From Blastocatellia bacterium (GTDB lineage Bacteria; Acidobacteriota; Blastocatellia; RBC074), in the NCBI GenBank assembly GCA_016789725.1, contig JAEUQN010000005.1, positions 1 to 64,000 on the forward strand: a stretch of DNA of 64,000 nt, read 5' to 3'. Numbering within the stretch: position 1 is the first letter of the stretch; each line of letters opens with the position of its first letter. The notes under the pieces were generated by a model. It saw only the letters and a list, made by a program, of their open reading frames with translations. It was not told the DNA's origin and ran no database searches. This document shows positions 1 to 64,000 of this stretch, piece after piece. A program made the translations under genes and the position numbers.

Positions 1-226
1 AGATGCAACGAAATTCTCCTTGTCTTCATTCTTGGTCTGAGGCTATTATGCGAAGGATTTGACGGCCTCGCCTCTAACCTTTTTAAACTCTGCTAGGAAT
101 TGGGTTTACAAGTAGTAGGCGAGCTTTCCTGATGATGCTATAAAAGCATCAGTAAGTCCGAGACGGTTCCCGATAAAATCTAAATGGCCGAGGTGCCTAA
201 GAATTTGTCTGCTAGGTGGAAACAGC
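1..226. other. Non-coding leader before the deacetylase gene
   Basis: No convincing reading frame crosses this edge segment; stops occur in all frames. A small hairpin (TGATGC, loop TATAAAA, GCATCA) lies near 132-153. A purine-rich AGGTGGA lies six bases before the TTG start at 227. I recognise no riboswitch class. The segment is probably the 5' leader of the exopolysaccharide genes downstream. Confidence 0.4.
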
Positions 227-1162
227 TTGACTAGAGAACAGCAACAAATCAATGAAAACGAAACAGGAGTTGTGCCTAGTCAGTGGTCGGCCTTGAATGC
301 TTTGACAGTAGATGTAGAGGATTATTATCAAGTCGAAGCCTTCGCTGGCGTTGTTCGTCGCGAGGATTGGCCTAATTGGGAATCTCGCGTGGAGCGCAAT
401 ACGAAACTATTGCTGGAGATGTTTGCTCGCCACAGTGTTCGTGGGACGTTTTTCACGCTCGGTTATGTGGCTGAACAGCATCCACAACTCATCCGTGAAG
501 TCGCGGAATCTGGTCACGAAATCGCTTGTCACAGTTATTATCATCGGTTGGTTTACTCACAAACGCCAGATGAGTTCCGTCAGGATTTGCGCAACGCCAA
601 GCATCGCTTGGAAGATTTGATTGGTGCGACAGTTATTGGCTACCGTGCGCCAAGCTACTCCATCACCTCACAAAGTTTGTGGGCGCTTGATATTTTAATT
701 GAAGAAGGCTTCAGCTATGATTCTTCGATTTTCCCTGTGCATCACGACCGCTATGGAATGCCGGATGCTGAGCGATTTCCGCACGTGCTACATCGTCCGA
801 CGGGCGAGATTGTTGAGTTTCCTCCTTCGACCGTGAGGATTGGCGGGACGAATTTGCCAATCTCAGGTGGTGGGTATTTTCGCCTCTATCCATATCCTCT
901 ATTTCGTTTGGGTTGGCAAAAAATCAATCGCACGGAGGCCGAATCAGCGATTTTCTTTTTGCATCCCTGGGAAGTTGATCCTGATCAACCAATTGTTCCG
1001 GGAACGCGGCTTAATATTTGGCGGCATCGCGTGAATTTAAGCCAAACACAACGCAAGTTGGAACGTTTATTGAAGGATTTCGCTTTCGCTCCAGTCAGAG
1101 AGATTCTGGCGAAGAGAAATCTGGGCTTGCAGACGCGGGAGATGGCGTTGGCGGCAAATTGA
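227..1162 (+). CDS. XrtA-system polysaccharide deacetylase (DUF3473 C-terminus)
   Basis: Carbohydrate esterase family 4 (NodB-fold) deacetylase, expected to remove acetyl groups from a surface polysaccharide. The N-terminus has the [13 protein letters not shown] signature typical of the exosortase A (PEP-CTERM) associated subfamily, with metal-ligand Asp at about residue 29. The His pair lies in CHSYYH (about 102 and 106), and GYRAPSYS carries the conserved Arg near 140. The C-terminal third matches the DUF3473-type tail, with HPWE and a long helix ending at VREIL. Length 311 aa is normal for the subfamily. The start is TTG, chosen because AGGTGGA is correctly spaced upstream. It is followed at once by a FemAB-like and a GT4 gene, the usual partners in XrtA exopolysaccharide loci. 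Confidence 0.9.
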
Positions 1163-2265
1163 ATTTACACATTGTGGAAACAGCAATCTTGCAAGCAGCA
1201 AAAGCAACAACAAAACCAAAATCACTTACAGTGCGTGCTTATCGCAGCAGTGACGCTCCGGCTTGGGATGAATTTGTCCAAAACTCTTTGAGCGGCACGT
1301 TTTGTCATTTGACCGGTTGGACACGCGTGATGGAGCGTGTATGGAATCATCCGCTCCATCATTTGCTCGTAGAAGATCAGGGCGCAATCAAAGGCGTCCT
1401 GCCGCTCTTCCATATTGAAAGTCGGCTGTTTGGCTCAATGCTGATCTCAACACCAAATGGAGTGTATGGTGGTATTGCCGCAGATAATCCTGAGGCTAAA
1501 AAGGCGCTGCTCAGCGAAGCAAAAAATCTAGCTGCAAGGTTGCAGGTAGATTTTCTGGAATTACGCCACGCTTTTGAAAAGGAAGAAATCAAAGATCCAG
1601 AGCTTCATCGCAAAGATTTGTACTTTGCATTTGAGCATCCGCTGACTACTGATGAAGACGCGTTGATGAAATCTTTTCCCCGTGATGTCCGTACCATGAT
1701 TCGCAAAGGGAGCAAAAACGAATTGACCTCACAGCTTGGGCGCGAGGAATTGTTGGATGAATTCTATGAGGTTTATGCCACCAGCGTTCGCAATCTTGGT
1801 ACCCCTGTTTTTCCAAAGCGATTGTTTGCCGAGTTTTTGCGCGAATTTCCTCATCACAGCGATATCCTGCTGATTCGGCAGGGGGAAAAGGTTGCGGGCG
1901 GTGTCTTGAACTTCTATTTTCGTGAAACTGTAATGCCGTATTATGGTGGTGCGTATGTGGAATTTTATCGCGCAGGTATCAACAATTTTATGTATTGGGA
2001 GTTGATGCGATCCGCCGCCGCGAGAGGCTTTACCCGATTTGACTTTGGGCGTAGTAAAGCTGGAACTGGTGCCTATGAGTTCAAGCGAGGTTGGGGCATG
2101 CAAATGAACGCATTGCCTTACCAGTTTTTCCTCGTTCGTGCTAAAGAATTGCCCAATCTCAATCCCACAAATCCGAAGTTTGAGATGATGATCAATGCCT
2201 GGAAACGCCTTCCCCTTGGCGTGACAAAGGTCCTTGGGCCAATGATCGTCAAATATTTACCTTAG
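1159..2265 (+). CDS. FemAB-family GNAT protein, XrtA/PEP-CTERM associated
   Basis: Acyltransferase-fold protein of the FemAB type found in exosortase A polysaccharide clusters; substrate unknown. The fold is visible as two GNAT-like halves: an N-terminal half ([19 protein letters not shown], then [26 protein letters not shown]) and a C-terminal half with [18 protein letters not shown] and [20 protein letters not shown]. The reading frame is open back to a TTG at 1018, but that would overlap the deacetylase by about 145 bp. The family N-terminus (VRAYR) begins much later. I therefore place the start at the TTG at 1159, which overlaps the upstream TGA; a GTG at 1174 is the alternative. No strong ribosome-binding site decides between them, so translational coupling is likely. 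Confidence 0.85.
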
Positions 2266-2373
2266 GAGAGGATGGGTGCGCGGTTATTGTAGTTGCCTGG
2301 TAGGAGCTTAAAATCCGCATTAGTCTTTTAGCCCCTCACAATCAAAGTTCCTTTTAAGCTGACCACGAAAGCA

Positions 2374-3684
2374 ATGAAAGTTCTTCACGTTCTTGATCAC
2401 TCACTACCCTATCTGAGCGCGTATAGCTTTCGGAGTATGTATCTAATCTCGCAACAGCGCCAAATGGGAATTACGCCAGTGGTGCTCACCTCACCGAGCC
2501 ATGAAAGCTTTGATGAAAATTGCGAGATTCTGCAAGGCGTCCAGCATCATCGCTCCAAATGGGCAGATTTTTACTACCTACCTCAACCACGATTCATTCC
2601 CGGCTTGCGATATGAAGCTTATATTGCCGCCCTCGCCAAGCGGATTGTCCAGGTTGCGCGCGATGCCGACGTAGATTTGATTCACGCGCATTCGCCCGCA
2701 CTCAATGGACTTGCCACTCGTCGTGCGGCAAAGCAATTGAAGAAACCCTGGATTTACGAGTTGAGATATTATGAGCAGGACGCGGCGGTGGATAGCGGGC
2801 AAACCAGTTATTACTCAATTCGCTATAACCTGGCCCGATGGATGGAAGAACGTGTTTTGAGGCAGGCTGATTTGGCTATCACCACTTCGACTTCGATGCA
2901 GAAAGAATTGCTGGCACGCGGTTTCAGCTCACGCAAATTACTGGAAGTGCCAGAAGGCGTAGATACGCGTATGTTTCATCCGCGCTTGCCGGATGCCGAG
3001 TTGATCGAACGCCACCATCTCAAAGGCAAAACGGTGATTGGATTCATCGGATCTTTCTATAAATACGAAGGGCTGGATCGCCTGATAGGGGGGATGAGCT
3101 ATTTGCTACGCGAACGGCGCGACCTCAAGCTTATCCTGGCAGGTTCGGGCGAAGTGGAATCGCAATTGCGCGCCCGTGTTCCGCGTGAATGGAACGATCA
3201 TTTCATTTTCACAGGACGTATCGAGCAGGAAGATATTTTGCGATATTACTCGGTCATAGACATTTGCGTGTATCCGCGCCTGAGTACGCGGATGACCGAG
3301 TTGACGACGCCAATCCGACCGCTGGAAGCCATGTCTATGGAACGCGCCGTGATTGGCAGTAATGTGGGCGGTATTGCGGAATTGATTCGTCACAATAAAA
3401 CCGGCTTCGTCGTTGAGACCGATGACAAAGTGGCCCTGGGAGCTTCGATTTCACATCTTGTAAACAACCCCCACGAGCGAAAAGAGATGGGCAAGCGTGC
3501 GCGCGCACAGATTGTCAAGCAGCGAGAATGGGCGACTATTGCGCTCAAATATTCTGACATTTATGAACGTGTTGTCTCGGTGAAAAGCACGCGGTTGCTG
3601 ACCGGCATACAGGTTCCTGAGACGGAAAAGGAAAGGCCGACGTGGCAAGAAAGTCGGCCTTCTGAAAGCCAAACGAAGATTTGA
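2374..3684 (+). CDS. Exosortase A-associated GT4 glycosyltransferase
   Basis: GT-B fold glycosyltransferase of family 4, close to the PEP-CTERM/exosortase A-associated subgroup, expected to add a sugar in exopolysaccharide assembly at the inner membrane. Visible features are the N-terminal MKVLHVLDHSLPYLSAYSFR, characteristic of the subgroup; the PEGVDTRMF loop; GFIGSFYKYEGLDRLI opening the second Rossmann domain; and the EX7E donor site within PLEAMSMERAVIGSNVGGI near residue 320. Length 436 aa is typical. The last 25 residues (PETEKERPTWQESRPSESQ) are polar and probably disordered. It lies 108 bp after the FemAB gene in the same direction. Confidence 0.9.
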   Translation: MKVLHVLDHSLPYLSAYSFRSMYLISQQRQMGITPVVLTSPSHESFDENCEILQGVQHHRSKWADFYYLPQPRFIPGLRYEAYIAALAKRIVQVARDADVDLIHAHSPALNGLATRRAAKQLKKPWIYELRYYEQDAAVDSGQTSYYSIRYNLARWMEERVLRQADLAITTSTSMQKELLARGFSSRKLLEVPEGVDTRMFHPRLPDAELIERHHLKGKTVIGFIGSFYKYEGLDRLIGGMSYLLRERRDLKLILAGSGEVESQLRARVPREWNDHFIFTGRIEQEDILRYYSVIDICVYPRLSTRMTELTTPIRPLEAMSMERAVIGSNVGGIAELIRHNKTGFVVETDDKVALGASISHLVNNPHERKEMGKRARAQIVKQREWATIALKYSDIYERVVSVKSTRLLTGIQVPETEKERPTWQESRPSESQTKI

Positions 3685-3749
3685 ATGCTTCTTGATAGAG
3701 GCGCGCGGGTGCTTCTGTCGAGAAGGGTTAGGAGCTATGAACTGTAATC

Positions 3750-4673
3750 ATGTCTGCGACCGCCATTGAAAAGGAAGCCAAACCGGATCCATTGCTCGCA
3801 ACTCCTCCTCCGCCCGAAACTGAAAGCCCTGAAGCCGAGTTGCGGAATGCTGTTGAGTGGAGCGATAGCATCATTTCTCACCTCAAGGAATTGACCCACC
3901 ATTGGGAATTACTACAGCTCACGACCCAACGCGAGTTGAAAATTCGCTACAAGCAAACTGCGCTCGGAGCCGTGTGGGCCGTCTTGCAACCGCTTTCCCT
4001 GATGTTAGTGTTCGGCATTTTCTTCTCGTATTTCGCTGGGATGAAAGGCGACACCGGAATGCCATACGCGCTGTTTTCGTACACGGGGTTGTTGGCGTGG
4101 ACGTTTTTCTCAACGGCGCTTTCGTTTGCCATTCCAAGCTTGATTACGAATTCCTACGTCATTACAAAAATCTACTTCCCACGTGAAATCGTACCGTTGT
4201 CATGCGTGCTGGCAGCGTTTGTTGATTTCCTGGTGGCGGCTGTGATTTTTGTGGGACTGCTGTTGTTTTACCATAATGAAATCACGATCAATTGGAACAT
4301 CTTTTTTGTGATTCCGTTGATGGCAATTCAATTGCTTTTCACCATTGGGGTCAGCTTTTTCCTCTCGGCGTTTACGGTACTCTATCGAGATGTGCGCTAT
4401 GCAATGCCATTGGTGATTCAAGTCTGGATGTTTGCAACGCCGATTTTATATTCTGCGACGAAGGTCAAAGAGAAAAGCGAAACACTGTACAGCCTGTATA
4501 TGACCTTGAATCCAATGGCTGTAATTATTGATAGCTATCGCAAGTGCATCATTCAGGGGCTGACCCCGGATTTGAAGTTTCTTGGAATTGCCGCCGCGAT
4601 TTCCATTTTGTTGGTGCTGGCGTCATACAAATATTTCAAGCACTTGGAGCGAGAATTCGCAGATTTAGTATAG
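3750..4673 (+). CDS. Wzm-type ABC-2 polysaccharide exporter permease
   Basis: Membrane component of an ABC transporter that moves a lipid-linked polysaccharide to the periplasm. After a Pro-rich cytoplasmic N-terminus of about 45 residues comes the conserved ELLQLTTQRELKIRYKQTALGAVWAVLQPL entry segment. Roughly six hydrophobic membrane segments follow, then LEREFADLV at the C-terminus, as is usual for Wzm/KpsM-like permeases. Length 307 aa fits. The matching ATPase follows about 100 bp downstream, separated by a heptad inverted repeat. AGGAG lies 15 bases before the ATG, a longer spacing than usual. Confidence 0.92.
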   Translation: MSATAIEKEAKPDPLLATPPPPETESPEAELRNAVEWSDSIISHLKELTHHWELLQLTTQRELKIRYKQTALGAVWAVLQPLSLMLVFGIFFSYFAGMKGDTGMPYALFSYTGLLAWTFFSTALSFAIPSLITNSYVITKIYFPREIVPLSCVLAAFVDFLVAAVIFVGLLLFYHNEITINWNIFFVIPLMAIQLLFTIGVSFFLSAFTVLYRDVRYAMPLVIQVWMFATPILYSATKVKEKSETLYSLYMTLNPMAVIIDSYRKCIIQGLTPDLKFLGIAAAISILLVLASYKYFKHLEREFADLV

Positions 4674-4775
4674 GTGTCAGGGGGCAGGTGTCGGGTGTTG
4701 GGGAAAGGCGAAGGCGCTTCCTGACACACAGTACCGGACACCTATACCGAGCACCTGACACCCGACACCTGTTTT
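4674..4775. repeat. Heptad inverted repeat filling the permease-ATPase gap
   Basis: Imperfect 7-base units (GTGTCAG, GGGGCAG, GTGTCGG, GTGTTGG) start directly after the TAG stop of the permease. A complementary arm (CTGACAC, CCGACAC, CTG) ends four bases before the ATG of the ATPase gene. The core arms at 4685-4698 and 4758-4771 are perfectly complementary over 14 bases. The element occupies the position where a ribosome-binding site would be expected. Confidence 0.8.
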
Positions 4776-6062
4776 ATGAGCATTGTTGTTTTAGATAAAG
4801 TTTCCAAGACATATCGCCTCAGTCGGCTTGGCTCGAAGTCCATTCGGGAAGAAATGGCCAGGATGATGAAAAACCTGTTGCCGAGTTCTAAAGGCCAGGC
4901 GGGCAGCGATGAATTTTACGCGCTGAAAGAAGTTGATCTTGCCATCGAACGCGGCGAAACAGTCGGCTTTATTGGCCCGAACGGTTCCGGCAAAAGCACG
5001 TTGCTGAAACTGCTGGCGCGTATCATTTATCCCAATCATGGCAAGATCATGGTCGGCGGCTCAGTTGCTTCATTGATTGAAGTCGGAGCGGGCTTTCACC
5101 CCGAATTGACGGGGCGCGAAAACATCTTTTTATACGGCTCAATTATGGGCATGAAGAAAGCTGAGGTCGTGAAGAAATTTGACCGCATCGTGGCTTTTTC
5201 CGAAATGGAGAAATTCATTGATACGCCGGTCAAGCGCTATTCATCGGGAATGTATGTACGGTTGGGGTTTGCCGTGGCCGCACACATCAACCCGGCGGTT
5301 TTATTGGTGGACGAAGTTCTGGCGGTTGGCGATGCAAACTTTCAAAGCAAATGCCAGCAGCGAATCGAAGAACTTCGACGCGGCGGGATGACGATTGCCT
5401 TTGTCTCTCACGATATGCCTGCGGTCGAACGCTTATGTGATCGTGTTGCATTTATCTCGAAAGGACAGCTCCGCGCGATTGGCAAACCGCAAGATGTCAT
5501 CAGTCTGTATTACAACGAAGTCCTCTTCGCAAAGAAATCCAGCACGCACTTAGCGCAAAACAACACGGGTTTAGCGATTGAATCAAAGACTTCGCTCTAT
5601 GGGCAAGAAGCGGAAATCCTGAGCGTGAAATTTTACAATGGCGATGGACAGGAAACTGACACTATTGCCATGGGCGAAAATTTGACGGTGCGCCTTCATT
5701 ACCGCACGTACACGCCAATAGACGACCCTGTCTTTGAGATGTTGTTTTATTCGCCGGATGATCGGCTCTATTCACATTTGACGACGGCGATCAATGGTGA
5801 GGCTATAAACTCTCTGCCTGACGAAGGTATGGTCGAATTTGATTGCCGCGAATTTGGCTTGTCTCCCGGCATCTACAAGATTGATGGCATCTTCAGCAAA
5901 CGCGGCTCAGTTGCGCCGTATGACTTGAAGCCGCGTCAATACATTCTCAAGGTTCTGCCCGGCAAATCGGTACGAGGGATGTTTTATATGCCGCAGCAGT
6001 GGCGTTTGCTGCCGCCGAATGAAACGATCAATGTGCAATCGGCGGACACGAATTTCGTTTAA
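4776..6062 (+). CDS. Wzt-type polysaccharide ABC exporter ATPase with glycan-binding C-domain
   Basis: ATP-hydrolysing subunit paired with the permease just upstream. The Walker A motif GPNGSGKST lies near residue 70, the signature region [12 protein letters not shown] near 160, the Walker [13 protein letters not shown] near 177, and the H-loop SHD shortly after. Residues from about 265 to 428 form a beta-rich extension ([28 protein letters not shown]) like the Wzt C-terminal domain, which in known systems recognises the modified end of the glycan before export. At 428 aa it has the length of Wzt proteins that carry this domain. Its start codon follows a heptad hairpin with no clear Shine-Dalgarno sequence. 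Confidence 0.93.
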
Positions 6063-6072
6063 GAGAACGCGC

Positions 6073-6678
6073 TCACGCCTCCTCAATCACTCGTCGGCCC
6101 TCAACTCTAAACTTTTCACTTAACACCAGCTTGACCGCTTCAGCATAGCTTTTGTGTTCTTCCACCAGAATGCGACTTGCCAATGTATGGTCATCATCGC
6201 CTGGTAAAACCGGCACGATGGCTTGTCGAATAATCGCTCCGTGATCCAATTCCTCATCCACAAAATGCACCGTGCAGCCAGAGAATTTTACGCCGTACTC
6301 GAAGGCTTGTTTCTGCGCATCAAGCCCAGGGAAGGCCGGCAATAACGAGGGATGAATATTCAAAATGCGTTGCGAAAACTCGCGAATGAACCAAGGCGAA
6401 AGCAAGCGCATGTAGCCTGCCAGACAAACCAAATCTACCTCATGTTTATGTAACTCGGTTGCCATTGTGCGGTCGTGTTCTTCGCGTGTTTTGCCGCGAT
6501 GATCCAACACCACCGTCGCAATTCCGCGTTCCTGCGCTTTGGCCAGGCCGCCTGCCGTTGCCACATTGCTGATGACGAGCGCAATTTCCGCATCGGAAAT
6601 GCGTCCCTGCGCCACAGCGTCTGCCAGGGCGACCATATTCGATCCACGACCTGAAATCAGAATCCCAAGTTTTTTCAC
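6073..6678 (-). CDS. purN: Phosphoribosylglycinamide formyltransferase (GART)
   Basis: Third step of purine synthesis: transfers a formyl group from 10-formyl-tetrahydrofolate to GAR. The N-terminal phosphate-binding loop SGRGSNM is present, as is the catalytic Asn-His-Asp set in ILNIHPSLLPAF and DEELDHGAII. Length 201 aa is normal. The start is GTG, with AGGAG eight bases upstream. It converges on the ABC exporter gene with only about 10 bp between stops, and it stands alone rather than in a purine operon. Confidence 0.95.
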   Translation of the reverse strand: MKKLGILISGRGSNMVALADAVAQGRISDAEIALVISNVATAGGLAKAQERGIATVVLDHRGKTREEHDRTMATELHKHEVDLVCLAGYMRLLSPWFIREFSQRILNIHPSLLPAFPGLDAQKQAFEYGVKFSGCTVHFVDEELDHGAIIRQAIVPVLPGDDDHTLASRILVEEHKSYAEAVKLVLSEKFRVEGRRVIEEA

Positions 6679-6836
6679 GGCATAAACTCCTATTGTTACA
6701 ATTCACCCAATGAAGGTTGACGATTATTGGCCTTCAACCTTCATCTGGCAAGCAGGTGCGGCGTGAATCTTTGGACAAAATCCGTTGTGATCTTTACACT
6801 CTTGCTCCGAACGATACAGACAATCCAAGAGGAACT

Positions 6837-7964
6837 ATGCACCCAACTCACTCCGACACACATCCCGTTCGCACAGGCGAAGAGTTGAACGAAGAAGTCT
6901 TGTCAAAGTATTTGCGTGCGCAGTTGCCAGAAGAGATGACCGCTGATCGAGAAATGGCATTAGAGCAATTTCCCGGCGGGCACTCCAACCTGACATATTG
7001 CGTAAAATTCGGTGAACATGAATTCGTGTTGCGTCGGCCCCCGGTTGGCCCTGTCGCTCCAACGGCACACGACATGCCGCGTGAGTTTCGCATGCTGGCA
7101 GCAATCAATCCTGTATTTCCACTTGCGCCGAAGCCCTATGTGTTATGCGAAGATACTTCAATCATTGGTGTACCATTTTACTTAATGGAGCGACGGCGAG
7201 GTCTTGTCGTCCGGCGTGATCTTCCGCCCGAAGTTGGCGAAGATTTAAGTTGGCGACGGCGCGTCAGTGAAAGCTTGATAGATGCGCTGGCGGATTTGCA
7301 CGCGATTGATCTCGAAAAAAACAACCTCCTGCATTTGGGAAAGCCCGTCGGCTTTGTCGCACGGCAAGTCAAAGGATGGTCGGAGCGTTGGCAACGAGCG
7401 AAAACGAGCGAAGTCCCAGAAATGGAAAGCTTGGTTGAGTGGTTGCGCGAACGCTTGCCTGCCGAAGCGAGGCGTCCGACGTTGCTGCACAATGATTACA
7501 AACTCGACAACGTAATGCTGGATGTGAATGATCCGACCCGGCTCGTGGCAATTCTGGATTGGGAGATGTGCGCACTTGGCGATCCGTTGGTTGACCTCGG
7601 TTTGTTACTTTGTTACTGGTCGCAAAAAGGCGATTCCGAAGCCCGCCGCGAAGCCATCAGTTCGCTGACAGTTTTGCCTGGTTGGCTGAGCCGCGCCGAA
7701 TTGATTGAACGTTATGCTACGCGCACCGGGGCAGATGTCTCGAATATTGTTTTTTATGAAGTTCTGGCGCTTTTCAAGCTCACCGTCGTTTTGCAGCAAA
7801 TCTATTATCGCTATCACATCGGCCAAACCCGCGACGAACGGTTCGTGGATTTTGGCAAACGTGTTGCGGGGCTTGCCGAATCTGGTTGGGAATTGGCACA
7901 GACCGGAACAACGCCTGATTATCTAAATTTGAATATTGCCGGACGACATCAAGACATGGCGTAG
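6837..7964 (+). CDS. APH-like phosphotransferase (ACAD10/11-type kinase family)
   Basis: Small-molecule kinase of the aminoglycoside phosphotransferase fold. Its closest character is the family fused or linked to acyl-CoA dehydrogenases (N-terminal [29 protein letters not shown]). The catalytic loop [10 protein letters not shown] and the metal-binding [17 protein letters not shown] are intact, so it should be active. The substrate cannot be told from sequence; family members act on hydroxylated acyl groups or similar. The ATG at 6837 was chosen over an open extension to 6717 because AGAGGA lies just upstream and the preceding residues are not family-like. It is the first gene of a pair with the small membrane protein downstream. 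Confidence 0.82.
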
Positions 7965-7974
7965 TTTGAAACCG

Positions 7975-8430
7975 ATGCAACCTCCGCAATCTGAATCAGG
8001 AGTCGCCACCAAGCTGCTCAAAGCCATTCTGGCTAAAGCCGGGCTGGAATTTCTCGTCATCCTCATTGCCATTTCTCTTGCCGCTTATACTCATCTCAAT
8101 CCTCCCATTCGCGGTGCGATTGATGTTGTGGATACGACGCGTATTGCTGGTTGGGCTTACGATCCGCGTGACCCCAGCGACCATTTGGAGGTGCAACTTT
8201 TCATTGGAGGGCGGTTGATCACATCGCGCCGCGCCGACGAACAACGCAATGATTTGGTGACGGCTGGTGCTGCAATGGATGCTAGGCATGGATTCAGCTT
8301 CGCCGTACCGGAGCTACGATTGGCAACGGGCAAACATCGCGTGGAAGCCTATGCGGTGCGTGCTGGCGGCGGAAAGAATAAATCGCTCTTAATTTTGACA
8401 AAAAAAGAGTATTGGTTGGAAATTAAATGA
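7975..8430 (+). CDS. Membrane-anchored protein with a GWAYDP beta-domain
   Basis: Function unknown. A single hydrophobic segment (LEFLVILIAISLAAYT, about residues 24-40) is followed by a compact beta-rich domain. That domain opens with RGAIDVVDTTRIAGWAYDPRDP and continues with DARHGFSFAVPEL and GKHRVEAYAVRAG. This pattern (GWA.D, then HGF, then H.V.AYA) recurs in bacterial envelope proteins and at the ends of some glycosyltransferases, where its role is unclear. The ATG at 7975 is preferred to an upstream TTG at 7936 that would overlap the kinase gene. The protein is probably periplasmic or extracytoplasmic. Confidence 0.6.
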   Translation: MQPPQSESGVATKLLKAILAKAGLEFLVILIAISLAAYTHLNPPIRGAIDVVDTTRIAGWAYDPRDPSDHLEVQLFIGGRLITSRRADEQRNDLVTAGAAMDARHGFSFAVPELRLATGKHRVEAYAVRAGGGKNKSLLILTKKEYWLEIK

Positions 8431-8458
8431 AATGTCTTAGGAAAATCGTGGAAAGGAT

Positions 8459-8536
<78 letters not shown>

Positions 8537-8624
8537 TTCTCAATGAACAACGGGCGCGATGATAGCGGAACGACTTGTGGCAGTCAAGCAATGGTTTCAG
8601 TTATACTGCTGGCTAGTGAAATTG

Positions 8625-9005
8625 ATGCGTATGCGTGAAGTGATGATTCAAATGAGTTTTTCCTCCGCACATTGGTTGCGTAATTATGTGGGGAAGTGCG
8701 CTAACTTGCACGGCCACAACTATCGCGTTGAGGTCTATGTGCGAGGCAGGGAATTAGACAAAGCGGAGATGCTAGTAGATTTCGCGGATTTGAAAGCTGC
8801 GACTCGTCGCGTGGTAGATTATCTGGATCACCAGAATATCAATGAATTGCCGCCCTTTGACCAAGAGATGAATCCAACGGCTGAGCGAATGGCAGAGTAT
8901 TTTTTGTCTGAAGTCGGGCGGGAAATCAGCAACAATGGCGTACAGGTTTACAAAGTGCGTATCTGGGAAACTGACACTTGTGCGGCAACGTACGAAGTGG
9001 ATTAA
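8625..9005 (+). CDS. queD: 6-carboxytetrahydropterin synthase
   Basis: Converts dihydroneopterin triphosphate to 6-carboxytetrahydropterin, the second step of 7-deazaguanine (queuosine precursor) synthesis. The zinc ligands are visible in SFSSAHWL and LHGHNY, and the catalytic Cys in GKCANLHGH. The C-terminal VRIWETDTCAATYE carries the conserved Glu. The frame is open from 8559, but family members begin only a few residues before the SFSAAH motif, so I use the ATG at 8625 (8631 and 8643 are alternatives). Another queuosine gene, queA, lies at 15-16 kb on the other strand, so the pathway genes are dispersed. Confidence 0.9.
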   Translation: MRMREVMIQMSFSSAHWLRNYVGKCANLHGHNYRVEVYVRGRELDKAEMLVDFADLKAATRRVVDYLDHQNINELPPFDQEMNPTAERMAEYFLSEVGREISNNGVQVYKVRIWETDTCAATYEVD

Positions 9006-9017
9006 AGGAGTAGCATT

Positions 9018-9272
9018 ATGTCAGAAACAATAAATCCCGAACTGAATTTTATGGATGAACTGGCCGCTTCATTTTGGGCGGTAATGCCAGAGGAAATGGC
9101 AACGACGGTAGCTGGCGTCAAGAAAGATCTGCTTACAAGTCTTCGCAGCACGATTGATTCAATGGTGGATCATGATCTCGCCTGCTTGGAGCGCAACCTT
9201 GAAAATGCGCGCCGCATGCGCGAAGAATGGCAACAAGAATCCACTGCTTCTGAAGCGGAGGCTGCACAATAA
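9018..9272 (+). CDS. Small acidic helical protein of unknown function
   Basis: 84 residues, with a good ribosome-binding site (AAGGAG) in front of the ATG. It appears entirely helical: an N-terminal hydrophobic patch (FMDELAASFWAVMP), a middle helix (VAGVKKDLLTSLRSTIDSMV) and a charged C-terminal helix rich in Glu and Arg. No family is recognised. It sits between queD (12 bp upstream) and thiO (7 bp downstream), so all three are probably co-transcribed. Confidence 0.6.
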   Translation: MSETINPELNFMDELAASFWAVMPEEMATTVAGVKKDLLTSLRSTIDSMVDHDLACLERNLENARRMREEWQQESTASEAEAAQ

Positions 9273-9279
9273 ATCCCGC

Positions 9280-10410
9280 ATGAATCAAGCTCCTGTGCAA
9301 TTTGACGTAGCAATCATAGGGGGTGGTGTAATTGGCTGTTCCATTGCGTGGAGACTCGCTCAGGCCAACCTTCGTGTCGTCGTGATTGAACGTGGCGAAG
9401 TAGGGCGCGAAGCGTCGTGGGCAGCAGGTGGTATGCTGGCTCCTTCGGCAGAAGCGAATCAAGCAGATGTATTCTTTGAACTCGCCGCAGCGAGTCGCGC
9501 GATGTATGCCGGGTTTGCTCGTGAACTCCGCGAAGTGACCGGCACGGATATTGAATATCGCACGGAAGGCACACTGTATTTGGCCTTGACGGATGAGGAC
9601 GAAGAAGAACTGGAACGTCGTTGGCAATGGCAGCGCGCGGCAGAGTTGAATGTCAAAAAGCTCAATGCGGATTGTGTACAAAAATTAGAGCCGATCCTAA
9701 ATCCCAAGCTCCGCTGGGCTTTGAAATTTCCTGACGATCATCAGGTTGACAATCGTCGGTTAATGACGGCACTTGAATCTGCTGCGCGTCAGGTCGGCGT
9801 TGAGTTTTGGACCCAGACGGAAGCCACTGCCCTGGAAGTGTCAAACTCGCAAATATCAGGCGTTGAAACCAACAGAAGGAATGTCGCAACAAAGACCGTG
9901 ATTGTTGCGGCAGGTAGTTGGTCAAGTTTGCTTAGAGCCACTACCGATGAGGCGGTGATGGATTTTTCAGTAGCGCCAGTGCGTGGGCAAATGATTGCAC
10001 TCGCAATGCCAGAACCAGCGTTGCAACATGTCGTTTATTCAGGAAAAGGTTATTTGGTCCCACGACGTAGCGGGCATGTAATTGCAGGCTCAACAACAGA
10101 AACTGTGGGCTATAACAAAGAAGTAACAGCAGAAGGCATCGCCTCAATTATTGAGCGCGCAATTGAAATCGCACCGAATTTGTCCAAGCAATCCTTTTCG
10201 GAAATGTGGGCGGGATTGCGACCAGAAAGCAAAGATGGGTGGCCCATTCTTGGTATGGATTCTCGAATTAACGGATTGGTTTATGCGACTGGGCATTATC
10301 GCAATGGCATCCTGCTCACACCAATCACTGCCAAGGCCATTAGCGAACTTGTGTTGCAAGGTGAAAGTTCTCACAATATCGAACCCTTTGGAACTCATCG
10401 CCTCGCTTAG
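9280..10410 (+). CDS. thiO: Glycine oxidase, thiazole biosynthesis
   Basis: FAD-dependent oxidase of the DadA/DAAO fold that makes iminoglycine for the thiazole ring of thiamine. The N-terminal dinucleotide-binding motif is FDVAIIGGGVIGCSIAW, followed by ERGEVGREASWAAGGMLAP, which is typical of ThiO. The C-terminal GLVYATGHYRNGILLTP holds the FAD- and substrate-binding residues. At 376 aa it has the usual length. The ATG at 9280 begins 7 bp after the small upstream gene. No other thiamine gene is in the window, so a role as a general D-amino-acid or glycine oxidase is the alternative. Confidence 0.85.
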   Translation: MNQAPVQFDVAIIGGGVIGCSIAWRLAQANLRVVVIERGEVGREASWAAGGMLAPSAEANQADVFFELAAASRAMYAGFARELREVTGTDIEYRTEGTLYLALTDEDEEELERRWQWQRAAELNVKKLNADCVQKLEPILNPKLRWALKFPDDHQVDNRRLMTALESAARQVGVEFWTQTEATALEVSNSQISGVETNRRNVATKTVIVAAGSWSSLLRATTDEAVMDFSVAPVRGQMIALAMPEPALQHVVYSGKGYLVPRRSGHVIAGSTTETVGYNKEVTAEGIASIIERAIEIAPNLSKQSFSEMWAGLRPESKDGWPILGMDSRINGLVYATGHYRNGILLTPITAKAISELVLQGESSHNIEPFGTHRLA

Positions 10411-10411
10411 A

Positions 10412-11008
10412 TCAGCTTTTTTGCCGGAGCGCGTAAAACAAACCAATCAGCGTTTTAGCATCTCGAATCTCTCCCCGCGTAATCATGATCTCAATTTCTG
10501 CAAGAGTGAACGCCTTCACTTCGCTAATAATTTCCCCTATCTCCAAAGCCTGTTTCGTTTTCTGCAAATCAAAAGCAAAGAAAAAGTGCATTAACTCATC
10601 GCCACTGCCTGGAACCGCATAGCAGGCAGCGATTTTTTCTAGCCGACCAGCCGCAAATCCCGTCTCTTCAATCAGTTCACGCGCCGCACAAACCTCTGGC
10701 CTTTCGGTTGCCACAATGCGATGGGTTTCTTCGCGTCCGGTTAGGGTCCCCGCTGGCAATTCCCATAGATCATCATTGATTGCATACCGATACTGTCGTA
10801 GCAAAATGATATGTGTTTCCTCCCAAAAGGGTACAATAACAGTAATTCCTGGATGGCGGATAAACGAGCGCAAAATTGTCTGCCCTGTTGCTTGGTTGAA
10901 GATCCGCTCGCGGCTTATTAGCCAACGTAATTCTTCACCATGAATTGAGGAACGAGTCTCTTTATACCCAGTGATTCTTTCCTGCCACTCAAGGTTTTGC
11001 TTTGTCAT
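10412..11008 (-). CDS. Nudix hydrolase, ADP-ribose pyrophosphatase type
   Basis: Predicted to cleave ADP-ribose or a related nucleotide sugar. The N-terminal swapped beta-sheet region (HPGITVIVPFWEETHIILLRQYRYAI), WELPAGTL and the RELIEETGF end of the Nudix box are clear. The box itself is unusual: after G-x5-E there are sixteen rather than seven residues before RELIEETG, an insertion of nine (THRIVATERPEV region). The frame extends to 11143, but the ATG at 11008 gives a family-like N-terminus (NLEWQERITGYKETRSSIHG). It converges on thiO with one base between stops. Confidence 0.83.
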   Translation of the reverse strand: MTKQNLEWQERITGYKETRSSIHGEELRWLISRERIFNQATGQTILRSFIRHPGITVIVPFWEETHIILLRQYRYAINDDLWELPAGTLTGREETHRIVATERPEVCAARELIEETGFAAGRLEKIAACYAVPGSGDELMHFFFAFDLQKTKQALEIGEIISEVKAFTLAEIEIMITRGEIRDAKTLIGLFYALRQKS

Positions 11009-11133
11009 AAAATCATCAGACTTCCGTACATTGACTTTGCGCAAAAGCGTCTTTATTCTCTGCCTCATCGAACAACTTGCGAAGGCCTTCGTTGAGTCCC
11101 ACCCACAGCGAAAATCTATTAGGAGTATCCAAA

Positions 11134-11724
11134 GTGAAACCAAACACTATTGCTCTATCTGGCAATACGCTATTGCAATCAAGACTAATTTGGGGGGGCA
11201 TTCTGACTTCCGCTGCGCTATTGATAATTTTCAGTATCAAGGTAATTCATGGACGCGCTGAGGTAAAGGCAGGACAACTGCCAAAAAACTCTGTTGCAAA
11301 GCAAATCTTTACGTCGATAGATGGTCAACGCTTCAGTTTGGAATCCAAGCGCGGCAAAGTAATTGTTTTGCAATTTCTTGGGACGTGGTGTGGTATCTCA
11401 AAGCGGCAGGTTCCAGCGATTAACAAGCTTCTGGAAAATAATCAGTCAGGAGATTTGCAGGTTGTAGGAATGTCAGTGAAAGACCCTCGTTCTAATTCTC
11501 AGTCGGTCAAACAATTCATTTCCGATCAGAAAGTTGGCTACCCGGTTGTGAGCGGGGTGGATGATAAGTATTTCGTTGATTTTGTAGATTCTACAAATGT
11601 TTCTGTCCCACAAACGCTCATTTATGGACGTGACGGGCGATTGGTTGCGCACTATGTGGGATTTAATCAACAAGTCGGCACTGATATTGAGCAAAAGATC
11701 AAAGAGGAGTTGGTGAAAAAATAG
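11134..11724 (+). CDS. Membrane-anchored thioredoxin-fold (TlpA/redoxin-like) protein
   Basis: A single N-terminal transmembrane helix (LIWGGILTSAALLIIFSI) anchors a periplasmic thioredoxin-like domain. KIFTSIDGQRF-type strands, VIVLQFLGTWCGISKRQVPAINKLL and VPQTLIYGRDGRLVAHYVG with the cis-Pro are all visible. The active site is WCGIS: the second Cys of the usual CxxC is replaced by Ser. It therefore cannot work as a classical dithiol reductant and may be a monothiol reductase, peroxiredoxin-like enzyme or heme/copper chaperone. The GTG start at 11134 has AGGAG eight bases upstream, better than the TTG-initiated longer frame. Confidence 0.75.
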   Translation: MKPNTIALSGNTLLQSRLIWGGILTSAALLIIFSIKVIHGRAEVKAGQLPKNSVAKQIFTSIDGQRFSLESKRGKVIVLQFLGTWCGISKRQVPAINKLLENNQSGDLQVVGMSVKDPRSNSQSVKQFISDQKVGYPVVSGVDDKYFVDFVDSTNVSVPQTLIYGRDGRLVAHYVGFNQQVGTDIEQKIKEELVKK

Positions 11725-11748
11725 CTGGAGCCTCTGTCGTAAAAACTA

Positions 11749-11784
11749 AAGATGCCCGGAAGCCGAAAAGCTTCCGGGCATCTT
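11749..11784. terminator. Bidirectional terminator hairpin
   Basis: A 15-bp perfect stem (AAGATGCCCGGAAGC and its complement) encloses a short CGAAAA loop. It lies between two convergent genes that end at 11724 (plus) and 11812 (minus). A-rich bases precede it and a weak T-rich stretch follows, which suits termination from both sides. Confidence 0.8.
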
Positions 11785-11811
11785 GTACTTTGTGAAGTAG
11801 AGACGACAGCG

Positions 11812-12744
11812 TTAGGACAAATCGCGGCGTGCATCAAGCAAATCGAATGGCGACGTTGCTCCTAGCAGCTCAAGAAAGCGGCGGTCATCCTTCAAGGCAG
11901 AAAAATCTGTGTCCAGGAGCGCTTGTTGTCGTAAGCGAGGTTGCTTTTGCACTGCCTGTCGCAGATAGGTTAGTGCCTTATCCGTTGACCCCGTTTGCGC
12001 GTGCGTGGCAGCCAGTGAGTACAAGGTATGTGAATCATCTGGCCGAAGCTTAAGAGCCTTTTCAAAAAAGCTACGCGCTTGCGAAAAATTCCCAACGTTT
12101 AGTGCTACTACTCCTCGATCATAGAACTCGTCTGCGCTGCGCGGCAGGGTTCGATTTCCAGCGAGTCGAACATTACATACCTGGATGTACGTCTGCGAGC
12201 GCGAGATGATTTCCACTTCCTGGTGATAGCGTTGTTGTAATTCTTCAAATAGTGCCTTGGCTTCAGAAAATTGGCGCAAATTGAAAGCTTTAACGGCTCG
12301 CTCGAAAGCCCTCAATGCTTGCGTCGCGGCGTGTTGCCGTGAGCTTCTGGATGGCACTATCGCCGATTTTGAGCCTGAGCGCGAGCTGGTTGGAGTATTT
12401 GCCTGAGAGTGGGATCTTGGCTTAGCAGTTTTATTAGCAGCCGGAACAACTCTAGTAGCCGTTTTAGCTACTACTTTTTTTGCTGGTTTTATTGGAGCTG
12501 ATTTACAAACGGCCTTCTTGACTTTTTTTGTATTACCTTTGAGCTGTATGGTCGCTTCTTTTTTTTGAGTCCTCTCAACGGAGGTCGCCTTGACCGAGGT
12601 TTTTGATGAACCGGTCTTGATACTCGGTTTTTGGCGCAGAGAAACCTTGGCTGCCTTGCTGCCAGAAGGCTTAGAGGACCGTTTGGGTGTCGCTGACGGG
12701 GATGCGCTAAGCGACTTTGTGCGTTTAGAGAATGATTCTCTCAT
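11812..12744 (-). CDS. TPR protein with histone H1-like basic N-terminus
   Basis: Two-part protein of unknown function. Residues 1-140 are extremely rich in Lys, Arg, Ser, Thr, Ala and Pro (for example [22 protein letters not shown]) and should be disordered and strongly positive, like AlgP or histone H1 tails. Residues from about 145 hold tetratricopeptide-like helices ([87 protein letters not shown]). There is no signal peptide, so a cytoplasmic nucleic-acid- or nucleoid-bound scaffold is plausible, but this is inference. A long AT-rich spacer separates it from the divergent mglBA genes. Confidence 0.7.
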
Positions 12745-13206
12745 TGCTAGAAATTCTTTCTCTCAAAGAAGGTTATCACCGCAAACCCTATAACTTTTAA
12801 AGCCACCTATAAAATCGGCAAATAACGATAAGTCCATTATAAATAACAGATTAGCTTGGACATGTCAATTCTTGCATTAGAAAAGACCTCGTATTTGCTA
12901 TGCCAACCTCTCGTTTGAAATGGTAAATTATTGTCTAGATGAGGGGTTATCATCCGAGCTAAAAGGAAACTAGATAAAATCAGATTAGTTTAAATCGTGT
13001 TGAAATAGAATTGGGCTTATGTTATAAGTCTGCTCGGTCCGGCCCCCCTAGCGAAGCCAGATAAGGCTCACATCATCTATCACTAATCCCAACTGTTGAG
13101 TAAAATTTGCAATCGGATCGTTGTTGATGGCAAATTAGTTGGCAACGATCAACCCAATGAAAAACTGGCCAATGAAAATTGGTAGCCACGAGAAGAGGTC
13201 AAGCTC
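12745..13206. other. AT-rich divergent intergenic region upstream of mglBA
   Basis: About 460 bp with no plausible gene on either strand. It is clearly more AT-rich than the flanking genes. It contains a possible sigma-70 promoter for mglBA near 13000-13027 and an inverted repeat (GATCGTTG at 13116-13123, CAACGATC at 13143-13150) in the presumed leader. The minus-strand TPR gene must also be transcribed from here. Confidence 0.5.
13000..13027 (+). promoter_or_regulatory. Candidate sigma-70 promoter for mglB-mglA
   Basis: TTGAAA and TTATAA hexamers are separated by 16 bases, within an AT-rich region about 180 bases upstream of mglB. The match is moderate and unproven. Confidence 0.3.
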
Positions 13207-13713
13207 ATGCCAGAAGCGACCATGATTATGTATGAGGAAGAATACCAGCAAATTAAGACGATTCTGTCCAAATTGCGGACAGACGCCAATTCCAAGATGG
13301 TCTTCCTGATAGACAAAAACGGACAGCAAATAGCTTCTCACGGTGATATCGGCAATTTGGATACGACCAGTCTGGCATCATTGACAGCGGGTAATGTTGC
13401 TGCCACTGACGCCTTGGCACGATTAATTGGAGAAAAAGAATTTCCTGTTCTCTCACATGAAGGTGAGCGTGACAATATCCACACTTCGGTTGTGGGTGGA
13501 CGTGTGATTCTGGTGGTGATTTTTGACGAACGCTCTAGTTTAGGGCTGGTAAGATTGCGAGTCAAACGCGCTTCTGCCGAACTTAACGAAGCGTTCGAGC
13601 GCATTGTAAATAAGGCCGAACAGGAAAAAGCTGGCGGGGCAAAGCGCAACACGCCTTTCACCGAAATTAGCGACGACGATATAGATCGGCTTTTTAGTGA
13701 TGATAGCCTTTAA
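13207..13713 (+). CDS. mglB: MglB, roadblock/LC7 GTPase-activating protein
   Basis: Roadblock/LC7-fold partner that stimulates GTP hydrolysis by MglA and sets cell polarity in Myxococcus and Thermus. Visible features are KTILSKLRTDANSKMVFLIDKNGQQIASHGD opening the fold, then TSLASLTAGNVAATDALARLIGEKEFPVLSHEGERDNIHTS, which are characteristic of MglB. The C-terminal tail is acidic (FTEISDDDIDRLFSDDSL). Its length of 168 aa and its position directly before mglA support the call. In Acidobacteriota the role may be polarity, gliding or twitching control; the window does not decide. Confidence 0.92.
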   Translation: MPEATMIMYEEEYQQIKTILSKLRTDANSKMVFLIDKNGQQIASHGDIGNLDTTSLASLTAGNVAATDALARLIGEKEFPVLSHEGERDNIHTSVVGGRVILVVIFDERSSLGLVRLRVKRASAELNEAFERIVNKAEQEKAGGAKRNTPFTEISDDDIDRLFSDDSL

Positions 13714-13807
13714 CTAGCCGCTATTTTCCTTCCGAGGGATGCGGAAAGGTTGATTGACCTCCCGCTAATTGACATATTGATTCCCCATTTCAGAGAGGAC
13801 GGAGAAC

Positions 13808-14404
13808 GTGACGTTCATTAATTACGCATCGCGTGAGATCAACTGCAAAATTGTTTATTATGGGCCGGGTTTGGGCGGCAAAACGACGAATCTTCAGTAC
13901 ATTTATGATACGTCTGCTGCCCAGCAAAAAGGTAAGTTGATTAGCTTAGCCACCGAAACGGAGCGCACCCTGTTTTTTGACTTCCTGCCGTTAGAATTAG
14001 GCACCGTGCGCGGATTCAAAGCTCGCTTTCATCTATACACAGTGCCGGGGCAGGTCTTTTACGACGCCAGTCGTAAGTTGATTTTGAAAGGTGTCGATGG
14101 GGTTGTGTTTGTGGCAGATTCGCAACGCGAACGAATGGACGCCAATCTGGAATCGCTCTCAAATCTTGAAGAGAATCTGAAAAGCCATGGATATGACTTC
14201 TCGAAGATTCCGTATGCACTGCAACTCAATAAGCGGGACCTGCCGGACATTTTGTCGGTTGAGGAATTAAAGCGCGAGTTGATTCGCAAAGATGAACCGA
14301 TCATCGAAGCGGTTGCGCCCAAAGGCGTAGGCGTTTTTGAGACGCTTAAAGCTGTTGCCAAGCAAGTGCTAACAGATTTGCGCAAGAGCGCGGGAGCAAG
14401 TTAG
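13808..14404 (+). CDS. mglA: MglA, Ras-like polarity GTPase
   Basis: Small GTPase of the MglA family. The P-loop is [11 protein letters not shown]. The MglA-specific version of the switch II region is [16 protein letters not shown] in place of the usual DxxG. The guanine-specificity motif is LNKRDL, and [17 protein letters not shown] is the family-typical segment after the G3 region. Length 198 aa is normal. It starts with GTG preceded by a GGAC/GGAG-rich site, about 95 bp after mglB, so the pair forms an operon. Confidence 0.95.
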
Positions 14405-14465
14405 GAAACTAAACGCCGATTGAAATATCAGAATAATCAAGGTTTTGGCTGAGCTTCGACAAAAA

Positions 14466-14978
14466 TCAAAACCCCCAATTCACCCCGTTGATTGCCTTCA
14501 CCATTAAGTATCCATCATCTCCCGTTGAATAATAACGCCGCATTCGTTGTGTAATCGTGTAACCGATCTGTTCATACAATTGACGCGCTCCTGTATTATC
14601 CGTGCGTACTTCAAGTCGTACCGTTGTGACTCCTCGCACTGCGAATCCCTGCTCAATCGAGAGCAGCATGATTTTCGCCAACCCCCTCCGCCGATATTCG
14701 GGCGAAACCCCAATCGTTGTGATATGCCCAACACCATCCTCTTCGATAACGCCTATCGCAAATGCAATCATCTTTCCCTCGGCGCTGCGAATTTGTCTCG
14801 CCACTCCTTGCTGATTGGATAGTAATTGCCGGAAAGTATCCCGTTCGTAGGCCTCTCCATCCGTAAATACCCGCAAATCCAGCAACCATAGTTCATTCAA
14901 ATCCATGAGTGTTAGCGGGCAAAGCGTGCCTTTGAATGTAGTCTGCGGAGGGTTATTGATGGAACGAATGGCTTTCAT
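14466..14978 (-). CDS. GNAT acetyltransferase, RimI-like
   Basis: GCN5-related N-acetyltransferase. The acetyl-CoA site [20 protein letters not shown] and the C-terminal [21 protein letters not shown] match the RimI/ribosomal-protein-S18 N-acetyltransferase type. That subfamily assignment is weaker than the fold. Translation could start at 15017, overlapping queA by 19 bp, or at the ATG at 14978 used here; neither has a strong ribosome-binding site. It is the last gene of the minus-strand run ruvA-ruvB-YihY-LOG-queA. Confidence 0.78.
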
Positions 14979-14998
14979 AAAGATTCGTGCCTGAAGAG

Positions 14999-16048
14999 CT
15001 AATAAATAAACATGCAATCGCCGTAACTGTAAAAACGGTATCGCTGTTTTACCGCATGCTGATATGCATTTATGACCAACCCTCGTTCGGCAAAAGCTGA
15101 TACCAGCAACAACAACGAAGATTGTGGTAAATGAAAGTTTGTGATTAGTGCATCTATCGCTCGAAAGGAATACCCAGGATGAATAAAAAGTTCTGTGCTT
15201 TGACGTCCTGACTGAATCACCCCGCTGGCATCCGCCGCGCTTTCTAACGCACGTGTTGTTGTCGTGCCGATGGCGATGATGCGTTTTCTCGCGGCTCTGG
15301 CTTCATTGATCGCGGTTGCCGCCAGATCGCTGATTTCGTAATGCTCCGATTCGATGTGATGATCTTCAATCTTCTCAACTCGTACGGGCTGAAACGTCCC
15401 AGCCCCAACGTGATGGGTGATTTCGATAATCTCAACGCCGCGTGTCTTTAGCTCAGCAAAGATATGATCTGTAAAATGCAATCCCGCAGTTGGTGCTGCA
15501 ATTGCACCTCGCTCCTTCGCGTAGATTGTCTGATAGCGTGGTTCGTCGAGGCGAACAGCTTCATCATACTCGCGCTTGATATACGGTGGCAGCGGAGTAT
15601 TGCCGATTTCATCAATGAGCTGATCCAGATTATCACGCGCCGCAAAACGCAATATACGGCGCCCATCCGCTAAAATTGAAATTACCTCTGCCTGCAACTT
15701 GCCCCCGCCAAAATCCAGTTGCGCTCCCACTGGCAAAGCACGTCCCGGCTTCGCCATCACTTCCCACTCGTTCTCCGTCCATCTTCGTACAAGCAACGCT
15801 TCAATTTTTGCCCCCACCTCGCCATTCACAACTCGATGCCCTAATAAACGAGCTGGAAAAACGCGCGTATTGTTGATGACCAGGACATCATTGGCCGAAA
15901 GCATCGTCGGCAGTTCTGCAAAATAACTGTCACGCCAGCTCTCCACCTTTCGATCCACGACCAGCATCCGCGACTGATCGCGCGGCTCCAGCGGTTGCTG
16001 GGCGATCAATTCGGGCGGCAATTCAAAGTCGAATTCGGAGATGTGCAT
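14999..16048 (-). CDS. queA: tRNA preQ1(34) S-adenosylmethionine ribosyltransferase-isomerase
   Basis: Transfers and isomerises the ribose of SAM onto preQ1-modified tRNA to form epoxyqueuosine. The N-terminal [66 protein letters not shown] and [21 protein letters not shown] are all diagnostic. At 349 aa it is full length. It ends in the GNAT gene and lies five bases after the LOG-family gene, within one minus-strand operon. Confidence 0.97.
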
Positions 16049-16053
16049 AACAA

Positions 16054-16635
16054 CTACACTTTATCGAGGTCGAGCCATTTTTCAGCGAACTGTGGTTGAT
16101 ACTGTTCGAGCGCAGTTAATAAAGCATCTGGCTCATTTGCTTCCAGCACCAGCGCACGATGCGTATCGCGCAAAAAGCCTTCATTCATGGCGTGATCGAA
16201 CATCGTCAGCAGTGGCGTGAAATAGTTTTCGACATTCAAAATCCCGCACGGCTTTTGATGAATGCCAAGCTGCGCCCAAGTCAGGATTTCGCAAAACTCA
16301 TCAAATGTTCCCATCCCGCCGGGCATAGCAATGAAGGCGTCTGACAGTTCCGCCATCAACGCCTTGCGTTCGTGCATTGAGTTGACGATGCGTTGTTCAG
16401 TCAAATGTTGATGCGCGACTTCGCGGGCAACCAACGACTGTGGAATCACGCCGATGACTTCGCCGTTTTCGGCCAACATCGCGTCTGCGATCACGCCCAT
16501 CAATCCGACATTGCCACCGCCATACACCAGACCTATGTTCCGTTTGACCAAGGCTTGCCCCATTGCTTTTGCCGCCGAGACATACCCAGCGCGCCCGCCT
16601 TTGTTGGAGCCACAGAACACGCATATTCGTTTCAT
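16054..16635 (-). CDS. LOG-family phosphoribohydrolase (TIGR00730 type)
   Basis: Lysine-decarboxylase-like Rossmann protein that in characterised members releases the base from nucleoside 5'-monophosphates. GGGNVGLMG and the active-site PGGMGTFDEF are intact. The N-terminus is MKRICVFCGSNKG. The ATG at 16635 overlaps the end of the upstream YihY-like gene by four bases (ATGA) and has GAGGAC upstream, so it is preferred over an in-frame extension inside that gene. The physiological substrate in bacteria without cytokinin is uncertain. Confidence 0.9.
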   Translation of the reverse strand: MKRICVFCGSNKGGRAGYVSAAKAMGQALVKRNIGLVYGGGNVGLMGVIADAMLAENGEVIGVIPQSLVAREVAHQHLTEQRIVNSMHERKALMAELSDAFIAMPGGMGTFDEFCEILTWAQLGIHQKPCGILNVENYFTPLLTMFDHAMNEGFLRDTHRALVLEANEPDALLTALEQYQPQFAEKWLDLDKV

Positions 16636-17546
16636 TCGTTGTCCTCTTCCATGTCTTCGCCGAACATATGGCGACAATGCAAGACAGCCGTCAATTGTGC
16701 GCCGAAGAGCATAATCAAGCTCGATAGATAGCCCCACGTTAGCAACGCCACACCCGCGCCAATCGAACCGTAAAGCAAATCATAGTGGAAGTACGGGATT
16801 GACCACGCGAACGCATATTTCGCAATTTCCCACAAAATGCCTGCGACAATTGCGCCCGGCAGCACTTCTATAAACGTCAGCCGTGTGTTCGGCATCACGC
16901 GATAAATCAGCAGAAACAGCGCCGTCGTAATCAACAAACTCACGACAGCGAACACGACCTGCCACAAGACTGATCCGAGCCACGAGAGTTGCGTTGGCAT
17001 TTGCATCGGAAACTTTTCAAATAATGCCTGCGCTGTTACTACGCCCGACGTGACCAGCAACGAGGCCAGCAACACCAATCCGACTGCGCCGATCATTCCG
17101 ACGGTCAGCAATCGTCCGTGCAAAAACGAACGCGGTTGCGTTCCCCACATCTTGCACATCGCACGCTCAATCACTGTAAAAATCCACGATCCGGCCCACA
17201 ACATGACGGTGAAGGCAGTAATCAACAAACTCGCCGAGACATTGCTGATCGCTTCCAGATTGCGTTGCACAAAAGCGGCTGAGCCAGGCATGAAATTGGG
17301 GATGCGGCTTAGCAGTTCGCGGTGAATCGTTTCGCCAAAGTAGCTTTGCGCAATGCTGACCGCAAACAACAACGCAGGGAATAGCACTAACATGCCAAAG
17401 TATGTGATGGCGGCTGACGAGGTAATCAGATCGTTATCCAAAAAGCTCAGCACCGTGCGATAGAGGATTCGCCGCTTCGTCGCGCGATTCTTGATGCGCA
17501 GCCAAACGCGCCCCGGAGTTGGGATTTTGAGGATATGTTCTTTCAT
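16632..17546 (-). CDS. YihY/UPF0761-family inner membrane protein
   Basis: Polytopic membrane protein with about six transmembrane segments; older annotations call the family ribonuclease BN, wrongly for most members. Family signatures include DDLITSSAAITYFGMLVLFPALLFAVS near the N-terminus, LWAGSWIFTVIERAMCKMWG, and the last hydrophobic segments GSIGAGVALLTWGYLSSLIMLFGAQL. No catalytic function is established. The ATG at 17546 is preferred to a TTG two codons earlier. It lies ten bases after ruvB and is translationally coupled to the LOG-family gene. Confidence 0.88.
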   Translation of the reverse strand: MKEHILKIPTPGRVWLRIKNRATKRRILYRTVLSFLDNDLITSSAAITYFGMLVLFPALLFAVSIAQSYFGETIHRELLSRIPNFMPGSAAFVQRNLEAISNVSASLLITAFTVMLWAGSWIFTVIERAMCKMWGTQPRSFLHGRLLTVGMIGAVGLVLLASLLVTSGVVTAQALFEKFPMQMPTQLSWLGSVLWQVVFAVVSLLITTALFLLIYRVMPNTRLTFIEVLPGAIVAGILWEIAKYAFAWSIPYFHYDLLYGSIGAGVALLTWGYLSSLIMLFGAQLTAVLHCRHMFGEDMEEDNE

Positions 17547-17556
17547 CCGCAAAGCT

Positions 17557-18624
17557 TCAGAACAAGCCGGGCTGGTCGCTCAATTGATTAGGCGCGCCCG
17601 GCAAATTGATTCCCAAATGCTGATACGCCGCCGGCATCACAACCCGTCCGCGCGGCGTGCGATTGATGAAACCAATTTGAATTAGGTACGGCTCATAGAT
17701 TTCTTCAATCGCATCTTTCTCTTCCTGAATCGCCGCAGAAATTGTGCTGACGCCGACTGGCCCGCCGCCAAATTTTTCGATAATCGTCGTTAGCATCTTA
17801 CGATCCACTTCGTCCAACCCAAAGCGATCCACTTCCATTCGATTCAGCGCGTCTTCGGCGACTTCCACGGTAATTTTGCCTTCATATTCGACTTCTGCAA
17901 AGTCCCGGACCCGCCGCAGCAAGCGATTTACAATCCGAGGCGTGCCGCGCGAACGACGTGCAATTGCATTCGCCCCGGCGTCATCAATCTCCACGCCCAA
18001 AATATCCGCCGACCGTAATACGATAATTTGCAGGTCTTCGATTGGATAAAAATCGAGGTGGAAGTTAATCCCAAACCGCCCACGCAACGGAGCCGTAATC
18101 AATCCCGCGCGTGTCGTCGCTCCAATCAACGTAAAGCGCGGCAAATCCAATTTCACCGAGCGCGCCGAAGGCCCTTGCCCAATAATCAAGTCCAGCTCGA
18201 AGTCCTCCATCGCCGGATACAAAATCTCTTCAATCGCCGGATGCAAGCGATGAATTTCATCAATGAAAAGCACATCGCCTTCTTCCAAATTCGTGAGCAT
18301 CGCCGCCAGATCGCCCGGCTTTTCGATCACTGGCCCCGCTGTGACGTGAATCTTTGCCGCCATTTCACGCGCGACAATTTGGCTCAAGGTCGTCTTGCCT
18401 AAACCGGGAGGCCCGTTCAGTAACACGTGATCCAACGATTCGCCGCGCGCCAACGCTGCTTTGATGAAGATGCGGAGGTTGTCTTTAACCTTCTTCTGCC
18501 CGATGTATTCGCGTAGATATTGCGGGCGCAAGCTGAGTTCAATTTGCTGCTCATCATCCGCTGCGCCGCGACCGATCAGGCGATTGTCTTCATCGTCAGG
18601 AGTTGGAGTTCTTTTCTTTGCCAT
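17557..18624 (-). CDS. ruvB: Holliday junction branch migration ATPase RuvB
   Basis: AAA+ helicase motor of the RuvAB complex. Walker [11 protein letters not shown], Walker [10 protein letters not shown], sensor 1 IGATTRAGL and the arginine-finger region [16 protein letters not shown] are all present, as is the C-terminal winged-helix [18 protein letters not shown]. Length 355 aa is normal. Its ATG directly abuts the stop of ruvA, the standard gene order. Confidence 0.98.
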
Positions 18625-19236
18625 TTAACGCGCCAGTTTTCGCATGGAGAGTTTCGTCAATTGCGAGAAGTTTGCGTCGGGGTTTTCCTGCATCGTTGCT
18701 TTCACTGCTTTTTCGGCGGCGGCGCGTTGGAAGCCTAAATTGACGAGCGCAGAAATGATGTCGTCGGCAATCGCGTTGGTGCTACCTGTGCCAGCGGCGA
18801 CGCGGAATTGTGCTTCTAATTCGGGCGATGAGAGTGCAGATAATTTGTCTTTCAATTCGACGATCAAGCGTTCGGCGGTTTTCTTGCCGACGCCGGGAAT
18901 GTTCACAAGTCGCGCGAGTTCGTTGTTGCGAATCGTAGGGATCAATTCGTCGGCGCTCATCCCAGACAAAATCGTGATCGCTAATTTGGGGCCGATGCCG
19001 GAGACGCTCAGCAGATGTAGAAACAGCTTTTTTTCCCGTTCGGTGCGGAAGCCGAAGAGTTGCAACGCGTCTTCGCGCACATGCGTGTGAATGCGTAGCG
19101 CGACCGGGCTGGATTCTTCGCCCAGATCATAAAAGGTCGAAAGCGGAATCGTGACTTCATAGCCGACACCACCAACATCCACGATAACGGAATTCGGTTG
19201 CTTGCTGAGCAGCGTCCCTGCGAGGTGAGCGATCAA
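18625..19236 (-). CDS. ruvA: Holliday junction DNA-binding protein RuvA
   Basis: Tetrameric junction-binding partner of RuvB. The N-terminal OB fold is IAHLAGTLLSKQPNSVIVDVGGVGYEV. The helix-hairpin-helix segments follow (FLHLLSVSGIGPKLAITILSG and LVNIPGVGKKTAERLIVELKDKL), then the C-terminal UBA-like domain III (ADDIISALVNLGFQRAAAEKAV). The start is a TTG at 19236, which gives the family N-terminus (L/M-I-A-H-L) and has AGGAGA seven bases upstream. A longer frame running back to 19368 passes through a 25-bp-arm hairpin and is rejected. Confidence 0.95.
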   Translation of the reverse strand: MIAHLAGTLLSKQPNSVIVDVGGVGYEVTIPLSTFYDLGEESSPVALRIHTHVREDALQLFGFRTEREKKLFLHLLSVSGIGPKLAITILSGMSADELIPTIRNNELARLVNIPGVGKKTAERLIVELKDKLSALSSPELEAQFRVAAGTGSTNAIADDIISALVNLGFQRAAAEKAVKATMQENPDANFSQLTKLSMRKLAR

Positions 19237-19253
19237 AGCACTTTCTCCTGCTG

Positions 19254-19327
19254 TACCGTAGACTGTCGAGTCTGCGGTGAGATTTGCAATTGCATAATTC
19301 TGCCGCAGGCTCGACAGCCTACGGTAC
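19254..19327. repeat. Long imperfect hairpin upstream of ruvA
   Basis: Arms of about 25 bases, with 23 of 25 positions complementary, begin GTACCGTAG and end CTACGGTAC around a 24-base spacer. The element lies immediately before the ruvA ribosome-binding site and is open in the ruvA frame, which makes an artificially long protein. REP-like; its role is unknown. Confidence 0.75.
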
Positions 19328-19430
19328 ATCGTTCGTGGAGTGTACGGGACGGCTGCAAGCAGTGTCAATTTGCTGCGAATTGACAGGGTTACGGACGCTG
19401 CGTTATCGTGACGGTGCGCTTGAATAAGCC

Positions 19431-19438
19431 TTGTGAAA
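19431..19438 (+). promoter_or_regulatory. Possible Rex operator half-site
   Basis: TTGTGAAA, the left half of the Rex operator consensus (TTGTGAA-spacer-TTCACAA), lies about 30 bases before the rex ATG. The right half is not recognisable, so this is only a weak hint of autoregulation. Confidence 0.25.
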
Positions 19439-19467
19439 TCGAAGAGTTATCCATACACGCTCTGACA

Positions 19468-20163
19468 ATGAAAACTGAGAAAATCTCCGAATTGACAACC
19501 AGTCGGCTTTCGCTTTACTTGCGCTGCCTCGACGAGTTGGCGAGCGAGGGTGTCGAGCGGATTTCCTCAAAGGCAATGGCAGAACAATTCGCGCTGCATT
19601 CGGCACAGATTCGCAAGGACCTCGCATATTTTGGTGAATTCGGTGTGCGCGGCGTCGGATATTCGGTCAGCGATTTACGCGAGCAGTTGCGACAGATTCT
19701 GGGGTTGAATACCGACCGCAATGTGGCGATTGTCGGCGCAGGCAATTTGGGCATCGCATTGGCAACGTATGGCGGCTTCAACAGCAATGGATTTCGGATG
19801 GTGGCGATTTTTGACAGCGACCCGAACAAGATTGGAACAAAAACGCGCGATGGTTTATGTGTGCAGGATGCGCGCGAATTGTCCGATTGCATTCAGCGCG
19901 AAAAGATTGACATAGTGGTTTTTGCGGTCCCCGCAGCAGCAGCGGAAAAATTGTTAGATCAAGTGACAGCAGCAGGAATCAAGGCCGTGCTCAACTTCGC
20001 GCCCGTGCGATTGCCTCCCAAACCTGGCGTCAAAATCAAACACGTAGATTTTGCGATCTCGCTCGAAAGCCTCTCTTACTTTTTAGCGCAGCCAAATTCT
20101 TCTGGGCAAACGACAACGGGGATGGGCGCAGATTTTCGGGATTTGTTGCGGAATGGAAAATAA
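19468..20163 (+). CDS. rex: Redox-sensing transcriptional repressor Rex
   Basis: Repressor that senses the NADH/NAD+ ratio and releases DNA when NADH binds. The N-terminal winged helix (ISSKAMAEQFALHSAQIRKDLAYFGEFGVRGVGY) is followed by the Rossmann domain with NVAIVGAGNLG, IFDSDPNKIG and VFAVPAAAAEKLLD. It ends with the swapped C-terminal helix HVDFAISLESLSYFLAQ. The ATG at 19468 gives the usual N-terminus (EKISELTTSRLSLYLRCL); a TTG/GTG extension to 19408 is rejected. It is the first gene of a plus-strand run with aldolase, microcompartment shell genes and nadE, consistent with redox control of that locus. Confidence 0.95.
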   Translation: MKTEKISELTTSRLSLYLRCLDELASEGVERISSKAMAEQFALHSAQIRKDLAYFGEFGVRGVGYSVSDLREQLRQILGLNTDRNVAIVGAGNLGIALATYGGFNSNGFRMVAIFDSDPNKIGTKTRDGLCVQDARELSDCIQREKIDIVVFAVPAAAAEKLLDQVTAAGIKAVLNFAPVRLPPKPGVKIKHVDFAISLESLSYFLAQPNSSGQTTTGMGADFRDLLRNGK

Positions 20164-20167
20164 ATAA

Positions 20168-20191
20168 AACAGTACCGCGAGCGGTACTGTT
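20168..20191. repeat. Perfect 11-bp palindromic hairpin rex-aldolase
   Basis: AACAGTACCGC and its exact complement flank a two-base centre (GA). It lies five bases after the rex stop and eleven bases before the aldolase ATG. It could be a dyad operator, a REP-like element or an attenuator; it does not match the Rex operator consensus. Confidence 0.7.
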
Positions 20192-20201
20192 CCCTTGAAT
20201 A

Positions 20202-20984
20202 ATGGACGAACAGAAAATCAAAGAACAAATCGTAGACATGGCGCGGCGCTGCTATGAGCGTGGCCACATTGTCGCGGGCGACGGCAATCTCAGCGTGCGC
20301 GTCGGGCCGAATCGCTGTATCGCTACGCCCTCTGCTGTCAGCAAAGGCTGGATGAAACCCGAAATGATGGTTGTCGTAGATTTGGACGGCAATCCGCTGG
20401 AACCATCCGCTTACAAAGTCTCGTCCGAATGGCCGATGCACCGCACAATTTACAAACATCGTCCTGACATTCACGCCGTTGTGCATTGCCATCCGCCGTA
20501 TGCGACGGCCTTTGCGGTTGCGGGACTTTCGCTCGACAAAGCAATTTTATCCGAAGTCGTCTTAACGCTGGGCTGTGTGCCGTTGACCGACTACGGAACG
20601 CCTTCGACGCGCGAATTGACGGATGCGATTGAGCCGTTTTTGCAATTTCACGACGCACTGTTGATGGCAAATCACGGCGCAGTCGCGTATGCTGACACGC
20701 TCGAAAAGGCGTTCAATAAACTCGAAACGCTCGAACACACGTGCAAGATCAGCGCAATCGCGCGGAGCTTAGGGAAAGAGAACACGATCCCAGATCGGGC
20801 GATTCCCAAACTGTTCGAGATTCGAGAACGCGCAGGCGTAATGCCTGTCGAAGCACGCACGGGACAGGCCTGTGGGATGGGAGACAGGGGGATGCAGAGA
20901 CAGGGAGATGGGGAGACAATTACGTTGACGCGCGAAGAATTGGTTGAGTTGTTATCGCAAACAGCGAGATTGATGAATTCATAA
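20202..20984 (+). CDS. Class II aldolase/adducin-family enzyme, probable microcompartment cargo
   Basis: Zinc-dependent aldolase of the fuculose-1-phosphate type, expected to split a deoxy-sugar phosphate to DHAP and an aldehyde. Zinc ligands are HCHPPYATAF (two His near residues 94-96) and MANHGAVAY (His near 155). The catalytic acid Glu is in SSEWPMHRTIY. The catalytic domain ends near residue 215. It is followed by a Gly/Arg/Gln/Asp-rich linker encoded by a purine-rich repeat (20876-20917) and by an amphipathic helix (TLTREELVELLSQTARLM). That layout resembles the encapsulation peptides of microcompartment cargo. Two shell genes follow directly. The true substrate is not provable here. Confidence 0.88.
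   Translation: MDEQKIKEQIVDMARRCYERGHIVAGDGNLSVRVGPNRCIATPSAVSKGWMKPEMMVVVDLDGNPLEPSAYKVSSEWPMHRTIYKHRPDIHAVVHCHPPYATAFAVAGLSLDKAILSEVVLTLGCVPLTDYGTPSTRELTDAIEPFLQFHDALLMANHGAVAYADTLEKAFNKLETLEHTCKISAIARSLGKENTIPDRAIPKLFEIRERAGVMPVEARTGQACGMGDRGMQRQGDGETITLTREELVELLSQTARLMNS
20876..20917 (+). repeat. Purine-rich tandem repeat inside the aldolase gene
   Basis: A run of GAGACAGGG and GAGATGGG units with an approximate 16-base period, repeated twice, sits in frame and encodes the MGDRGMQRQGDGE linker. It interrupts an otherwise normal codon pattern, suggesting a repeat expansion or insertion in the coding region. Confidence 0.7.
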
Positions 20985-20989
20985 CACTT

Positions 20990-21008
20990 GGCAGACGAGC
21001 CGTCTGCC
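20990..21008. repeat. Small palindromic hairpin before the BMC-H gene
   Basis: GGCAGACG, an AGC loop and CGTCTGCC form an eight-base perfect stem, five bases after the aldolase stop and about 18 bases before the BMC-H ATG. It may be a REP-like remnant or a local regulatory structure. Confidence 0.6.
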
Positions 21009-21026
21009 GTACATTGAGGAGAATCA

Positions 21027-21305
21027 ATGGAAGCACTTGGAATGATTGAAACCAAAGGCTTGGTTGCCACGATTGAAGCCGCCGACGCAATGGTCAAAGC
21101 GGCGAACGTCGTGTTGGTCGGCTACGAAAAAATCGGCGCAGGCTTTGTGACAGCGATTGTGCGCGGCGATGTTGCGGCGGTGAAAGCTGCGACCGATGCC
21201 GGAGCCGCTGCCGCCCGTCGTGTCGGTGAATTGGTCGGCGTCCACGTCATCCCGCGTCCGCACGGTTCGGTGGATGAAGTGATGCCGGTGGTGGTGAAAA
21301 AATAG
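21027..21305 (+). CDS. BMC-H microcompartment shell hexamer protein
   Basis: Single-domain bacterial microcompartment shell protein of the EutM/PduA/CcmK kind (Pfam BMC). It begins [27 protein letters not shown] and has the pore-loop segment [25 protein letters not shown], then [15 protein letters not shown]. Length 92 aa is canonical. Six copies form a hexagonal tile with a central pore at the KIGAG loop. AGGAG lies upstream. It is the only hexamer gene in the window and sits between the aldolase and the pentamer gene. Confidence 0.97.
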
Positions 21306-21426
21306 TAGTCGGTAGACAGTAGACGGTAGACGGTAGAAAGAGTGCTACGTTTGCAACGTTCCTCAGAGAGAATCTGACGCAAAGTATTTTTCTACCGACT
21401 ACCGACTACCGACTACCGACTACCGA
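21303..21426. repeat. Heptad inverted repeat between BMC-H and BMC-P
   Basis: The left arm begins in the TAG stop of the BMC-H gene as GTAGTCG, GTAGACA, GTAGACG, GTAGACG, GTAG. The right arm, from 21392, is five copies of CTACCGA and ends five bases before the ATG of the BMC-P gene. The arms are separated by about 55 bases. The element replaces the expected ribosome-binding region. Confidence 0.85.
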
Positions 21427-21431
21427 TACTT

Positions 21432-21701
21432 ATGATTATCGGAAGAGTCATCGGCACAGTCGTCGCCACGCGCAAAGATGAACGGTTGCGTGGCAGCAAA
21501 TTGCTACTCGTGCGTCCGATCACGCTGAAAGGCGAAGACGAAAATAATTATCTGGTCGCGGTGGATACCGTTGGCGCAGGCGTGCGGGAACGCGTGTTGG
21601 TTGTTTCCGGCAGTAGCGCGCGCCTGGCTGAAGGAATGAAAGACCGCCCGGTGGATGCGGCGATTATCGGCATTATTGACACCGTTGAAGTCGTAGATTG
21701 A
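21432..21701 (+). CDS. BMC-P (EutN/CcmL) microcompartment shell vertex protein
   Basis: Pentamer-forming vertex protein that closes microcompartment shells. The OB-fold begins MIIGRVIGTVVATRKDERLRGSKLLLVRPI. AVDTVGAGVRERVLVVSGSSAR and the C-terminal VDAAIIGIIDTVEV complete the family pattern. Length 89 aa is normal. It lies just after a heptad hairpin, which may affect its translation, useful because few pentamers are needed per shell. With the BMC-H protein it gives the minimum set of tiles for a closed shell. Confidence 0.96.
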   Translation: MIIGRVIGTVVATRKDERLRGSKLLLVRPITLKGEDENNYLVAVDTVGAGVRERVLVVSGSSARLAEGMKDRPVDAAIIGIIDTVEVVD

Positions 21702-21756
21702 TTCATCCCCTATCCCCCGCGTATGGCTTCCATTGCCCCTTTTCTTTATCCGCTTT

Positions 21757-23490
21757 ATGACCACCATTCGTATTGCGCTCGCACAAATAAACCCCAGGAT
21801 GGGTGACTTTGCGGGCAACACGGCCAAAATCATCCACTCCATTGCGCAGGCTCGTCAGCAAGGCGCAGACATTGTTGCGCTGCCTGAACTTGCGATCACG
21901 GGTTATCCGCCCGAAGACTTGTTGCTCAAGCCGCAATTTATTTCTGCCAATCTGAAAGCGTTGGATGAAATTATTGCCGCTTCCAAAGGCATCACCGCAG
22001 TCATTGGCTTCGTAGACAAAACGACCGACATTCACAACGCCGCTGCCGTGATTCACGATGGCGAACTCAAGGGCGTATATCACAAAACGTATCTGCCGAA
22101 TTACGGTGTATTCGATGATTACCGATACTTCAAAGCGGGCGAGACTGCGCCGATTTTTCAATTGGGCGATGTGCTGTTCGGGGTCAACATTTGCGAAGAC
22201 ATCTGGTATCCCGGCGGCCCAACACAAGTCCAGGCTTTAGCGGGTGCGCAAATCATCATCAACATTTCCGCGTCGCCGTATCACTCCACCAAAGGCACCG
22301 ACCGCGAACGGATGCTCGCCACGCGCGCGGAAGACAATGCTGTCGCGCTTGCGTATGTAAATCTGGTTGGTGGGCAGGACGAATTGGTTTTTGATGGTGA
22401 CAGTTTGGTGTTCGATGAACGCGGACGAATGATGGCGCGCGGCAAAGTCTTTGAGGATGATTTGATTGTTGCGGACATCAACACTGAAAAAGTCTTCCGC
22501 GAACGATTGCACGATCCGCGTCGGCGGCAGGAACGCATTGATGTGGCGAACGAAGGAATGCGCGTTGAGAAGGTTGTGCTGACCGAAAGCTACGAAGCGA
22601 AATCGCGCGAGAAAATAATCTCAACTATCGCACCACGCGCCTCGAAAGCCGAAGAGGTGTACAAAGCACTCGTCCTCGGCACGCGCGATTACGTGCGCAA
22701 AAACGGTTTCGAGCGCGTCGTCATTGGTTTGTCGGGCGGCGTAGATTCGGCAATTGTTGCCTGCATTGCCGCAGACGCGCTCGGCGCAGACAAAGTGCGC
22801 TGCGTGTTTATGCCAACACGCTACTCCTCGAATGAAAGTGCGCGCGATGCTGAAGCGTTAGCGCGAAACCTCGGCATACATTACGACATAATCGCCATTG
22901 AAGATACATTCAAGCAATATCTGGAAATGCTTGCGCCCGTATTTGCAGGCACGGCGATGGGCGTTGCAGAGGAAAACATTCAGGCACGCATTCGCGGCAG
23001 CATCCTGATGGCGCTGTCGAATAAATTCGGCGCGCTGGTTTTGTCTACCGGCAACAAGAGCGAATCCAGCGTGGGCTATTGCACGTTGTACGGCGATATG
23101 TGCGGCGGCTTGACGGTCATCAAAGACGTGCCGAAGTTGTTGGTCTATGAACTTTGCCAATACGTCAACAGTCGTGATGGAAAGGAAGTGATTCCCGATT
23201 ACATCATCACGCGCCCGCCGTCTGCGGAGTTGCGTGACAATCAGAAAGATCAGGATTCGCTGCCGCCGTACGAAATCCTCGACGCGATTCTGGAAATGTA
23301 CGTCGAGCAGGATATGAGTATTGACGCAATGATTGTCGAAGGCTTCGACGAACAGACAGTGCGTTGGGTCGTACGCACGGTTGACATTAATGAATACAAA
23401 CGCCGTCAGGCCGCGCCCGGCATCAAGGTTACAACCCGCGCCTTTGGGCGTGATCGCCGGATGCCGATTACGAATGTCTATCGCGGGTAG
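21757..23490 (+). CDS. nadE: Glutamine-dependent NAD+ synthetase
   Basis: Last step of NAD+ synthesis: amidates deamido-NAD using ammonia from glutamine. The N-terminal nitrilase-like glutaminase domain (about 1-275) has the catalytic Glu in ALPELAITGYPPEDLL, the Lys in YHKTYLPNYGVFDD and the Cys in GVNICEDIWYPGG. The C-terminal synthetase domain has the ATP-binding LSGGVDSA and STGNKSE. 577 aa is typical of the fused form. The ATG at 21757 gives the family N-terminus (IRIALAQINPRMGDF). It follows the shell genes in the same direction. Confidence 0.97.
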   Translation: MTTIRIALAQINPRMGDFAGNTAKIIHSIAQARQQGADIVALPELAITGYPPEDLLLKPQFISANLKALDEIIAASKGITAVIGFVDKTTDIHNAAAVIHDGELKGVYHKTYLPNYGVFDDYRYFKAGETAPIFQLGDVLFGVNICEDIWYPGGPTQVQALAGAQIIINISASPYHSTKGTDRERMLATRAEDNAVALAYVNLVGGQDELVFDGDSLVFDERGRMMARGKVFEDDLIVADINTEKVFRERLHDPRRRQERIDVANEGMRVEKVVLTESYEAKSREKIISTIAPRASKAEEVYKALVLGTRDYVRKNGFERVVIGLSGGVDSAIVACIAADALGADKVRCVFMPTRYSSNESARDAEALARNLGIHYDIIAIEDTFKQYLEMLAPVFAGTAMGVAEENIQARIRGSILMALSNKFGALVLSTGNKSESSVGYCTLYGDMCGGLTVIKDVPKLLVYELCQYVNSRDGKEVIPDYIITRPPSAELRDNQKDQDSLPPYEILDAILEMYVEQDMSIDAMIVEGFDEQTVRWVVRTVDINEYKRRQAAPGIKVTTRAFGRDRRMPITNVYRG

Positions 23491-23550
23491 TCAGTAGACG
23501 GTAGACAGTAGACAGTAGGAAAGGCATTTTCTACCGACTACCGACTACCG
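23488..23550. repeat. Heptad inverted repeat between nadE and pgsA
   Basis: The TAG stop of nadE is part of the first unit. The left arm reads GTAGTCA, GTAGACG, GTAGACA, GTAGACA, GTAGGAA. The right arm is CTACCGA, CTACCGA, CTACCGG, ending eight bases before the pgsA ATG. It is the same unit as in the element between the two shell genes. Confidence 0.85.
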
Positions 23551-23558
23551 GCCACTCT

Positions 23559-24260
23559 ATGAATCTTCCGAATTCCCTAACCCTCCTTCGCATCTTCATC
23601 GCGCCATTGATGGTCGTGGTGTTGCTGACGAAGTTTTCGGAAAACTGGTTTGGGGTGCCGCAACATGTCGGCGCGGTAGTCTTGTTTTTGACAGCGGCAA
23701 TTACCGATTGGCTGGATGGATGGCTGGCGCGTAGACGCAAACAGGTTTCGCGGCTTGGCATTTTGCTTGATCCGATTGCGGATAAACTGCTGGTTTCGTC
23801 AGCCCTGATTTCATTGGTCGAAAATCGCCTTGCGCCTGCCTGGGCAGTAGTCATCATCATCGGACGCGAATTTGCCGTATCAGGCTTGCGCTCGATTGCG
23901 GCGGCAGAAGGCTGGGCGATTGCGGCTTCGACCGCTGGCAAATTCAAGATGGTCTCACAGGTTGTGGCGATTACGTTGTTAATGATGGCTTCGGTTTCCG
24001 GTGCGCCGCCAGTTGAAACCAAAGCATTTCCGATCATTGCTTTTTGGACTGTGCCGGAAATGGGCGTGGCGCTTTCCCATGTATTTGGCGAAGGCGCTGT
24101 GACAGCACAGGATATACGGATGATTCTGTATGGTTTGGGGCGCGCGATGCTTTGGGTGGTGGTGATTTCGTCGTGCTGGTCAATGTACGGGTACTTTTAT
24201 CAATTTTATTTGAACGCTCGCGAGAAGCTGGGAATTGAGAGGAAGGAAAAAATCGGATAG
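23559..24260 (+). CDS. pgsA: CDP-diacylglycerol-glycerol-3-phosphate phosphatidyltransferase
   Basis: Integral membrane CDP-alcohol phosphotransferase making phosphatidylglycerol-phosphate. The signature D-x2-D-G-x2-A-R-x8-G-x3-D-x3-D is intact in DWLDGWLARRRKQVSRLGILLDPIADKLL. Four to six hydrophobic segments are visible. The 233 aa protein is longer than many PgsA proteins because of an extra loop (APPVETKAFPIIAFWTVPEMG and the following 25 residues) between the last membrane segments. Confidence 0.92.
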   Translation: MNLPNSLTLLRIFIAPLMVVVLLTKFSENWFGVPQHVGAVVLFLTAAITDWLDGWLARRRKQVSRLGILLDPIADKLLVSSALISLVENRLAPAWAVVIIIGREFAVSGLRSIAAAEGWAIAASTAGKFKMVSQVVAITLLMMASVSGAPPVETKAFPIIAFWTVPEMGVALSHVFGEGAVTAQDIRMILYGLGRAMLWVVVISSCWSMYGYFYQFYLNAREKLGIERKEKIG

Positions 24261-24282
24261 CACATTTAGCCTAAGAAAATGA

Positions 24283-24322
24283 AAAGGACGGAAACTGTAA
24301 GTTTCCGTCCTTTGTTTTTTTA
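24283..24322 (+). terminator. Rho-independent terminator after pgsA
   Basis: A 14-base stem (AAAGGACGGAAACT and complement) with a three-base loop (GTA) is followed by TTTGTTTTTTT. It ends the rex-to-pgsA transcription unit and may also serve the convergent minus-strand gene. Confidence 0.93.
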
Positions 24323-24333
24323 GGGGAAGGGAA

Positions 24334-25335
24334 TTATCGCAACGCTTCGATATGGTCGCCTGTGTGGATTTCCTGGGTTGTGCGGGTCACGATGGCGGTC
24401 GCCGCCTTGCCTTCGACCGCGATTACGACTAATTCACCAACGATCTTTTGCGGGATTGCACCACGTGTGTTTTTAACCTGTTGTCGCGCTTCGTAGGGAT
24501 GCCCGCCGGAAAATTTGCCGCCTTTGAACTTATCACTTTCAAAGCCGCCACTTTGACGAACAACAATGTCATCGTCATTGGCATTGAAAAGATTAGCGTC
24601 ATCGGGTTTGTTACGAAAGATCGTGAATTTGTCGCCGACCTTCACCCCGTTTTCCGCCCCAAGATCAACATAGACGACATCGCGCGGGCCAATGTTTTCG
24701 CGCTGTTCGCGCTGTAAGACAATACGCCCGGGTTTTTGACCCGAAGTTGGTTGATAACGTGGGAGCGGCTCTCTGACATCTGTTTCCGGTGCGGTGCGTT
24801 CTTCAAAATTGACCAGCAAATCACCGAGTTGCACGTCATCACACGAAACCACAATTCGCGCGATGGCTGTTTGCCCCTGTACTTCTATCACGCGCAGAAC
24901 GCCTAACTCGCGTACGAATACGCCAAGGTCTTTGCCGCCGGTTCGTTGATACGGCGAGCGGAAGTTCCCCATTGGACGCGTAATCGAAAACAGCGTATCC
25001 GGGCGAATGTTTTGCGAGCGGCCCGCATTGATATAAACCACGTCCCCTTGTCCTAAGCGAGCAACTCGTTGCTCTTCTTCCGCGCCAATAATTTTAGCCA
25101 ACCCGGTCGGTTGCGTTGCTCGGATATACCCCGCACAATACAAATCCTTGCCCGTCGCTACACGTGGTGTGGCGACCCCTGGATGCGCAGGCTCTTTGGC
25201 GGATTCCGCCAATCGTAAGTTATTTGGCAACGGCGGAGTTTGAGCGAAGATGAAAGTTGAAAACAACGGCAGGCTCAACGCTGCAATGACAAAGAAATAT
25301 TCGGGAGAGATTAATCGGTAGGTACTTTCGCGCAC
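24334..25335 (-). CDS. Exported protein with two FlgT-C-like repeats
   Basis: Function unknown. A signal peptide ([20 protein letters not shown]) is followed by about 295 periplasmic residues containing two related blocks. The first reads [22 protein letters not shown], then [19 protein letters not shown] and VQLGDLL. The second reads [22 protein letters not shown], then [18 protein letters not shown] and IHTGDHIE. This spacing is reminiscent of the C-terminal domain of FlgT-like proteins, though no flagellar genes are present. The GTG at 25335 was chosen for the strong TGGAGG upstream; frames open to 25389 lack this. Its promoter region overlaps the divergent dtd leader. Confidence 0.65.
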
Positions 25336-25490
25336 AGTTCGTGTCCTCCAAAAAACTGCCATTAGCGAGGCTACTGCTGGCGCGTTCAATCAAGCGCATA
25401 CTGACAAACCACCCTGGCAAAGTCAAGAATCGTTTTTTGTCAGGTGACAGGATTGGGCAGCTTAAAAAAGCGGAAGGAGATAGGGGTTTT

Positions 25491-25943
25491 ATGCGAGCCA
25501 TTTTACAGCGCGTCACACACGGCCAAGTCACAATTGCCGGGCGCGCAACAGGCGCAATCAACGCTGGATTAGTAATTTTACTGGGCGTCGGCGGCGATGA
25601 CACGGCGGCTGACCTTGACCTGCTCGTCAACAAAATCGTGAACCTGCGAATCTTTTCCGATGCCGAGGGGAAATTCAATTTGTCGGCGTTGGATGTGAAG
25701 GCTGAATTATTGGTCGTTTCGCAATTCACCCTTTACGCCGATTGTCGCAAAGGCCGTCGTCCCAGTTTCACCGATGCTGCTCGCCCGGAGATTGCCGCGC
25801 CAATGTGCGACAAGTTTGTCGAGAAGTTGCGCGCGTTGGGCTGCAAAGTTGAAACGGGCGAATTTGGCGCGGACATGCTCGTTGAAATTCACAACTGCGG
25901 GCCGGTCACGATCTGGCTCGACACGACTACTCTGGCGAAGTGA
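25491..25943 (+). CDS. dtd: D-aminoacyl-tRNA deacylase
   Basis: Removes D-amino acids (and glycine from mischarged tRNA-Ala) to protect translation. It begins [15 protein letters not shown] and has the active-site [21 protein letters not shown] and the cross-subunit Gly-cisPro in [11 protein letters not shown]. The ATG at 25491 has AAGGAGAT upstream and gives the standard 150 aa, so the open extension to 25341 is rejected. Confidence 0.95.
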
Positions 25944-26388
25944 GTTCGACGGTTTGGTAATCGCCCGTTGCTTCTGCTCCAGCCGCGTGAAGGCGATATT
26001 CCGCCGTGAATTGCAAATCCTTTCGCAGTGAATGAAACACACTGCAATATTTAGCGATGGAAAGATTGATCGCGCGTGTTACTTTGTCGGCACTCAAGCC
26101 TTCGCCCCACACTTCAAAGCGGGCCACAATCGCCTTGTAATATTTTGGCTCGGTCTCATTGCGCTCGCCTGTTAATACGACTTCCAAATGCGCCAATGGT
26201 TCGCGCATCTTTTGCATAATCAACACGACGTCAATCGCCGAACATCCGCCGATAGATTCCAGCAACAATTCCATCGGACTCGCCGCCACCTGCGTGTTGC
26301 CGTCCATCAACGTCTCAAATCCTTTGGCGCTTTGACCCGTAAATTTCAGATCGCCCTGCCAGGTTAATTTTGTCGTCACATTTGCCAT
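25927..26388 (-). CDS. OsmC-family protein (YhfA-like)
   Basis: OsmC/Ohr-fold protein, a thiol-based peroxide reductase in characterised members. It begins [15 protein letters not shown] and has [28 protein letters not shown] with the first redox Cys. The second Cys lies in [14 protein letters not shown]. At 153 aa it fits the YhfA-like branch, whose physiological role is less defined than Ohr. It overlaps the convergent dtd 3' end by 17 bp. Confidence 0.85.
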
Positions 26389-26435
26389 CTTAAATCCTCT
26401 TTCTCTGGTTATCCTTTGCTCTGTTTGCCTGAAAA

Positions 26436-28094
26436 TTACTCTTGTCTTCGCTGCGCTGTCGGCAATGCTTTGCGCGGCAGCTTTTCATTGCGCATCGCCG
26501 CATTATAGGCAAAGACAGCGACGACGGTCGCCATTTGCACCATATCCTCGCGTTGCACGTGGTCCACGGTGTCCATATTGGAATGGTGTGTGCGCGAATT
26601 GTATTCCAATCGTTCCTGGATGAATTGGAAGCCCGGCAGTCCCACCGAATCAAACGCAATATGATCGGTGCTTCCTACCGAACGTGGACCGATCAGCGTG
26701 ACGCCCAAATCTTTCAGCGGTTCCATCCATTGCGCAAAGATTTTCTGCACGCCCAAATTGCCTTGCGCCCAAATGCCGCGAATACGTCCCGTGCCGTTGT
26801 CAATGTTGAAATACGCAGCGAGTTTTTCGTGTTCGGGCAGCAATTTCATCGTCGCGGGGTCGGCAAAATGTTCTTTCACATACGCGCGCGAACCGAGCAA
26901 TCCTTGTTCTTCCGCGCCCCATAAACCAATGCGAATCGTGCGGCGTGGTTTGGCTCCGACAGCTTTCAAAATGCGCAACGCTTCCATCATCGCGGCGCTG
27001 CCGGTAGCGTTGTCGGTCGCGCCCGTGCCGGAATGATGCGAATCGAAATGCGCGCCGATGATGACGACTTCGTCTTTCAAATCAGTGCCGGGAATTTCGG
27101 CAATCAAATTGAAACCATTCTTGCTCGTCTCTTCATGAAATTGTGCTTGAATATTGAGTTCGGCTTTGACCGGGACGCCTTTTTCGAGAATGCGAATCAT
27201 GCGGTTGTAATGCTCGACGGCGAGGACGATTTGAGGCGGAACTTTACCGGCATTCTGGTCACGCGTGCCACCCGATTGCACAAAGATTGTGCCGCCATCG
27301 GTACGTTGTGTTTGCCAGGTCATCTCGCTGCCGCCCGCCGACATAAAACTGTCGCTGCCGCGATCAAACACGGCGGCGATACCTTCGGCTAACAAAAACT
27401 CCTGAATCTTACGTTGAAGATTCGCAGCGCGTTGAAAGCCAGCGCCGCCTGCGTCATCCGCGCTGCCTGCGATACGTCCGGTTCGTCGCGGCGCAGGCAC
27501 CGGAGTCGTGGCGACTTCCTGCAAGTCCGCTTCATTCATACGTAACACAACACGACCATCCAGAACTTTCACTTCACGCGCCGGTTGCAGCAACACGATC
27601 TTGCCTTTCAGTTTGCCGCGATATTTCTCAAAATCCGCTTCCGTCTGAATCGGCGCATAAACGACGTCGGCATTGATTGTGCCATTCGTGCCGGGCGTCC
27701 ACGACTTCGGGTAGCCGATGAGCGGCGAGACTTGTGGCTCGGTCATGTGCGCACTGAAGCGCGTGAGCGACCAGCCTTTGCCAAATGCGAATTCTTCCTC
27801 GTGAATGTTCGCAAGCCCCCATTCCTTGAATTTTTTCTGCGCCCATTGGCTGGCCTGTTTGATGGCGGGCGAGCCGGTCAAACGCGGGCCGTAGACGTCC
27901 GACAGCCACGAGATGTGATCCATCACTTGCGACCGTTGCAAGCCTTCTTCCCGAATCTTCGCCAGCATTGCGTAATCCAATGACTCGGTCGAAGTTTGTG
28001 CGCTGATAGTGAGTGTGGGAGTGGCGAGCGTGAGGGCAAGGACAGCGGAGACAAATGGTTTTAGGACTTGCGTGAGTTTGAATCGTTGAATCAT
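26436..28094 (-). CDS. Exported M28-family zinc aminopeptidase
   Basis: Signal peptide (VLALTLATPTLTISAQ), then an M28 peptidase with a PA-domain insertion. The bridging zinc ligands are visible: His-Asp in IIGAHFDSHHSGTGATDNATG, with the bridging Asp in that stretch; the catalytic Glu pair in LWGAEEQGLLGSRAYV; Asp in YFNIDNGTGRI; and His in GSTDHIAFDSVGLPGFQFIQ. Length 552 aa is usual for periplasmic M28 enzymes of Acidobacteriota. It probably trims peptides outside the cytoplasm. Confidence 0.92.
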   Translation of the reverse strand: MIQRFKLTQVLKPFVSAVLALTLATPTLTISAQTSTESLDYAMLAKIREEGLQRSQVMDHISWLSDVYGPRLTGSPAIKQASQWAQKKFKEWGLANIHEEEFAFGKGWSLTRFSAHMTEPQVSPLIGYPKSWTPGTNGTINADVVYAPIQTEADFEKYRGKLKGKIVLLQPAREVKVLDGRVVLRMNEADLQEVATTPVPAPRRTGRIAGSADDAGGAGFQRAANLQRKIQEFLLAEGIAAVFDRGSDSFMSAGGSEMTWQTQRTDGGTIFVQSGGTRDQNAGKVPPQIVLAVEHYNRMIRILEKGVPVKAELNIQAQFHEETSKNGFNLIAEIPGTDLKDEVVIIGAHFDSHHSGTGATDNATGSAAMMEALRILKAVGAKPRRTIRIGLWGAEEQGLLGSRAYVKEHFADPATMKLLPEHEKLAAYFNIDNGTGRIRGIWAQGNLGVQKIFAQWMEPLKDLGVTLIGPRSVGSTDHIAFDSVGLPGFQFIQERLEYNSRTHHSNMDTVDHVQREDMVQMATVVAVFAYNAAMRNEKLPRKALPTAQRRQE

Positions 28095-28328
28095 TGACCT
28101 TCCTCAACAAATGGTTTTCGAACAGCAGCAGCGAGTTGTCTTCGGCGTTATTTCCGCCACGGTTCGCTGTCATTCCACAACACAATTTCCGGCAAGTAAA
28201 GACCACTGCGTCAGCGTAATGGGGCGCGAGGAGTCTTTTCACTCGTTGCGGCTCAATTTTAAGAATTCGGGAATCGTGGTATCTTCGCCCTTCATTTTCT
28301 CTGACCCAATTTTCCGAGGAGATTTTTC

Positions 28329-29108
28329 ATGCTACTGGAAGGCAAAAACGGCCTGATTTTAGGCGTTGCTAACAAAGCCAGCATTGCCTGGGCCATTGCA
28401 CAATCGTGCGCGCAAGCAGGCGCAAAACTCGCGTTCAACTATCAAACCGAGCGGTTGAAAGAAAACGTCGAAGACCTTGCCGCGACGATTCCTGACGCGA
28501 AATGCTATCAATGTGATGCGGGCAATGACGAAGAAATTACGGCCCTGATGAACAGCTTTGCCGGAGAGTACGGCAAGCTGGATTTTCTGGTGCATTCCAT
28601 TGCTTACGCCCCGCGCGAAGCGTTGACTGGCGAATTTATCAACACGACGCGCGATGATTTCAAAGTCGCTCTTGAAGTCAGCGCCTATTCGCTCGTCGCC
28701 TTCACCCGCGCCGCGCTGCCGATTATGAACGAAGGCGGTTCGATCATTACGCTCACATATCTCGGCGCAGAACGTGTCGTGCCGCATTACAATGTGATGG
28801 GTGTTGCCAAAGCCGCACTGGAATCTACCGTTCGTTATCTTGCCAGTGACCTTGGCCCGAAAGGCATCCGCGTCAACGCCATCTCCGCTGGCCCAATTCG
28901 TACGCTCGCGGCGCGCGGCGTGTCCGGCATCACAAACATGGTTGCGCATCACCGCGAAGTTGCACCACTGCGCAAAGCTACTGAACAAGCCGAAGTCGGC
29001 GACACCGGATTGTTTTTGGTCAGTAGCCTGTCGCGTGGCATCACGGGTGAAGTGATTTACGTGGATGGCGGCTACCATATTTTGGGAACGCTCGCGCCGA
29101 TGGGCTAA
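28329..29108 (+). CDS. fabI: Enoyl-[acyl-carrier-protein] reductase (NADH)
   Basis: Final reduction of each fatty-acid elongation cycle; triclosan target family. GLILGVANKASIAWAIAQ is the atypical FabI nucleotide-binding loop. LVHSIAYAPREAL, the catalytic pair in YNVMGVAKAALE and the ISAGPIRTLAARG motif are intact. Length 259 aa fits. CGAGGAG is well spaced upstream. It is a single-gene unit, 234 bp from the divergent peptidase. Confidence 0.97.
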   Translation: MLLEGKNGLILGVANKASIAWAIAQSCAQAGAKLAFNYQTERLKENVEDLAATIPDAKCYQCDAGNDEEITALMNSFAGEYGKLDFLVHSIAYAPREALTGEFINTTRDDFKVALEVSAYSLVAFTRAALPIMNEGGSIITLTYLGAERVVPHYNVMGVAKAALESTVRYLASDLGPKGIRVNAISAGPIRTLAARGVSGITNMVAHHREVAPLRKATEQAEVGDTGLFLVSSLSRGITGEVIYVDGGYHILGTLAPMG

Positions 29109-29162
29109 AGAACTTTAGTGTGGGTTCCGCAATCTCTCTTTACCTGCGGAACTCACCTCATC

Positions 29163-30275
29163 TCAATGACAAATCCAACTTACCTCATGCGCTTCCGTCA
29201 CATCCGGCACTTCCCATCGCATCAGCAATTTTTGAATCACTGAAGTCGGCACACTGGATGCACGTTCTGTGTTTTGTGCCCACAAATTCTTTTCCGACGT
29301 TTCCAGATACACAATCCGAATTTTGGCGTTGTACGCCGCGCACAAGCCCAAACAATGCTCGCGCATTTGTCGGCTCAGATTCGTCGCATTCCAGATGAAA
29401 TTTTGTTTGCGGCGTAAATACTCTCGCGCCATCTCCCGTGCGCGGACAACAACTGCGCCTTGATTGTCGGTCGGTTTGATCTTCATTTCTTCGCGCAGAG
29501 CGTCCAGTGAAATCACAGGCCAGTCAGGGCCGTTTGTTTTGATCCAATGATCTTTGCCTGCGCCGGGCAAGCCAGACATCACGATCACTTCGCTGCCCGT
29601 GTCATCAAAGGCCAGATAATTGGGATCGCGGTCTTCTTTTTGGAAATATAAAAAGCGGCTGTGATCGCTGGGGAAGGCACGCGGCGTTGTCAGGCATTCC
29701 TGCTCTTCGGCATAGTTCGCAAACAGCGCAATGTTGTCCAATAGCCGTTGCTGATCGGCACAAATGCGCCCGCGCGCATCGGCTTCGGTCACTTGCGCCA
29801 ACCAGTCGCAACGTGTCGTTTGGCTGACCTCAAACAATTTGCGCTGTGCGTTCGGGCGCTCAATCAGGAAGAACGGAATTTGATGATAACGAATCAGATT
29901 CACGATTTTCTCGCGTAACAGCAAAGGAATTTCCATGCGCCACAAAATCTCGCGCGCCATAATTTCGCCGCGTTTGGAGTGGCCGCGACTCGTGATGCGA
30001 CCGTCCTCAACGCGCGTGCAAACAGGCTTCGCTACGTCATGCATCAACGCTGCCACAAACACGATGGCGCGATCCTCAGCAGGCAAAACGCGCCAGGCTT
30101 CATTGGCAATGACCGCTTCGCAAACCATCCGCGTGTGAATCCAAACGTCGCCTTCCGCGTGATGTATTGGTTCCTGCGCGCAACCCTGCATCACGCGAAT
30201 CCACGCGAATTCGTTGTGCAGCGATTGCCAATTGAATTCATAATTTGGTTGTTGCGGAAGATGCGGGAAATTCAT
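29163..30275 (-). CDS. HD-Pnk-type RNA end-healing enzyme (HD phosphoesterase + polynucleotide kinase)
   Basis: Two-domain protein. Residues 35-195 form an HD domain (His pair near 38-39, ALMHDVAKP near 77-83, SRGHSKRG near 97-102, RYHQIP near 129-134). Residues 228-370 form a P-loop polynucleotide kinase (VIVMSGLPGAGKDHW near 230-244, acceptor Asp in ISLDALREEM near 258, NATNLSRQMR near 297-305). This order matches the bifunctional HD-Pnk enzymes known from bacteria such as Runella, in which the HD part removes 2',3'-cyclic or 3'-phosphates and the kinase phosphorylates 5'-OH ends. It overlaps the RNA ligase gene by four bases, giving healing and sealing activities in one operon. Confidence 0.87.
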   Translation of the reverse strand: MNFPHLPQQPNYEFNWQSLHNEFAWIRVMQGCAQEPIHHAEGDVWIHTRMVCEAVIANEAWRVLPAEDRAIVFVAALMHDVAKPVCTRVEDGRITSRGHSKRGEIMAREILWRMEIPLLLREKIVNLIRYHQIPFFLIERPNAQRKLFEVSQTTRCDWLAQVTEADARGRICADQQRLLDNIALFANYAEEQECLTTPRAFPSDHSRFLYFQKEDRDPNYLAFDDTGSEVIVMSGLPGAGKDHWIKTNGPDWPVISLDALREEMKIKPTDNQGAVVVRAREMAREYLRRKQNFIWNATNLSRQMREHCLGLCAAYNAKIRIVYLETSEKNLWAQNTERASSVPTSVIQKLLMRWEVPDVTEAHEVSWICH

Positions 30276-31057
30276 GCGAAAATATCAACGTCTGCGTGCA
30301 AGCGATTCGGCAAAATCGGGCGATCCATCCAATGGCTGCCGGAATCAACGACGGCTTGTAAAAATTCGGCGCGGACAAACTTATACCGCTCAACCACACG
30401 CCCGTCTTCTTCGACTTTGATGTACAGCCCTTCGGCCAAATCCGCATTGTCCGTTTGCTTTCTAACCAACTCCAGATTTTGTTTTTGTTCGTTGCAGGCA
30501 AGCGCGAGGTTTTCGCGCCATTGCGCGCTTTTATACAATGAAGTCGTCAACAACGATTGCAAATGCTCAAGCGAGGTCGCAATGCCCTGCCACAACACAG
30601 GAACCGAAATCAGCGGCGAATCTTTGAGCAATAAATGCCTTCTTTCGGTGGACAAAAACTCGCCGTTGCTCACGTCCAGAAGATCAAATTCAAAAAAGTA
30701 ATGCGGTAGCGCGTCATAGAAAATTGTGTGCTTCGCATAGACCCATTCGCCGTACATCACATACCGATTTTCCAACAACTCGTGTAGCGTTTGTTGTTTC
30801 GCGCGCGCCCAGGTTTTGAGCCAGGCAAATTGCCGTTCACGCGCGCCGCCATCCAAAAAGTGTCCGCGACTTTGCAGCAGCAATCTGCCGTCATTGTCAA
30901 AGCTGATGCCGGAGTTTGCGCCGTCCAATTTTTCTTCGACGACGATGAAGCGGCCTTTGATTTGGCTGAATGAAACGGATTCCAAATCCTCATCGCCAAC
31001 CTGCAACCGCGAGCCTTCAATATGTGGCGTGCGTGGGTATTTGTAGAGCTTCGTCAT
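30272..31057 (-). CDS. ATP-dependent RNA ligase (Rnl2-like)
   Basis: Covalent nucleotidyltransferase that should seal RNA ends with 3'-OH and 5'-phosphate. All core motifs are present: motif I EKLDGAN with nucleophile Lys43, motif III YGEWVYAKH near 102-110, motif IIIa FFEFDLLD near 121-128, motif IV AEGLYIKVE near 208-216, and motif V RYKFVR with Lys near 226. At 261 aa it is a compact ligase without an obvious additional C-terminal domain. It starts six bases after the methyltransferase stop and overlaps the HD-Pnk gene by four bases, so the three are translated together. Confidence 0.9.
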   Translation of the reverse strand: MTKLYKYPRTPHIEGSRLQVGDEDLESVSFSQIKGRFIVVEEKLDGANSGISFDNDGRLLLQSRGHFLDGGARERQFAWLKTWARAKQQTLHELLENRYVMYGEWVYAKHTIFYDALPHYFFEFDLLDVSNGEFLSTERRHLLLKDSPLISVPVLWQGIATSLEHLQSLLTTSLYKSAQWRENLALACNEQKQNLELVRKQTDNADLAEGLYIKVEEDGRVVERYKFVRAEFLQAVVDSGSHWMDRPILPNRLHADVDIFA

Positions 31058-31063
31058 CGCAAC

Positions 31064-31720
31064 TCAAACCTTTACAACGGCAATCATGTGGTTCAAGACG
31101 TAATCTATTTTGACACTGGTCGCACCCGCTTCCAGCCATAGATTTTCAAACGACGAAGGATCGAAAAGCTGGACATGTTCGGGGTTATCGTCTTCTTTCG
31201 AGGGAACGGAAGCCACCACAAAAGACCGCGCCAATCGCACCACTTCTGCTGCCGCCAAAGCCGGTGTTTCCAAATGCTCCAGCACTTCCAATGCCGTCAC
31301 GACATCTACACATTTGTCTTCCAATTCGATGGCCGTCGCGTCCATTTCGAGGGCTTGTAAATTCGTAAATCCGCCTTGTCGCACCGCATTGATGTCCGCG
31401 ACACGAACCGGATTCGTATCAATTGCAGTGACTTCCAGATATGGGAACGCATCCAACAACGGCCAAAGAAATGTGCCGCGCCCGCTGCCGATGTCGAGCA
31501 AGCTTGTTGGGGCAAGGCTGCGCAAAATCCCCAACACTTTTTTGACACGCGGAAGTTCCGTTTGATTTTTGAATTTATGCAGGCGCAATCCTGCCGCGCG
31601 CCCGGCGACGATGATCTCCTCATCTGACAACTCTGGGGCAAGCGTCATTTTGCCCCGGACAAAAGCTGCTGCCAGAGGGACAAAATACCGTTCATCAATA
31701 CATTCAGGCTGATCTGTCAT
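31064..31720 (-). CDS. SAM-dependent methyltransferase of the RNA-repair operon
   Basis: Class I Rossmann methyltransferase: motif I SLLDIGSGRGTFLWPLL near 73-90, acidic residue in VTAIDTNP near 101, and a post-I region DVVTALEVLEHLE near 139-151. Together with PEHVQLF near 180-186 the EVLEH stretch offers an Glu-x2-Glu-His plus His set like that of Hen1 3'-terminal RNA 2'-O-methyltransferases. The same stretch also occurs in generic methyltransferases, so specificity is open. The ATG at 31720 gives 218 aa; an extension to 31864 would run into the divergent ispE promoter. It is the first gene of the operon with ligase and HD-Pnk. Confidence 0.8.
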   Translation of the reverse strand: MTDQPECIDERYFVPLAAAFVRGKMTLAPELSDEEIIVAGRAAGLRLHKFKNQTELPRVKKVLGILRSLAPTSLLDIGSGRGTFLWPLLDAFPYLEVTAIDTNPVRVADINAVRQGGFTNLQALEMDATAIELEDKCVDVVTALEVLEHLETPALAAAEVVRLARSFVVASVPSKEDDNPEHVQLFDPSSFENLWLEAGATSVKIDYVLNHMIAVVKV

Positions 31721-31835
31721 GACCTTTTCAAGTCTTTGTTTTTCTCGTAACTCAAGGAAGCGGCATTTTAGTGTAAGATGCGTTTTCTTCGAGCAAAAAT
31801 TTGGTATTACCCTTGCTCTCAAGTTGAATGGGTCT

Positions 31836-32732
31836 ATGAATCTGGAAGTTCCTTCTTTTGCCAAAATTAACTGGACGCTCGAAATTTTAGGGCGTCGCGC
31901 CGATGGCTATCACGAACTGCGGACAATTTTGCAAACCGTAGATGTTTGCGATCAGTTGCAATTTGCGCCAGCCGAAGCAGAAATTGCCTTGACCTGTGAT
32001 CATCCTGATGTGCCGTGTGATGCAACGAATTTGATTTATCGGGCTGCGGTGTTGCTCAAAGACCTGACGGGCTGTGACAAAGGGGCAAAAATAGACTTGC
32101 AAAAACGGATTCCGATAGGGGCAGGATTGGGCGGTGGCAGCAGCAATGCAGCGATCACGCTTCTGGCCTTAACTCGGCTTTGGGAATTGGAGGTTGCGCC
32201 GCAGGATTTGTTTCGGCTTGGCTCTCAGCTTGGTTCGGATGTCCCGTTCTTTTTTTTCGGCGGGACGGGCATTGGGATTGGGCGTGGTGACGAAGTGTAT
32301 CCGATGGCAGACATTGTGGCGGAACACGTATTGCTCGTGAATCCCGGTGTTCAGGTCCCAACCCGCGAAATCTATGGAAACGTATCTTCTGAGTTGACAA
32401 GCCCGCGTGCCGTGAATAATATGCCGTTTTCTTTGCAGGCCGCTTACGCGCGCATGCGAGGGGCGCAATGGAAATTGCGAAATGATTTAGAACGCCCTGC
32501 ACTTGCGCTTTATCCTCTGATTGGTCAGGTCAAACAGCGGTTGATTGAATTAAATGCAGCGTCTGTATTGATGTCAGGAAGCGGCGCAACGGTTTTCGCG
32601 GTCTTTGAAAGTGAAGCGGCACGAACTCAGGCAAGGCAAGCCCTGAGCGAAACGGATTGGTGGTGCGCTGCAACGCGCACGCTAAGCCGGAATGAATATC
32701 AAGCCGCACTCGAAGAAAGTTTTGGATTTTAG
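31836..32732 (+). CDS. ispE: 4-diphosphocytidyl-2-C-methyl-D-erythritol kinase
   Basis: GHMP kinase of the MEP isoprenoid pathway. SFAKINWTLEILGRRADGYHELRTIL, the ATP-binding PIGAGLGGGSSNAA, and the C-terminal SVLMSGSGATVFAVF are diagnostic. The ATG at 31836 gives 298 aa; the longer frame from 31719 has no family similarity. The stop codon falls inside a heptad-type repeat arm. Followed by tRNA-Gln, prs, rplY and pth, a conserved bacterial order. Confidence 0.96.
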   Translation: MNLEVPSFAKINWTLEILGRRADGYHELRTILQTVDVCDQLQFAPAEAEIALTCDHPDVPCDATNLIYRAAVLLKDLTGCDKGAKIDLQKRIPIGAGLGGGSSNAAITLLALTRLWELEVAPQDLFRLGSQLGSDVPFFFFGGTGIGIGRGDEVYPMADIVAEHVLLVNPGVQVPTREIYGNVSSELTSPRAVNNMPFSLQAAYARMRGAQWKLRNDLERPALALYPLIGQVKQRLIELNAASVLMSGSGATVFAVFESEAARTQARQALSETDWWCAATRTLSRNEYQAALEESFGF

Positions 32733-32785
32733 ATGGGAAAAGAACGTGCAAGCGCAATCCGAAATCCAAAATCCAAAATCAAGTT
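32717..32785. repeat. Short heptad inverted repeat at the ispE 3' end
   Basis: The left arm TTTTGGA, TTTTAGA contains the TAG stop of ispE. The right arm (ATCCGAA, ATCCAAA, ATCCAAA, ATC) ends three bases before tRNA-Gln. The unit differs from the other heptad elements, but the layout (stop codon in the left arm, right arm abutting the next gene) is the same. Confidence 0.65.
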
Positions 32786-32786
32786 A

Positions 32787-32862
<76 letters not shown>

Positions 32863-32910
32863 TTTTTTTGTTTAGGCCCCAATAACTGCTCGAAGTTTTT
32901 GTAGTACCCC

Positions 32911-33858
32911 GTGAATAGTTTACAAGTATTCTCCGGTAACGCGAATCGCCCGCTGGCGGAGGAAATCTGCCAGTATTTAGGCGTCCCATTGGGGCGCGCC
33001 AATACGACGCGCTTTCCCGATGGCGAGTTCAATTTCCAGATCCTTGAAAACGTGCGTGGCAGTGATGTCTTCATCGTTCAGCCCACCAGCCCGCCAGTTG
33101 ATACGAACTTGATGGAATTGCTTTTGATGATAGATGCATTTCGTCGTTCATCGGCAGATCGCATCACAGCGGTAATTCCGTACTATGGTTATGGACGCGG
33201 TGATAAAAAAGACAAGCCGCGGATTGCGATTTCGGCAAAACTGGTGGCGAATTTGATCAAGATTGCGGGAGCGGACCGCGTGCTGGCGATGGATTTACAC
33301 GCACCACAGATTCAGGGTTTTTTTGATATTCCCGTGGATCACTTATTCGCCTCGCCGGTTGTCATTGAATATTTTCTGAAGCAGCAGATTGAAAATCTGG
33401 TCGTAGTCGCGCCTGATCCAGGCGGCGCAGAACGTGCCAGAGCTTATGCCAAGCGCCTGAATGCGGATTTCGCTATTGTGGACAAACGCCGCGATAAGTC
33501 CAAGCCGGGGCATGCTGAAGCCGAGGTCATGAACGTGATTGGCAAAGTTGAGGGACGCAACGTGTTGGTGGTAGATGATATGGCCGACACCGCAGGCACC
33601 TTGACGAAGGTCGCGGAAGCTTTGAAAAAAGAAGGCGCGCGCAGCATAGTTGCCAGTTGTGTTCACGCGGTGTTGTCTGGAAATGCGATGGAGCGGATTG
33701 CCAGTTCACCTCTGGAAAAAGTGGTGATTACCAATACCGTGTCCGCCGAAAAGGCGCGCGCCTCTACGCAGTACGAATGTCTGAGTGTGGCGCCGCTTTT
33801 GGCCGAGGCCATTAAATCTATTCACGATGAAACTTCGGTGAGCCGATTGTTTATTTGA
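32911..33858 (+). CDS. prs: Ribose-phosphate pyrophosphokinase
   Basis: Makes PRPP for nucleotide, histidine and NAD synthesis. SGNANRPLAEEICQYLG, the pyrophosphate-binding DLHAPQIQGFFDIPVDHL, the flexible loop near DKRRDKSKPG and the PRPP-binding VVDDMADTAGTLTK are intact. Length 315 aa is normal. The start is GTG with a weak ribosome-binding site, 48 bp after tRNA-Gln. Confidence 0.97.
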   Translation: MNSLQVFSGNANRPLAEEICQYLGVPLGRANTTRFPDGEFNFQILENVRGSDVFIVQPTSPPVDTNLMELLLMIDAFRRSSADRITAVIPYYGYGRGDKKDKPRIAISAKLVANLIKIAGADRVLAMDLHAPQIQGFFDIPVDHLFASPVVIEYFLKQQIENLVVVAPDPGGAERARAYAKRLNADFAIVDKRRDKSKPGHAEAEVMNVIGKVEGRNVLVVDDMADTAGTLTKVAEALKKEGARSIVASCVHAVLSGNAMERIASSPLEKVVITNTVSAEKARASTQYECLSVAPLLAEAIKSIHDETSVSRLFI

Positions 33859-33882
33859 GATTTCGTTTGGGAGTTTACGTTT

Positions 33883-34518
33883 ATGAGCTTTGATACAAAT
33901 GTTTCGCTGAATGCTCAGCCTCGCACTGAAAAAGGAAAAGGTGCGGCTGGGCGATTACGTCGCAGCGGGTTGATTCCCGTGACAGTGTATGGCGATGGGC
34001 AAGATGCCATTTCCGCCTCTATCGTTAAAAGAGAGCTGGGCGCGTTTGTGCGTAAATATGGTCGGCACGGCATTTTTACCTTGAATCTGGACGGTGGATC
34101 ATCGCCAGTGAAAATTGCCGAGATGCAGCTTGATCCGATTAAAGGCGGTGTTCGTCACATGGATTTGCAGCGCATTTCGCTCACAGAACGGTCCGAGTTT
34201 GAAGTCGCCTTGAAAATTGTCGGCGAGGCCGAGGGGGTGAAAATGGCGGGCGGTATTTTAGACGTTGTGAGCCATGCGATTCATCTTCGTTGCTTACCCT
34301 CTGATTTGCCTGAACATGTTGACGTTGATGTGACTCCATTGGGACTTGGACAAAATCTGCGTGTCAGTGATTTAAAACTCGACGCAGACAAGTTCCAAAT
34401 CGTGACTGATTCGGAAACCGTGATTGCCACTGTTGTCGCGCCGCGCGAAGAAGAAGTTGCCGCCACTACCGCCGAGCCGGAAGTGATTAAGAAGGGCAAA
34501 GCGGAAGACAAGAAATAG
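33883..34518 (+). CDS. rplY: 50S ribosomal protein L25/TL5 (CTC form)
   Basis: 5S rRNA-binding protein. The N-terminal L25 domain (RTEKGKGAAGRLRRSGLIPVTVYG) is followed by the TL5/CTC beta-domain (EVALKIVGEAEGVKMAGGILDVVSHAIHLRCLPSDLPEHVDVDVTPL), and it ends in a charged tail. 211 aa marks it as the long CTC type. It lies between prs and pth, the usual order. Confidence 0.95.
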   Translation: MSFDTNVSLNAQPRTEKGKGAAGRLRRSGLIPVTVYGDGQDAISASIVKRELGAFVRKYGRHGIFTLNLDGGSSPVKIAEMQLDPIKGGVRHMDLQRISLTERSEFEVALKIVGEAEGVKMAGGILDVVSHAIHLRCLPSDLPEHVDVDVTPLGLGQNLRVSDLKLDADKFQIVTDSETVIATVVAPREEEVAATTAEPEVIKKGKAEDKK

Positions 34519-34535
34519 CCCCAGTTTGATCGTAG

Positions 34536-35093
34536 ATGTTTCTCATCGTGGGCTTAGGTAATCCCGGTAGCAAGTATGAGCAAACACGCCATAATTGCGG
34601 TTTCTTGCTCATAGACGAATTGGCGCGTCGTGCCGGGCGCGAGGTCCGAACGCCTGAATGTCAGTCGCTAACGACCAAAACCACACTGCGTGGGACAGAA
34701 ATACTGTTGGTCAAACCGCAAACGTTTATGAACCTCAGTGGCGTGGCGGTTGCCGCTTTGATGAAAAAGTACGAAATCAAAGCGGAAAACATTTTGATAA
34801 TTAGTGATGATGTGGCGTTGTCACTTGGTACATTGCGTCTTCGTCGTGAGGGAAGCGCAGGCGGGCAAAATGGTTTGAAGTCCATCATCAAGGAAATCGG
34901 AACGCAGCAATTTCCTCGTTTGCGGATTGGCATTGCGCCCGATCATCCGGTTCGCAATCTTTCAGATTTCGTGTTGGGTGAATTTAGCAAGCGCGAGCGT
35001 GAAGTCCTGAGCGATACAATAGACGCGGCTGCGGACGCCGTCGAAGTTCTTTTGCAAGATGGCATCGCGGAAGCGATGTCGAAATATAATTGA
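34536..35093 (+). CDS. pth: Peptidyl-tRNA hydrolase
   Basis: Recycles peptidyl-tRNA dropped from ribosomes. FLIVGLGNPGSKYEQTRHNCGF carries the catalytic His and Asn; LVKPQTFMNLSG, the Asp in LIISDDVAL, and GGQNGLKSII are intact. Length 185 aa is normal. It lies 17 bp after rplY. Confidence 0.97.
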   Translation: MFLIVGLGNPGSKYEQTRHNCGFLLIDELARRAGREVRTPECQSLTTKTTLRGTEILLVKPQTFMNLSGVAVAALMKKYEIKAENILIISDDVALSLGTLRLRREGSAGGQNGLKSIIKEIGTQQFPRLRIGIAPDHPVRNLSDFVLGEFSKREREVLSDTIDAAADAVEVLLQDGIAEAMSKYN

Positions 35094-35166
35094 AGCCACG
35101 CGGTGGCTTTCTCCTTGCCCGAAGTAATGAGCTTTGGGCTAACCAACATCCATAAGGAGGATTCTC

Positions 35167-35577
35167 TTGAGAACCTACGAAATTGTTTACATCGTGGTCC
35201 CCAATACGACTGACGATGATTTAGCCAAACTCAATTCCCAACTGGAAAAAGTTGTTGCTGATTTAGGCGGGAAAATCGTCAAAACCGATCTTTGGGGGCG
35301 CAAGAAACTCGCCTATAAAATTGGCAAGTATGAAGAAGGCGTTTATGTTGTCTTGTACATTGAGGGCAGCGGTAAAGAAATCGCCGAAGTCGAACGTCGT
35401 TTGCGTGTGAATGATGCGGTGATCCGGCACATGACTGTTCGGACAGACGAAGACCTCAAACGGGCTGAAAAACTGAAATCACGCCGGAAAGTGTCGGTGC
35501 GGGCAGCGGCTGCTAGTGGCGCAGATAGCGAGGGCGACGTTGAAGGAGAAGGAGGCGACGAAGAATTTGATTCGTAA
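35167..35577 (+). CDS. rpsF: 30S ribosomal protein S6
   Basis: S6 binds S18 in the small-subunit platform. [32 protein letters not shown] and [10 protein letters not shown] are typical. The last 25 residues ([21 protein letters not shown]) form an unusually acidic, Gly-rich tail. The start is TTG with a strong AAGGAGG. First gene of the rpsF-rpsR-rplI operon. Confidence 0.95.
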
Positions 35578-35633
35578 GCTTGAAGGGCAATGCTTTCCTA
35601 AAGTTCGAATCACAATTTTTTGAGGATACAATT

Positions 35634-35918
35634 ATGCCAAGACCAAATGATAGAAATGATCGCAACGACGGACCATCCAGACGACCTATGAATGCGCCGA
35701 TGCCGTCCAGTCGCCGTCGCCGTTCTTCCAAGCTTTCCGCTGAGAAGATTGATTATATTGATTACAAAGACGTGAAATTGCTGCAATCCTTCCTGACCGA
35801 GAACGGCAAGATTTTGCCGGCCCGGTTGTCCGGCGTCAGCGCGTTGCAGCAACGCAAAATCGCAGAAGCAATCAAACGCGCCAGAACGATTGCCTTGCTG
35901 CCTTACGTTCAAGCTTAA
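35634..35918 (+). CDS. rpsR: 30S ribosomal protein S18
   Basis: Partner of S6. The conserved core [53 protein letters not shown] is complete. It is preceded by a 40-residue basic, Arg/Asn-rich extension ([12 protein letters not shown] onward), long for S18. The ATG at 35634 has TGAGGAT upstream. This basic extension and the acidic tail of S6 may interact. Confidence 0.95.
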
Positions 35919-35936
35919 AGTGAAGGAGTTATTGTT

Positions 35937-36395
35937 ATGGCACAAATGGAGCTTTTGCTACGTGAAGACGTAGAAAACCTGGGATTACGCGGTGAGCTTG
36001 TCAAAGTGCGTCCCGGTTATGGTCGGAATTATTTATTGCCGCGTGGCCTGGCTGTCCAAGCCACTGCGGCCAACGTCAAAGCCATTACGAAACAGCGGGA
36101 AGCTTTCTTGAAAAAAGCCGCTGCAGATAAGTCTGCTGCCGAAGGACAATCGGCGTTGTTGCAGTCCCTGTCGCTCGAATTTGCCCGCAAGGTGGGCGAA
36201 CACGGCGTGCTGTATGGCTCAGTCACTTCGATGGATATTGCTGAAGCTATTGCGGCAAAGGGCTTTGAAATTGACCGTCGGAAAATCCAACTGGCAGAAC
36301 CAATCAAAGAAATTGGCGAGTTTGAAATTCCTGTCAAACTGCACCGTGAAGTCATTGCGACTCTCAAGGTGGTCGTCGTGAAAGAAGAAGCCTAA
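35937..36395 (+). CDS. rplI: 50S ribosomal protein L9
   Basis: The N-terminal domain MELLLREDVENLGLRGELVKVRPGYGRNYLLPRGLA is followed by a long helix and the C-terminal domain (HGVLYGSVTSMDIAEAIAAKGFEIDRRKIQLAEPIKEIG). Length 152 aa is normal. AAGGAG lies upstream and it follows rpsR by 18 bp. Confidence 0.97.
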   Translation: MAQMELLLREDVENLGLRGELVKVRPGYGRNYLLPRGLAVQATAANVKAITKQREAFLKKAAADKSAAEGQSALLQSLSLEFARKVGEHGVLYGSVTSMDIAEAIAAKGFEIDRRKIQLAEPIKEIGEFEIPVKLHREVIATLKVVVVKEEA

Positions 36396-36431
36396 ACGCC
36401 TGTACAAATCCGACAGTCTTTGAGATAAGAG

Positions 36432-36477
36432 AAGCGGAGCGAGAGCGTCTTAACGCAAGCTCCGCTCTTTTCTTTTG
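36432..36477 (+). terminator. Terminator after rplI
   Basis: AGCGGAGC pairs with GCTCCGCT, with an inner GCGT/ACGC stem, followed by CTTTTCTTTT. It ends the ribosomal-protein operon, just 25 bases before the next ATG. Confidence 0.88.
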
Positions 36478-36501
36478 CCTCGCACTTTAGGAGTAACTCG
36501 T

Positions 36502-36798
36502 ATGACGGACGCAATCATTTGGCTGGCTGCAATTGGCTTGGTGGCACTGATGTTCTGGTCTCTGATCTACGAGCAACACAAACGCGCGAAAATGACCGAT
36601 GAAGAATATCAACGGCGCGCGAAAGAAGAGCCGGGACTCATCAGCACTGGGATGATGGCTTTTGACCAAATTGCCTTTCGCCCTCAGGCCAAAGCCGCTG
36701 TTGAGTATCAAAAAGACAAGATGCGCGGCCAAACTCCTGACCAGCAGCAAGCAGGCGAAGATATTTCCGGTCGAGAAAAGTCTAACGAAGTCCCGTGA
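36502..36798 (+). CDS. Small single-pass membrane protein, unknown
   Basis: 98 residues. An N-terminal hydrophobic helix ([20 protein letters not shown]) is followed by a charged cytoplasmic tail containing [28 protein letters not shown] and a disordered C-terminus. No family is recognised. TTAGGAG precedes the ATG. It lies between rplI and dnaB and ends 55 bp before dnaB. Confidence 0.6.
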
Positions 36799-36853
36799 AG
36801 TCCACGCCACGACTTTCCCAGACTGCTCCAGGCTTTCCCAGACTACATTACCG

Positions 36854-38212
36854 ATGGCGAAGAACGCAGATTCCCCATTTGATAGAGCTTTACCGAGTAA
36901 CATCGAAGCCGAACGCTCGATCCTCGGCGCAGTCCTGCTCGACAATCAAACGATCAACCAGGCCGCCGAAATGCTGCGGCGCGACGACTTTTTTTTAGAC
37001 TCGCATCGCCGCATTTACGACAAGATGCTGCACCTGATGGAACAGGGACGCGCCATTGATCCCATCACCTTGCAGGACGCTTTACGACAGGCAGGGGATT
37101 TGGATTTGATTGGCGGCGCGGCCTTCATCGGAGCCTTGATTGACGGGGTTCCGCGCTTCTCAAACATTCAGGAATATTGCGCCATCGTTAAGGGCAAATC
37201 TATTGTCCGCAAACTCATCACCACCTCGAATCAGATTATTAATCGCTGTTTCGACGCCGAAGACACGCCGGACATTTTGCTTGACGAAGCCGAGCGCGCG
37301 ATTTTGTCTATCGCCGAAGATCGGATTCGCCAGGGTTTCGTTCCGATCAGTGAAGTTGCACATAAACAACTCCAACATATCGAAGAAATTGCCGGACGCG
37401 AACAACTGGTCACCGGCATTTCCACTGGCTTCCGCGATCTGGATTACATGACGTCAGGCTTGCAGCGCGGCGATCTGGTTATCATTGCGGCAAGGCCATC
37501 CATGGGAAAGACTGCCTTCTGCCTCAATATCGCGCAGAATGCAGCTATGCGGCAGCAGCATCACGGCAACAAAGCTATCGTTGGCATCTTCTCGCTCGAA
37601 ATGAGTAAAGAGCAACTCGTGCAACGTATGTTGTGCGCGCAGGCTCGCATTGACGCGCATCGCTTGCGCACCGGGATGCTCAGCAAAGAAGATTGGCGGC
37701 ACTTGGCAATGGGCGTCAGCGAATTGGCCGAAGCGCAAATCTTCCTCGACGATACGCCCGCGATCTCCTCGCTTGAAATGCGCGCCAAAGTTCGGCGTCT
37801 AAAAAATGAGCAGCGTGGACTGGACTTAATCATCGTGGACTATTTGCAGTTGATGAGTGGCAAAGGCAAAGTCGAATCACGGCAACAGGAAGTTTCGCAG
37901 ATTTCGCGCGACCTGAAAGCGATTGCCAAAGAAATGAACGTGCCGCTGATCGCGCTTTCACAGCTTTCGCGCGCCGTCGAAACGCGTTCTGATCACCGCC
38001 CGCAGCTTTCAGATTTACGTGAGTCGGGTAGTATTGAGCAAGACGCCGATATTGTGATGTTTATTTACCGCGACGAAGTCTACAATCCCGAAACTGAAAA
38101 ACCGAATGTCGCCGAAATCATTATTGGCAAACAACGCAACGGCCCGATTGGCGATGTCGAATTGGTTTTCCTGAAACAACTCACCCGCTTTGAAGATAAA
38201 TATCGAGAATAG
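36854..38212 (+). CDS. dnaB: Replicative DNA helicase DnaB
   Basis: Hexameric replication-fork helicase. The N-terminal domain ([26 protein letters not shown]) is followed by the RecA-like motor with Walker [17 protein letters not shown], Walker [13 protein letters not shown], and [22 protein letters not shown]. Length 452 aa is normal with the ATG at 36854. No intein is present. Its TAG stop opens a heptad repeat that extends to alr. Confidence 0.97.
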
Positions 38213-38288
38213 TCAGTTGTCAGTGGCTGGTGGTCGGTGATATTTCTTGACCGTGCAACTGCTCAACGATCACCAATCACCGACTACG
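38210..38288. repeat. Heptad inverted repeat overlapping the alr start
   Basis: TAGTCAG, TTGTCAG, TGGCTGG, TGGTCGG begin at the dnaB stop. The complementary part (ATCACCA, ATCACCG, ACTACGG) lies at about 38268-38288, inside the first codons of alr. The candidate alr starts (TTG 38247, GTG 38253) sit in the loop. Confidence 0.7.
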
Positions 38289-39407
38289 GCTTCTCGTCCC
38301 ACCTGGGCGGAAATTTCTCTGCCGAATCTTGTTCACAATTACCGCACGATCAAAGCCTGTCTTCCTGATCAAGCGCAACTGATGGCGGTCATCAAAGCCA
38401 ATGCCTATGGACATGGCGCAGTCAAATGCGCGCGCGCGCTGGAACCCGATGCGGATTGGTTTGGCGTGGCGTTGATTGAGGAAGGCGTAGAGTTGCGACG
38501 GGCTGGCATCACGCGCCCGATTTTATGTCTCGGAGGTTTCTGGCACGGGCAGGCAGAAACGATCATCGCGCATAATTTGACCCCTGTGATTTTTCGCTTC
38601 GATCAAATCGAAGAACTCCATGCCCAGGCGAAGCAGGCGAGTCGTAAGGTGAATTATCATTTGAAAGTGGATACCGGAATGGGACGGTTGGGTGTCCCCT
38701 TTGCTGAACTGCCTGCCTTCGTTCGCGCGCTTCACCCCTTCACTAACCTCAGGCTGGACGGGCTGATGACTCATTTTGCTGAGGCTGAATCGCTCGACGC
38801 GGAATTCACTGAATTACAAATCGGATGCTTTCAGCAATCGCTCGACATCCTGCGCGAAGCAGGCCTGGCCCCGGTGTGGAGGCACTTATCCAATAGTGCA
38901 GGCATTCATTCCCAGGCGACTGCCCTCGGCAATCTGGCCCGCACGGGCGCGGCGATGTATGGCTTCACGCGCGATGTGATTGCACCGGTGCCGGAAGCCT
39001 TCGATGTAAAGCCTGTGCTGTCGTTGCATTCGCGGATTGTCTACCTCAAGACAGTAGCGGCGGGGACTTCGCTCGGCTACGGGCGCACATTTACCACCAC
39101 CTCTGAAAGCCGGATTGCAACGCTTCCGATTGGTTATGCGGATGGTTTGCACCGCGCCCATTCCAACAACGGACACGTGATCGTACGCGGTCACTTTGCG
39201 CCGATTGTTGGTCGGGTCAGTATGGATTTGACGATGGTTGAAGTTACGAATATTTCTGAGGTGCAATTGGGTGATGAGGTGATTTTATTAGGTAAACAAG
39301 GGGATTTGCGCATCTCTGCCGAAAATCTTGCCGAGCAAATCAATACGATTTCCTATGAAGTTGCCTGCCACTTATCCGCCCGCGTGCCACGAATGTATTT
39401 CGGGTGA
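38247..39407 (+). CDS. alr: Alanine racemase
   Basis: PLP enzyme making D-alanine for peptidoglycan. The PLP-lysine motif is [12 protein letters not shown]. The substrate region [11 protein letters not shown], the catalytic Tyr in SLGYGRTF and [11 protein letters not shown] are intact. Length 386 aa is typical. The start is uncertain: a TTG at 38247 or a GTG two codons later, both without a clear ribosome-binding site because a heptad repeat occupies the region. The first 15 residues ([12 protein letters not shown]) are repeat-encoded and probably dispensable. Confidence 0.94.
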
Positions 39408-39455
39408 CTTTTCTTCTGTTTGCTCAGAAGACCGCCAATGCGTAGCACGGAGTTC

Positions 39456-41771
39456 TCAATTAGAAATCGCTGTTTGCGCATTCTGTTTTTTCGGCATCGT
39501 ATTCCAATCAGGCGGCTCAACGCCGAGCAGATGATGGACGAAGAAATCGTATTGTTTCTTGACGCCATACGCGCCGCCATTGGTGTGGCCTGCGCCGGGA
39601 ATCATCAGAAAGTCGAACGTCTTTTCCGCCTTAATTAAGGCATTCACGACCTGCATCGTCGAGGCCGGGTCAACGTTTGTGTCCAATTCGCCGAGGATCA
39701 GCAATAACTTGCCTTGCAGCTTGCCAGCATTATCTACGTTCGAGGCTGCGGCGTATTCTGGTCCCAGCGGCCAGCCCATCCATTGCTCGTTCCACCAGAT
39801 TTTATCCATGCGGTTGTCGTGGCAGCCACAGGCCGACACACAGACCTTGTAAAAATCAGGATGAAACAGCAGGCCGCCGAGCGAGTTTTGCCCGCCTGCT
39901 GATGTGCCGTAAATTCCGACCCGCGTGATGTCATAGTACCGATATTTCGCCGCCACCGCCTGATGCCACAGGATGCGGTCGGGAAAGCCTGCATCGCCCA
40001 GATTTTTCCACGCTACATCGTGAAAGGCTTTGGAGCGATTGGCCGTTCCCATACCGTCAATCTGCACAACGATGAAGCCGAGTTCCGCCAGCGATTGCAT
40101 CGGATTCCAGGGCGTAAAATTTTTCGGCACGAACGAGCCTTGCGGCCCCGCATAAATGTTTTCGATCACCGGATATTTTTTCAGCGGACTGAAATTAGAG
40201 GGCCGATAAATCACGCCCCAGATTTCCGTCTTGCCATCGCGTCCGAACGAAGTGAAAACTTCCGGCGCGCGCCAGCCCGCTTGGCTCAGTTCGGCGATGT
40301 CAGTGCTCTCAACTTTGGTCAGAACTTTCTTGTCCGCCGTCAGCCGCAATTCCGAAACCGTCGGCATATCCACACGTGACCAGGTGTCCACATAATATTT
40401 CATATCCGGCGAAAAGCTGACGACGTGGTTGCCATCGCCTTCGGTGAAAGCTGTTAGGCCTGTGCCGTCGAAATTGATCCGGTAATAGTGAATGAAATAG
40501 GGGTCTTTGCCGGGATACATTCCGCTGGCCTGAAACCAGATTTGGCGCTTCTCTTCATCCACTTTATCTACCGCGCGCACGACCCAATTGCCGTTGGTAA
40601 TCTGGTTTTTGACCGCGCTGGTTGTGCCGTCAAGCAGGTATAGATGATTCCATCCGTCGCGCTCCGACATCCAGATGATTTCTCTGCCGTCAGATATGTC
40701 GGCGCGGTATTTTTTGCCCGAATAACAGAAAAAAGTCTTCGGCTCTTCGCTGATGACGGCGCGCGGTTTGCCGCTGGTGGCTTCGACCTCAATGACGCGG
40801 TACACCTGATGCCCGCGCTGATTATATTCAAATGTGAACGCGCGATTGTCCTTGCGCCATTCGATGCGCGACAGGTTATAGGGATTTGGAAAGAGCGCAT
40901 TGTCTATGACAAATTGCTTTTTGGTTTCGATGTTGAATAGTACGGGCTGCGGCTGGTCGAGGACGTCGCCGGGTTTGGCATAATCAATCGTGTGATACTT
41001 CGGCTGCAATTGATCGCTGGCTGACGATTCGACGTATTGAATCTTGCGCTGATAGCCGGGCCGTACGCGATACGCTGCGATCATCCTGGAATCCGGTGAC
41101 CAAATCAGCGAGGCCAGCGCATAATAATTGCCCTCTGAACCCTCGAAGCTGAGCGCGCCTCCCTCTTTGCTGCCTTTCGGACGTACCCAGATATTGAAAT
41201 TATTAACCCAGGCTTCCCATTTACCATCGGGCGAAATCTTTGTTTGCGTGGTGGACGGGAAATTATAGCGCGGGCCGGGAATTCCATTTAACGTACCGGG
41301 CGCGCCGCCACGCCGCCCCGGGCCGTCTGGTCCATTGGGAGGCAGCTTTTTGATTGTGTAATCGGTCAGTTCGCAGCGCCACCGATTTTCGCCGATATTG
41401 AATTCGATAGCTTTTTCGTTATCCACGAAATTGATTTGCTGAAATGGTAACTTGAGGGCCGTGTATTTTTCGCTTGCGGCGGCGGAAAGGGCTGCTGCCA
41501 GCCGTTCGTGATCAAAGGCCGCTTTTTGGGTTAGTGTTTCGGCGTCCATCAACACAAATTCGTTTCCGCCTTTGATCGCTTTGCGATACCAGAAGCGGCT
41601 GGTTTTGCTAATCCAGTTGGCGCGTTCGGGCAAGTTGGCGGTGATCCCGACATACTTTTCGCGCAGCCCATTGGCGCGTTCGTAATCAGCCAGCGTGCCT
41701 TGCGCGTGGATAGGTGCAGCCCAGAGCAGGCAAAATAAAGTAACCGAGACGTAGGTGAATTGGCGTTTCAT
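39456..41771 (-). CDS. Exported S9 family prolyl oligopeptidase (DPP IV-like)
   Basis: Signal peptide ([16 protein letters not shown]), an N-terminal DPP4-type beta-propeller (about 100-500) and a C-terminal alpha/beta-hydrolase. The catalytic Ser is in [15 protein letters not shown], Asp in [13 protein letters not shown] and His in [10 protein letters not shown]. Length 771 aa is standard. Such enzymes release dipeptides after proline, or related residues, in the periplasm. It is divergent from an AraC regulator and hydroxyproline genes, which suggests joint use of proline/hydroxyproline-rich peptides; this link is inference. Confidence 0.92.
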
Positions 41772-42126
41772 TCTGTGCGCTCCTTAATCGAACGGTTCTC
41801 AAGCTGTCGGGCAAAGAGTATAAATCTCCAGGCCATCTGTCTTGTATGTTTCTAAGACAGGTTGAATAGACTTAGGAAGTCTTTATGGCCGACGTTTATT
41901 GAGGGTGCTTGGTTGCCACTATTGCCTCGTCAAATCGTCATCATAGACGGCTTCTTGTCACATTCTTGACGGAGATATTACGCATCCTGTATACAAGTTT
42001 TACTTGGTACGAATCAACAACCTTATCCTAAGCGGCGGATTTTTTCTTATTGATCAGAGCTTAGGTCGTGACCGCAACTGCAATACCTTCGATAAGGGCT
42101 TAAGGGAATCGAAAGGAAACGCTGGT
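41772..42126. other. Divergent regulatory region S9 peptidase/AraC
   Basis: About 350 bp with no convincing gene. It must contain the promoters for both the minus-strand peptidase and the plus-strand AraC gene. The plus-strand promoter is recognisable near 41965-41994. No clear long inverted repeat stands out. Confidence 0.5.
41965..41994 (+). promoter_or_regulatory. Sigma-70 promoter for the AraC regulator
   Basis: TTGACG and TATACA hexamers are separated by 18 bases, about 130 bases before the chosen ATG. This is the best promoter match seen in the window. Confidence 0.6.
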
Positions 42127-42948
42127 ATGTCCATGCAATTACCTCCCGGAAGATACTATGGAGAGACGTTACGCAGCCGTAAAATGGCGAGCTTTGAGCT
42201 TTCAGAGCGGGTCTATTCTCCAGGTTATCAAACCCCGAAACATACTCATAAACAAGCCCTGTTTTGTTTTGTAATGCAGGGGAATTATACCGAGAGCTAT
42301 GGCGGGAAAACACGGGAGTGTCAGTCTTCGACACTGCTCTTTCATCCTCCCGGCGAATTGCACGCCGAACATTTTCACGAAGCTGGGGGGCGCTCATTTA
42401 TTGTGGAAATTGCGCCCGACTGGCTCGCACGCATCCGGGAGCAGTTGCCGCTGGCGGAGCATTCCGCAGATTTTCAGGGCAGCGTATTTGAATCGCTCGC
42501 GCGCAAGCTGTATCGAGAATTCACGCACGAGGATTGCGCCTCTTCCATCATCATCGAAGGGTTGATGATGGAAATGATCGGTGAAACGATGCGCTGCCGC
42601 GTCGCACAGACATCGTATGATGCGCCGCGTTGGTTGCAACAAGCCAAAGACCTTCTGCATGTGCGCTTCGCCGAAGACCTCACGCTGGCGGACGTTGCAC
42701 AAAATGTGGGCGTCCATCCGGTTTATTTGGCGCAGACGTTCCGCAAAATCTATCAATGCACAGTGGGAGAATATGTGCGCCAGCGCCGCATTGAATATGC
42801 GTGCCACGAATTGACAACTTCCGCCAGACCCATTGTGGAGATTGCGCTCGCCGCTGGTTTCTGTGATCAGAGCCACTTCACCAGAACGTTCAAGCGCGCC
42901 ATAGGTACTGCGCCTTCCCAATACCGCGAATCCCTCCGCGAGATTTGA
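42127..42948 (+). CDS. AraC-family regulator with cupin sensor domain
   Basis: The N-terminal cupin-like domain (YSPGYQTPKHTHKQALFCFVMQGNYTES, then LLFHPPGELHAEHFHEAGGRSFIVEI) should bind the inducer. The C-terminal pair of helix-turn-helix motifs (LTLADVAQNVGVHPVYLAQTFRKIYQCTVGEYVRQRRI and PIVEIALAAGFCDQSHFTRTFKRAIGTAPSQYRE) is complete. The ATG at 42127 has AAAGGA upstream; an open extension to 42004 overlaps the promoter region and is rejected. It lies 219 bp upstream of the hydroxyproline operon and is the likely regulator of it. Confidence 0.9.
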   Translation: MSMQLPPGRYYGETLRSRKMASFELSERVYSPGYQTPKHTHKQALFCFVMQGNYTESYGGKTRECQSSTLLFHPPGELHAEHFHEAGGRSFIVEIAPDWLARIREQLPLAEHSADFQGSVFESLARKLYREFTHEDCASSIIIEGLMMEMIGETMRCRVAQTSYDAPRWLQQAKDLLHVRFAEDLTLADVAQNVGVHPVYLAQTFRKIYQCTVGEYVRQRRIEYACHELTTSARPIVEIALAAGFCDQSHFTRTFKRAIGTAPSQYRESLREI

Positions 42949-43167
42949 GAGGGAATAATTTTGTCAGGCGGCTGGCTCTCTCCAAAAACGCGCAGGCGAT
43001 TTTACGCCAGGTGATTTCAGCACTAATCGAGTTCAAACGACCTTACAGGAATTCAAGACGGAAGACTCTTACCTTTGGTTTACTTCTGATGCACAACGCA
43101 GTGAAATGCAGTTGAGGAAATATCAAACCAGATGAGCCGCAACAGGCATTTGGGAAAGAGGATTTGC

Positions 43168-44133
43168 ATGACAAACCGACAGATAAAACGCGTCAAGATC
43201 GTGGATTCTCACACAGGCGGCGAACCGACTCGCGTGGTAGTCAGTGGTGGCCCTGATCTGGGCAACGGCACGATGGCGGAACGTTTGGAGCGATTCAAGT
43301 CGCAGCACGATAACTTTCGCTCGGCGGTGGTCAACGAACCGCGCGGCAATGATGCGGTCGTGGGGGCTTTGTTGTGTGAACCTGCCGACCCTTCCTGTGC
43401 AGCAGGCGTGATTTTCTTCAACAATGTCGGTTATCTGGGGATGTGCGGTCACGGCACCATCGGGCTGATCGTCACGCTTGCATACCTCAATCGCATTGCG
43501 CCGGGAACGCATCGTATTGAAACGCCTGTGGGCGTGGTTGCAGCGACCCTTGACGAAAACAATTTCGTCAGCGTGGATAATGTGCCGAGTTACCGATTGG
43601 CGGCCAATGTCTGCGTTGAGGTCCCCGGCTATGGTTTGGTCAGCGGTGACATTGCCTGGGGCGGCAATTGGTTTTTTCTAGTCAATAGCGACAGAGAGCA
43701 GCGGCTGACGCTGGACCGTTTGGAGGAACTCACCGATTTTACCTGGCGGATTCGGCAGGCGCTCAATGCGCAGGGCATCACAGGTGCGAATGGGCAGGAG
43801 ATAGATCACGTCGAACTTTTCACCTCTTCCGAACTGAGTGGCGTGGACAGCAGGAATTTTGTGTTATGTCCCGGCAAAGCCTATGACCGCTCGCCGTGTG
43901 GTACCGGCACCAGTGCCAAGCTGGCGTGTTTGTATGCAGACGGGAAATTGCGGGCAGGACAGGTGTGGCGGCAGGAAAGCATTGTTGGCAGCGTGTTTGA
44001 AGGCACCATTCGCGCCGCCAGCGAGACCGACGGAAAAGTGTCTCCGACGATCAAAGGTTCTGCCTTCGTGAACGCTGAAGCCGAATTGATTTTGGACGAG
44101 CGTGACCCGTTCTGTTATGGGATTCGCCAATGA
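43168..44133 (+). CDS. 4-hydroxyproline 2-epimerase (proline racemase family)
   Basis: Converts trans-4-hydroxy-L-proline to cis-4-hydroxy-D-proline. Both catalytic Cys residues of the epimerase class are present: [14 protein letters not shown] and [10 protein letters not shown]. This excludes the trans-3-hydroxyproline dehydratase class, in which the second is Thr. It begins [17 protein letters not shown]. The ATG at 43168 has GAAAGAGG upstream. Its ATGA overlap with the next gene marks the start of a tightly coupled catabolic operon. Confidence 0.95.
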
Positions 44134-45272
44134 CTTTACCCATGACTTCAAAAGCGTTTGATCTGGCTATTGTTGGTGGTGGCATTGTGGGTGCGGCCTG
44201 TGCCTGGGAAGCGGCGCGATCAGGATTGAGCGTAGTCGTGATTGAGCGCAGCGTGATAGGTGGCGGCGCGACTGCCGCCGGGATGGGGCATATCGTGGTG
44301 ATGGATGATTCGGAGGCACAGTTTGCGCTGACACGATATTCGCAGCAACTCTGGCAAGAGATCGCCTCCGATTTGCCCGACGATGTTGAATACGAAGAAT
44401 GCGGGACAATCTGGGTGGCTGCCGATGAGGAAGAGATGATCGAAGTGCAGCGCAAAGAGGTTTTTTATCAGGAGCGCGGAGTCGCCGTCGAAATCCTGGA
44501 CGCCGCCGCGCTCCGGCAAAGTGAACCAAATCTGCGGTCGGGGTTGAGAGGTGGTTTACTGGTTCCTGGTGATAGCGTGGTTTATCCGCCCTGTGCCGCG
44601 CGATATTTTTTGGAGCAGGCGCAATCACTCGGCGCACAATTACGATCAGGTGTGGCGGTGGTTGCCTTGAGTAACGATGGGGTCAAATTAAGCGACAATA
44701 GCCTTATCAGCGCAGGCATTACCGTCAACGCCACGGGCAGTTGGTCTCCGTTGTTGACGCCCGGCATTGATGTGCAAAAACGCAAAGGTCACTTGCTGAT
44801 TACTGACCGCTACCCCGGTTTCGTGCGGCATCAATTGGTTGAGCTGGGGTATTTGAAAAGCGCCCATTCAATTAGCTCTGATTCGGTTGCGTTCAATGTG
44901 CAACCCCGCAAAACCGGCCAGGTGCTGATTGGTTCATCGCGGCAATACGGTGTGGGCGATCCGAAGATCGAAGCCGCAATGTTGAGCCGCATGCTCTCCC
45001 GCGCCGCAGAATACATGCCCGGCATTACACAACTTTCTGCGATTCGTACCTGGACCGGCTTTCGTGCGGCTACGCCGGATAAGCTTCCACTTGTCGGTCA
45101 GTGTCCCGGTTACGACAGGCTCTATCTGGCAACCGGTCACGAAGGGCTTGGCATCACCACGTCAACAGGAACCGCAAAGCTGTTGATAGATCAATTGCTC
45201 AATCGCTCCTCGGCAATTCCGATTGCGCCGTATTTGCCGAGCCGTGTGCATCAGGAGGCTATCCATGCCTGA
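44130..45272 (+). CDS. D-hydroxyproline dehydrogenase, DadA-like FAD subunit
   Basis: FAD oxidoreductase of the D-amino-acid dehydrogenase fold, with [17 protein letters not shown] at the N-terminus, [17 protein letters not shown] and the C-terminal [22 protein letters not shown]. In hydroxyproline loci this is the substrate-oxidising subunit of a heteromeric D-hydroxyproline dehydrogenase (the LhpB-like subunit in Pseudomonas). It overlaps the epimerase by four bases and the 2Fe-2S subunit by eight. Confidence 0.9.
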
Positions 45273-45513
45273 CACGGTTATGCTCACAATCAACGGCCAC
45301 CCGGTCATCGTACCAGACGGCAGCTCGGTGGCGACGGCGGTAGCGATTTCGGGCGCGATGGCCTTTCGTCGCTCGGTTCACGGAGAGCCGCGCGCGCCTT
45401 TATGTGGGATGGGGATTTGCTTTGAATGTCGCGTGACGATCAACGGGCAATCGCACACGCGCAGTTGCCAGATTGTTTGCCAAAACGGAATGGACGTGCA
45501 AACCGATGAATAA
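45265..45513 (+). CDS. D-hydroxyproline dehydrogenase, small 2Fe-2S subunit
   Basis: 82-residue ferredoxin-like subunit with the cluster pattern PLCGMGICFECRVTINGQSHTRSCQIVC, as in the small subunits of octopine/nopaline oxidase, HcnA and heteromeric hydroxyproline dehydrogenases. The ATG at 45265 has CAGGAGG upstream; the longer frame lies inside the preceding gene. It overlaps both neighbours by eight bases. Confidence 0.9.
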   Translation: MPDTVMLTINGHPVIVPDGSSVATAVAISGAMAFRRSVHGEPRAPLCGMGICFECRVTINGQSHTRSCQIVCQNGMDVQTDE

Positions 45514-46783
45514 TCCAGGTGACACTTACGACGTGCTGGTGATCGGCGGTGGCCCCGCCGGATTGGCTGCTGCCCTTTCTGCCCAACAATCCGGCCTACG
45601 CGTTGCCATCGTGGATGACAATCCGGGACTCGGTGGGCAAATCTGGCGCGGCGATCAACACAAGCCCGGCACGCCGGAAGCCGCGCAATGGCTTCGGCGT
45701 GTGGCAACGGCGCAGGTGAAATTTATCAGTGGTGCGTATGTGTATGAGCAACCGGAACCCGGACTGTTGTTGGCAGAAACCTTTGAAGGTCGGCGAGAGC
45801 TGGGCTATCAAAAACTAATTTTAGCAACCGGCGCGCGCGAACGATTTCTGCCATTTCCGGGCTGGACGCTGCCGGGCGTGGCGGGGGCAGGCGGGTTGCA
45901 GGCGTTGGTCAAATCCGGGCTGCCGATGGCAGGGAAAAAAATCGTTGTCGCGGGGACGGGGCCATTGTTGTTGGCGGTTGCCGCCTATTTGCAAAAGCAG
46001 AGCGCAAACGTGTTGTTGATTGCTGAACAAGCAAGCCAATTGCTTTCTTTCGGATTGAGCCTGTGGCGCTGGCCGAGCAAAATATTTCAGGCGATACAGC
46101 TCAAACGCGAACTGGCAGGCATTCGGCATCTGACGAATTGTTGGGTTGAGTCGGCGCATGGCGACAACCGGTTACAGCGCATCACGCTTCGACACGGTCA
46201 AAAAACATGGGATGTTGCCTGCGACTATTTGGCCTGCGGCTTTCATCTTGTGCCGAATGTTGAAGTGGCGGTCTTTTTCGGCTGCGAATTGCAGGAAGGT
46301 GTCGTGCAGGTGGACGAATTGCAAGCGACAACTGTTCCCGGAATTTACTGCGCAGGAGAAGCGACCGGCATCGGCGGCTTGGAATTATCGCTGGTGGAAG
46401 GACAGATCGCTGGTTTTGCCGCTACCAATCAAGTACAACAAGCGCGTGCGCTATTTGCTGAGCGCGACAAGCTGCAACAGTTTGCGAATCTGCTGAACCG
46501 CACATTTGCCTTGCGCGACGAATTGAAGCGACTGCCGCAACCAGACACCATTGTTTGTCGCTGTGAAGATGTGAGCTTCGCGCGGGCAGAGAAATATCCC
46601 GAGTGGCGTGCGGCCAAGCTGCACACGCGTTGCGGTATGGGGCCATGTCAAGGGCGGATTTGCGGCCCCGCCCTGGAGTTCCTGCTCCATTGGCAACCGG
46701 AATCTGTGCGCCCGCCAGTCTTTCCCGTCAAGGTTGGAAACCTGATTCGAGACGCCGGAAGCCTGATCGAACAAGAGCAATAA
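45506..46783 (+). CDS. D-hydroxyproline dehydrogenase, HcnB-like FAD/2Fe-2S subunit
   Basis: Pyridine nucleotide-disulfide-type FAD protein: TYDVLVIGGGPAGLAAALSA at the N-terminus, ATGARERFLPFPGWTLPGV, the second dinucleotide fold KIVVAGTGPLLLAVAAYL, and a C-terminal BFD-like 2Fe-2S site VCRCEDVSFAR and RCGMGPCQGRIC. It is the electron-handling alpha-like subunit that pairs with the DadA-like and small 2Fe-2S subunits. The ATG at 45506 overlaps the small subunit by eight bases. Confidence 0.9.
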   Translation: MNNPGDTYDVLVIGGGPAGLAAALSAQQSGLRVAIVDDNPGLGGQIWRGDQHKPGTPEAAQWLRRVATAQVKFISGAYVYEQPEPGLLLAETFEGRRELGYQKLILATGARERFLPFPGWTLPGVAGAGGLQALVKSGLPMAGKKIVVAGTGPLLLAVAAYLQKQSANVLLIAEQASQLLSFGLSLWRWPSKIFQAIQLKRELAGIRHLTNCWVESAHGDNRLQRITLRHGQKTWDVACDYLACGFHLVPNVEVAVFFGCELQEGVVQVDELQATTVPGIYCAGEATGIGGLELSLVEGQIAGFAATNQVQQARALFAERDKLQQFANLLNRTFALRDELKRLPQPDTIVCRCEDVSFARAEKYPEWRAAKLHTRCGMGPCQGRICGPALEFLLHWQPESVRPPVFPVKVGNLIRDAGSLIEQEQ

Positions 46784-46813
46784 TCAATTACAAAACTTAT
46801 TGAGGAGAAAATC

Positions 46814-47713
46814 ATGACGATGAAATGGCAGGGCGTGATGCCCGCAATTACCACGGGGTTCAAGGAAGATTTAAGCATTGACCACGAATTCGTAGCTCGA
46901 CACGTTACCTGGCTCGTAGACAACGGTTGCACCGGCATTGTCACGCCGGGGAGTTTAGGCGAAGGCAATACGTTGACGTTTGAAGAACGCGCGGCGCTTT
47001 GGCAAACCGTCGTGGGAGCCGTTGGTGACCGTGTCCCTGTGGTTGCCGCCATCTCTGCGCTTAGCACCGCCGAGGCAGTCGAGCAATCGAAAACTGCCGC
47101 CAACAAAGGTTGCCAGGGATTGATGGTGTTGCCGCCGTATGTTTACAAAGGCGATTGGCGCGAGATGAAAGCTCACGTTGCGGCTTGCTTCAAAGCGACA
47201 ACGCTCTCCTGCATGCTCTACAACAACCCGGTTGCTTATGGCACGGATTTCATCCCGGAGCAGATTCAGGAATTAGCCGACGAGTTCGAGAACTTTCAAT
47301 CCGTCAAGGAATCCAGCACCGATGTTCGTCGCGTGACAGCCATCAAGGCGCTGGTCGGCGACCGTCTGGATTTGTTTGTGGGCGTGGATGACGCAATTGT
47401 CGAAGCGATTCCGGTCGGCGCGGTCGGCTGGGTGGCTGGCTTGGTGAACGCCTTCCCGAAAGAATCCGTGGACCTGTTCAATTACACGGTGCAAGGTGAC
47501 ATGGAGAAAGCCTTGCCCTTGTATCATTGGTTTCTACCGCTGCTGCGTTTGGACACGGTGCCGAAGTTTGTGCAACTCATCAAGCTGGTGCAGCAAGCCG
47601 TTGGGATGGGCAATCCGCGCGTCCGTCCTCCACGCTTAAAGTTAGTCGGCACGGAACTGGAACAAACGATGGCGCTGATTCAAACGTCGCTCCAGAATCG
47701 CCCCGTGGTGTAG
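46814..47713 (+). CDS. Pyrroline-4-hydroxy-2-carboxylate deaminase (DHDPS family)
   Basis: Dihydrodipicolinate synthase-fold enzyme with Schiff-base Lys in FQSVKESSTDVRR, Tyr in SCMLYNNPVAYG and the phosphate/carboxylate loop TPGSLGEGNTLT. In a hydroxyproline operon this member converts delta1-pyrroline-4-hydroxy-2-carboxylate to alpha-ketoglutarate semialdehyde with loss of ammonia. AGGAG precedes the ATG. The last enzyme needed, ketoglutarate semialdehyde dehydrogenase, is not in the window. Confidence 0.9.
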   Translation: MTMKWQGVMPAITTGFKEDLSIDHEFVARHVTWLVDNGCTGIVTPGSLGEGNTLTFEERAALWQTVVGAVGDRVPVVAAISALSTAEAVEQSKTAANKGCQGLMVLPPYVYKGDWREMKAHVAACFKATTLSCMLYNNPVAYGTDFIPEQIQELADEFENFQSVKESSTDVRRVTAIKALVGDRLDLFVGVDDAIVEAIPVGAVGWVAGLVNAFPKESVDLFNYTVQGDMEKALPLYHWFLPLLRLDTVPKFVQLIKLVQQAVGMGNPRVRPPRLKLVGTELEQTMALIQTSLQNRPVV

Positions 47714-47780
47714 GGGTGATCTGCCGACGCAAGACCGGAAATATTTCTGAACACGATAGCTGACGGGCCAGCGATCCACT

Positions 47781-47824
47781 TACGCCACGTACCTTCGCCT
47801 GTGACGGCGAAGGTACGTGGCGTA
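47781..47824. repeat. Perfect 19-bp-arm hairpin
   Basis: Arms starting TACGCCACGTACC and ending in its complement are perfectly matched over 19 bases, with a six-base TGTGAC loop. It follows the deaminase gene and precedes the CHAD gene, and probably terminates or isolates the hydroxyproline transcript; there is no T-run. REP-like. Confidence 0.85.
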
Positions 47825-47861
47825 TTGCACTTTCAGGCGTTCGCCCATTACTGTATTTGTA

Positions 47862-48728
47862 ATGACCTTTCAAGATTCCATCGGTGATCGCCTTCAGCAA
47901 TTCGCTTTAGCACAATTTGATCTGGCAACTACCTGTTTGACTGAGACCCGGCGCAAGCCAGAGACCGCAATTCATGAAACGCGCCGTTGTTTGAAGCGAG
48001 TCCGTGCCCTTTTGCGGATGGTCAGAACACAACTCGCTCCGTCAATTTATGATCGAGAGAATTTGTATCTACGCAACATCGGCCAACGGCTCGCGGCGCT
48101 CCGCGATGCAGCCATCATGCAGGAAACCCTCAAGAGTCTGAAAAAACAAACTACCGATCCGCTGGCGAGAAGTACCTGGCGTGAACTTCAAAAGGAACTT
48201 GCTACGGCACGCACGCCACTGGTGCAACGCCAGAAAAAACGTATGGCAACCACCGCTGCCAAGCTTCGCACCGCGCAAACCAGAGCAGAGAAGTGGGAGC
48301 TGGAGTTTAGCGATATAACTGTCGTGCAGAAGGGCGTGCAGAAAGTCTATCGGCAAGGCAGACGTGCAATGAAGCGCGTTTTGAAAGAGCCAACGGCTGA
48401 AAATTTTCACGAGTGGCGCAAGCAAGTGAATCACCTGCGACATCAGCTTCAAATTGTTCAGACCTTGAAACTCGGCAAAGTCAGAGCTTCCCTGGAAGCA
48501 AGCAAAACCTTAGCCAACTTGCTGGGACGCAAGAACGATATTGCCGTTTTATCCCGCCATCTCTGTCGTCGTAAATCAACCATCAGCAAATCCACCAAAC
48601 AAGCTATCCAAAAAATAACTTCCGCACATGACCAGCCGCTCGACACTGCGGTAAGGGAATTGGGACAGCAGTTTTATGCGCGAACGGGCAAAGCCTTTAT
48701 CAAACACCTCTGGGCAACCGAGGTGTAG
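47862..48728 (+). CDS. CHAD domain protein
   Basis: Conserved histidine alpha-helical domain, which binds inorganic polyphosphate. Two copies of the diagnostic basic helix are visible: IHETRRCLKRVRALLRMVR and FHEWRKQVNHLRHQLQIV. The protein is strongly basic and helical over its 288 residues. The ATG at 47862 follows the hairpin; an extension to 47817 would be encoded by the hairpin. It lies upstream of a region rich in phosphate-related genes. Confidence 0.9.
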   Translation: MTFQDSIGDRLQQFALAQFDLATTCLTETRRKPETAIHETRRCLKRVRALLRMVRTQLAPSIYDRENLYLRNIGQRLAALRDAAIMQETLKSLKKQTTDPLARSTWRELQKELATARTPLVQRQKKRMATTAAKLRTAQTRAEKWELEFSDITVVQKGVQKVYRQGRRAMKRVLKEPTAENFHEWRKQVNHLRHQLQIVQTLKLGKVRASLEASKTLANLLGRKNDIAVLSRHLCRRKSTISKSTKQAIQKITSAHDQPLDTAVRELGQQFYARTGKAFIKHLWATEV

Positions 48729-49043
48729 CGCGATTTAGCCAATCGCGGGGACTGTTCGGAAATCCTGTTGTTCTTGAATAGCGCAGTCGTCAGGGTGTTT
48801 GGAAATTAAATCCGGCAGCGGCCCGGTACGGGCCATTGACTGTAGGCAGGTCGTTCACGGCCTGTTTGAGTTCCCACGATTTAAGCGTGATTTGACCTTC
48901 ACCTGAAACAGAATTAAAGCCCATTGATTACGCTTCCCACTACATTAGAACGCGTTGATGGACAGCGAGGCTCCCCGGTTTGCTCCTTTGCGGGAGCCTT
49001 GGCTGCTTTTGTCAGCAAAAATTTTAAGCGAGAGAAACCTGTC
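48729..49043. other. Intergenic leader of the first TonB receptor
   Basis: About 315 bp without a convincing gene. A hairpin with AGGCTCCC (48968-48975) and GGGAGCCT (48992-48999) lies 45 bases before the receptor ATG and could regulate its translation or transcription. No known riboswitch class is recognised. Confidence 0.45.
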
Positions 49044-52000
49044 ATGAAACTACCCTATTCTTTACTACTTTTTGTGAGCCTGCTGTTGAGTGTTCCCGCC
49101 TTCGCGCAATTCGATTCGGCGACAGTGCTCGGAACGATCCGCGATGCTAGTGGGGCATCATTGCCCGGAGCCATGATTACCCTTAAAAACAACGCGACCG
49201 GCATTGTTGTAACGGCGCAAACCGATGGGAATGGCGATTATCAATTCCCCAACGTCAAAATTGGCGAGTATCGGTTGAGCGCAGAAATACAAGGCTTCAC
49301 GACCGCAATCACCGATAAAATCGTGGTGACCGTCAATGCGCGCCAACGCGTAGATTTGACGATGCAGCCCGGCCAGTTAACCGAAACCGTCACGATCACT
49401 GACGCCGCGCAATTGCTCGAAACCGATTCCAGCGTGCGCGGGCAGGTCGTGCAGCGCGAACAAATCGTCAATCTGCCGCTCAACGGGCGCTCCTACGCGA
49501 ATTTGGTTTTGCTTGCGCCGGGTGTGCGCGAATCATCGCAAAACTCTGCGACCGGCGGCGGACGTGAAGCGGCGTTCAATGTGAATGGCCTGCGCAATAC
49601 CTTCAATAACTTCCTGCTGGATGGCGTAGACAACAACGCCTATGGAACGAGCAATCAGAGCTTTTCATCACAAGTCGTGCAAGTGTCGCCCGATGCTGTT
49701 GCCGAATTCAAAGTGCAAACCAACACCTACAGCGCCGAGTTTGGGCGTAGCGGTGGCGCAGTCATCAACGCCGCCTATCGCAGCGGCACGAATCAATTTC
49801 ACGGCAGTTTGTGGGAGTTTCATCGCAACACCGCGCTCAATGCGGTCGGTTTTTTCAAACCTGTGAGCGGTGTCAAACCGCCGTTGATTCGCAATCAATT
49901 TGGCGCGACTCTTGGCGGCCCAATTATCAAAGATCGCACGTTCTTTTTCCTAGATTACGAAGGCTTCCGTCAAGTCGCCAAAGATGTTGGATTCTCGACC
50001 TTGCCAACGCTACAACAACGGCAGGGAATTTTTGCGGTGGATGTGCGCGTGCCATACAGCTTCGTGGATTCGACCGGCGCGACGATTGCCGCTGGAACTG
50101 TCTTTACCGCTGGTCAGCGTGTGCCGATGACCTCGTTTGCCAAAAAGGTCTTGAGCGAATTGCCCGCGCCAAACATCGGCGGTAAAACCGAGACCAACTT
50201 TGCCAACAACTTCAGCGATCTGGTCATCAATCGCAACTTCAACGACAAATTCAACATCAAGCTGGATCACAATTTCAGCGACCAACTGAATGGCTTCTTT
50301 CGCATTAGCCATCGCAAAGTGAACGAATTCAATGGCCCCACCATTCCCAGCCCATCGGGCAGCGGCGGCAACGGCTACATCAACGTGCTGAATCAACAAC
50401 TGGTGTTTGGCGCGACGTATGCGATGGCGAATGGTTCAGCCATTGAAGCGCGCCTCGGTGTCTCGAAAATCGAGGGCGGCAAACGTCCACCCTTGTCGGG
50501 CGGCCCCAGCGTCCGCGAACTCTACGGCATTACCGGCTTGCCCGAAGATCGCACGATCACGGGTGGCTTGACGACACAAACCATCAACGGGTTTTCACAA
50601 ATCGGTCGGCAGGCCACGAATCCGCAATTCCAAAATCCTTTCACGATCAATCCGCGCGTCAATTACACGCGGACGATCAGCCGTCACAGCTTGAAAGCGG
50701 GCTATGAATATTTGTTGGTAAATACGGATGTGCAAGACACGAACCCGTTGATGGGATTGGACACGTACGCCGGTCAATTCAGCCGTCCCGCGACCGCAGG
50801 CGGCAACACGATTTACAACTTAAGCGATTTTTTGTTCGGCGCGCGCAATCAATATGAGTTCGCCAATTTGCTGGTCGTCGAAATGCAACGCCGCTTGCAC
50901 TACGCCTACCTGCAAGACGATTTCAAAGTGAACAATAAGCTGACGTTGAATGTCGGCGTCCGTTATGAATTCGCGACGCCGTACACGGAGGCAAACAATC
51001 GGCTGTCAAATTTCGATCCGGCGACGAAGACGATTATTCAAGCCAAAGATGGCTCGCTTTATAACCGTTCGCTGGTTGATCCCGATTACAACAACTTCGC
51101 GCCGCGCGTTGGCCTGGCCTATAACCTGTTTGATAAAACGGTGCTGCGCGGCGGTTACGGCATCGGCTATGTGCATTTCAATCGCATCGGGAGTGCAGAT
51201 TTATTAGCCACGAACTTCCCGCAAATCACGCGTGCGAACGTCACACAAAACGCGGCGCTCGCGCTGTGTACGGGCAATGTGTTTGCGGAAGGTTGCTTCC
51301 GTCCGACACAGGCAGGGTATCCGACGAATTTGCCGAACAACGTGGTGTTGTTCACGCCGCGCGAAATGCGAACGGCCTACATTCAAAACTGGCAACTTTC
51401 GATTCAGCGCGAATTGCCCGGCAATATGTTGTTGGATGTGGCCTATGTTGGAAATCACGCGCTGAAGCTGTTGCTGCTCGCGGATTACAATCAGGCGCGT
51501 CCGCTGACGACGGCGGAACTGGCGTTGCCTGCCGCAAGCCGTCCGAGCCTGGATGCGCGTCGCCCGATTGCGGGCTTCCGTTCGATTTCGGCAACCTTGC
51601 CGGCGGCCTACTCGAACTATCACGCGTTGCAGGTGAAATTTGAGCGCCGCTTCTCAAAAGGCTTGTACCTGCTGAATTCGTTTACGTGGTCGAAGGCGAT
51701 TGATAACGCTTCGCAAGTGTTGGAGGAACCGGGCGGCAACACTGGTACGCCGCAAAATGTGTATAACATTGCGGCGGATCGAGGCGTCGGCACGTACGAT
51801 CAGCCCTTCAATAACACGACCAGCTTTGTGTTTGAGTTGCCGTTTGGCAAAGGCCGCGCGTGGCTCAGCGATTTGCCGTATGCCGCAGATGTGTTGTTCG
51901 GCGGATGGGCGTTGACGGGCATTAACACGATGACGAGTGGACAGGCCATCAACTTTCGCTACGCGCCTGCGCCCGTGACCGCGAATCTGCCGTCGTTCAT

Positions 52001-52406
52001 TGGCGGTGTTGCGTTGCGCCCCAATTTGGTAGGCAATCCATTGTTGCCGAGCGGCGACCGCACGATTGATCGCTGGTTCAATACCGAAGCCATTCGCTTG
52101 CCCACGCAAGATCAACCGTTTGGCAATGCCGGACGCAACATCGGACGCGGCCCGTCGTTTTATCAATTCGATCTGGGCTTGCAGAAAAACTTCGCGCTGC
52201 CATTCATCAACGAAGTCTCGAAGATGGAGTTTCGCGCCGAGTTTTTCAACCTCCTCAACAAAACGAATTTCGGGAGTCCAAATCCCAATGCGTCCGGCAT
52301 TGTCTTCAATACTGACGGTACGCTGCGCACCGCAGGTGGCTTCGGCACAATTCGCAGCACCGCGCCCGCACGACAGATTCAATTCGCGCTGAAGCTGTCG
52401 TTCTAA
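49044..52406 (+). CDS. Oar-type TonB-dependent outer-membrane receptor
   Basis: Signal peptide (LLLFVSLLLSVPAFAQ), then a carboxypeptidase-regulatory-like beta-sandwich (VLGTIRDASGASLPGAMITLKNNATGIVVTAQTDGNGDYQFPNVKIGEYRL). A plug domain follows (QIVNLPLNGRSYANLVLLAPGV and FNVNGLRNTFNNFLLDGVDNN), then a long beta-barrel ending in KLSF, with terminal Phe as outer-membrane proteins have. Length 1120 aa is typical of the Acidobacteriota group. The ligand is unknown; glycans, peptides and phosphorylated compounds are all possible. The next large receptor is distinct in sequence. Confidence 0.92.
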   Translation: MKLPYSLLLFVSLLLSVPAFAQFDSATVLGTIRDASGASLPGAMITLKNNATGIVVTAQTDGNGDYQFPNVKIGEYRLSAEIQGFTTAITDKIVVTVNARQRVDLTMQPGQLTETVTITDAAQLLETDSSVRGQVVQREQIVNLPLNGRSYANLVLLAPGVRESSQNSATGGGREAAFNVNGLRNTFNNFLLDGVDNNAYGTSNQSFSSQVVQVSPDAVAEFKVQTNTYSAEFGRSGGAVINAAYRSGTNQFHGSLWEFHRNTALNAVGFFKPVSGVKPPLIRNQFGATLGGPIIKDRTFFFLDYEGFRQVAKDVGFSTLPTLQQRQGIFAVDVRVPYSFVDSTGATIAAGTVFTAGQRVPMTSFAKKVLSELPAPNIGGKTETNFANNFSDLVINRNFNDKFNIKLDHNFSDQLNGFFRISHRKVNEFNGPTIPSPSGSGGNGYINVLNQQLVFGATYAMANGSAIEARLGVSKIEGGKRPPLSGGPSVRELYGITGLPEDRTITGGLTTQTINGFSQIGRQATNPQFQNPFTINPRVNYTRTISRHSLKAGYEYLLVNTDVQDTNPLMGLDTYAGQFSRPATAGGNTIYNLSDFLFGARNQYEFANLLVVEMQRRLHYAYLQDDFKVNNKLTLNVGVRYEFATPYTEANNRLSNFDPATKTIIQAKDGSLYNRSLVDPDYNNFAPRVGLAYNLFDKTVLRGGYGIGYVHFNRIGSADLLATNFPQITRANVTQNAALALCTGNVFAEGCFRPTQAGYPTNLPNNVVLFTPREMRTAYIQNWQLSIQRELPGNMLLDVAYVGNHALKLLLLADYNQARPLTTAELALPAASRPSLDARRPIAGFRSISATLPAAYSNYHALQVKFERRFSKGLYLLNSFTWSKAIDNASQVLEEPGGNTGTPQNVYNIAADRGVGTYDQPFNNTTSFVFELPFGKGRAWLSDLPYAADVLFGGWALTGINTMTSGQAINFRYAPAPVTANLPSFIGGVALRPNLVGNPLLPSGDRTIDRWFNTEAIRLPTQDQPFGNAGRNIGRGPSFYQFDLGLQKNFALPFINEVSKMEFRAEFFNLLNKTNFGSPNPNASGIVFNTDGTLRTAGGFGTIRSTAPARQIQFALKLSF

Positions 52407-52483
52407 TGTGTCGGGAGTGTGCATCAGCCAATGGTTTGCCGGTTCATTGGTTGGCGTGCGCTCCCGGCGCTTCCCTCGCCGCT

Positions 52484-52693
52484 ATGAACACTACACAAAT
52501 TTGCCCTATCTGTTTCAGCGAAACCCATCGCCTGATTTATTGCACGATACATCGCCGTTTAGTCTGCGCCGAAAGTTGCGCGATGACGGATGCGGATCTG
52601 TTCCGGCTGGAATTGATGCAACAAAATACAAGCTCAGAGTTCACGCTTCAGCGTGCCAATCCTCAGGCAGACACGCTGAAGCGCGAACTCTGA
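52484..52693 (+). CDS. Small Cys-rich putative zinc-binding protein
   Basis: Hypothetical 69-residue protein. TQICPICFSETHRLIYC is followed by TIHRRLVCAESCAM, giving C-x2-C, C-x2-H and C-x3-C pairs that could form a zinc site; no family is assigned. Its last 20 residues (SSEFTLQRANPQADTLKREL) are encoded by a REP-like hairpin, which supplies the stop codon. It lies between two large receptor genes in the same direction. It may be a degraded or spurious gene. Confidence 0.4.
   Translation: MNTTQICPICFSETHRLIYCTIHRRLVCAESCAMTDADLFRLELMQQNTSSEFTLQRANPQADTLKREL
52635..52692. repeat. REP-like hairpin, CAGAGTTCA family, copy 1
   Basis: The left arm CAGAGTTCACGCTTCAGCG... at 52635-52655 pairs with 52672-52692 with one mismatch in 21, around a 16-base spacer. 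The arm sequence is shared (19 of 21 bases) with the hairpin at 59387-59440. Confidence 0.85.
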
Positions 52694-52918
52694 ACGCCAG
52701 CTCCAGCCGCGCTTCTATTTCCACAATTAACGAACAATTGAGTTGCCAATGAGCCGCATTTAAGCCTGCGGCATTACCCTCTCACCTTCACCAATACAGT
52801 AGGCAGAGAAGCTGCCTCTCTCTCTTTACATCACACATCCTTTGCTGTGCAGACGCGATTCTCGACCTTAGAGATCGTGCGCTGTGCGGGTCGTTGTGTG
52901 TTCATTTCAGGAGTCATT

Positions 52919-55900
52919 ATGTCCACAAGCTGTAAATCAATTGCTTTAACCATGCTGCTTGCCTTGCTGTTTACGAGCTATTCTCGCGCGCAATCCGCCA
53001 GCGGAGTGCTGGAAGGAATCGTGCAGGATGGCAATGGCGGCGTTTTGCCCGGCGCAACCATTCGCGTGCAAAACGAAGACACCAAACAAACCTTACAAAC
53101 CGTCACCGATGTCGAGGGCAGGTTTCGCTTGCTGAGCCTTCCGTTTGGCAAATATCAAGTCGAAGCTGTGCTGACAGGCTTTGCCAAATATCGAGCGCTC
53201 TCGGTCATCATAGAGCCTGCGAACCCAACCAAATTGACAATGGCCTTAGTTCCAGCCGGCTTAACCGAAACCGTCAACATTGCCGCCGACGGACAATTGC
53301 TGCAAACCGAAAACTCGACGCAAGCGGCGACGCTGACGTCGAAAGAACTCACTTCATTGCCGACCGCTTCGCGCAACGTGACGCATTTGATTGTGGCAGA
53401 ACCGGGCGTCAGTGCGCCGTTGCCGGATCGCACCGGCGCGGGCTTGAATATCGCTACGACGCCCGGCACGCAAGATCAGGATTCGGTGCAATCGCTCAAC
53501 CCCAGTATTAACGGGGCGCGTCCGACCAATAATTCGCTGCGACTGAATGGCGTGGACGGAACGAATCTGCTCAATCGCGGCGGTGGCCTAGGCAATAATC
53601 TGATCGTGCCGCTGGATTCACTTGAAGTCGTTTCGGTACAGAGCGCACTGTACAATTCGCCGACGGGGCGCAACGGTGGCGGCAATATCGAAATCGTTAC
53701 CAAATCCGGCACGAATGGATTTCACGGCTCGGTCGCGCATTTTCTGCAAAACGAAAAGCTCAACGCCAACGAATTCTTTTTGAATCGCGGCGGCACAGCG
53801 CGTCCGAAGTTTCGCCGCAACGAAACGTCTGCGACCTTTGGCGGCCCGATCCTCAAAGACAAATTATTTTTCTTCGCTGCCGTGCAGCGCACCGGCTTTT
53901 TATCGGGTTACGCGAGCAATGCGACCGCGCGCGTCGGCTTGCCCGTCGGCCTTTCCGACACGCGTACCCGCGAAAGCATCGCTGGAGTTTTGAATCAATA
54001 CCTCGCCAACGGACAAGCCGACAACAACACATTTGCCGCGAATTTTTTGACGCGCTTGCGTGCATTTCCTGCGGCTCAACAAGCGGGCTTATTCCAAAAG
54101 TTTTTCGGCACTGCGACACCGAACGCCGCCACTCTACAATTTCGGCAGATGACAGCGAATGACATCCATCCAGTTGCCGTCAATATCCTGAATCAAAAGC
54201 GCAACGGACAGTTTTTGATTCCCACGCCGTCTCCAAACTTACGCATACTGCCAGGTAATGGCGCGTTCGGGCGCGAATTGTTTTTGCAGCAAGTGATTCC
54301 GACCGAAGTCAATTCTTGGGCGGGCGTCGGTTCGTTGCATTGGACACCGCGTGAGAAAGATCGCTTCCGTCTCAATTACAACAACTCCGACAGCAACGTG
54401 GTCGAAGCGTTTGGCTGGGCCGATTCGTCGCCCTCGCCGACCGATGGGCAAACCAAAGGCTGGTCAACATCTCTGTCTCATCAGCACACGTTCAGCAACA
54501 ATTTGGTCAACGATCTGCGGCTCGGATTTTTTGATTTGGCCAACAATCGGCTGTCGCAGTTTAAGGACATCAAAAATTCGACGCTGGGCATTTACAATCC
54601 GCTGGAACAACTCGGCGGACTGGCGGCGCTGATGCCGACCATTGACATCACGACGCAATTCGGATCGGGCGGCATCGGCAACGCGTGGGATTTTTATGAT
54701 CGGCAAAAGGTCTATAACATCGTGAACACGCTGAGTTATGTGCGCCGCAATCACGGGCTGCAATTCGGCGGCGAATATCGGCGGATGAATTTAACGGGCG
54801 AGTTCCAATCGCGCACGAACGGCGATTTGGATTACGACACCTGGGCGCTGTTTTTCACTGGACACGGCGCAGCCGGCGGCGGCTCGGATTTGGATCAGGG
54901 CGACACGCGCCGCAATATGACTGCGCAGGACATCAGTTGGTTTATCCACGATGATTTCAAAGTGCGGCGCGGGCTGACGCTGAACCTCGGCCTGCGATAT
55001 GACTTCTTCGGTCAATTCACCGATTCCGACGGACGTCTCGGCACGTTTATTACTGATGCCTTGTCGAAAGAAACAGGCTTGCCTGTTGGCTATCAAGTGC
55101 CGTCGAAGAGCCAGATTTTCAAATCGGGCTTCAAACCGCTCGACATTGGCCTGTACGTCGAACCCGGCACGCCGATTGATTTGCGGCTCATCAACAAAGC
55201 GAAATACGAATCGTCGCTCGCGCCCGATTACAACAACTTTGCGCCGCGTCTGGGGTTTGCGTGGCAGCCGGGCTTCTCGCAAAAGTTCGTGTTGCGCGGC
55301 GGCTACAGTATTTTCTATGAACGCACCTCGGCGTCATACAAAGTAGACCTGCAACGTGCCGCGCCGTTCTTCATTTACCAAAACGTTCCCGCGCCCGCAG
55401 ACATGGCGAATCCGTATCCGCGCTTGAACATCAACCCCTTTGCCTTGCCCTTTAATGTCGCCATCGCGCGCAATGCCAACGGCACGCCGCGCTGGATTCG
55501 GGGCGATGGCAAGGACTTTCCGGCCAATGAACCGTTCGGCGCGAAAAGCAATGTCTACATTCACCCGAACATCAAAGCGCCTTACATGCAGCAATGGTCG
55601 CTCAACACACAATACGAAGTCGTGAAAGGCCTCGCGTTGGATGTCCGCTATGTCGGTTCGCGCGGCGTGGGATTGATCGGACGCTTCAATGTCGCGCAAG
55701 CGGTTGATCCGCGCGTCACGCCCGTCAATGGCTTCACGAATATTCGGGACAACAACAAGACAACAACCAATCCTGATGGGGCATTAATTAACCCCGACTT
55801 CTTTGTGCCTGCGCAATTTTTGGGTTTGAGTCGTGCAGGCGGATTCGTGCAGGTCGCCAACGTCGGGCATTCGACGTATCACTCCGCACAAATAGATTTG

Positions 55901-56662
55901 AAAGGCCGGATGTCGAGACGAGCGATTTGGAACGTGGCCTACACGTTCAGCAAATCTATTGATAACTTGTCGTCTGACACCGATCAGGCGCAACATGATA
56001 ACTCGCGTTTGTATTTGAATCGTGGCGTCTCAAACTTTGATCGCCCGCATCGGCTGACAGCGGCTTATGTGCTGGATTTGCCAGGAACACGCGGCGAGAT
56101 GAAGTTTTTGAATGGGTTGACCAATGGCTGGCGCTTCAGTGGTTTGCTGACGATGCAATCGGGTTCGCCGTTTACGCTGCTGGGCAATGCCGCGCGCAAT
56201 GCGTATCAGTATCAAGTCTCAAATGTCAGACCAAGCCTTGCACCGGGTCGCACCATCGCATCGGCGATCAAGAGCGGACGCGTGCAGGATCGGTTGGGCT
56301 ACGGCACCACCGATCAGTATTTCGATCCGACGGCGTTCATCAACTCAGAAGACAGTTGGGGCACGGTCGGGCGCAACACCTTGCGTGGGCCGCGCCAAAC
56401 GCAGATGGACATTTCGTTGAGCAAAACCACGAAGCTCCGCGAATCCGTTGGGCTGGAATTTCGCTGGGAGATGTTCAATTTCACCAATACCCCGATCTTC
56501 GGCAATCCGTCGGCAACATTGGCTGGCGGTGGAACGTGCGTGCCTTCGCCTTCGCGGCAATGCGATCCGACAACCACGACGGCGTATGGCACGATTGGAC
56601 GGATTGCTTCCACCATTGGCGGACCGCGCACAATGCAAGGTTCGTTGAAATTGACATTTTGA
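52919..56662 (+). CDS. Second Oar-type TonB-dependent receptor
   Basis: Signal peptide (ALTMLLALLFTSYSRAQS), a carboxypeptidase-regulatory-like domain (LEGIVQDGNGGVLPGATIRVQNEDTKQ to KYQVEAVLTGFAKY), a plug region (TSLPTASRNVTHLIVAEPGV and NGARPTNNSLRLNGVDGTNL), and a very long beta-barrel with terminal TF. At 1247 aa it is larger than its neighbour and only the overall design is shared, so they are not recent duplicates. CAGGAG precedes the ATG. Confidence 0.92.
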   Translation: MSTSCKSIALTMLLALLFTSYSRAQSASGVLEGIVQDGNGGVLPGATIRVQNEDTKQTLQTVTDVEGRFRLLSLPFGKYQVEAVLTGFAKYRALSVIIEPANPTKLTMALVPAGLTETVNIAADGQLLQTENSTQAATLTSKELTSLPTASRNVTHLIVAEPGVSAPLPDRTGAGLNIATTPGTQDQDSVQSLNPSINGARPTNNSLRLNGVDGTNLLNRGGGLGNNLIVPLDSLEVVSVQSALYNSPTGRNGGGNIEIVTKSGTNGFHGSVAHFLQNEKLNANEFFLNRGGTARPKFRRNETSATFGGPILKDKLFFFAAVQRTGFLSGYASNATARVGLPVGLSDTRTRESIAGVLNQYLANGQADNNTFAANFLTRLRAFPAAQQAGLFQKFFGTATPNAATLQFRQMTANDIHPVAVNILNQKRNGQFLIPTPSPNLRILPGNGAFGRELFLQQVIPTEVNSWAGVGSLHWTPREKDRFRLNYNNSDSNVVEAFGWADSSPSPTDGQTKGWSTSLSHQHTFSNNLVNDLRLGFFDLANNRLSQFKDIKNSTLGIYNPLEQLGGLAALMPTIDITTQFGSGGIGNAWDFYDRQKVYNIVNTLSYVRRNHGLQFGGEYRRMNLTGEFQSRTNGDLDYDTWALFFTGHGAAGGGSDLDQGDTRRNMTAQDISWFIHDDFKVRRGLTLNLGLRYDFFGQFTDSDGRLGTFITDALSKETGLPVGYQVPSKSQIFKSGFKPLDIGLYVEPGTPIDLRLINKAKYESSLAPDYNNFAPRLGFAWQPGFSQKFVLRGGYSIFYERTSASYKVDLQRAAPFFIYQNVPAPADMANPYPRLNINPFALPFNVAIARNANGTPRWIRGDGKDFPANEPFGAKSNVYIHPNIKAPYMQQWSLNTQYEVVKGLALDVRYVGSRGVGLIGRFNVAQAVDPRVTPVNGFTNIRDNNKTTTNPDGALINPDFFVPAQFLGLSRAGGFVQVANVGHSTYHSAQIDLKGRMSRRAIWNVAYTFSKSIDNLSSDTDQAQHDNSRLYLNRGVSNFDRPHRLTAAYVLDLPGTRGEMKFLNGLTNGWRFSGLLTMQSGSPFTLLGNAARNAYQYQVSNVRPSLAPGRTIASAIKSGRVQDRLGYGTTDQYFDPTAFINSEDSWGTVGRNTLRGPRQTQMDISLSKTTKLRESVGLEFRWEMFNFTNTPIFGNPSATLAGGGTCVPSPSRQCDPTTTTAYGTIGRIASTIGGPRTMQGSLKLTF

Positions 56663-56666
56663 CAAA

Positions 56667-56758
56667 CGTAGCGCGTGCTGCCCGCCCGCGTTGTCCGGCA
56701 ACCTGCTCGTTCACGTCGCTGATTTCAGGAACTGCGCGGGCGGGCAGCACGCGCTACG
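56667..56758. repeat. Perfect 24-bp-arm hairpin between receptor and phosphoesterase
   Basis: Arms starting CGTAGCGCGTGCTGCC and ending GCACGCGCTACG are perfectly matched over 24 bases, around a 44-base spacer. It begins four bases after the receptor stop and ends about 16 bases before the phosphoesterase ATG, spanning nearly the whole gap. Confidence 0.9.
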
Positions 56759-56774
56759 ATCAGGAGCAACCTCG

Positions 56775-59375
56775 ATGAAAAAAATTACTCTCCGGTTAAT
56801 CGTAAGTTTTGTCTTCGTGCTCTCTGCCTTCGCGCAAACGGTTGATAAACCCGTCCGCGCCGTCACTGATCCCGGCGTTGTGACCACCCGCCAAACCATC
56901 ACCCCGGCAGGCGTGCAAAGCGTGTTTGATGGACGCGTGTATGGCGTCACGTTCGGCGCGAATGCCAACGAAATCTATGCGCTGACGGCACGCGGACGCA
57001 ATTCGCAGGCACAGCTCATTCACTTGGATTGGCAGGCCAACCGCGTGTTGCAACGCACGCCGCTGAACGAAAATCCTGGCTTACAAGGCTTGCGTTTTGA
57101 CGCTCTCAGCAAACAACCACTATTCAGCGCGACCTTGCCCGCCAATGCGAATCCGCAAAAACGTGCTACAGCGGTGCGCTTGCTGACGCTCAACAATAAG
57201 GCTACACAGGTTCTGGCGGACGGATTGGGAACTAACCTTGCGGGCGCACTAGCTCTCACGGTCAAGTCAAATGCCAAAGGTCAACGCCTCGCCGTCGTGC
57301 CACTGATTTACAACAACCAGCTTGCCGTGATTGATCTGAACGCCAACCAATTGCTCGGCAAAGTCGCCACGGGCATCGCTCCATTTGGCGCGGCGATCAA
57401 TGCTGACGGTACGATTGCTTACGTCACGAATTGGGGCGGACGTGTGCCTAAGCCGGGCGAGTTAACCGCGCCCACCGGACTTGATATTAACGCAGATCAA
57501 GTCGTCGTAGACGAACGCGGCATCGCTTCGACTGGCACTGTCACACGCATTGATCTGACGAAGATGCAGGTGACGCACACGATCCCGGTCGGCTTGCATC
57601 CAACGGGGATCGTTTGGGACGAGGCAAAACAACGTGTGTACGTGGCCAATGCCAACAGCGATTCGATTACAGTGCTTGATGCTGCAAAACAGAGCGTACT
57701 GCAAACACAGATGCTCTCCCTGAGTAACACGCGCGGCTTTGCGCCAAACGCGCTCGCGCTCAGTGCCGATGGCGCAATGTTATTTGCGGCCTGCGGCGGG
57801 TTGAATGCCATCGCGGTTTTGCAGGCGAGCGATTTGAAAGTGAAAGGCTACATGCCGACCGCGTGGTATCCGAATGCTCTTGCGCTGAGTCCTGACGGCA
57901 AACAACTCGCCGTCAGCACCTTGCTCGGCGCAGGTTCAAGTTGGCGCGATGAACCCGCCAAACGCTTCGTGCATGCCTATCGCGGTAGCGTGAATGTGAT
58001 CCCCCTGCCCGATGAAGCGCAACTTGCAAGTTATACGACTGCTGTTTGGGAAAACAATCATCTGGCAAACCTCGCCGCAACAAACAAGCCGACGACGAAA
58101 CCCGCGCCGGCAGCCGTTCCCGCGCGCACAGGTGATCCGTCGTTGATTGAACACGTCGTGTATATCATCAAGGAAAACCGCACTTACGATCAGTTGTTCG
58201 GCGATATGCAAAAAGGCAACGGCGATCCGTCGCTTGTAATGTTTGGCAATGAAGTCACACCGAATCATCATCGTCTCGCCGATCAATTCGTCTTGCTCGA
58301 TAACTTCTATGCCACGGGTGGCAACAGCGGCGACGGGCATCAATGGGCGACGCAGGCAAATGAGACGGCCTATTGCTTATGGCCCGGCTACACCGGACGC
58401 AGCTATCCGTTTGATGGCACCGATCCGATTGCGTATAGCAATAGCGGCTTCATTTGGGATTTGGCGTTGCAGATGAAAAAGACCGTGCGCGTGTACGGCG
58501 AATACGCGGGACGCTTGCCCGAAACCGACAAGCAACAACGCGTGAATTTGCTGGAGCGTTGGAAACGCGGCGAAGATTTCACGAAAGATTGGAACATTAC
58601 GGCACCGATCAAATCGCTGAACAAAATCCTCGCGGCAAATTTCCCGCCGTATTCACAGGCAATTCCTGATGTGGTGCGTTCGCAAATCCTGCTGACCGAC
58701 ATCAAAAAATGGGAAGCGGAAGGCAAGATGCCAAACTTCGTGATTGCGCTTTTGCCCGCCGACCACACGCGCGGCACAACGCCCGGCGCACACACGCCAA
58801 AGGCGATGGTCGCTGACAACGATTACGCGCTCGGCCAGATCGTCGCCGCGCTCAGCAAAACTCCGTTCTGGAAAAAGATGGCGATTTTTGTCGTTGAAGA
58901 TGACGCGCAAAACGGTGTAGACCATGTGGACGGCCATCGCACGGTCGCGCTCGCTATCAGCCCGTACATCCGGCGCGGTCACGTGGATTCGACCTTCTAT
59001 TCGCATCAAAGCATGCTCAAAACGATGGAGTTGATGCTGGGTCTGCCGACATTGTCGCTCTTTGATTTGATTGCGAACGATATGCGCGCGAGCTTCACCA
59101 ACACGCCGGATTTTACGCCGTACGAAGTCGTCGAGCCGAAGCAATCGTTATTTGAATTGAATCCGCAGTTGACCTCGCTGAAAGGACAAGCGCGACGTGA
59201 TGCAATCGCTTCGATGCGGATGCGATTTGATGTGCCGGATGCGGTGCCGACGGAAACGCTCAATCGCATTGTCTGGCGGCAGGTAAAGGGCCGTAGCGTT
59301 CCGTATCCACGCGTGCGGCAATCCGTGTTTGCGCCACTGGCAGTGGAGACGGATGACGAAGAGCGGGAGCGGTAA
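56775..59375 (+). CDS. Exported beta-propeller/alkaline phosphatase-superfamily phosphoesterase
   Basis: Signal peptide (LIVSFVFVLSAFAQ), a YncE/YVTN-type beta-propeller over about residues 40-430 (VYVANANSDSITVLDAAKQ is a typical blade) and a C-terminal phosphoesterase domain from about 455. The catalytic domain has IEHVVYIIKENRTYDQLFGD, GNSGDGHQWATQANE and VVEDDAQNGVDHVDGHR, matching the phospholipase C/acid phosphatase-like family (Pfam Phosphoesterase). It probably hydrolyses extracellular phosphoesters. CAGGAG precedes the ATG. A phytase-like gene faces it, and pstS and pstC follow 3 kb on. Confidence 0.88.
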   Translation: MKKITLRLIVSFVFVLSAFAQTVDKPVRAVTDPGVVTTRQTITPAGVQSVFDGRVYGVTFGANANEIYALTARGRNSQAQLIHLDWQANRVLQRTPLNENPGLQGLRFDALSKQPLFSATLPANANPQKRATAVRLLTLNNKATQVLADGLGTNLAGALALTVKSNAKGQRLAVVPLIYNNQLAVIDLNANQLLGKVATGIAPFGAAINADGTIAYVTNWGGRVPKPGELTAPTGLDINADQVVVDERGIASTGTVTRIDLTKMQVTHTIPVGLHPTGIVWDEAKQRVYVANANSDSITVLDAAKQSVLQTQMLSLSNTRGFAPNALALSADGAMLFAACGGLNAIAVLQASDLKVKGYMPTAWYPNALALSPDGKQLAVSTLLGAGSSWRDEPAKRFVHAYRGSVNVIPLPDEAQLASYTTAVWENNHLANLAATNKPTTKPAPAAVPARTGDPSLIEHVVYIIKENRTYDQLFGDMQKGNGDPSLVMFGNEVTPNHHRLADQFVLLDNFYATGGNSGDGHQWATQANETAYCLWPGYTGRSYPFDGTDPIAYSNSGFIWDLALQMKKTVRVYGEYAGRLPETDKQQRVNLLERWKRGEDFTKDWNITAPIKSLNKILAANFPPYSQAIPDVVRSQILLTDIKKWEAEGKMPNFVIALLPADHTRGTTPGAHTPKAMVADNDYALGQIVAALSKTPFWKKMAIFVVEDDAQNGVDHVDGHRTVALAISPYIRRGHVDSTFYSHQSMLKTMELMLGLPTLSLFDLIANDMRASFTNTPDFTPYEVVEPKQSLFELNPQLTSLKGQARRDAIASMRMRFDVPDAVPTETLNRIVWRQVKGRSVPYPRVRQSVFAPLAVETDDEERER

Positions 59376-59386
59376 ATGGCTCCGTT

Positions 59387-59440
59387 CAGAGTTCATGCTT
59401 GAGCGTGCAGACTTGCCTGCACGCTCAAGCATGAACTCTG
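59387..59440. terminator. REP-like hairpin, CAGAGTTCA family, copy 2
   Basis: A 24-bp perfect stem with a six-base ACTTGC loop lies between convergent genes ending at 59375 and 59451. It probably acts as a bidirectional terminator. It shares its arm with the hairpin at 52635-52692. Confidence 0.85.
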
Positions 59441-59450
59441 AAACCTTATT

Positions 59451-61586
59451 TTAATCGTCCTGTCGAATTCTAAAGACTCGCGTTTCGCCGGAACCATCGT
59501 TGTCATTGATGACAATAAAATTGCCATTGGGCAGCCGCAGTACGCCTTCCGCTTTTTCCAGAACAAAGCCGTCTTCATACCACAAATCCCGCAGCAGTGT
59601 TTTGGTCAGCACCGGAGGCTTTTCGCCCACGGCAGCAGGCGTGAGGCCTGCAATCGAAACCGTGTACAAACGCTTGATACGCGCCGCCGCGCCGAGCTGA
59701 TTGTCACGTTCCAAAATGGCAAACGTTGAATCGTCAATGCGTGTGATTTCAGATAGCCCGACCCACGCGCCTGCTGTTGGGGCTGCCGCTTCAATCGGAT
59801 AATGGAAGAATCTCCATTCGCCTGTAGCAGGGGTGAAGCGACCGATTTTCACCAATCGTGCCGGGTCGTCGCGCCATTCGCGCTGGAAGGCGACATAGAC
59901 TTGCGAGCCGTCGCTGCTGGTCGTCACGCCTTCAAAACCGAATTGTACTTGCTGTGCATTCACTGCCGCAGGTAGCTCGACGGTGCGTGCAATCGAACCA
60001 TCGGGGTTGATTTGCAGGAGCAGGTTTTTCGTCGCGGTTGCTTGTCCCGCAGTTCCCGCCCCTTCACTGACCACCCACCATCCGCCGCCGGGACGCGTGG
60101 CAATGCCTTCCAGATCGTAATTGCCAGGCAGGTTCAGCACGCTGGTGACGCGTGTGGGCAGCCCTAACAACGGGTTGCCCAAACTCATCGTGAAAATGCG
60201 GCTGGGGGCAAAGATGCTGTCCGGCACTGCATAAAAGGTTCGTCCCGGCCCTTCAGATAAACCGGAAATCGCGCTCCAGGAAATACCATTGGAAACGATG
60301 GCAGGATAGCTTGGCGGAATCCCACGCGTGGCGGCAAAAATTGAAATCGTGCCGTCTACTTCGTTGGCTGTGACAAACAACTCGCGCTGCGGAATCGCCA
60401 ACAAACCTTCGGGCGAAACACCAGTTGGTAACAACTGCACGAATTGCGGTTGCCGCTCGTTATCAATGTTGTAAACCACGACGAAATTGCCGCGCTCTGA
60501 ACCGATGAATGCTAGGTTTTGCCCGTGGTATGTGCCGACGGTTGCGCCTTCCAGTTCGACGCCTTTGGCTGCTGAACGCGCGTCAGGGTAATGCCCGTGT
60601 TTGATGGCTTCCCATTCAACGTCTGCGCCGGATTCATAGACGAGATTTCCATTCGGCGCAAAGATCGTGAAATCGCGTCCGCCTGCAAATCTGCCGGAAG
60701 CCAGGTCTACGGTGTAATCGCCTTCATTGGCTGTCAACAGATTGCCGCGCGGCGTCCACACAATCGCATCAGGTTCACGCGGGGCATCAATCAGCATCTC
60801 CGATAATGCGATGTCATTGTTTCGTTTGAGGTCCGCCGAATGCGTCGAGGTTCCAGCCGGGAAGTGGCGTAGGATGCGGCCTGTGGGCAAATCCACGATG
60901 GCGATGTGATTGTTTTCCTGCATCGTGACGGCGACTTCATTGAAGCGGTTGATCGTCACATATTCGGGTTCCGGGTCTTCGGGAAAGCGAGAGGCGATGC
61001 CAAGCAGCGAGACATCGCGTGTGCGCCATCGTGATGGTTGTCCAACCAAATCCACGATGGTCAAAAATCCTGCCGGGCCTTGCGGCATTCGTCCGCTGTT
61101 GAGCGATTCGTCGCGTTCGTTTTCAATCGCAATCGCGGCGTAACGACCATTCGGACTGATGGCGATGGAATCAGGCTGCCCGCCAAGCGGGATGATGGTA
61201 TTGATTTCTCCATCGGGAAGGCTGATGACGGCGAGATGGGAATTGCTTGCTGCAACTGCCGCCAACGCCCAGCGACCATCTGGGGTAATGGCAATTGAAG
61301 TCGGTTCGCCAAACATATTGATGGTGATGTTTTCGATGGGCTTCGCGGGATTGCTGATGTCCACAACGCCGACTTTCTGATTGGTTGCATTCGTATAGAG
61401 AAGTTTCCTGCCGTCGGGCGTCGCGGCCACGATTTCCGCCACTACGCCATTCACTTTGAAATTGAGCAAGCGTTCAAAGCGGACATCCCTCGACCGGAAT
61501 CCGGGTTGGGCCAAGCTGGGTGATTGGAAAAGGAAGCTGCTCGCACACACGAGCACTCCCAGGAAACAGATGAATCTATGAGTCAC
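59451..61586 (-). CDS. Exported beta-propeller/esterase-like phytase protein
   Basis: Signal peptide (LGVLVCASSFLFQSPSLAQ). The N-terminal beta-propeller has repeated TPDGR and SPNGR blades (KLLYTNATNQKVGVVDISNP, PTSIAITPDGRWALAAV). The C-terminal domain from about residue 440 resembles the esterase-like activity of phytase family: LPGNYDLEGIATRPGGGWWVVSEG, FEGVTTSSDGSQVYVAFQRE, GLSEITRIDDSTFAILERDNQLG and ILRD/FVLEKAEGVLRLPNGNFIVINDNDG. Substrate is unproven; organophosphates fit the neighbourhood. It is transcribed toward the phosphoesterase. Confidence 0.83.
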   Translation of the reverse strand: MTHRFICFLGVLVCASSFLFQSPSLAQPGFRSRDVRFERLLNFKVNGVVAEIVAATPDGRKLLYTNATNQKVGVVDISNPAKPIENITINMFGEPTSIAITPDGRWALAAVAASNSHLAVISLPDGEINTIIPLGGQPDSIAISPNGRYAAIAIENERDESLNSGRMPQGPAGFLTIVDLVGQPSRWRTRDVSLLGIASRFPEDPEPEYVTINRFNEVAVTMQENNHIAIVDLPTGRILRHFPAGTSTHSADLKRNNDIALSEMLIDAPREPDAIVWTPRGNLLTANEGDYTVDLASGRFAGGRDFTIFAPNGNLVYESGADVEWEAIKHGHYPDARSAAKGVELEGATVGTYHGQNLAFIGSERGNFVVVYNIDNERQPQFVQLLPTGVSPEGLLAIPQRELFVTANEVDGTISIFAATRGIPPSYPAIVSNGISWSAISGLSEGPGRTFYAVPDSIFAPSRIFTMSLGNPLLGLPTRVTSVLNLPGNYDLEGIATRPGGGWWVVSEGAGTAGQATATKNLLLQINPDGSIARTVELPAAVNAQQVQFGFEGVTTSSDGSQVYVAFQREWRDDPARLVKIGRFTPATGEWRFFHYPIEAAAPTAGAWVGLSEITRIDDSTFAILERDNQLGAAARIKRLYTVSIAGLTPAAVGEKPPVLTKTLLRDLWYEDGFVLEKAEGVLRLPNGNFIVINDNDGSGETRVFRIRQDD

Positions 61587-61658
61587 TGTAAACCTCCTGT
61601 TAATTGGGAAAGATAGGTGAAGATTGAACGTAGTCGGGAAGAATACGAATGCTGCGTT

Positions 61659-61678
61659 AATTGCATATCAATGCAATT
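61659..61678. promoter_or_regulatory. Candidate operator palindrome
   Basis: AATTGCAT and ATGCAATT flank a four-base ATCA centre, in an AT-rich divergent region between the phytase-like gene (start 61586, minus) and the CPBP gene (start 61820, plus). A perfect dyad of this size suits a dimeric regulator; the regulator is unknown. Confidence 0.4.
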
Positions 61679-61819
61679 TTACTGTTGTGTTAAGTGTGAC
61701 GAATTTTGCGCATTGAACGGGGGGATTTGAGGTGAAATTAAAATGCACTTTACTCAGATCGCGCAAAGAAAATATGATGCTCAGGTTATTGCCCCCGCAT
61801 CGAAGAAGGCCGTGTAGCG

Positions 61820-62464
61820 ATGAAGAAGTTTTTGTTGTGGTTGGAATGGATTTTATTGTTTGTGACTGCACCCATTGCGATTGGCTTTGGCTTGCGCAAC
61901 ATGCCGTGGTTGTTGCTGCTGGCGGGCGTTGCTGTCGCGGCGGGCATTTGGCTCAGCCAGCACGGCGGCTTTCATCGCAAACATTTCTGGCGCGGTGAAA
62001 ATCCGGCGCACGAGCGGCAAGAGTTGAAAAAGATGCTGTTGCGCTTTATGGGCTGTGCGATTGCTTTAATCGGTCTGGTTCTGGCGTTCTTCCCTCACAA
62101 ACTGTTCCATTTTCCGCGCACCATGCCGTTGTATTGGGCGGCGTTGTTGATCGCGTATCCATTGCTGTCCGTCTATCCGCAAGAACTGTTGTATCGCGCA
62201 TTTTTTGTGCGCCGCTATCGGCATTTGTTCCCGCGCAAGGAATGGTTGCTGGTTGCGAGCGCGCTGGTCTTTGCGTGGATGCACCTGATTTTTCGCAATC
62301 CGTTCGCCGTCGTGCTGACGCTGGTGGGCGGCTTGTTTTTCACCCACACTTACATTCGCACGCGTTCACTACGCCTGGTGTGCCTTGAACACGCGTTGTA
62401 CGGCAATTTGATTTTCACCATTGGATTGGGCGAATTCTTTAGCCAAAGCCCGCTGTCCTTATAG
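61820..62464 (+). CDS. CPBP-family intramembrane protease-like protein
   Basis: Polytopic membrane protein of the CAAX protease/bacteriocin-processing (Abi) family, with about six hydrophobic segments. Motif 1 reads YPQELLYRAFF, where most family members have EExxxR: the first Glu is Gln here. Motif 2 FAWMHL and motif 3 LEHALYGNLIF are present. The substitution may reduce or abolish protease activity. It is a single gene 140 bp before pstS; a functional link is not evident. Confidence 0.85.
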   Translation: MKKFLLWLEWILLFVTAPIAIGFGLRNMPWLLLLAGVAVAAGIWLSQHGGFHRKHFWRGENPAHERQELKKMLLRFMGCAIALIGLVLAFFPHKLFHFPRTMPLYWAALLIAYPLLSVYPQELLYRAFFVRRYRHLFPRKEWLLVASALVFAWMHLIFRNPFAVVLTLVGGLFFTHTYIRTRSLRLVCLEHALYGNLIFTIGLGEFFSQSPLSL

Positions 62465-62605
62465 CCCCCACGCCGCTGCGGGTTCCATTTTTCGTTTCAG
62501 AATTTAACCAGAACTTGAGACCCGATTTGCATTCATTTAATCCGCTCGTCGTAAGATGCCGACCACTTCACAAGTAAAGGTCGAATCAAACTACGAAGGA
62601 GCAAT

Positions 62606-63508
62606 ATGCAAAGAGCGCGATATTTCGCAGTTCTACTGATCTGTATCGGGCTGCTCTGCGCCTGCGCCAAGCGCGTTCCTCAACCCCGCCATCAGCCCAA
62701 TGCCAGCGCCAAAACAAGCAATTCCATTACCATCAAAGGCTCGGACACGATGGTGCTGTTGGGGCAATGGTGGGCCGAAAATTATCAACAGGCGCATCCG
62801 CAATTGATTGTGCAGGTCAATGGCGGCGGCTCTGGCACCGGCATTGCCGCGCTGCTCAACGGCACGACCGACATCACGCAATCGTCGCGCCCGCTGCGCG
62901 ATTCCGAACGCTCCGAATTTCGTGCGAAGTACAATCACGAACTGATCGAATTGAAAGTGGCGCTGGATGGCCTGGGCATTTACGTTCACGAATCAAATCC
63001 GCTTAATGAATTGACGCTGGCGCAAGTGCGGGAAATCTACGCGGGCCGCATTACGGATTGGCAAAATGTCGGCGGCAGTCCCGGCAAAATCCTGTTGTAC
63101 AGCCGCGAAAACAACAGCGGAACTTACGAATTTTTCAAAGAACACGTCCTGGAAAAAGAAGACTTCACCCCGCGTACGCAAACCCTGTCGGGCAATGCGG
63201 CTGTCATCAATGCTGTAAGTCAGGACATCAGCGGCATTGGTTACGGCGGTGTAGCGTTTGCCAAAGGCGTGAAAACCCTGGCGATCAAACGCGACAGCCA
63301 GTCTCCCGCGATTCCGCCGCTGTTTGAGTATGTCACGAGTGGCGCCTATCCGATTAGTCGTTTCCTTTATTGGTATTTGCCGAATGAACCGACCGGCGAA
63401 GTGAAAAAGCTGGTGGATTGGGTCTTGAGTCAGGCGGGGCAAAACGCGCTGAAAGAAATTGGATTTTTCCCCATCGGTCAAACTGAACATGTGGCAACAA
63501 GCAACTAA
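62606..63508 (+). CDS. pstS: Phosphate ABC transporter substrate-binding lipoprotein
   Basis: Periplasmic phosphate-binding protein of the PstABCS system. It has a lipoprotein signal (LLICIGLLCAC, lipid-anchor Cys at residue 20). The binding motifs are IKGSDTMVLLGQWW, NGGGSGTGIAAL, ITQSSRPLRDSE, YSRENNSGTYEFFKEHV and IGYGGVAF. Length 300 aa is normal. GAAGGAG precedes the ATG. It overlaps pstC by 20 bases. No clear Pho-box of the E. coli type is visible upstream. Confidence 0.95.
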   Translation: MQRARYFAVLLICIGLLCACAKRVPQPRHQPNASAKTSNSITIKGSDTMVLLGQWWAENYQQAHPQLIVQVNGGGSGTGIAALLNGTTDITQSSRPLRDSERSEFRAKYNHELIELKVALDGLGIYVHESNPLNELTLAQVREIYAGRITDWQNVGGSPGKILLYSRENNSGTYEFFKEHVLEKEDFTPRTQTLSGNAAVINAVSQDISGIGYGGVAFAKGVKTLAIKRDSQSPAIPPLFEYVTSGAYPISRFLYWYLPNEPTGEVKKLVDWVLSQAGQNALKEIGFFPIGQTEHVATSN

Positions 63509-64000
63509 CAGGCGGCGCAAACACGTACTGGAATGGCTGACGGAAAAAGTGATCCTGGTGACCGCGCTCATCTCGATTCTTTCGATCTTACTCATTTTTT
63601 ATTTCGTGGGGCGCAAAGCCGTACCCATTTTGACGAACGAGGTAATTCAACAAACTGCCAACCTCGCGGAGTTTTTCAGGCCCAATGGTACGACGCCCGA
63701 TGGTCACACAACCTTCATCTGGCAACCGATTTCCGAACGCCCGAAATATAGTTTCATTCCGTTGCTTCTTGGTACCTTAAAAGCCACGATTGTGGCAATG
63801 CTGGTTTCGGTGCCGCTCGCCCTGTTGGCCGCGCTCTACACCACCGAATATGCGCCGCGGCAGGTCCGCGAATACATCAAACCTGCCATCGAATTGCTCG
63901 CCGGAGTTCCTTCGGTTGTATTGGGATTTTTCGCGCTCGTCGTGATGGCGACATGGTTGCAAAAGCTGTTTCAGTTCGAGATGCGCTTGAATGCTGTTGT
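63489..64000 (+). CDS. pstC: Phosphate ABC transporter permease PstC (5' part)
   Basis: The reading frame opens with ATG at 63489 inside the end of pstS and runs off the window edge, giving 170 residues. A first membrane segment (VILVTALISILSILLIFYFVG) and a periplasmic loop of about 60 residues lead to the permease core: IPLLLGTLKATIVAMLVSVPLALLAALYTTEYAP and the cytoplasmic-loop region IELLAGVPSVVLGFFALV. This is the PstC/PstA family pattern. pstA and pstB presumably follow beyond the edge. Confidence 0.93.
   Translation, partial: MWQQATNRRRKHVLEWLTEKVILVTALISILSILLIFYFVGRKAVPILTNEVIQQTANLAEFFRPNGTTPDGHTTFIWQPISERPKYSFIPLLLGTLKATIVAMLVSVPLALLAALYTTEYAPRQVREYIKPAIELLAGVPSVVLGFFALVVMATWLQKLFQFEMRLNAV

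Follow-up and report, generated by a model that had tools for sequence, protein, structure and literature searches.

The aldolase encoded at 20202-20984 bears at its C-terminus what is, with high probability, the encapsulation peptide of an ACI-type microcompartment, joined to the enzyme by a linker that predates the tandem repeat found within it, the repeat array having recoded part of that linker. We infer encapsulation from the sequence of the tail, its predicted fold and conservation, the gene neighbourhood, and the co-distribution of the aldolase with shell genes. The initial annotation had likened the tail to an encapsulation peptide, and the likeness is well supported: a linker and an amphipathic helix were found in every ortholog inspected, and the gene stands beside shell genes. 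In kind, such a tail is already known, having been published for ACI compartments (PMC8217296). What the present data add is a densely sampled alignment of natural sequences, from one acidobacterial class, for an uncharacterised encapsulation peptide.

The aldolase gene and its neighbours

The window, that is, the whole stretch of 64,000 nucleotides analysed, is contig C554 of a genome of 7.77 Mb assembled in 635 contigs. The open reading frame encodes a 260-residue class II aldolase of the fuculose-phosphate type (PF00596, E=2.1e-50). Its catalytic domain has the fuculose-phosphate-aldolase fold and occupies residues 1-210 (20202..20831, + strand); E76, H95, H97 and H158 are invariant columns among 62 orthologs. 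Among solved structures, those closest to it are fuculose-type aldolases (4c24 with E=4.5e-24), and Foldseek gave 6btd and 4c24 at a TMt of 0.89-0.92 over about 205 residues. The former, among the top structural matches, is a deoxyribose-phosphate aldolase acting in the disposal of a radical-SAM by-product, and fuculose aldolases match about equally well.

Directly downstream on the same strand lie a BMC-H shell protein gene (21027..21305, + strand; PF00936, E=1.3e-29), a BMC-P shell vertex protein gene of the EutN/CcmL type (21432..21701, + strand; PF03319, E=7.1e-33) and a gene for NAD synthase (21733..23490, + strand; PF02540, E=5.8e-72), which by synteny is the downstream neighbour in the loci of families f1 and f9. 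Upstream, a Rex-like redox-sensing repressor (19408..20163, + strand; PF02629, PF06971) is kept as neighbour in the f1 relatives, and is a possible regulator. This order of genes around the aldolase is conserved in four other genomes (G004, G005, G009 and G010). In the spacer between the BMC-H and BMC-P genes (21305-21423), two heptamer arrays face each other and form an inverted repeat of 35 nt, 89% complementary; a similar heptamer pair is located at 23487-23550.

The C-terminal tail

The translation of 20850-20984 was confirmed, and the protein ends in ...CGMGDRGMQRQGDGETIT-LTREELVELLSQTARLMNS, followed by the stop codon. Two segments can be distinguished. The first is a flexible linker at approximately residues 222-241 (20865..20924, + strand), which varies in sequence and length among orthologs and has an AlphaFold pLDDT below 50 at residues 230-237. 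The second is the putative encapsulation-peptide helix LTREELVELLSQTARLM, residues 242-258 (20925..20975, + strand). The AlphaFold prediction, made with 62 orthologs, has a confident domain, a linker with pLDDT around 50, and a terminal helix at residues 244-259 with pLDDT of 90-93, in agreement with the initial annotation, which had placed a helix after the linker. Encapsulation peptides are expected to have a terminal amphipathic helix of 15-20 residues preceded by a flexible, poorly conserved linker, and both elements are present here; the hydrophobic moment of the helix is moderate, the best 16-mer of the tail ranking ninth within the aldolase, which is not exceptional.

Linker and helix were present in 82 of the 82 orthologs inspected from the same class. 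This count includes two genomes (G138 and G135) that were missed by the helix pattern and whose printed sequences read LTRDELMELL and LTREELMELL, respectively. Averaged over columns, the entropy of the domain (residues 10-200) was 0.95 bits, that of the linker (220-239) 2.32 bits and that of the helix (240-252) 1.12 bits; thus, the helix positions are approximately as conserved as the enzyme, and the linker is not. Within the helix, L250 is invariant across the 82 orthologs, L247 is found in 81, R244 in 77 (replaced by Lys in the others) and E246 in 73, and the conserved hydrophobic positions are L242, L247 and L250. The alignment shows the residues that matter (L242, R244, E246, L247 and L250), with the linker free to change.

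Linker length, counted in residues between the conserved IRExxG motif and the helix, ranged from 23 to 75 in 78 orthologs, with a median of 35. The longest linker measured, of 75 residues, is that of G155 (L070), and its DNA contains an independent 24-bp tandem repeat encoding ASVNTNAT-like units. In many orthologs of families other than f1, the linker opens with a CxxCG(Y/F)L motif (aldolase residues 221-225), which possibly binds a metal; the linkers of family f1 retain just its second cysteine.

Comparison with other class II aldolases showed the tail to be a true extension, as the initial annotation had proposed. The alignment of solved fuculose aldolases stops at about query residue 205, leaving about 55 further residues, and the tail is absent from the genome's own five other class II aldolases and from the Pseudomonadota relative L013, whose 9.5-kb contig has no shell genes. 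A comparable tail is found in shell-linked relatives outside the class, one from Terriglobia (L010) and one from Gemmataceae (L011). A profile search of the genome with the helix detected no second cargo, the next match having E=3.45, so a targeting motif shared among cargoes lacks support here. Candidates for such cargo in other genomes were set aside: among the weak extra matches that were translated, the best non-aldolase ones (in G005, G004 and G009) fall in MTKAELVEEVARAAELTKK, the N-terminal helix of what its sequence suggests is an HU-like protein, and were judged to be chance helix similarity. A weak match to the profile occurs also in G006.

Comparison with known microcompartments

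Sutter et al. 2021 described the ACI microcompartment as occurring only in Acidobacteria and as including a class II aldolase (pfam00596) that bears an encapsulation peptide at its C-terminus, and they proposed a carbohydrate role for the compartment (PMC8217296). The locus analyzed here resembles it in its acidobacterial PF00596 aldolase, with a linker and a conserved predicted helix at the C-terminus, and in the presence in the genome of BMC-H and of three BMC-P genes (PMC8217296). The three nearest named relatives, at 78-83% identity, are all recorded as Acidobacteria. The genome differs from the described arrangement in that the BMC-P triplet is complete only at the genome level: of the three PF03319 genes, one is in the window and two are on contig C634 (L061), with no contiguous triplet. 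There are two PF00936 genes, one adjoining the aldolase and the second on contig C163 (L083). With shell genes on C554, C634 and C163, the compartment genes are scattered. For the hydroxyacid dehydrogenase of ACI loci (pfam00389/02826), 10 matches to PF02826 were found in the genome, four of them strong, and none on contig C554. For the satellite aldehyde dehydrogenase of the ACI/MIC3 clade, the candidates are the nine PF00171 genes of the genome, whose open-frame ends were read.

The aldolase of the PVM microcompartment of Planctomycetes and Verrucomicrobia belongs to the same family and is also encoded beside shell genes. The shell-linked Gemmataceae relative, a candidate for the PVM type, likewise ends in a linker followed by a helix-like tail; it differs, however, in its overall sequence (about 42% identity), in its longer, cysteine-containing linker and in the sequence of the tail. 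The encapsulation peptide of PduP also differs, since it is N-terminal, of another sequence and experimentally studied (PMC12339742), whereas the one described here is C-terminal and known from sequence.

We consider it very probable that the tail delivers the aldolase into the compartment. The disordered linker would tether the short amphipathic helix to the aldolase. By analogy with the encapsulation peptides that have been studied, the helix would bind cargo helices and, at a presumed site, the luminal face of the BMC-H shell, so that the aldolase would be brought inside. A reactive aldehyde, the product of a presumed substrate, would then be contained within the compartment.

Co-distribution with shell genes and probable shell loss

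Across the 162 genomes of the class, the aldolase was present in 144 and BMC-H in 153. Both were found in 142 genomes, the aldolase only in two, BMC-H only in 11, and neither in seven, all of which belong to genus g7. The co-occurrence gives a Fisher p of 2e-6, a value uncorrected for phylogeny. In 16 class genomes checked, the two genes lie on one contig, 59-931 bp apart.

According to the initial annotation, targeting would be refuted by aldolases that bear this tail in genomes lacking shell genes. Taken literally, such cases exist: in two genomes of genus g15 (G026 and G027, 73% and 87% complete), a tailed aldolase is present and we found no BMC-H or BMC-P. The neighbourhood of the aldolase is assembled in both genomes and contains an intact shell gene in neither; in G026, there is one short BMC-H-like fragment downstream of the aldolase. 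A third genome of the genus, G028, has an intact tailed aldolase, a BMC-H remnant, and a BMC-P that reads through an in-frame stop; in two others (G029 and G030), the shell genes beside the aldolase are intact. Given these intact and broken genus-mates, G026 and G027 are best read, from their gene content, as relics of recent shell loss in which the tailed aldolase was retained. The loci with a tailed aldolase and absent or broken shell genes are thus L062, L063 and L064 (in G026, G027 and G028). The absence of both genes throughout the seven genomes of genus g7 fits targeting.

The tails in G026 and G027, genomes in which no BMC-H or BMC-P was detected, indicate that such a tail can outlast its shell for some time at least. 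G026 has Gln and G027 has His in place of the conserved Glu of the helix. Between G028 and G029, 6 of 15 residues differ in the helix, compared with 12 of 195 in the domain. These pairwise counts, with 15 helix codons, are too few to give more than a hint that selection on the tail relaxed once the shell was lost. Genus g15 offers a setting in which to study the rate at which a targeting peptide decays after the loss of its target.

The persistence of the tail where the shell was lost could also be explained if the helix served for oligomerisation or cargo condensation only, without binding the shell itself. Encapsulation peptides have indeed been reported to form trimeric bundles and to drive condensation (PMC12339742). 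Nevertheless, we regard this explanation as improbable: work on one system reported binding of encapsulation peptides in the groove between shell proteins that tessellate (PMC11157265), and among relatives the tail tracks linkage to shell genes, being absent from the paralogs and from the relative without shell genes nearby.

A tandem array within an older linker

Within the coding DNA of the linker lies a purine-rich tandem array of 38 bp (20881..20918, + strand), in which TRF identified a 16-bp unit, about two octamers, in 2.4 copies with 86% matches and a score of 55. A score of at least 55 was reached in 1 of 1000 local dinucleotide shuffles and in 4 of 40 cases when the full 64 kb was shuffled; the repeat is real but modest. 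The initial annotation had the entire linker encoded by such a repeat; the array exists, but it spans about 12-13 of the approximately 20 linker residues. The lag periodicity of this linker was not significant on its own (p ~0.16 over all lags). The repeat is backed by a clear 8-bp periodicity in the linker DNA of G010 (p ~0.003) and G003 (p ~0.007), weaker in G009, and in G010 the corresponding site of the linker is a perfect octamer array, with GGACAGAG in tandem. The unit length is not divisible by three, so the repetition lies in the DNA and does not carry over into the peptide.

It had been suggested that expansion of this repeat created the linker and thereby freed the targeting helix. 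The array does overlap about two thirds of the linker, the octamers of G010 are perfect, and the 24-bp repeat of G155, from another family, together with its 75-residue linker, indicates that repeats can lengthen such linkers. The lengths observed within family f1 nevertheless make this origin very unlikely: linkers that include the array measure 28-29 residues and those lacking it 26-30, and the array-free relatives G001, G002, G004, G005 and G006 combine a linker of equal length with the same helix. Linkers of the outgroup families are mostly equal or longer, with the same linker-helix architecture. Since array-free relatives have linkers of equal length, the array recoded an existing linker and did not add it. 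Judging from these sequences, the octamer array is a late, lineage-specific recoding of an older linker in one subclade (this genome, genus g6 and G003), in which it would have replaced part of a segment under little sequence constraint. Least credible of all is that the tail simply belongs to the catalytic fold, for instance as a C-terminal lid, with no targeting signal: all class orthologs inspected do have the extension, but the alignment of solved fuculose aldolases stops before it, and a fixed active-site role does not suit a helix that sits beyond a hypervariable, low-confidence linker of 23-75 residues.

Dispersed arrays in related genomes

Recoding of encapsulation-peptide linkers by short dispersed tandem arrays may have occurred repeatedly, by purine octamers in f1 and by the 24-bp repeat in G155, where the linker was possibly lengthened, so that repeat turnover in the DNA would replace linker sequence with the helix kept under selection; we put this forward tentatively, as a suggestion that we think somewhat more likely to fail than to hold.

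That the linker array belongs to a large repeat family of its own genome was also considered and set aside, support being weak: the pattern GGGAGACAGGGNGATG had four matches there vs none for the reversed control, and the GGACAGAG octamer pair was not enriched (two matches vs six in the control). The same pair had 44 matches vs 5 in G010, and its variant GCACAGAG had 31 vs 13 in G004, octamer arrays being dispersed in both of these genomes. At scattered sites in this genome and its relatives (L025, L027, L138, L157 and L160), purine octamer-like arrays are followed by pyrimidine arrays, which suggests a dispersed array-hairpin element. Since a purine array faces a pyrimidine array at several of the sites examined, the array in the aldolase linker could represent one arm of an element of this kind.

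Follow-up and report, generated by a model that had tools for sequence, protein, structure and literature searches.

Three minus-strand genes, encoding a methyltransferase (MTase), an RNA ligase and an HD-Pnk in this order, form a putative RNA-repair operon at positions 29163-31720 of the window, by which we mean the whole 64,000-nucleotide stretch of DNA analyzed here. The genes and features are listed below in the direction of transcription, with what each assignment is based on in brackets.

31721..31835, no strand assigned: divergent intergenic region towards ispE, presumed operon promoter (ORF positions).
31064..31720, minus strand: first gene, class I SAM-dependent MTase, 218 aa (Pfam, AlphaFold2 model, family alignment).
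31175..31288, minus strand: E145-x-x-E148-H149 ... H182 quartet of the MTase, candidate metal site of an O-methyltransferase (invariant in 15/15 members).
31058..31063, minus strand: 6-nt gap from the stop codon of the MTase to the ATG of the ligase (sequence).
30272..31057, minus strand: ATP-type RNA ligase, nucleotidyltransferase core only, 261 aa (PF09414).
30929..30931, minus strand: predicted adenylylated lysine K43 of the ligase, motif I EEKLDGAN (invariant in relatives; homologous to K40 of DRB0100, PMC1997131).
30272..30275, minus strand: ATGA overlap of the ligase stop and the HD-Pnk start (sequence).
29163..30275, minus strand: HD-Pnk, N-terminal HD phosphoesterase and C-terminal 5'-OH polynucleotide kinase, 370 aa (Pfam HD and AAA_33, alignment with DRB0098 and 18 others).
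29871..30137, minus strand: HD phosphoesterase domain, residues 47-135, with H47, H79-D80 and H99, D166 lying just beyond (Pfam HD, alignment).
29205..29588, minus strand: P-loop kinase domain, with G235..G240-K241, D258xxR261 and R338 (Pfam, alignment).

The coordinates are exactly those of the initial annotation of this DNA, which had the genes overlapping or nearly touching, and Pfam confirmed the identities proposed there for all three genes, which are probably co-translated, judging from their spacing. The operon is self-contained, being convergent with fabI, which ends at 29108, and divergent from ispE, which starts at about 31836. Consensus scans of the operon for promoters and terminators gave no more matches than shuffled sequence did, and an Rfam search near the operon returned nothing except one tRNA gene (32788-32859), which sits between ispE and prs. 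No toxin or defense gene was recognized adjoining the operon within the window. When the operon was searched with PADLOC, the ligase and the HD-Pnk had no match and the MTase had a generic MTase match (mad2); because this was the sole match, we rejected a known defense system as the identity of the operon.

In the HD-Pnk, Pfam recognized an HD domain (1.9e-7) followed by an AAA_33 kinase (9e-23). A full-length alignment with DRB0098 of D. radiodurans and 18 other sequences showed that the metal ligands of the HD domain (H47, H79, D80, H99 and D166) and the GK, DxxR and lid arginine of the kinase (K241, D258, R261 and R338) are invariant, the motifs of both domains being kept as far as DRB0098. 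By its domain order and its predicted catalytic residues, the third gene product is a member of the HD-Pnk family. The HD domain resembles that of tRNA CCA-adding enzymes, and the kinase resembles T4-type Pnk. In the Walker A motif of the kinase, the window HD-Pnk and its relatives mostly have GKD in place of GK[ST], while DRB0098 and one relative (L063) keep GKS. We also considered a Pnkp/Hen1 system as the identity of the operon and rejected it: the Pnkp model TIGR04075 matched the kinase part only, at 18.6 bits against a cut-off of 750, and the tripartite Pnkp with its calcineurin-like phosphatase was not found.

The ligase matched the Pfam family RNA_ligase (PF09414) with 127 bits against a cut-off of 27 (1e-36). 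Its motifs EEK43xDG, E104-W, E123xD125, E209-G-x-Y-x-K214 and R224xK226 are invariant across relatives, and the nucleotidyltransferase motifs I, III, IIIa, IV and V are all present, with K43, D45, G46, E104, E209, K214 and K226 invariant; no extra domain was recognized beyond this core. A Foldseek search with the structure model (pLDDT 88.8) placed Naegleria Rnl, T4 Rnl2 and archaeal Rnl3 on top and DNA ligases lower, with moderate TM-scores of about 0.5, and at this level of similarity the modeled fold is of the RNA-ligase type rather than the DNA-ligase type. HD, kinase and ligase domains are present with invariant catalytic motifs, in agreement with the full heal-and-seal set predicted by the initial annotation, and the families to which the HD-Pnk and the ligase belong point to healing and sealing activities.

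The DRB0098-0100 operon of D. radiodurans, already described as ligase, PARG macrodomain and HD-Pnk (PMC1997131, PMC11833690), encodes homologs of the window ligase (26% identity) and HD-Pnk (29%), and the order of these two genes (DRB0100-DRB0099-DRB0098) agrees with that in the window operon; both operons are sets of three overlapping genes, one of which encodes an end- or adduct-modifying enzyme. This enzyme is a PARG (PF10021) encoded between the ligase and the HD-Pnk in D. radiodurans, whereas it is an MTase encoded upstream of the ligase in the window. The D. radiodurans genes were first proposed to act on DNA, being induced by irradiation and encoding an HD-Pnk whose kinase phosphorylates DNA 5' ends (PMC1997131), and the window cassette might likewise repair DNA breaks, with the MTase as an unrelated neighbor. 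We consider this highly improbable: adenylylation of DRB0100 was shown, but it gave no DNA ligation with its partners, RNA ligation not being reported (PMC1997131), the fold of the window ligase is closest to RNA ligases, and the co-occurrence and co-divergence of the MTase, described below, speak against a bystander.

The MTase matched Methyltransf_11 in Pfam (8e-13) and also Methyltransf_12, Methyltransf_25 and Methyltransf_23; its AlphaFold2 model (pLDDT 91.9) has a class I Rossmann fold, and the 15 members of the family alignment share 35 invariant columns. The E-x-x-E-H...H quartet aligned with that of Hen1 in a 144-column profile alignment made with hhalign. It is not diagnostic of Hen1 because UbiG carries an equivalent quartet; similar patterns also occur in generic MTases, and in profile comparison UbiG scored 115 versus 96 for Hen1, the UbiG alignment covering a shorter stretch. 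What the quartet suggests is metal-dependent O-methylation, not RNA specificity. Membership in Hen1 was rejected, since the bacter_Hen1 model TIGR04074 gave 23.9 bits against a cut-off of 340, over the MTase domain only, and the N-terminal ligase-activating region is missing; the same model weakly matched 10 of the 15 relatives. The best curated (NCBIfam) match was the sugar MTase MftM (NF041255), found below its cut-off for all 15 relatives, and this identity was also rejected at 65 bits against a cut-off of 200. Foldseek against the PDB returned generic class I small-molecule and RNA MTases and no clear relative.

A possible role of the MTase within a repair set is to methylate a base or a distal site, for example by restoring or pre-installing a modification in the anticodon loop or in rRNA that keeps the nuclease from cutting. 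In several libraries the MTase showed weak similarity to tRNA MTases (CmoB, TrmB, phrog_4752 and METTL6), which is consistent with such a role, as are a conserved C-terminal VLNH-type motif and an N-terminal helical part that are the family's own and lie outside the Hen1 alignment. On the other hand, the metal-ligand quartet favors hydroxyl methylation, and no base-modifying family matched above its cut-off, and we regard methylation of a base or a distal site as unlikely.

A scan with the ligase alignment, taking one genome per species, yielded 503 relatives, the best 80 of which were analyzed. The HD-Pnk gene lies downstream of the ligase gene in 79 of these 80 loci; the exception, L116, apparently belongs to the same genome as G073 (see below), in which the HD-Pnk gene is found elsewhere. 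In 12 of the 80 loci the gene just before that of the ligase encodes a homolog of the MTase (40-63% identity); these homologs form a single cluster, and the MTase is the sole upstream gene that recurs across phyla among the best 80 of the 503 relatives. By phylum, again among the 80, it is present in Planctomycetota (3/3), Myxococcota (3/7), Bacillota (3/11), Pseudomonadota (2/12) and Acidobacteriota (1/2), and absent from Actinomycetota (0/39) and Cyanobacteriota (0/4). Together with the window, two loci from Acidobacteriota and another two from Myxococcota, these 12 loci make up 17 triads, whose MTases form a distinct family (39-63% identical) and whose gene order and strand are the same in 17/17 loci from five bacterial phyla. 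The initial annotation had made its reading depend on conservation of the MTase beside the ligase and HD-Pnk, which was borne out in these triads, though only 12 of the 80 loci have an adjoining MTase. Antisense shadow frames aside, no further gene in the flanks is common to more than two of the 17 loci, and the arrangement exceeds what chance would give. Canonical Hen1 was found above the cut-off in 1 of 18 triad genomes.

In whole genomes, the full-length MTase was confined to genomes with a close ligase: among 396 Acidobacteriota genomes, it was found (>300 bits, next best 57) in exactly the 4 that have such a ligase, and full-length HD-Pnk was found in the same 4 and in one other genome (G375). 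The chance of this overlap would be ~1e-9 if the genomes were independent; they are related, so the value is nominal and not a true probability, though its direction agrees with the other surveys. In G073 all three genes are present on three separate contigs, the MTase gene lying beside response-regulator genes, implying that the set is kept without linkage. Among 47 genomes bearing the ligase/HD-Pnk pair, the MTase was detected only in the 12 with a copy adjoining the ligase, and at other sites in none of the 35 sampled pair-only genomes (0/35), and 229 Myxococcota genomes contained three MTases, all within triads. Apart from one remnant, no MTase was found in the examined genomes that have no ligase. 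This remnant, in G019 (L181:4790-5089, minus strand), is a 99-aa N-terminal piece (57 bits, 60% identical along 55 aa) and looks like decay; G019 has neither a close ligase nor an HD-Pnk. In Ruminococcus the intact MTase gene is directly preceded by a broken duplicate in tandem (G428:C62:54978-56383, the genome of L103).

Protein distances were correlated between MTase and ligase (r 0.58), between MTase and HD-Pnk (r 0.68) and between ligase and HD-Pnk (r 0.51), each with p 1e-4. With the co-occurrence and the dispersed genes of G073, this co-divergence led us to reject the MTase as a bystander, and a functional link among all three genes is very probable. Since most ligase/HD-Pnk pairs have no MTase, it is dispensable for repair; on the ligase tree its state changes seven times, at least three of the changes being forced by well-supported branches, showing that it was repeatedly lost or gained as an accessory. 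The MTase is thus an optional accessory of the HD-Pnk/Rnl cassette.

The distribution also bears on whether the trio serves breakage at all, because the three genes could form a constitutive unit for RNA processing or circularization. Such a unit would suit the housekeeping neighbors fabI and ispE and the surroundings in which no toxin or defense gene was recognized, and archaeal Rnl3 circularizes RNA (PMC12153264). However, the cassette is very patchily distributed, occurring in 1 of the 11 genomes of its own family and 4 of the 396 of the phylum, its relatives reside on plasmids and viral contigs, and an end-healing enzyme is needed only for cuts that leave 2',3'-cyclic-phosphate and 5'-OH ends. 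A constitutive processing unit therefore seems quite improbable to us.

The ligase/HD-Pnk pair itself is widespread and already known. It is also found on plasmids, and three viral (IMG/VR) contigs (L136, L137 and L142) carry the ligase and HD-Pnk genes without the MTase; a 462-kb phage (LR756500.1) encodes an HD-Pnk. A counter-defense role is possible for the viral-contig and phage copies. MTase relatives were searched for on viral contigs and plasmids, and none was found. A locus of Pseudobacteroides cellulosolvens (L120:4872-9826) encodes Thg1, the close ligase, another ligase of T4 Rnl2 type that has its C-terminal domain, HD-Pnk and TatD, where the Thg1 and the Rnl2-type ligase point to repair of tRNA or another RNA. 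On a Vibrio parahaemolyticus plasmid (L168:838-5161), a divergent HD-Pnk follows a 995-aa protein that has no Pfam match, with no recognized ligase nearby. Plasmids of Azotobacter, Aeromonas and Tistrella (L043, L044 and L045, about 3050-5700) carry tightly packed or overlapping genes for a DUF3696-type ATPase, a ~177-aa protein and a PF09414 RNA ligase. In L044 and L045 the ATPase matches the candidate defense protein HEC-03B and the ~177-aa protein matches HEC-03A; the ligase of this cassette has no PADLOC match and may be an unlisted partner of HEC-03.

HD-Pnk is reportedly often encoded in an operon with an ATP-dependent ligase, as Munir and Shuman are said to have noted in 2016 for Runella slithyformis HD-Pnk, which has the same architecture of HD and P-loop kinase domains as the window protein; these operons are not known to include an MTase. 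Among the general components of RNA-repair systems, Burroughs and Aravind (2016) reportedly listed methylases, and an MTase in RNA repair is therefore not a new idea in itself. The literature searched contained no account of an MTase accompanying HD-Pnk, an earlier mention in either of these two works being possible, and the cassette with its MTase partner appears to be an undescribed variant of HD-Pnk/Rnl repair. The initial annotation called the combination less described than Pnkp/Hen1 or RtcB/RtcA; its ligase/HD-Pnk pair is already described (PMC1997131, PMC11833690).

Among known systems, Pnkp/Hen1 and Pnkp1-Rnl-Hen1 combine kinase, phosphoesterase, ligase and SAM-dependent MTase as the window operon does, and in Pnkp1-Rnl-Hen1, whose ligase is a separate protein, the MTase is encoded at a distance from both partners, a situation comparable to that in G073 (PMC4411300). 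Both differ from the window set in having a calcineurin-like instead of an HD phosphoesterase and in their MTase, that of the window not being Hen1 and having no counterpart of Hen1's N-terminal ligase-activating region; a further difference is that no extra domain was recognized in the window ligase. The initial annotation described the healing and sealing proteins as unrelated to those of Pnkp/Hen1; this stands for the phosphoesterase, which differs in kind, but the kinase, a P-loop Pnk, is of the same kind as the Pnkp kinase, and the ligase shares its nucleotidyltransferase superfamily with Rnl2, Rnl3 and Rnl5. The T4 Pnkp/Rnl1 tRNA repair system shares the heal-and-seal logic, the P-loop kinase and the nucleotidyltransferase ligase, but has a HAD phosphatase and no MTase. 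RtcA/RtcB repairs the same kind of cut, but RtcB, an unrelated protein with no counterpart in the window operon, joins 3'-P directly to 5'-OH with GTP.

We lean towards an RNA-repair cassette whose MTase would mark the RNA at or near the break. An RNA cut would leave 2',3'-cyclic-phosphate and 5'-OH ends, both healed by HD-Pnk, its HD domain clearing the 3' phosphate and its kinase phosphorylating the 5' end. The ligase would charge itself with AMP on K43 and seal the 3'-OH to the 5'-PO4. The MTase, as an optional third component, would methylate the RNA at or beside the break before sealing, its likeliest chemistry being metal-dependent O-methylation of a ribose 2'-OH, as in Hen1, and the mended site, once methylated, would resist the same nuclease. 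Precedent for an MTase step between healing and sealing comes from Pnkp1-Rnl-Hen1, in which ligation was faster with SAM and the joined RNA was resistant to the ribotoxin (PMC4411300). Action of the MTase on the repaired RNA seems reasonably probable; the junction 2'-O as its target is less likely than not. It is more doubtful still that the protein is a hitherto undescribed enzyme, distinct from Hen1 and dedicated to HD-Pnk/Rnl repair, which adds a 2'-O-methyl to the 3' end of a nuclease-cut RNA before sealing.

Cassettes of HD-Pnk and ligase occur widely among bacteria, as well as on plasmids and some viral contigs, and a dedicated MTase whose occurrence follows that of the cassette offers a handle on them, as the site of methylation would show which RNA is repaired and where. 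Should the junction ribose prove to carry the mark, the combination of repair and immunity would have evolved at least twice, here using another kind of MTase and of phosphoesterase, and the cassette would be an independently evolved system of repair with immunity, convergent with Pnkp/Hen1.
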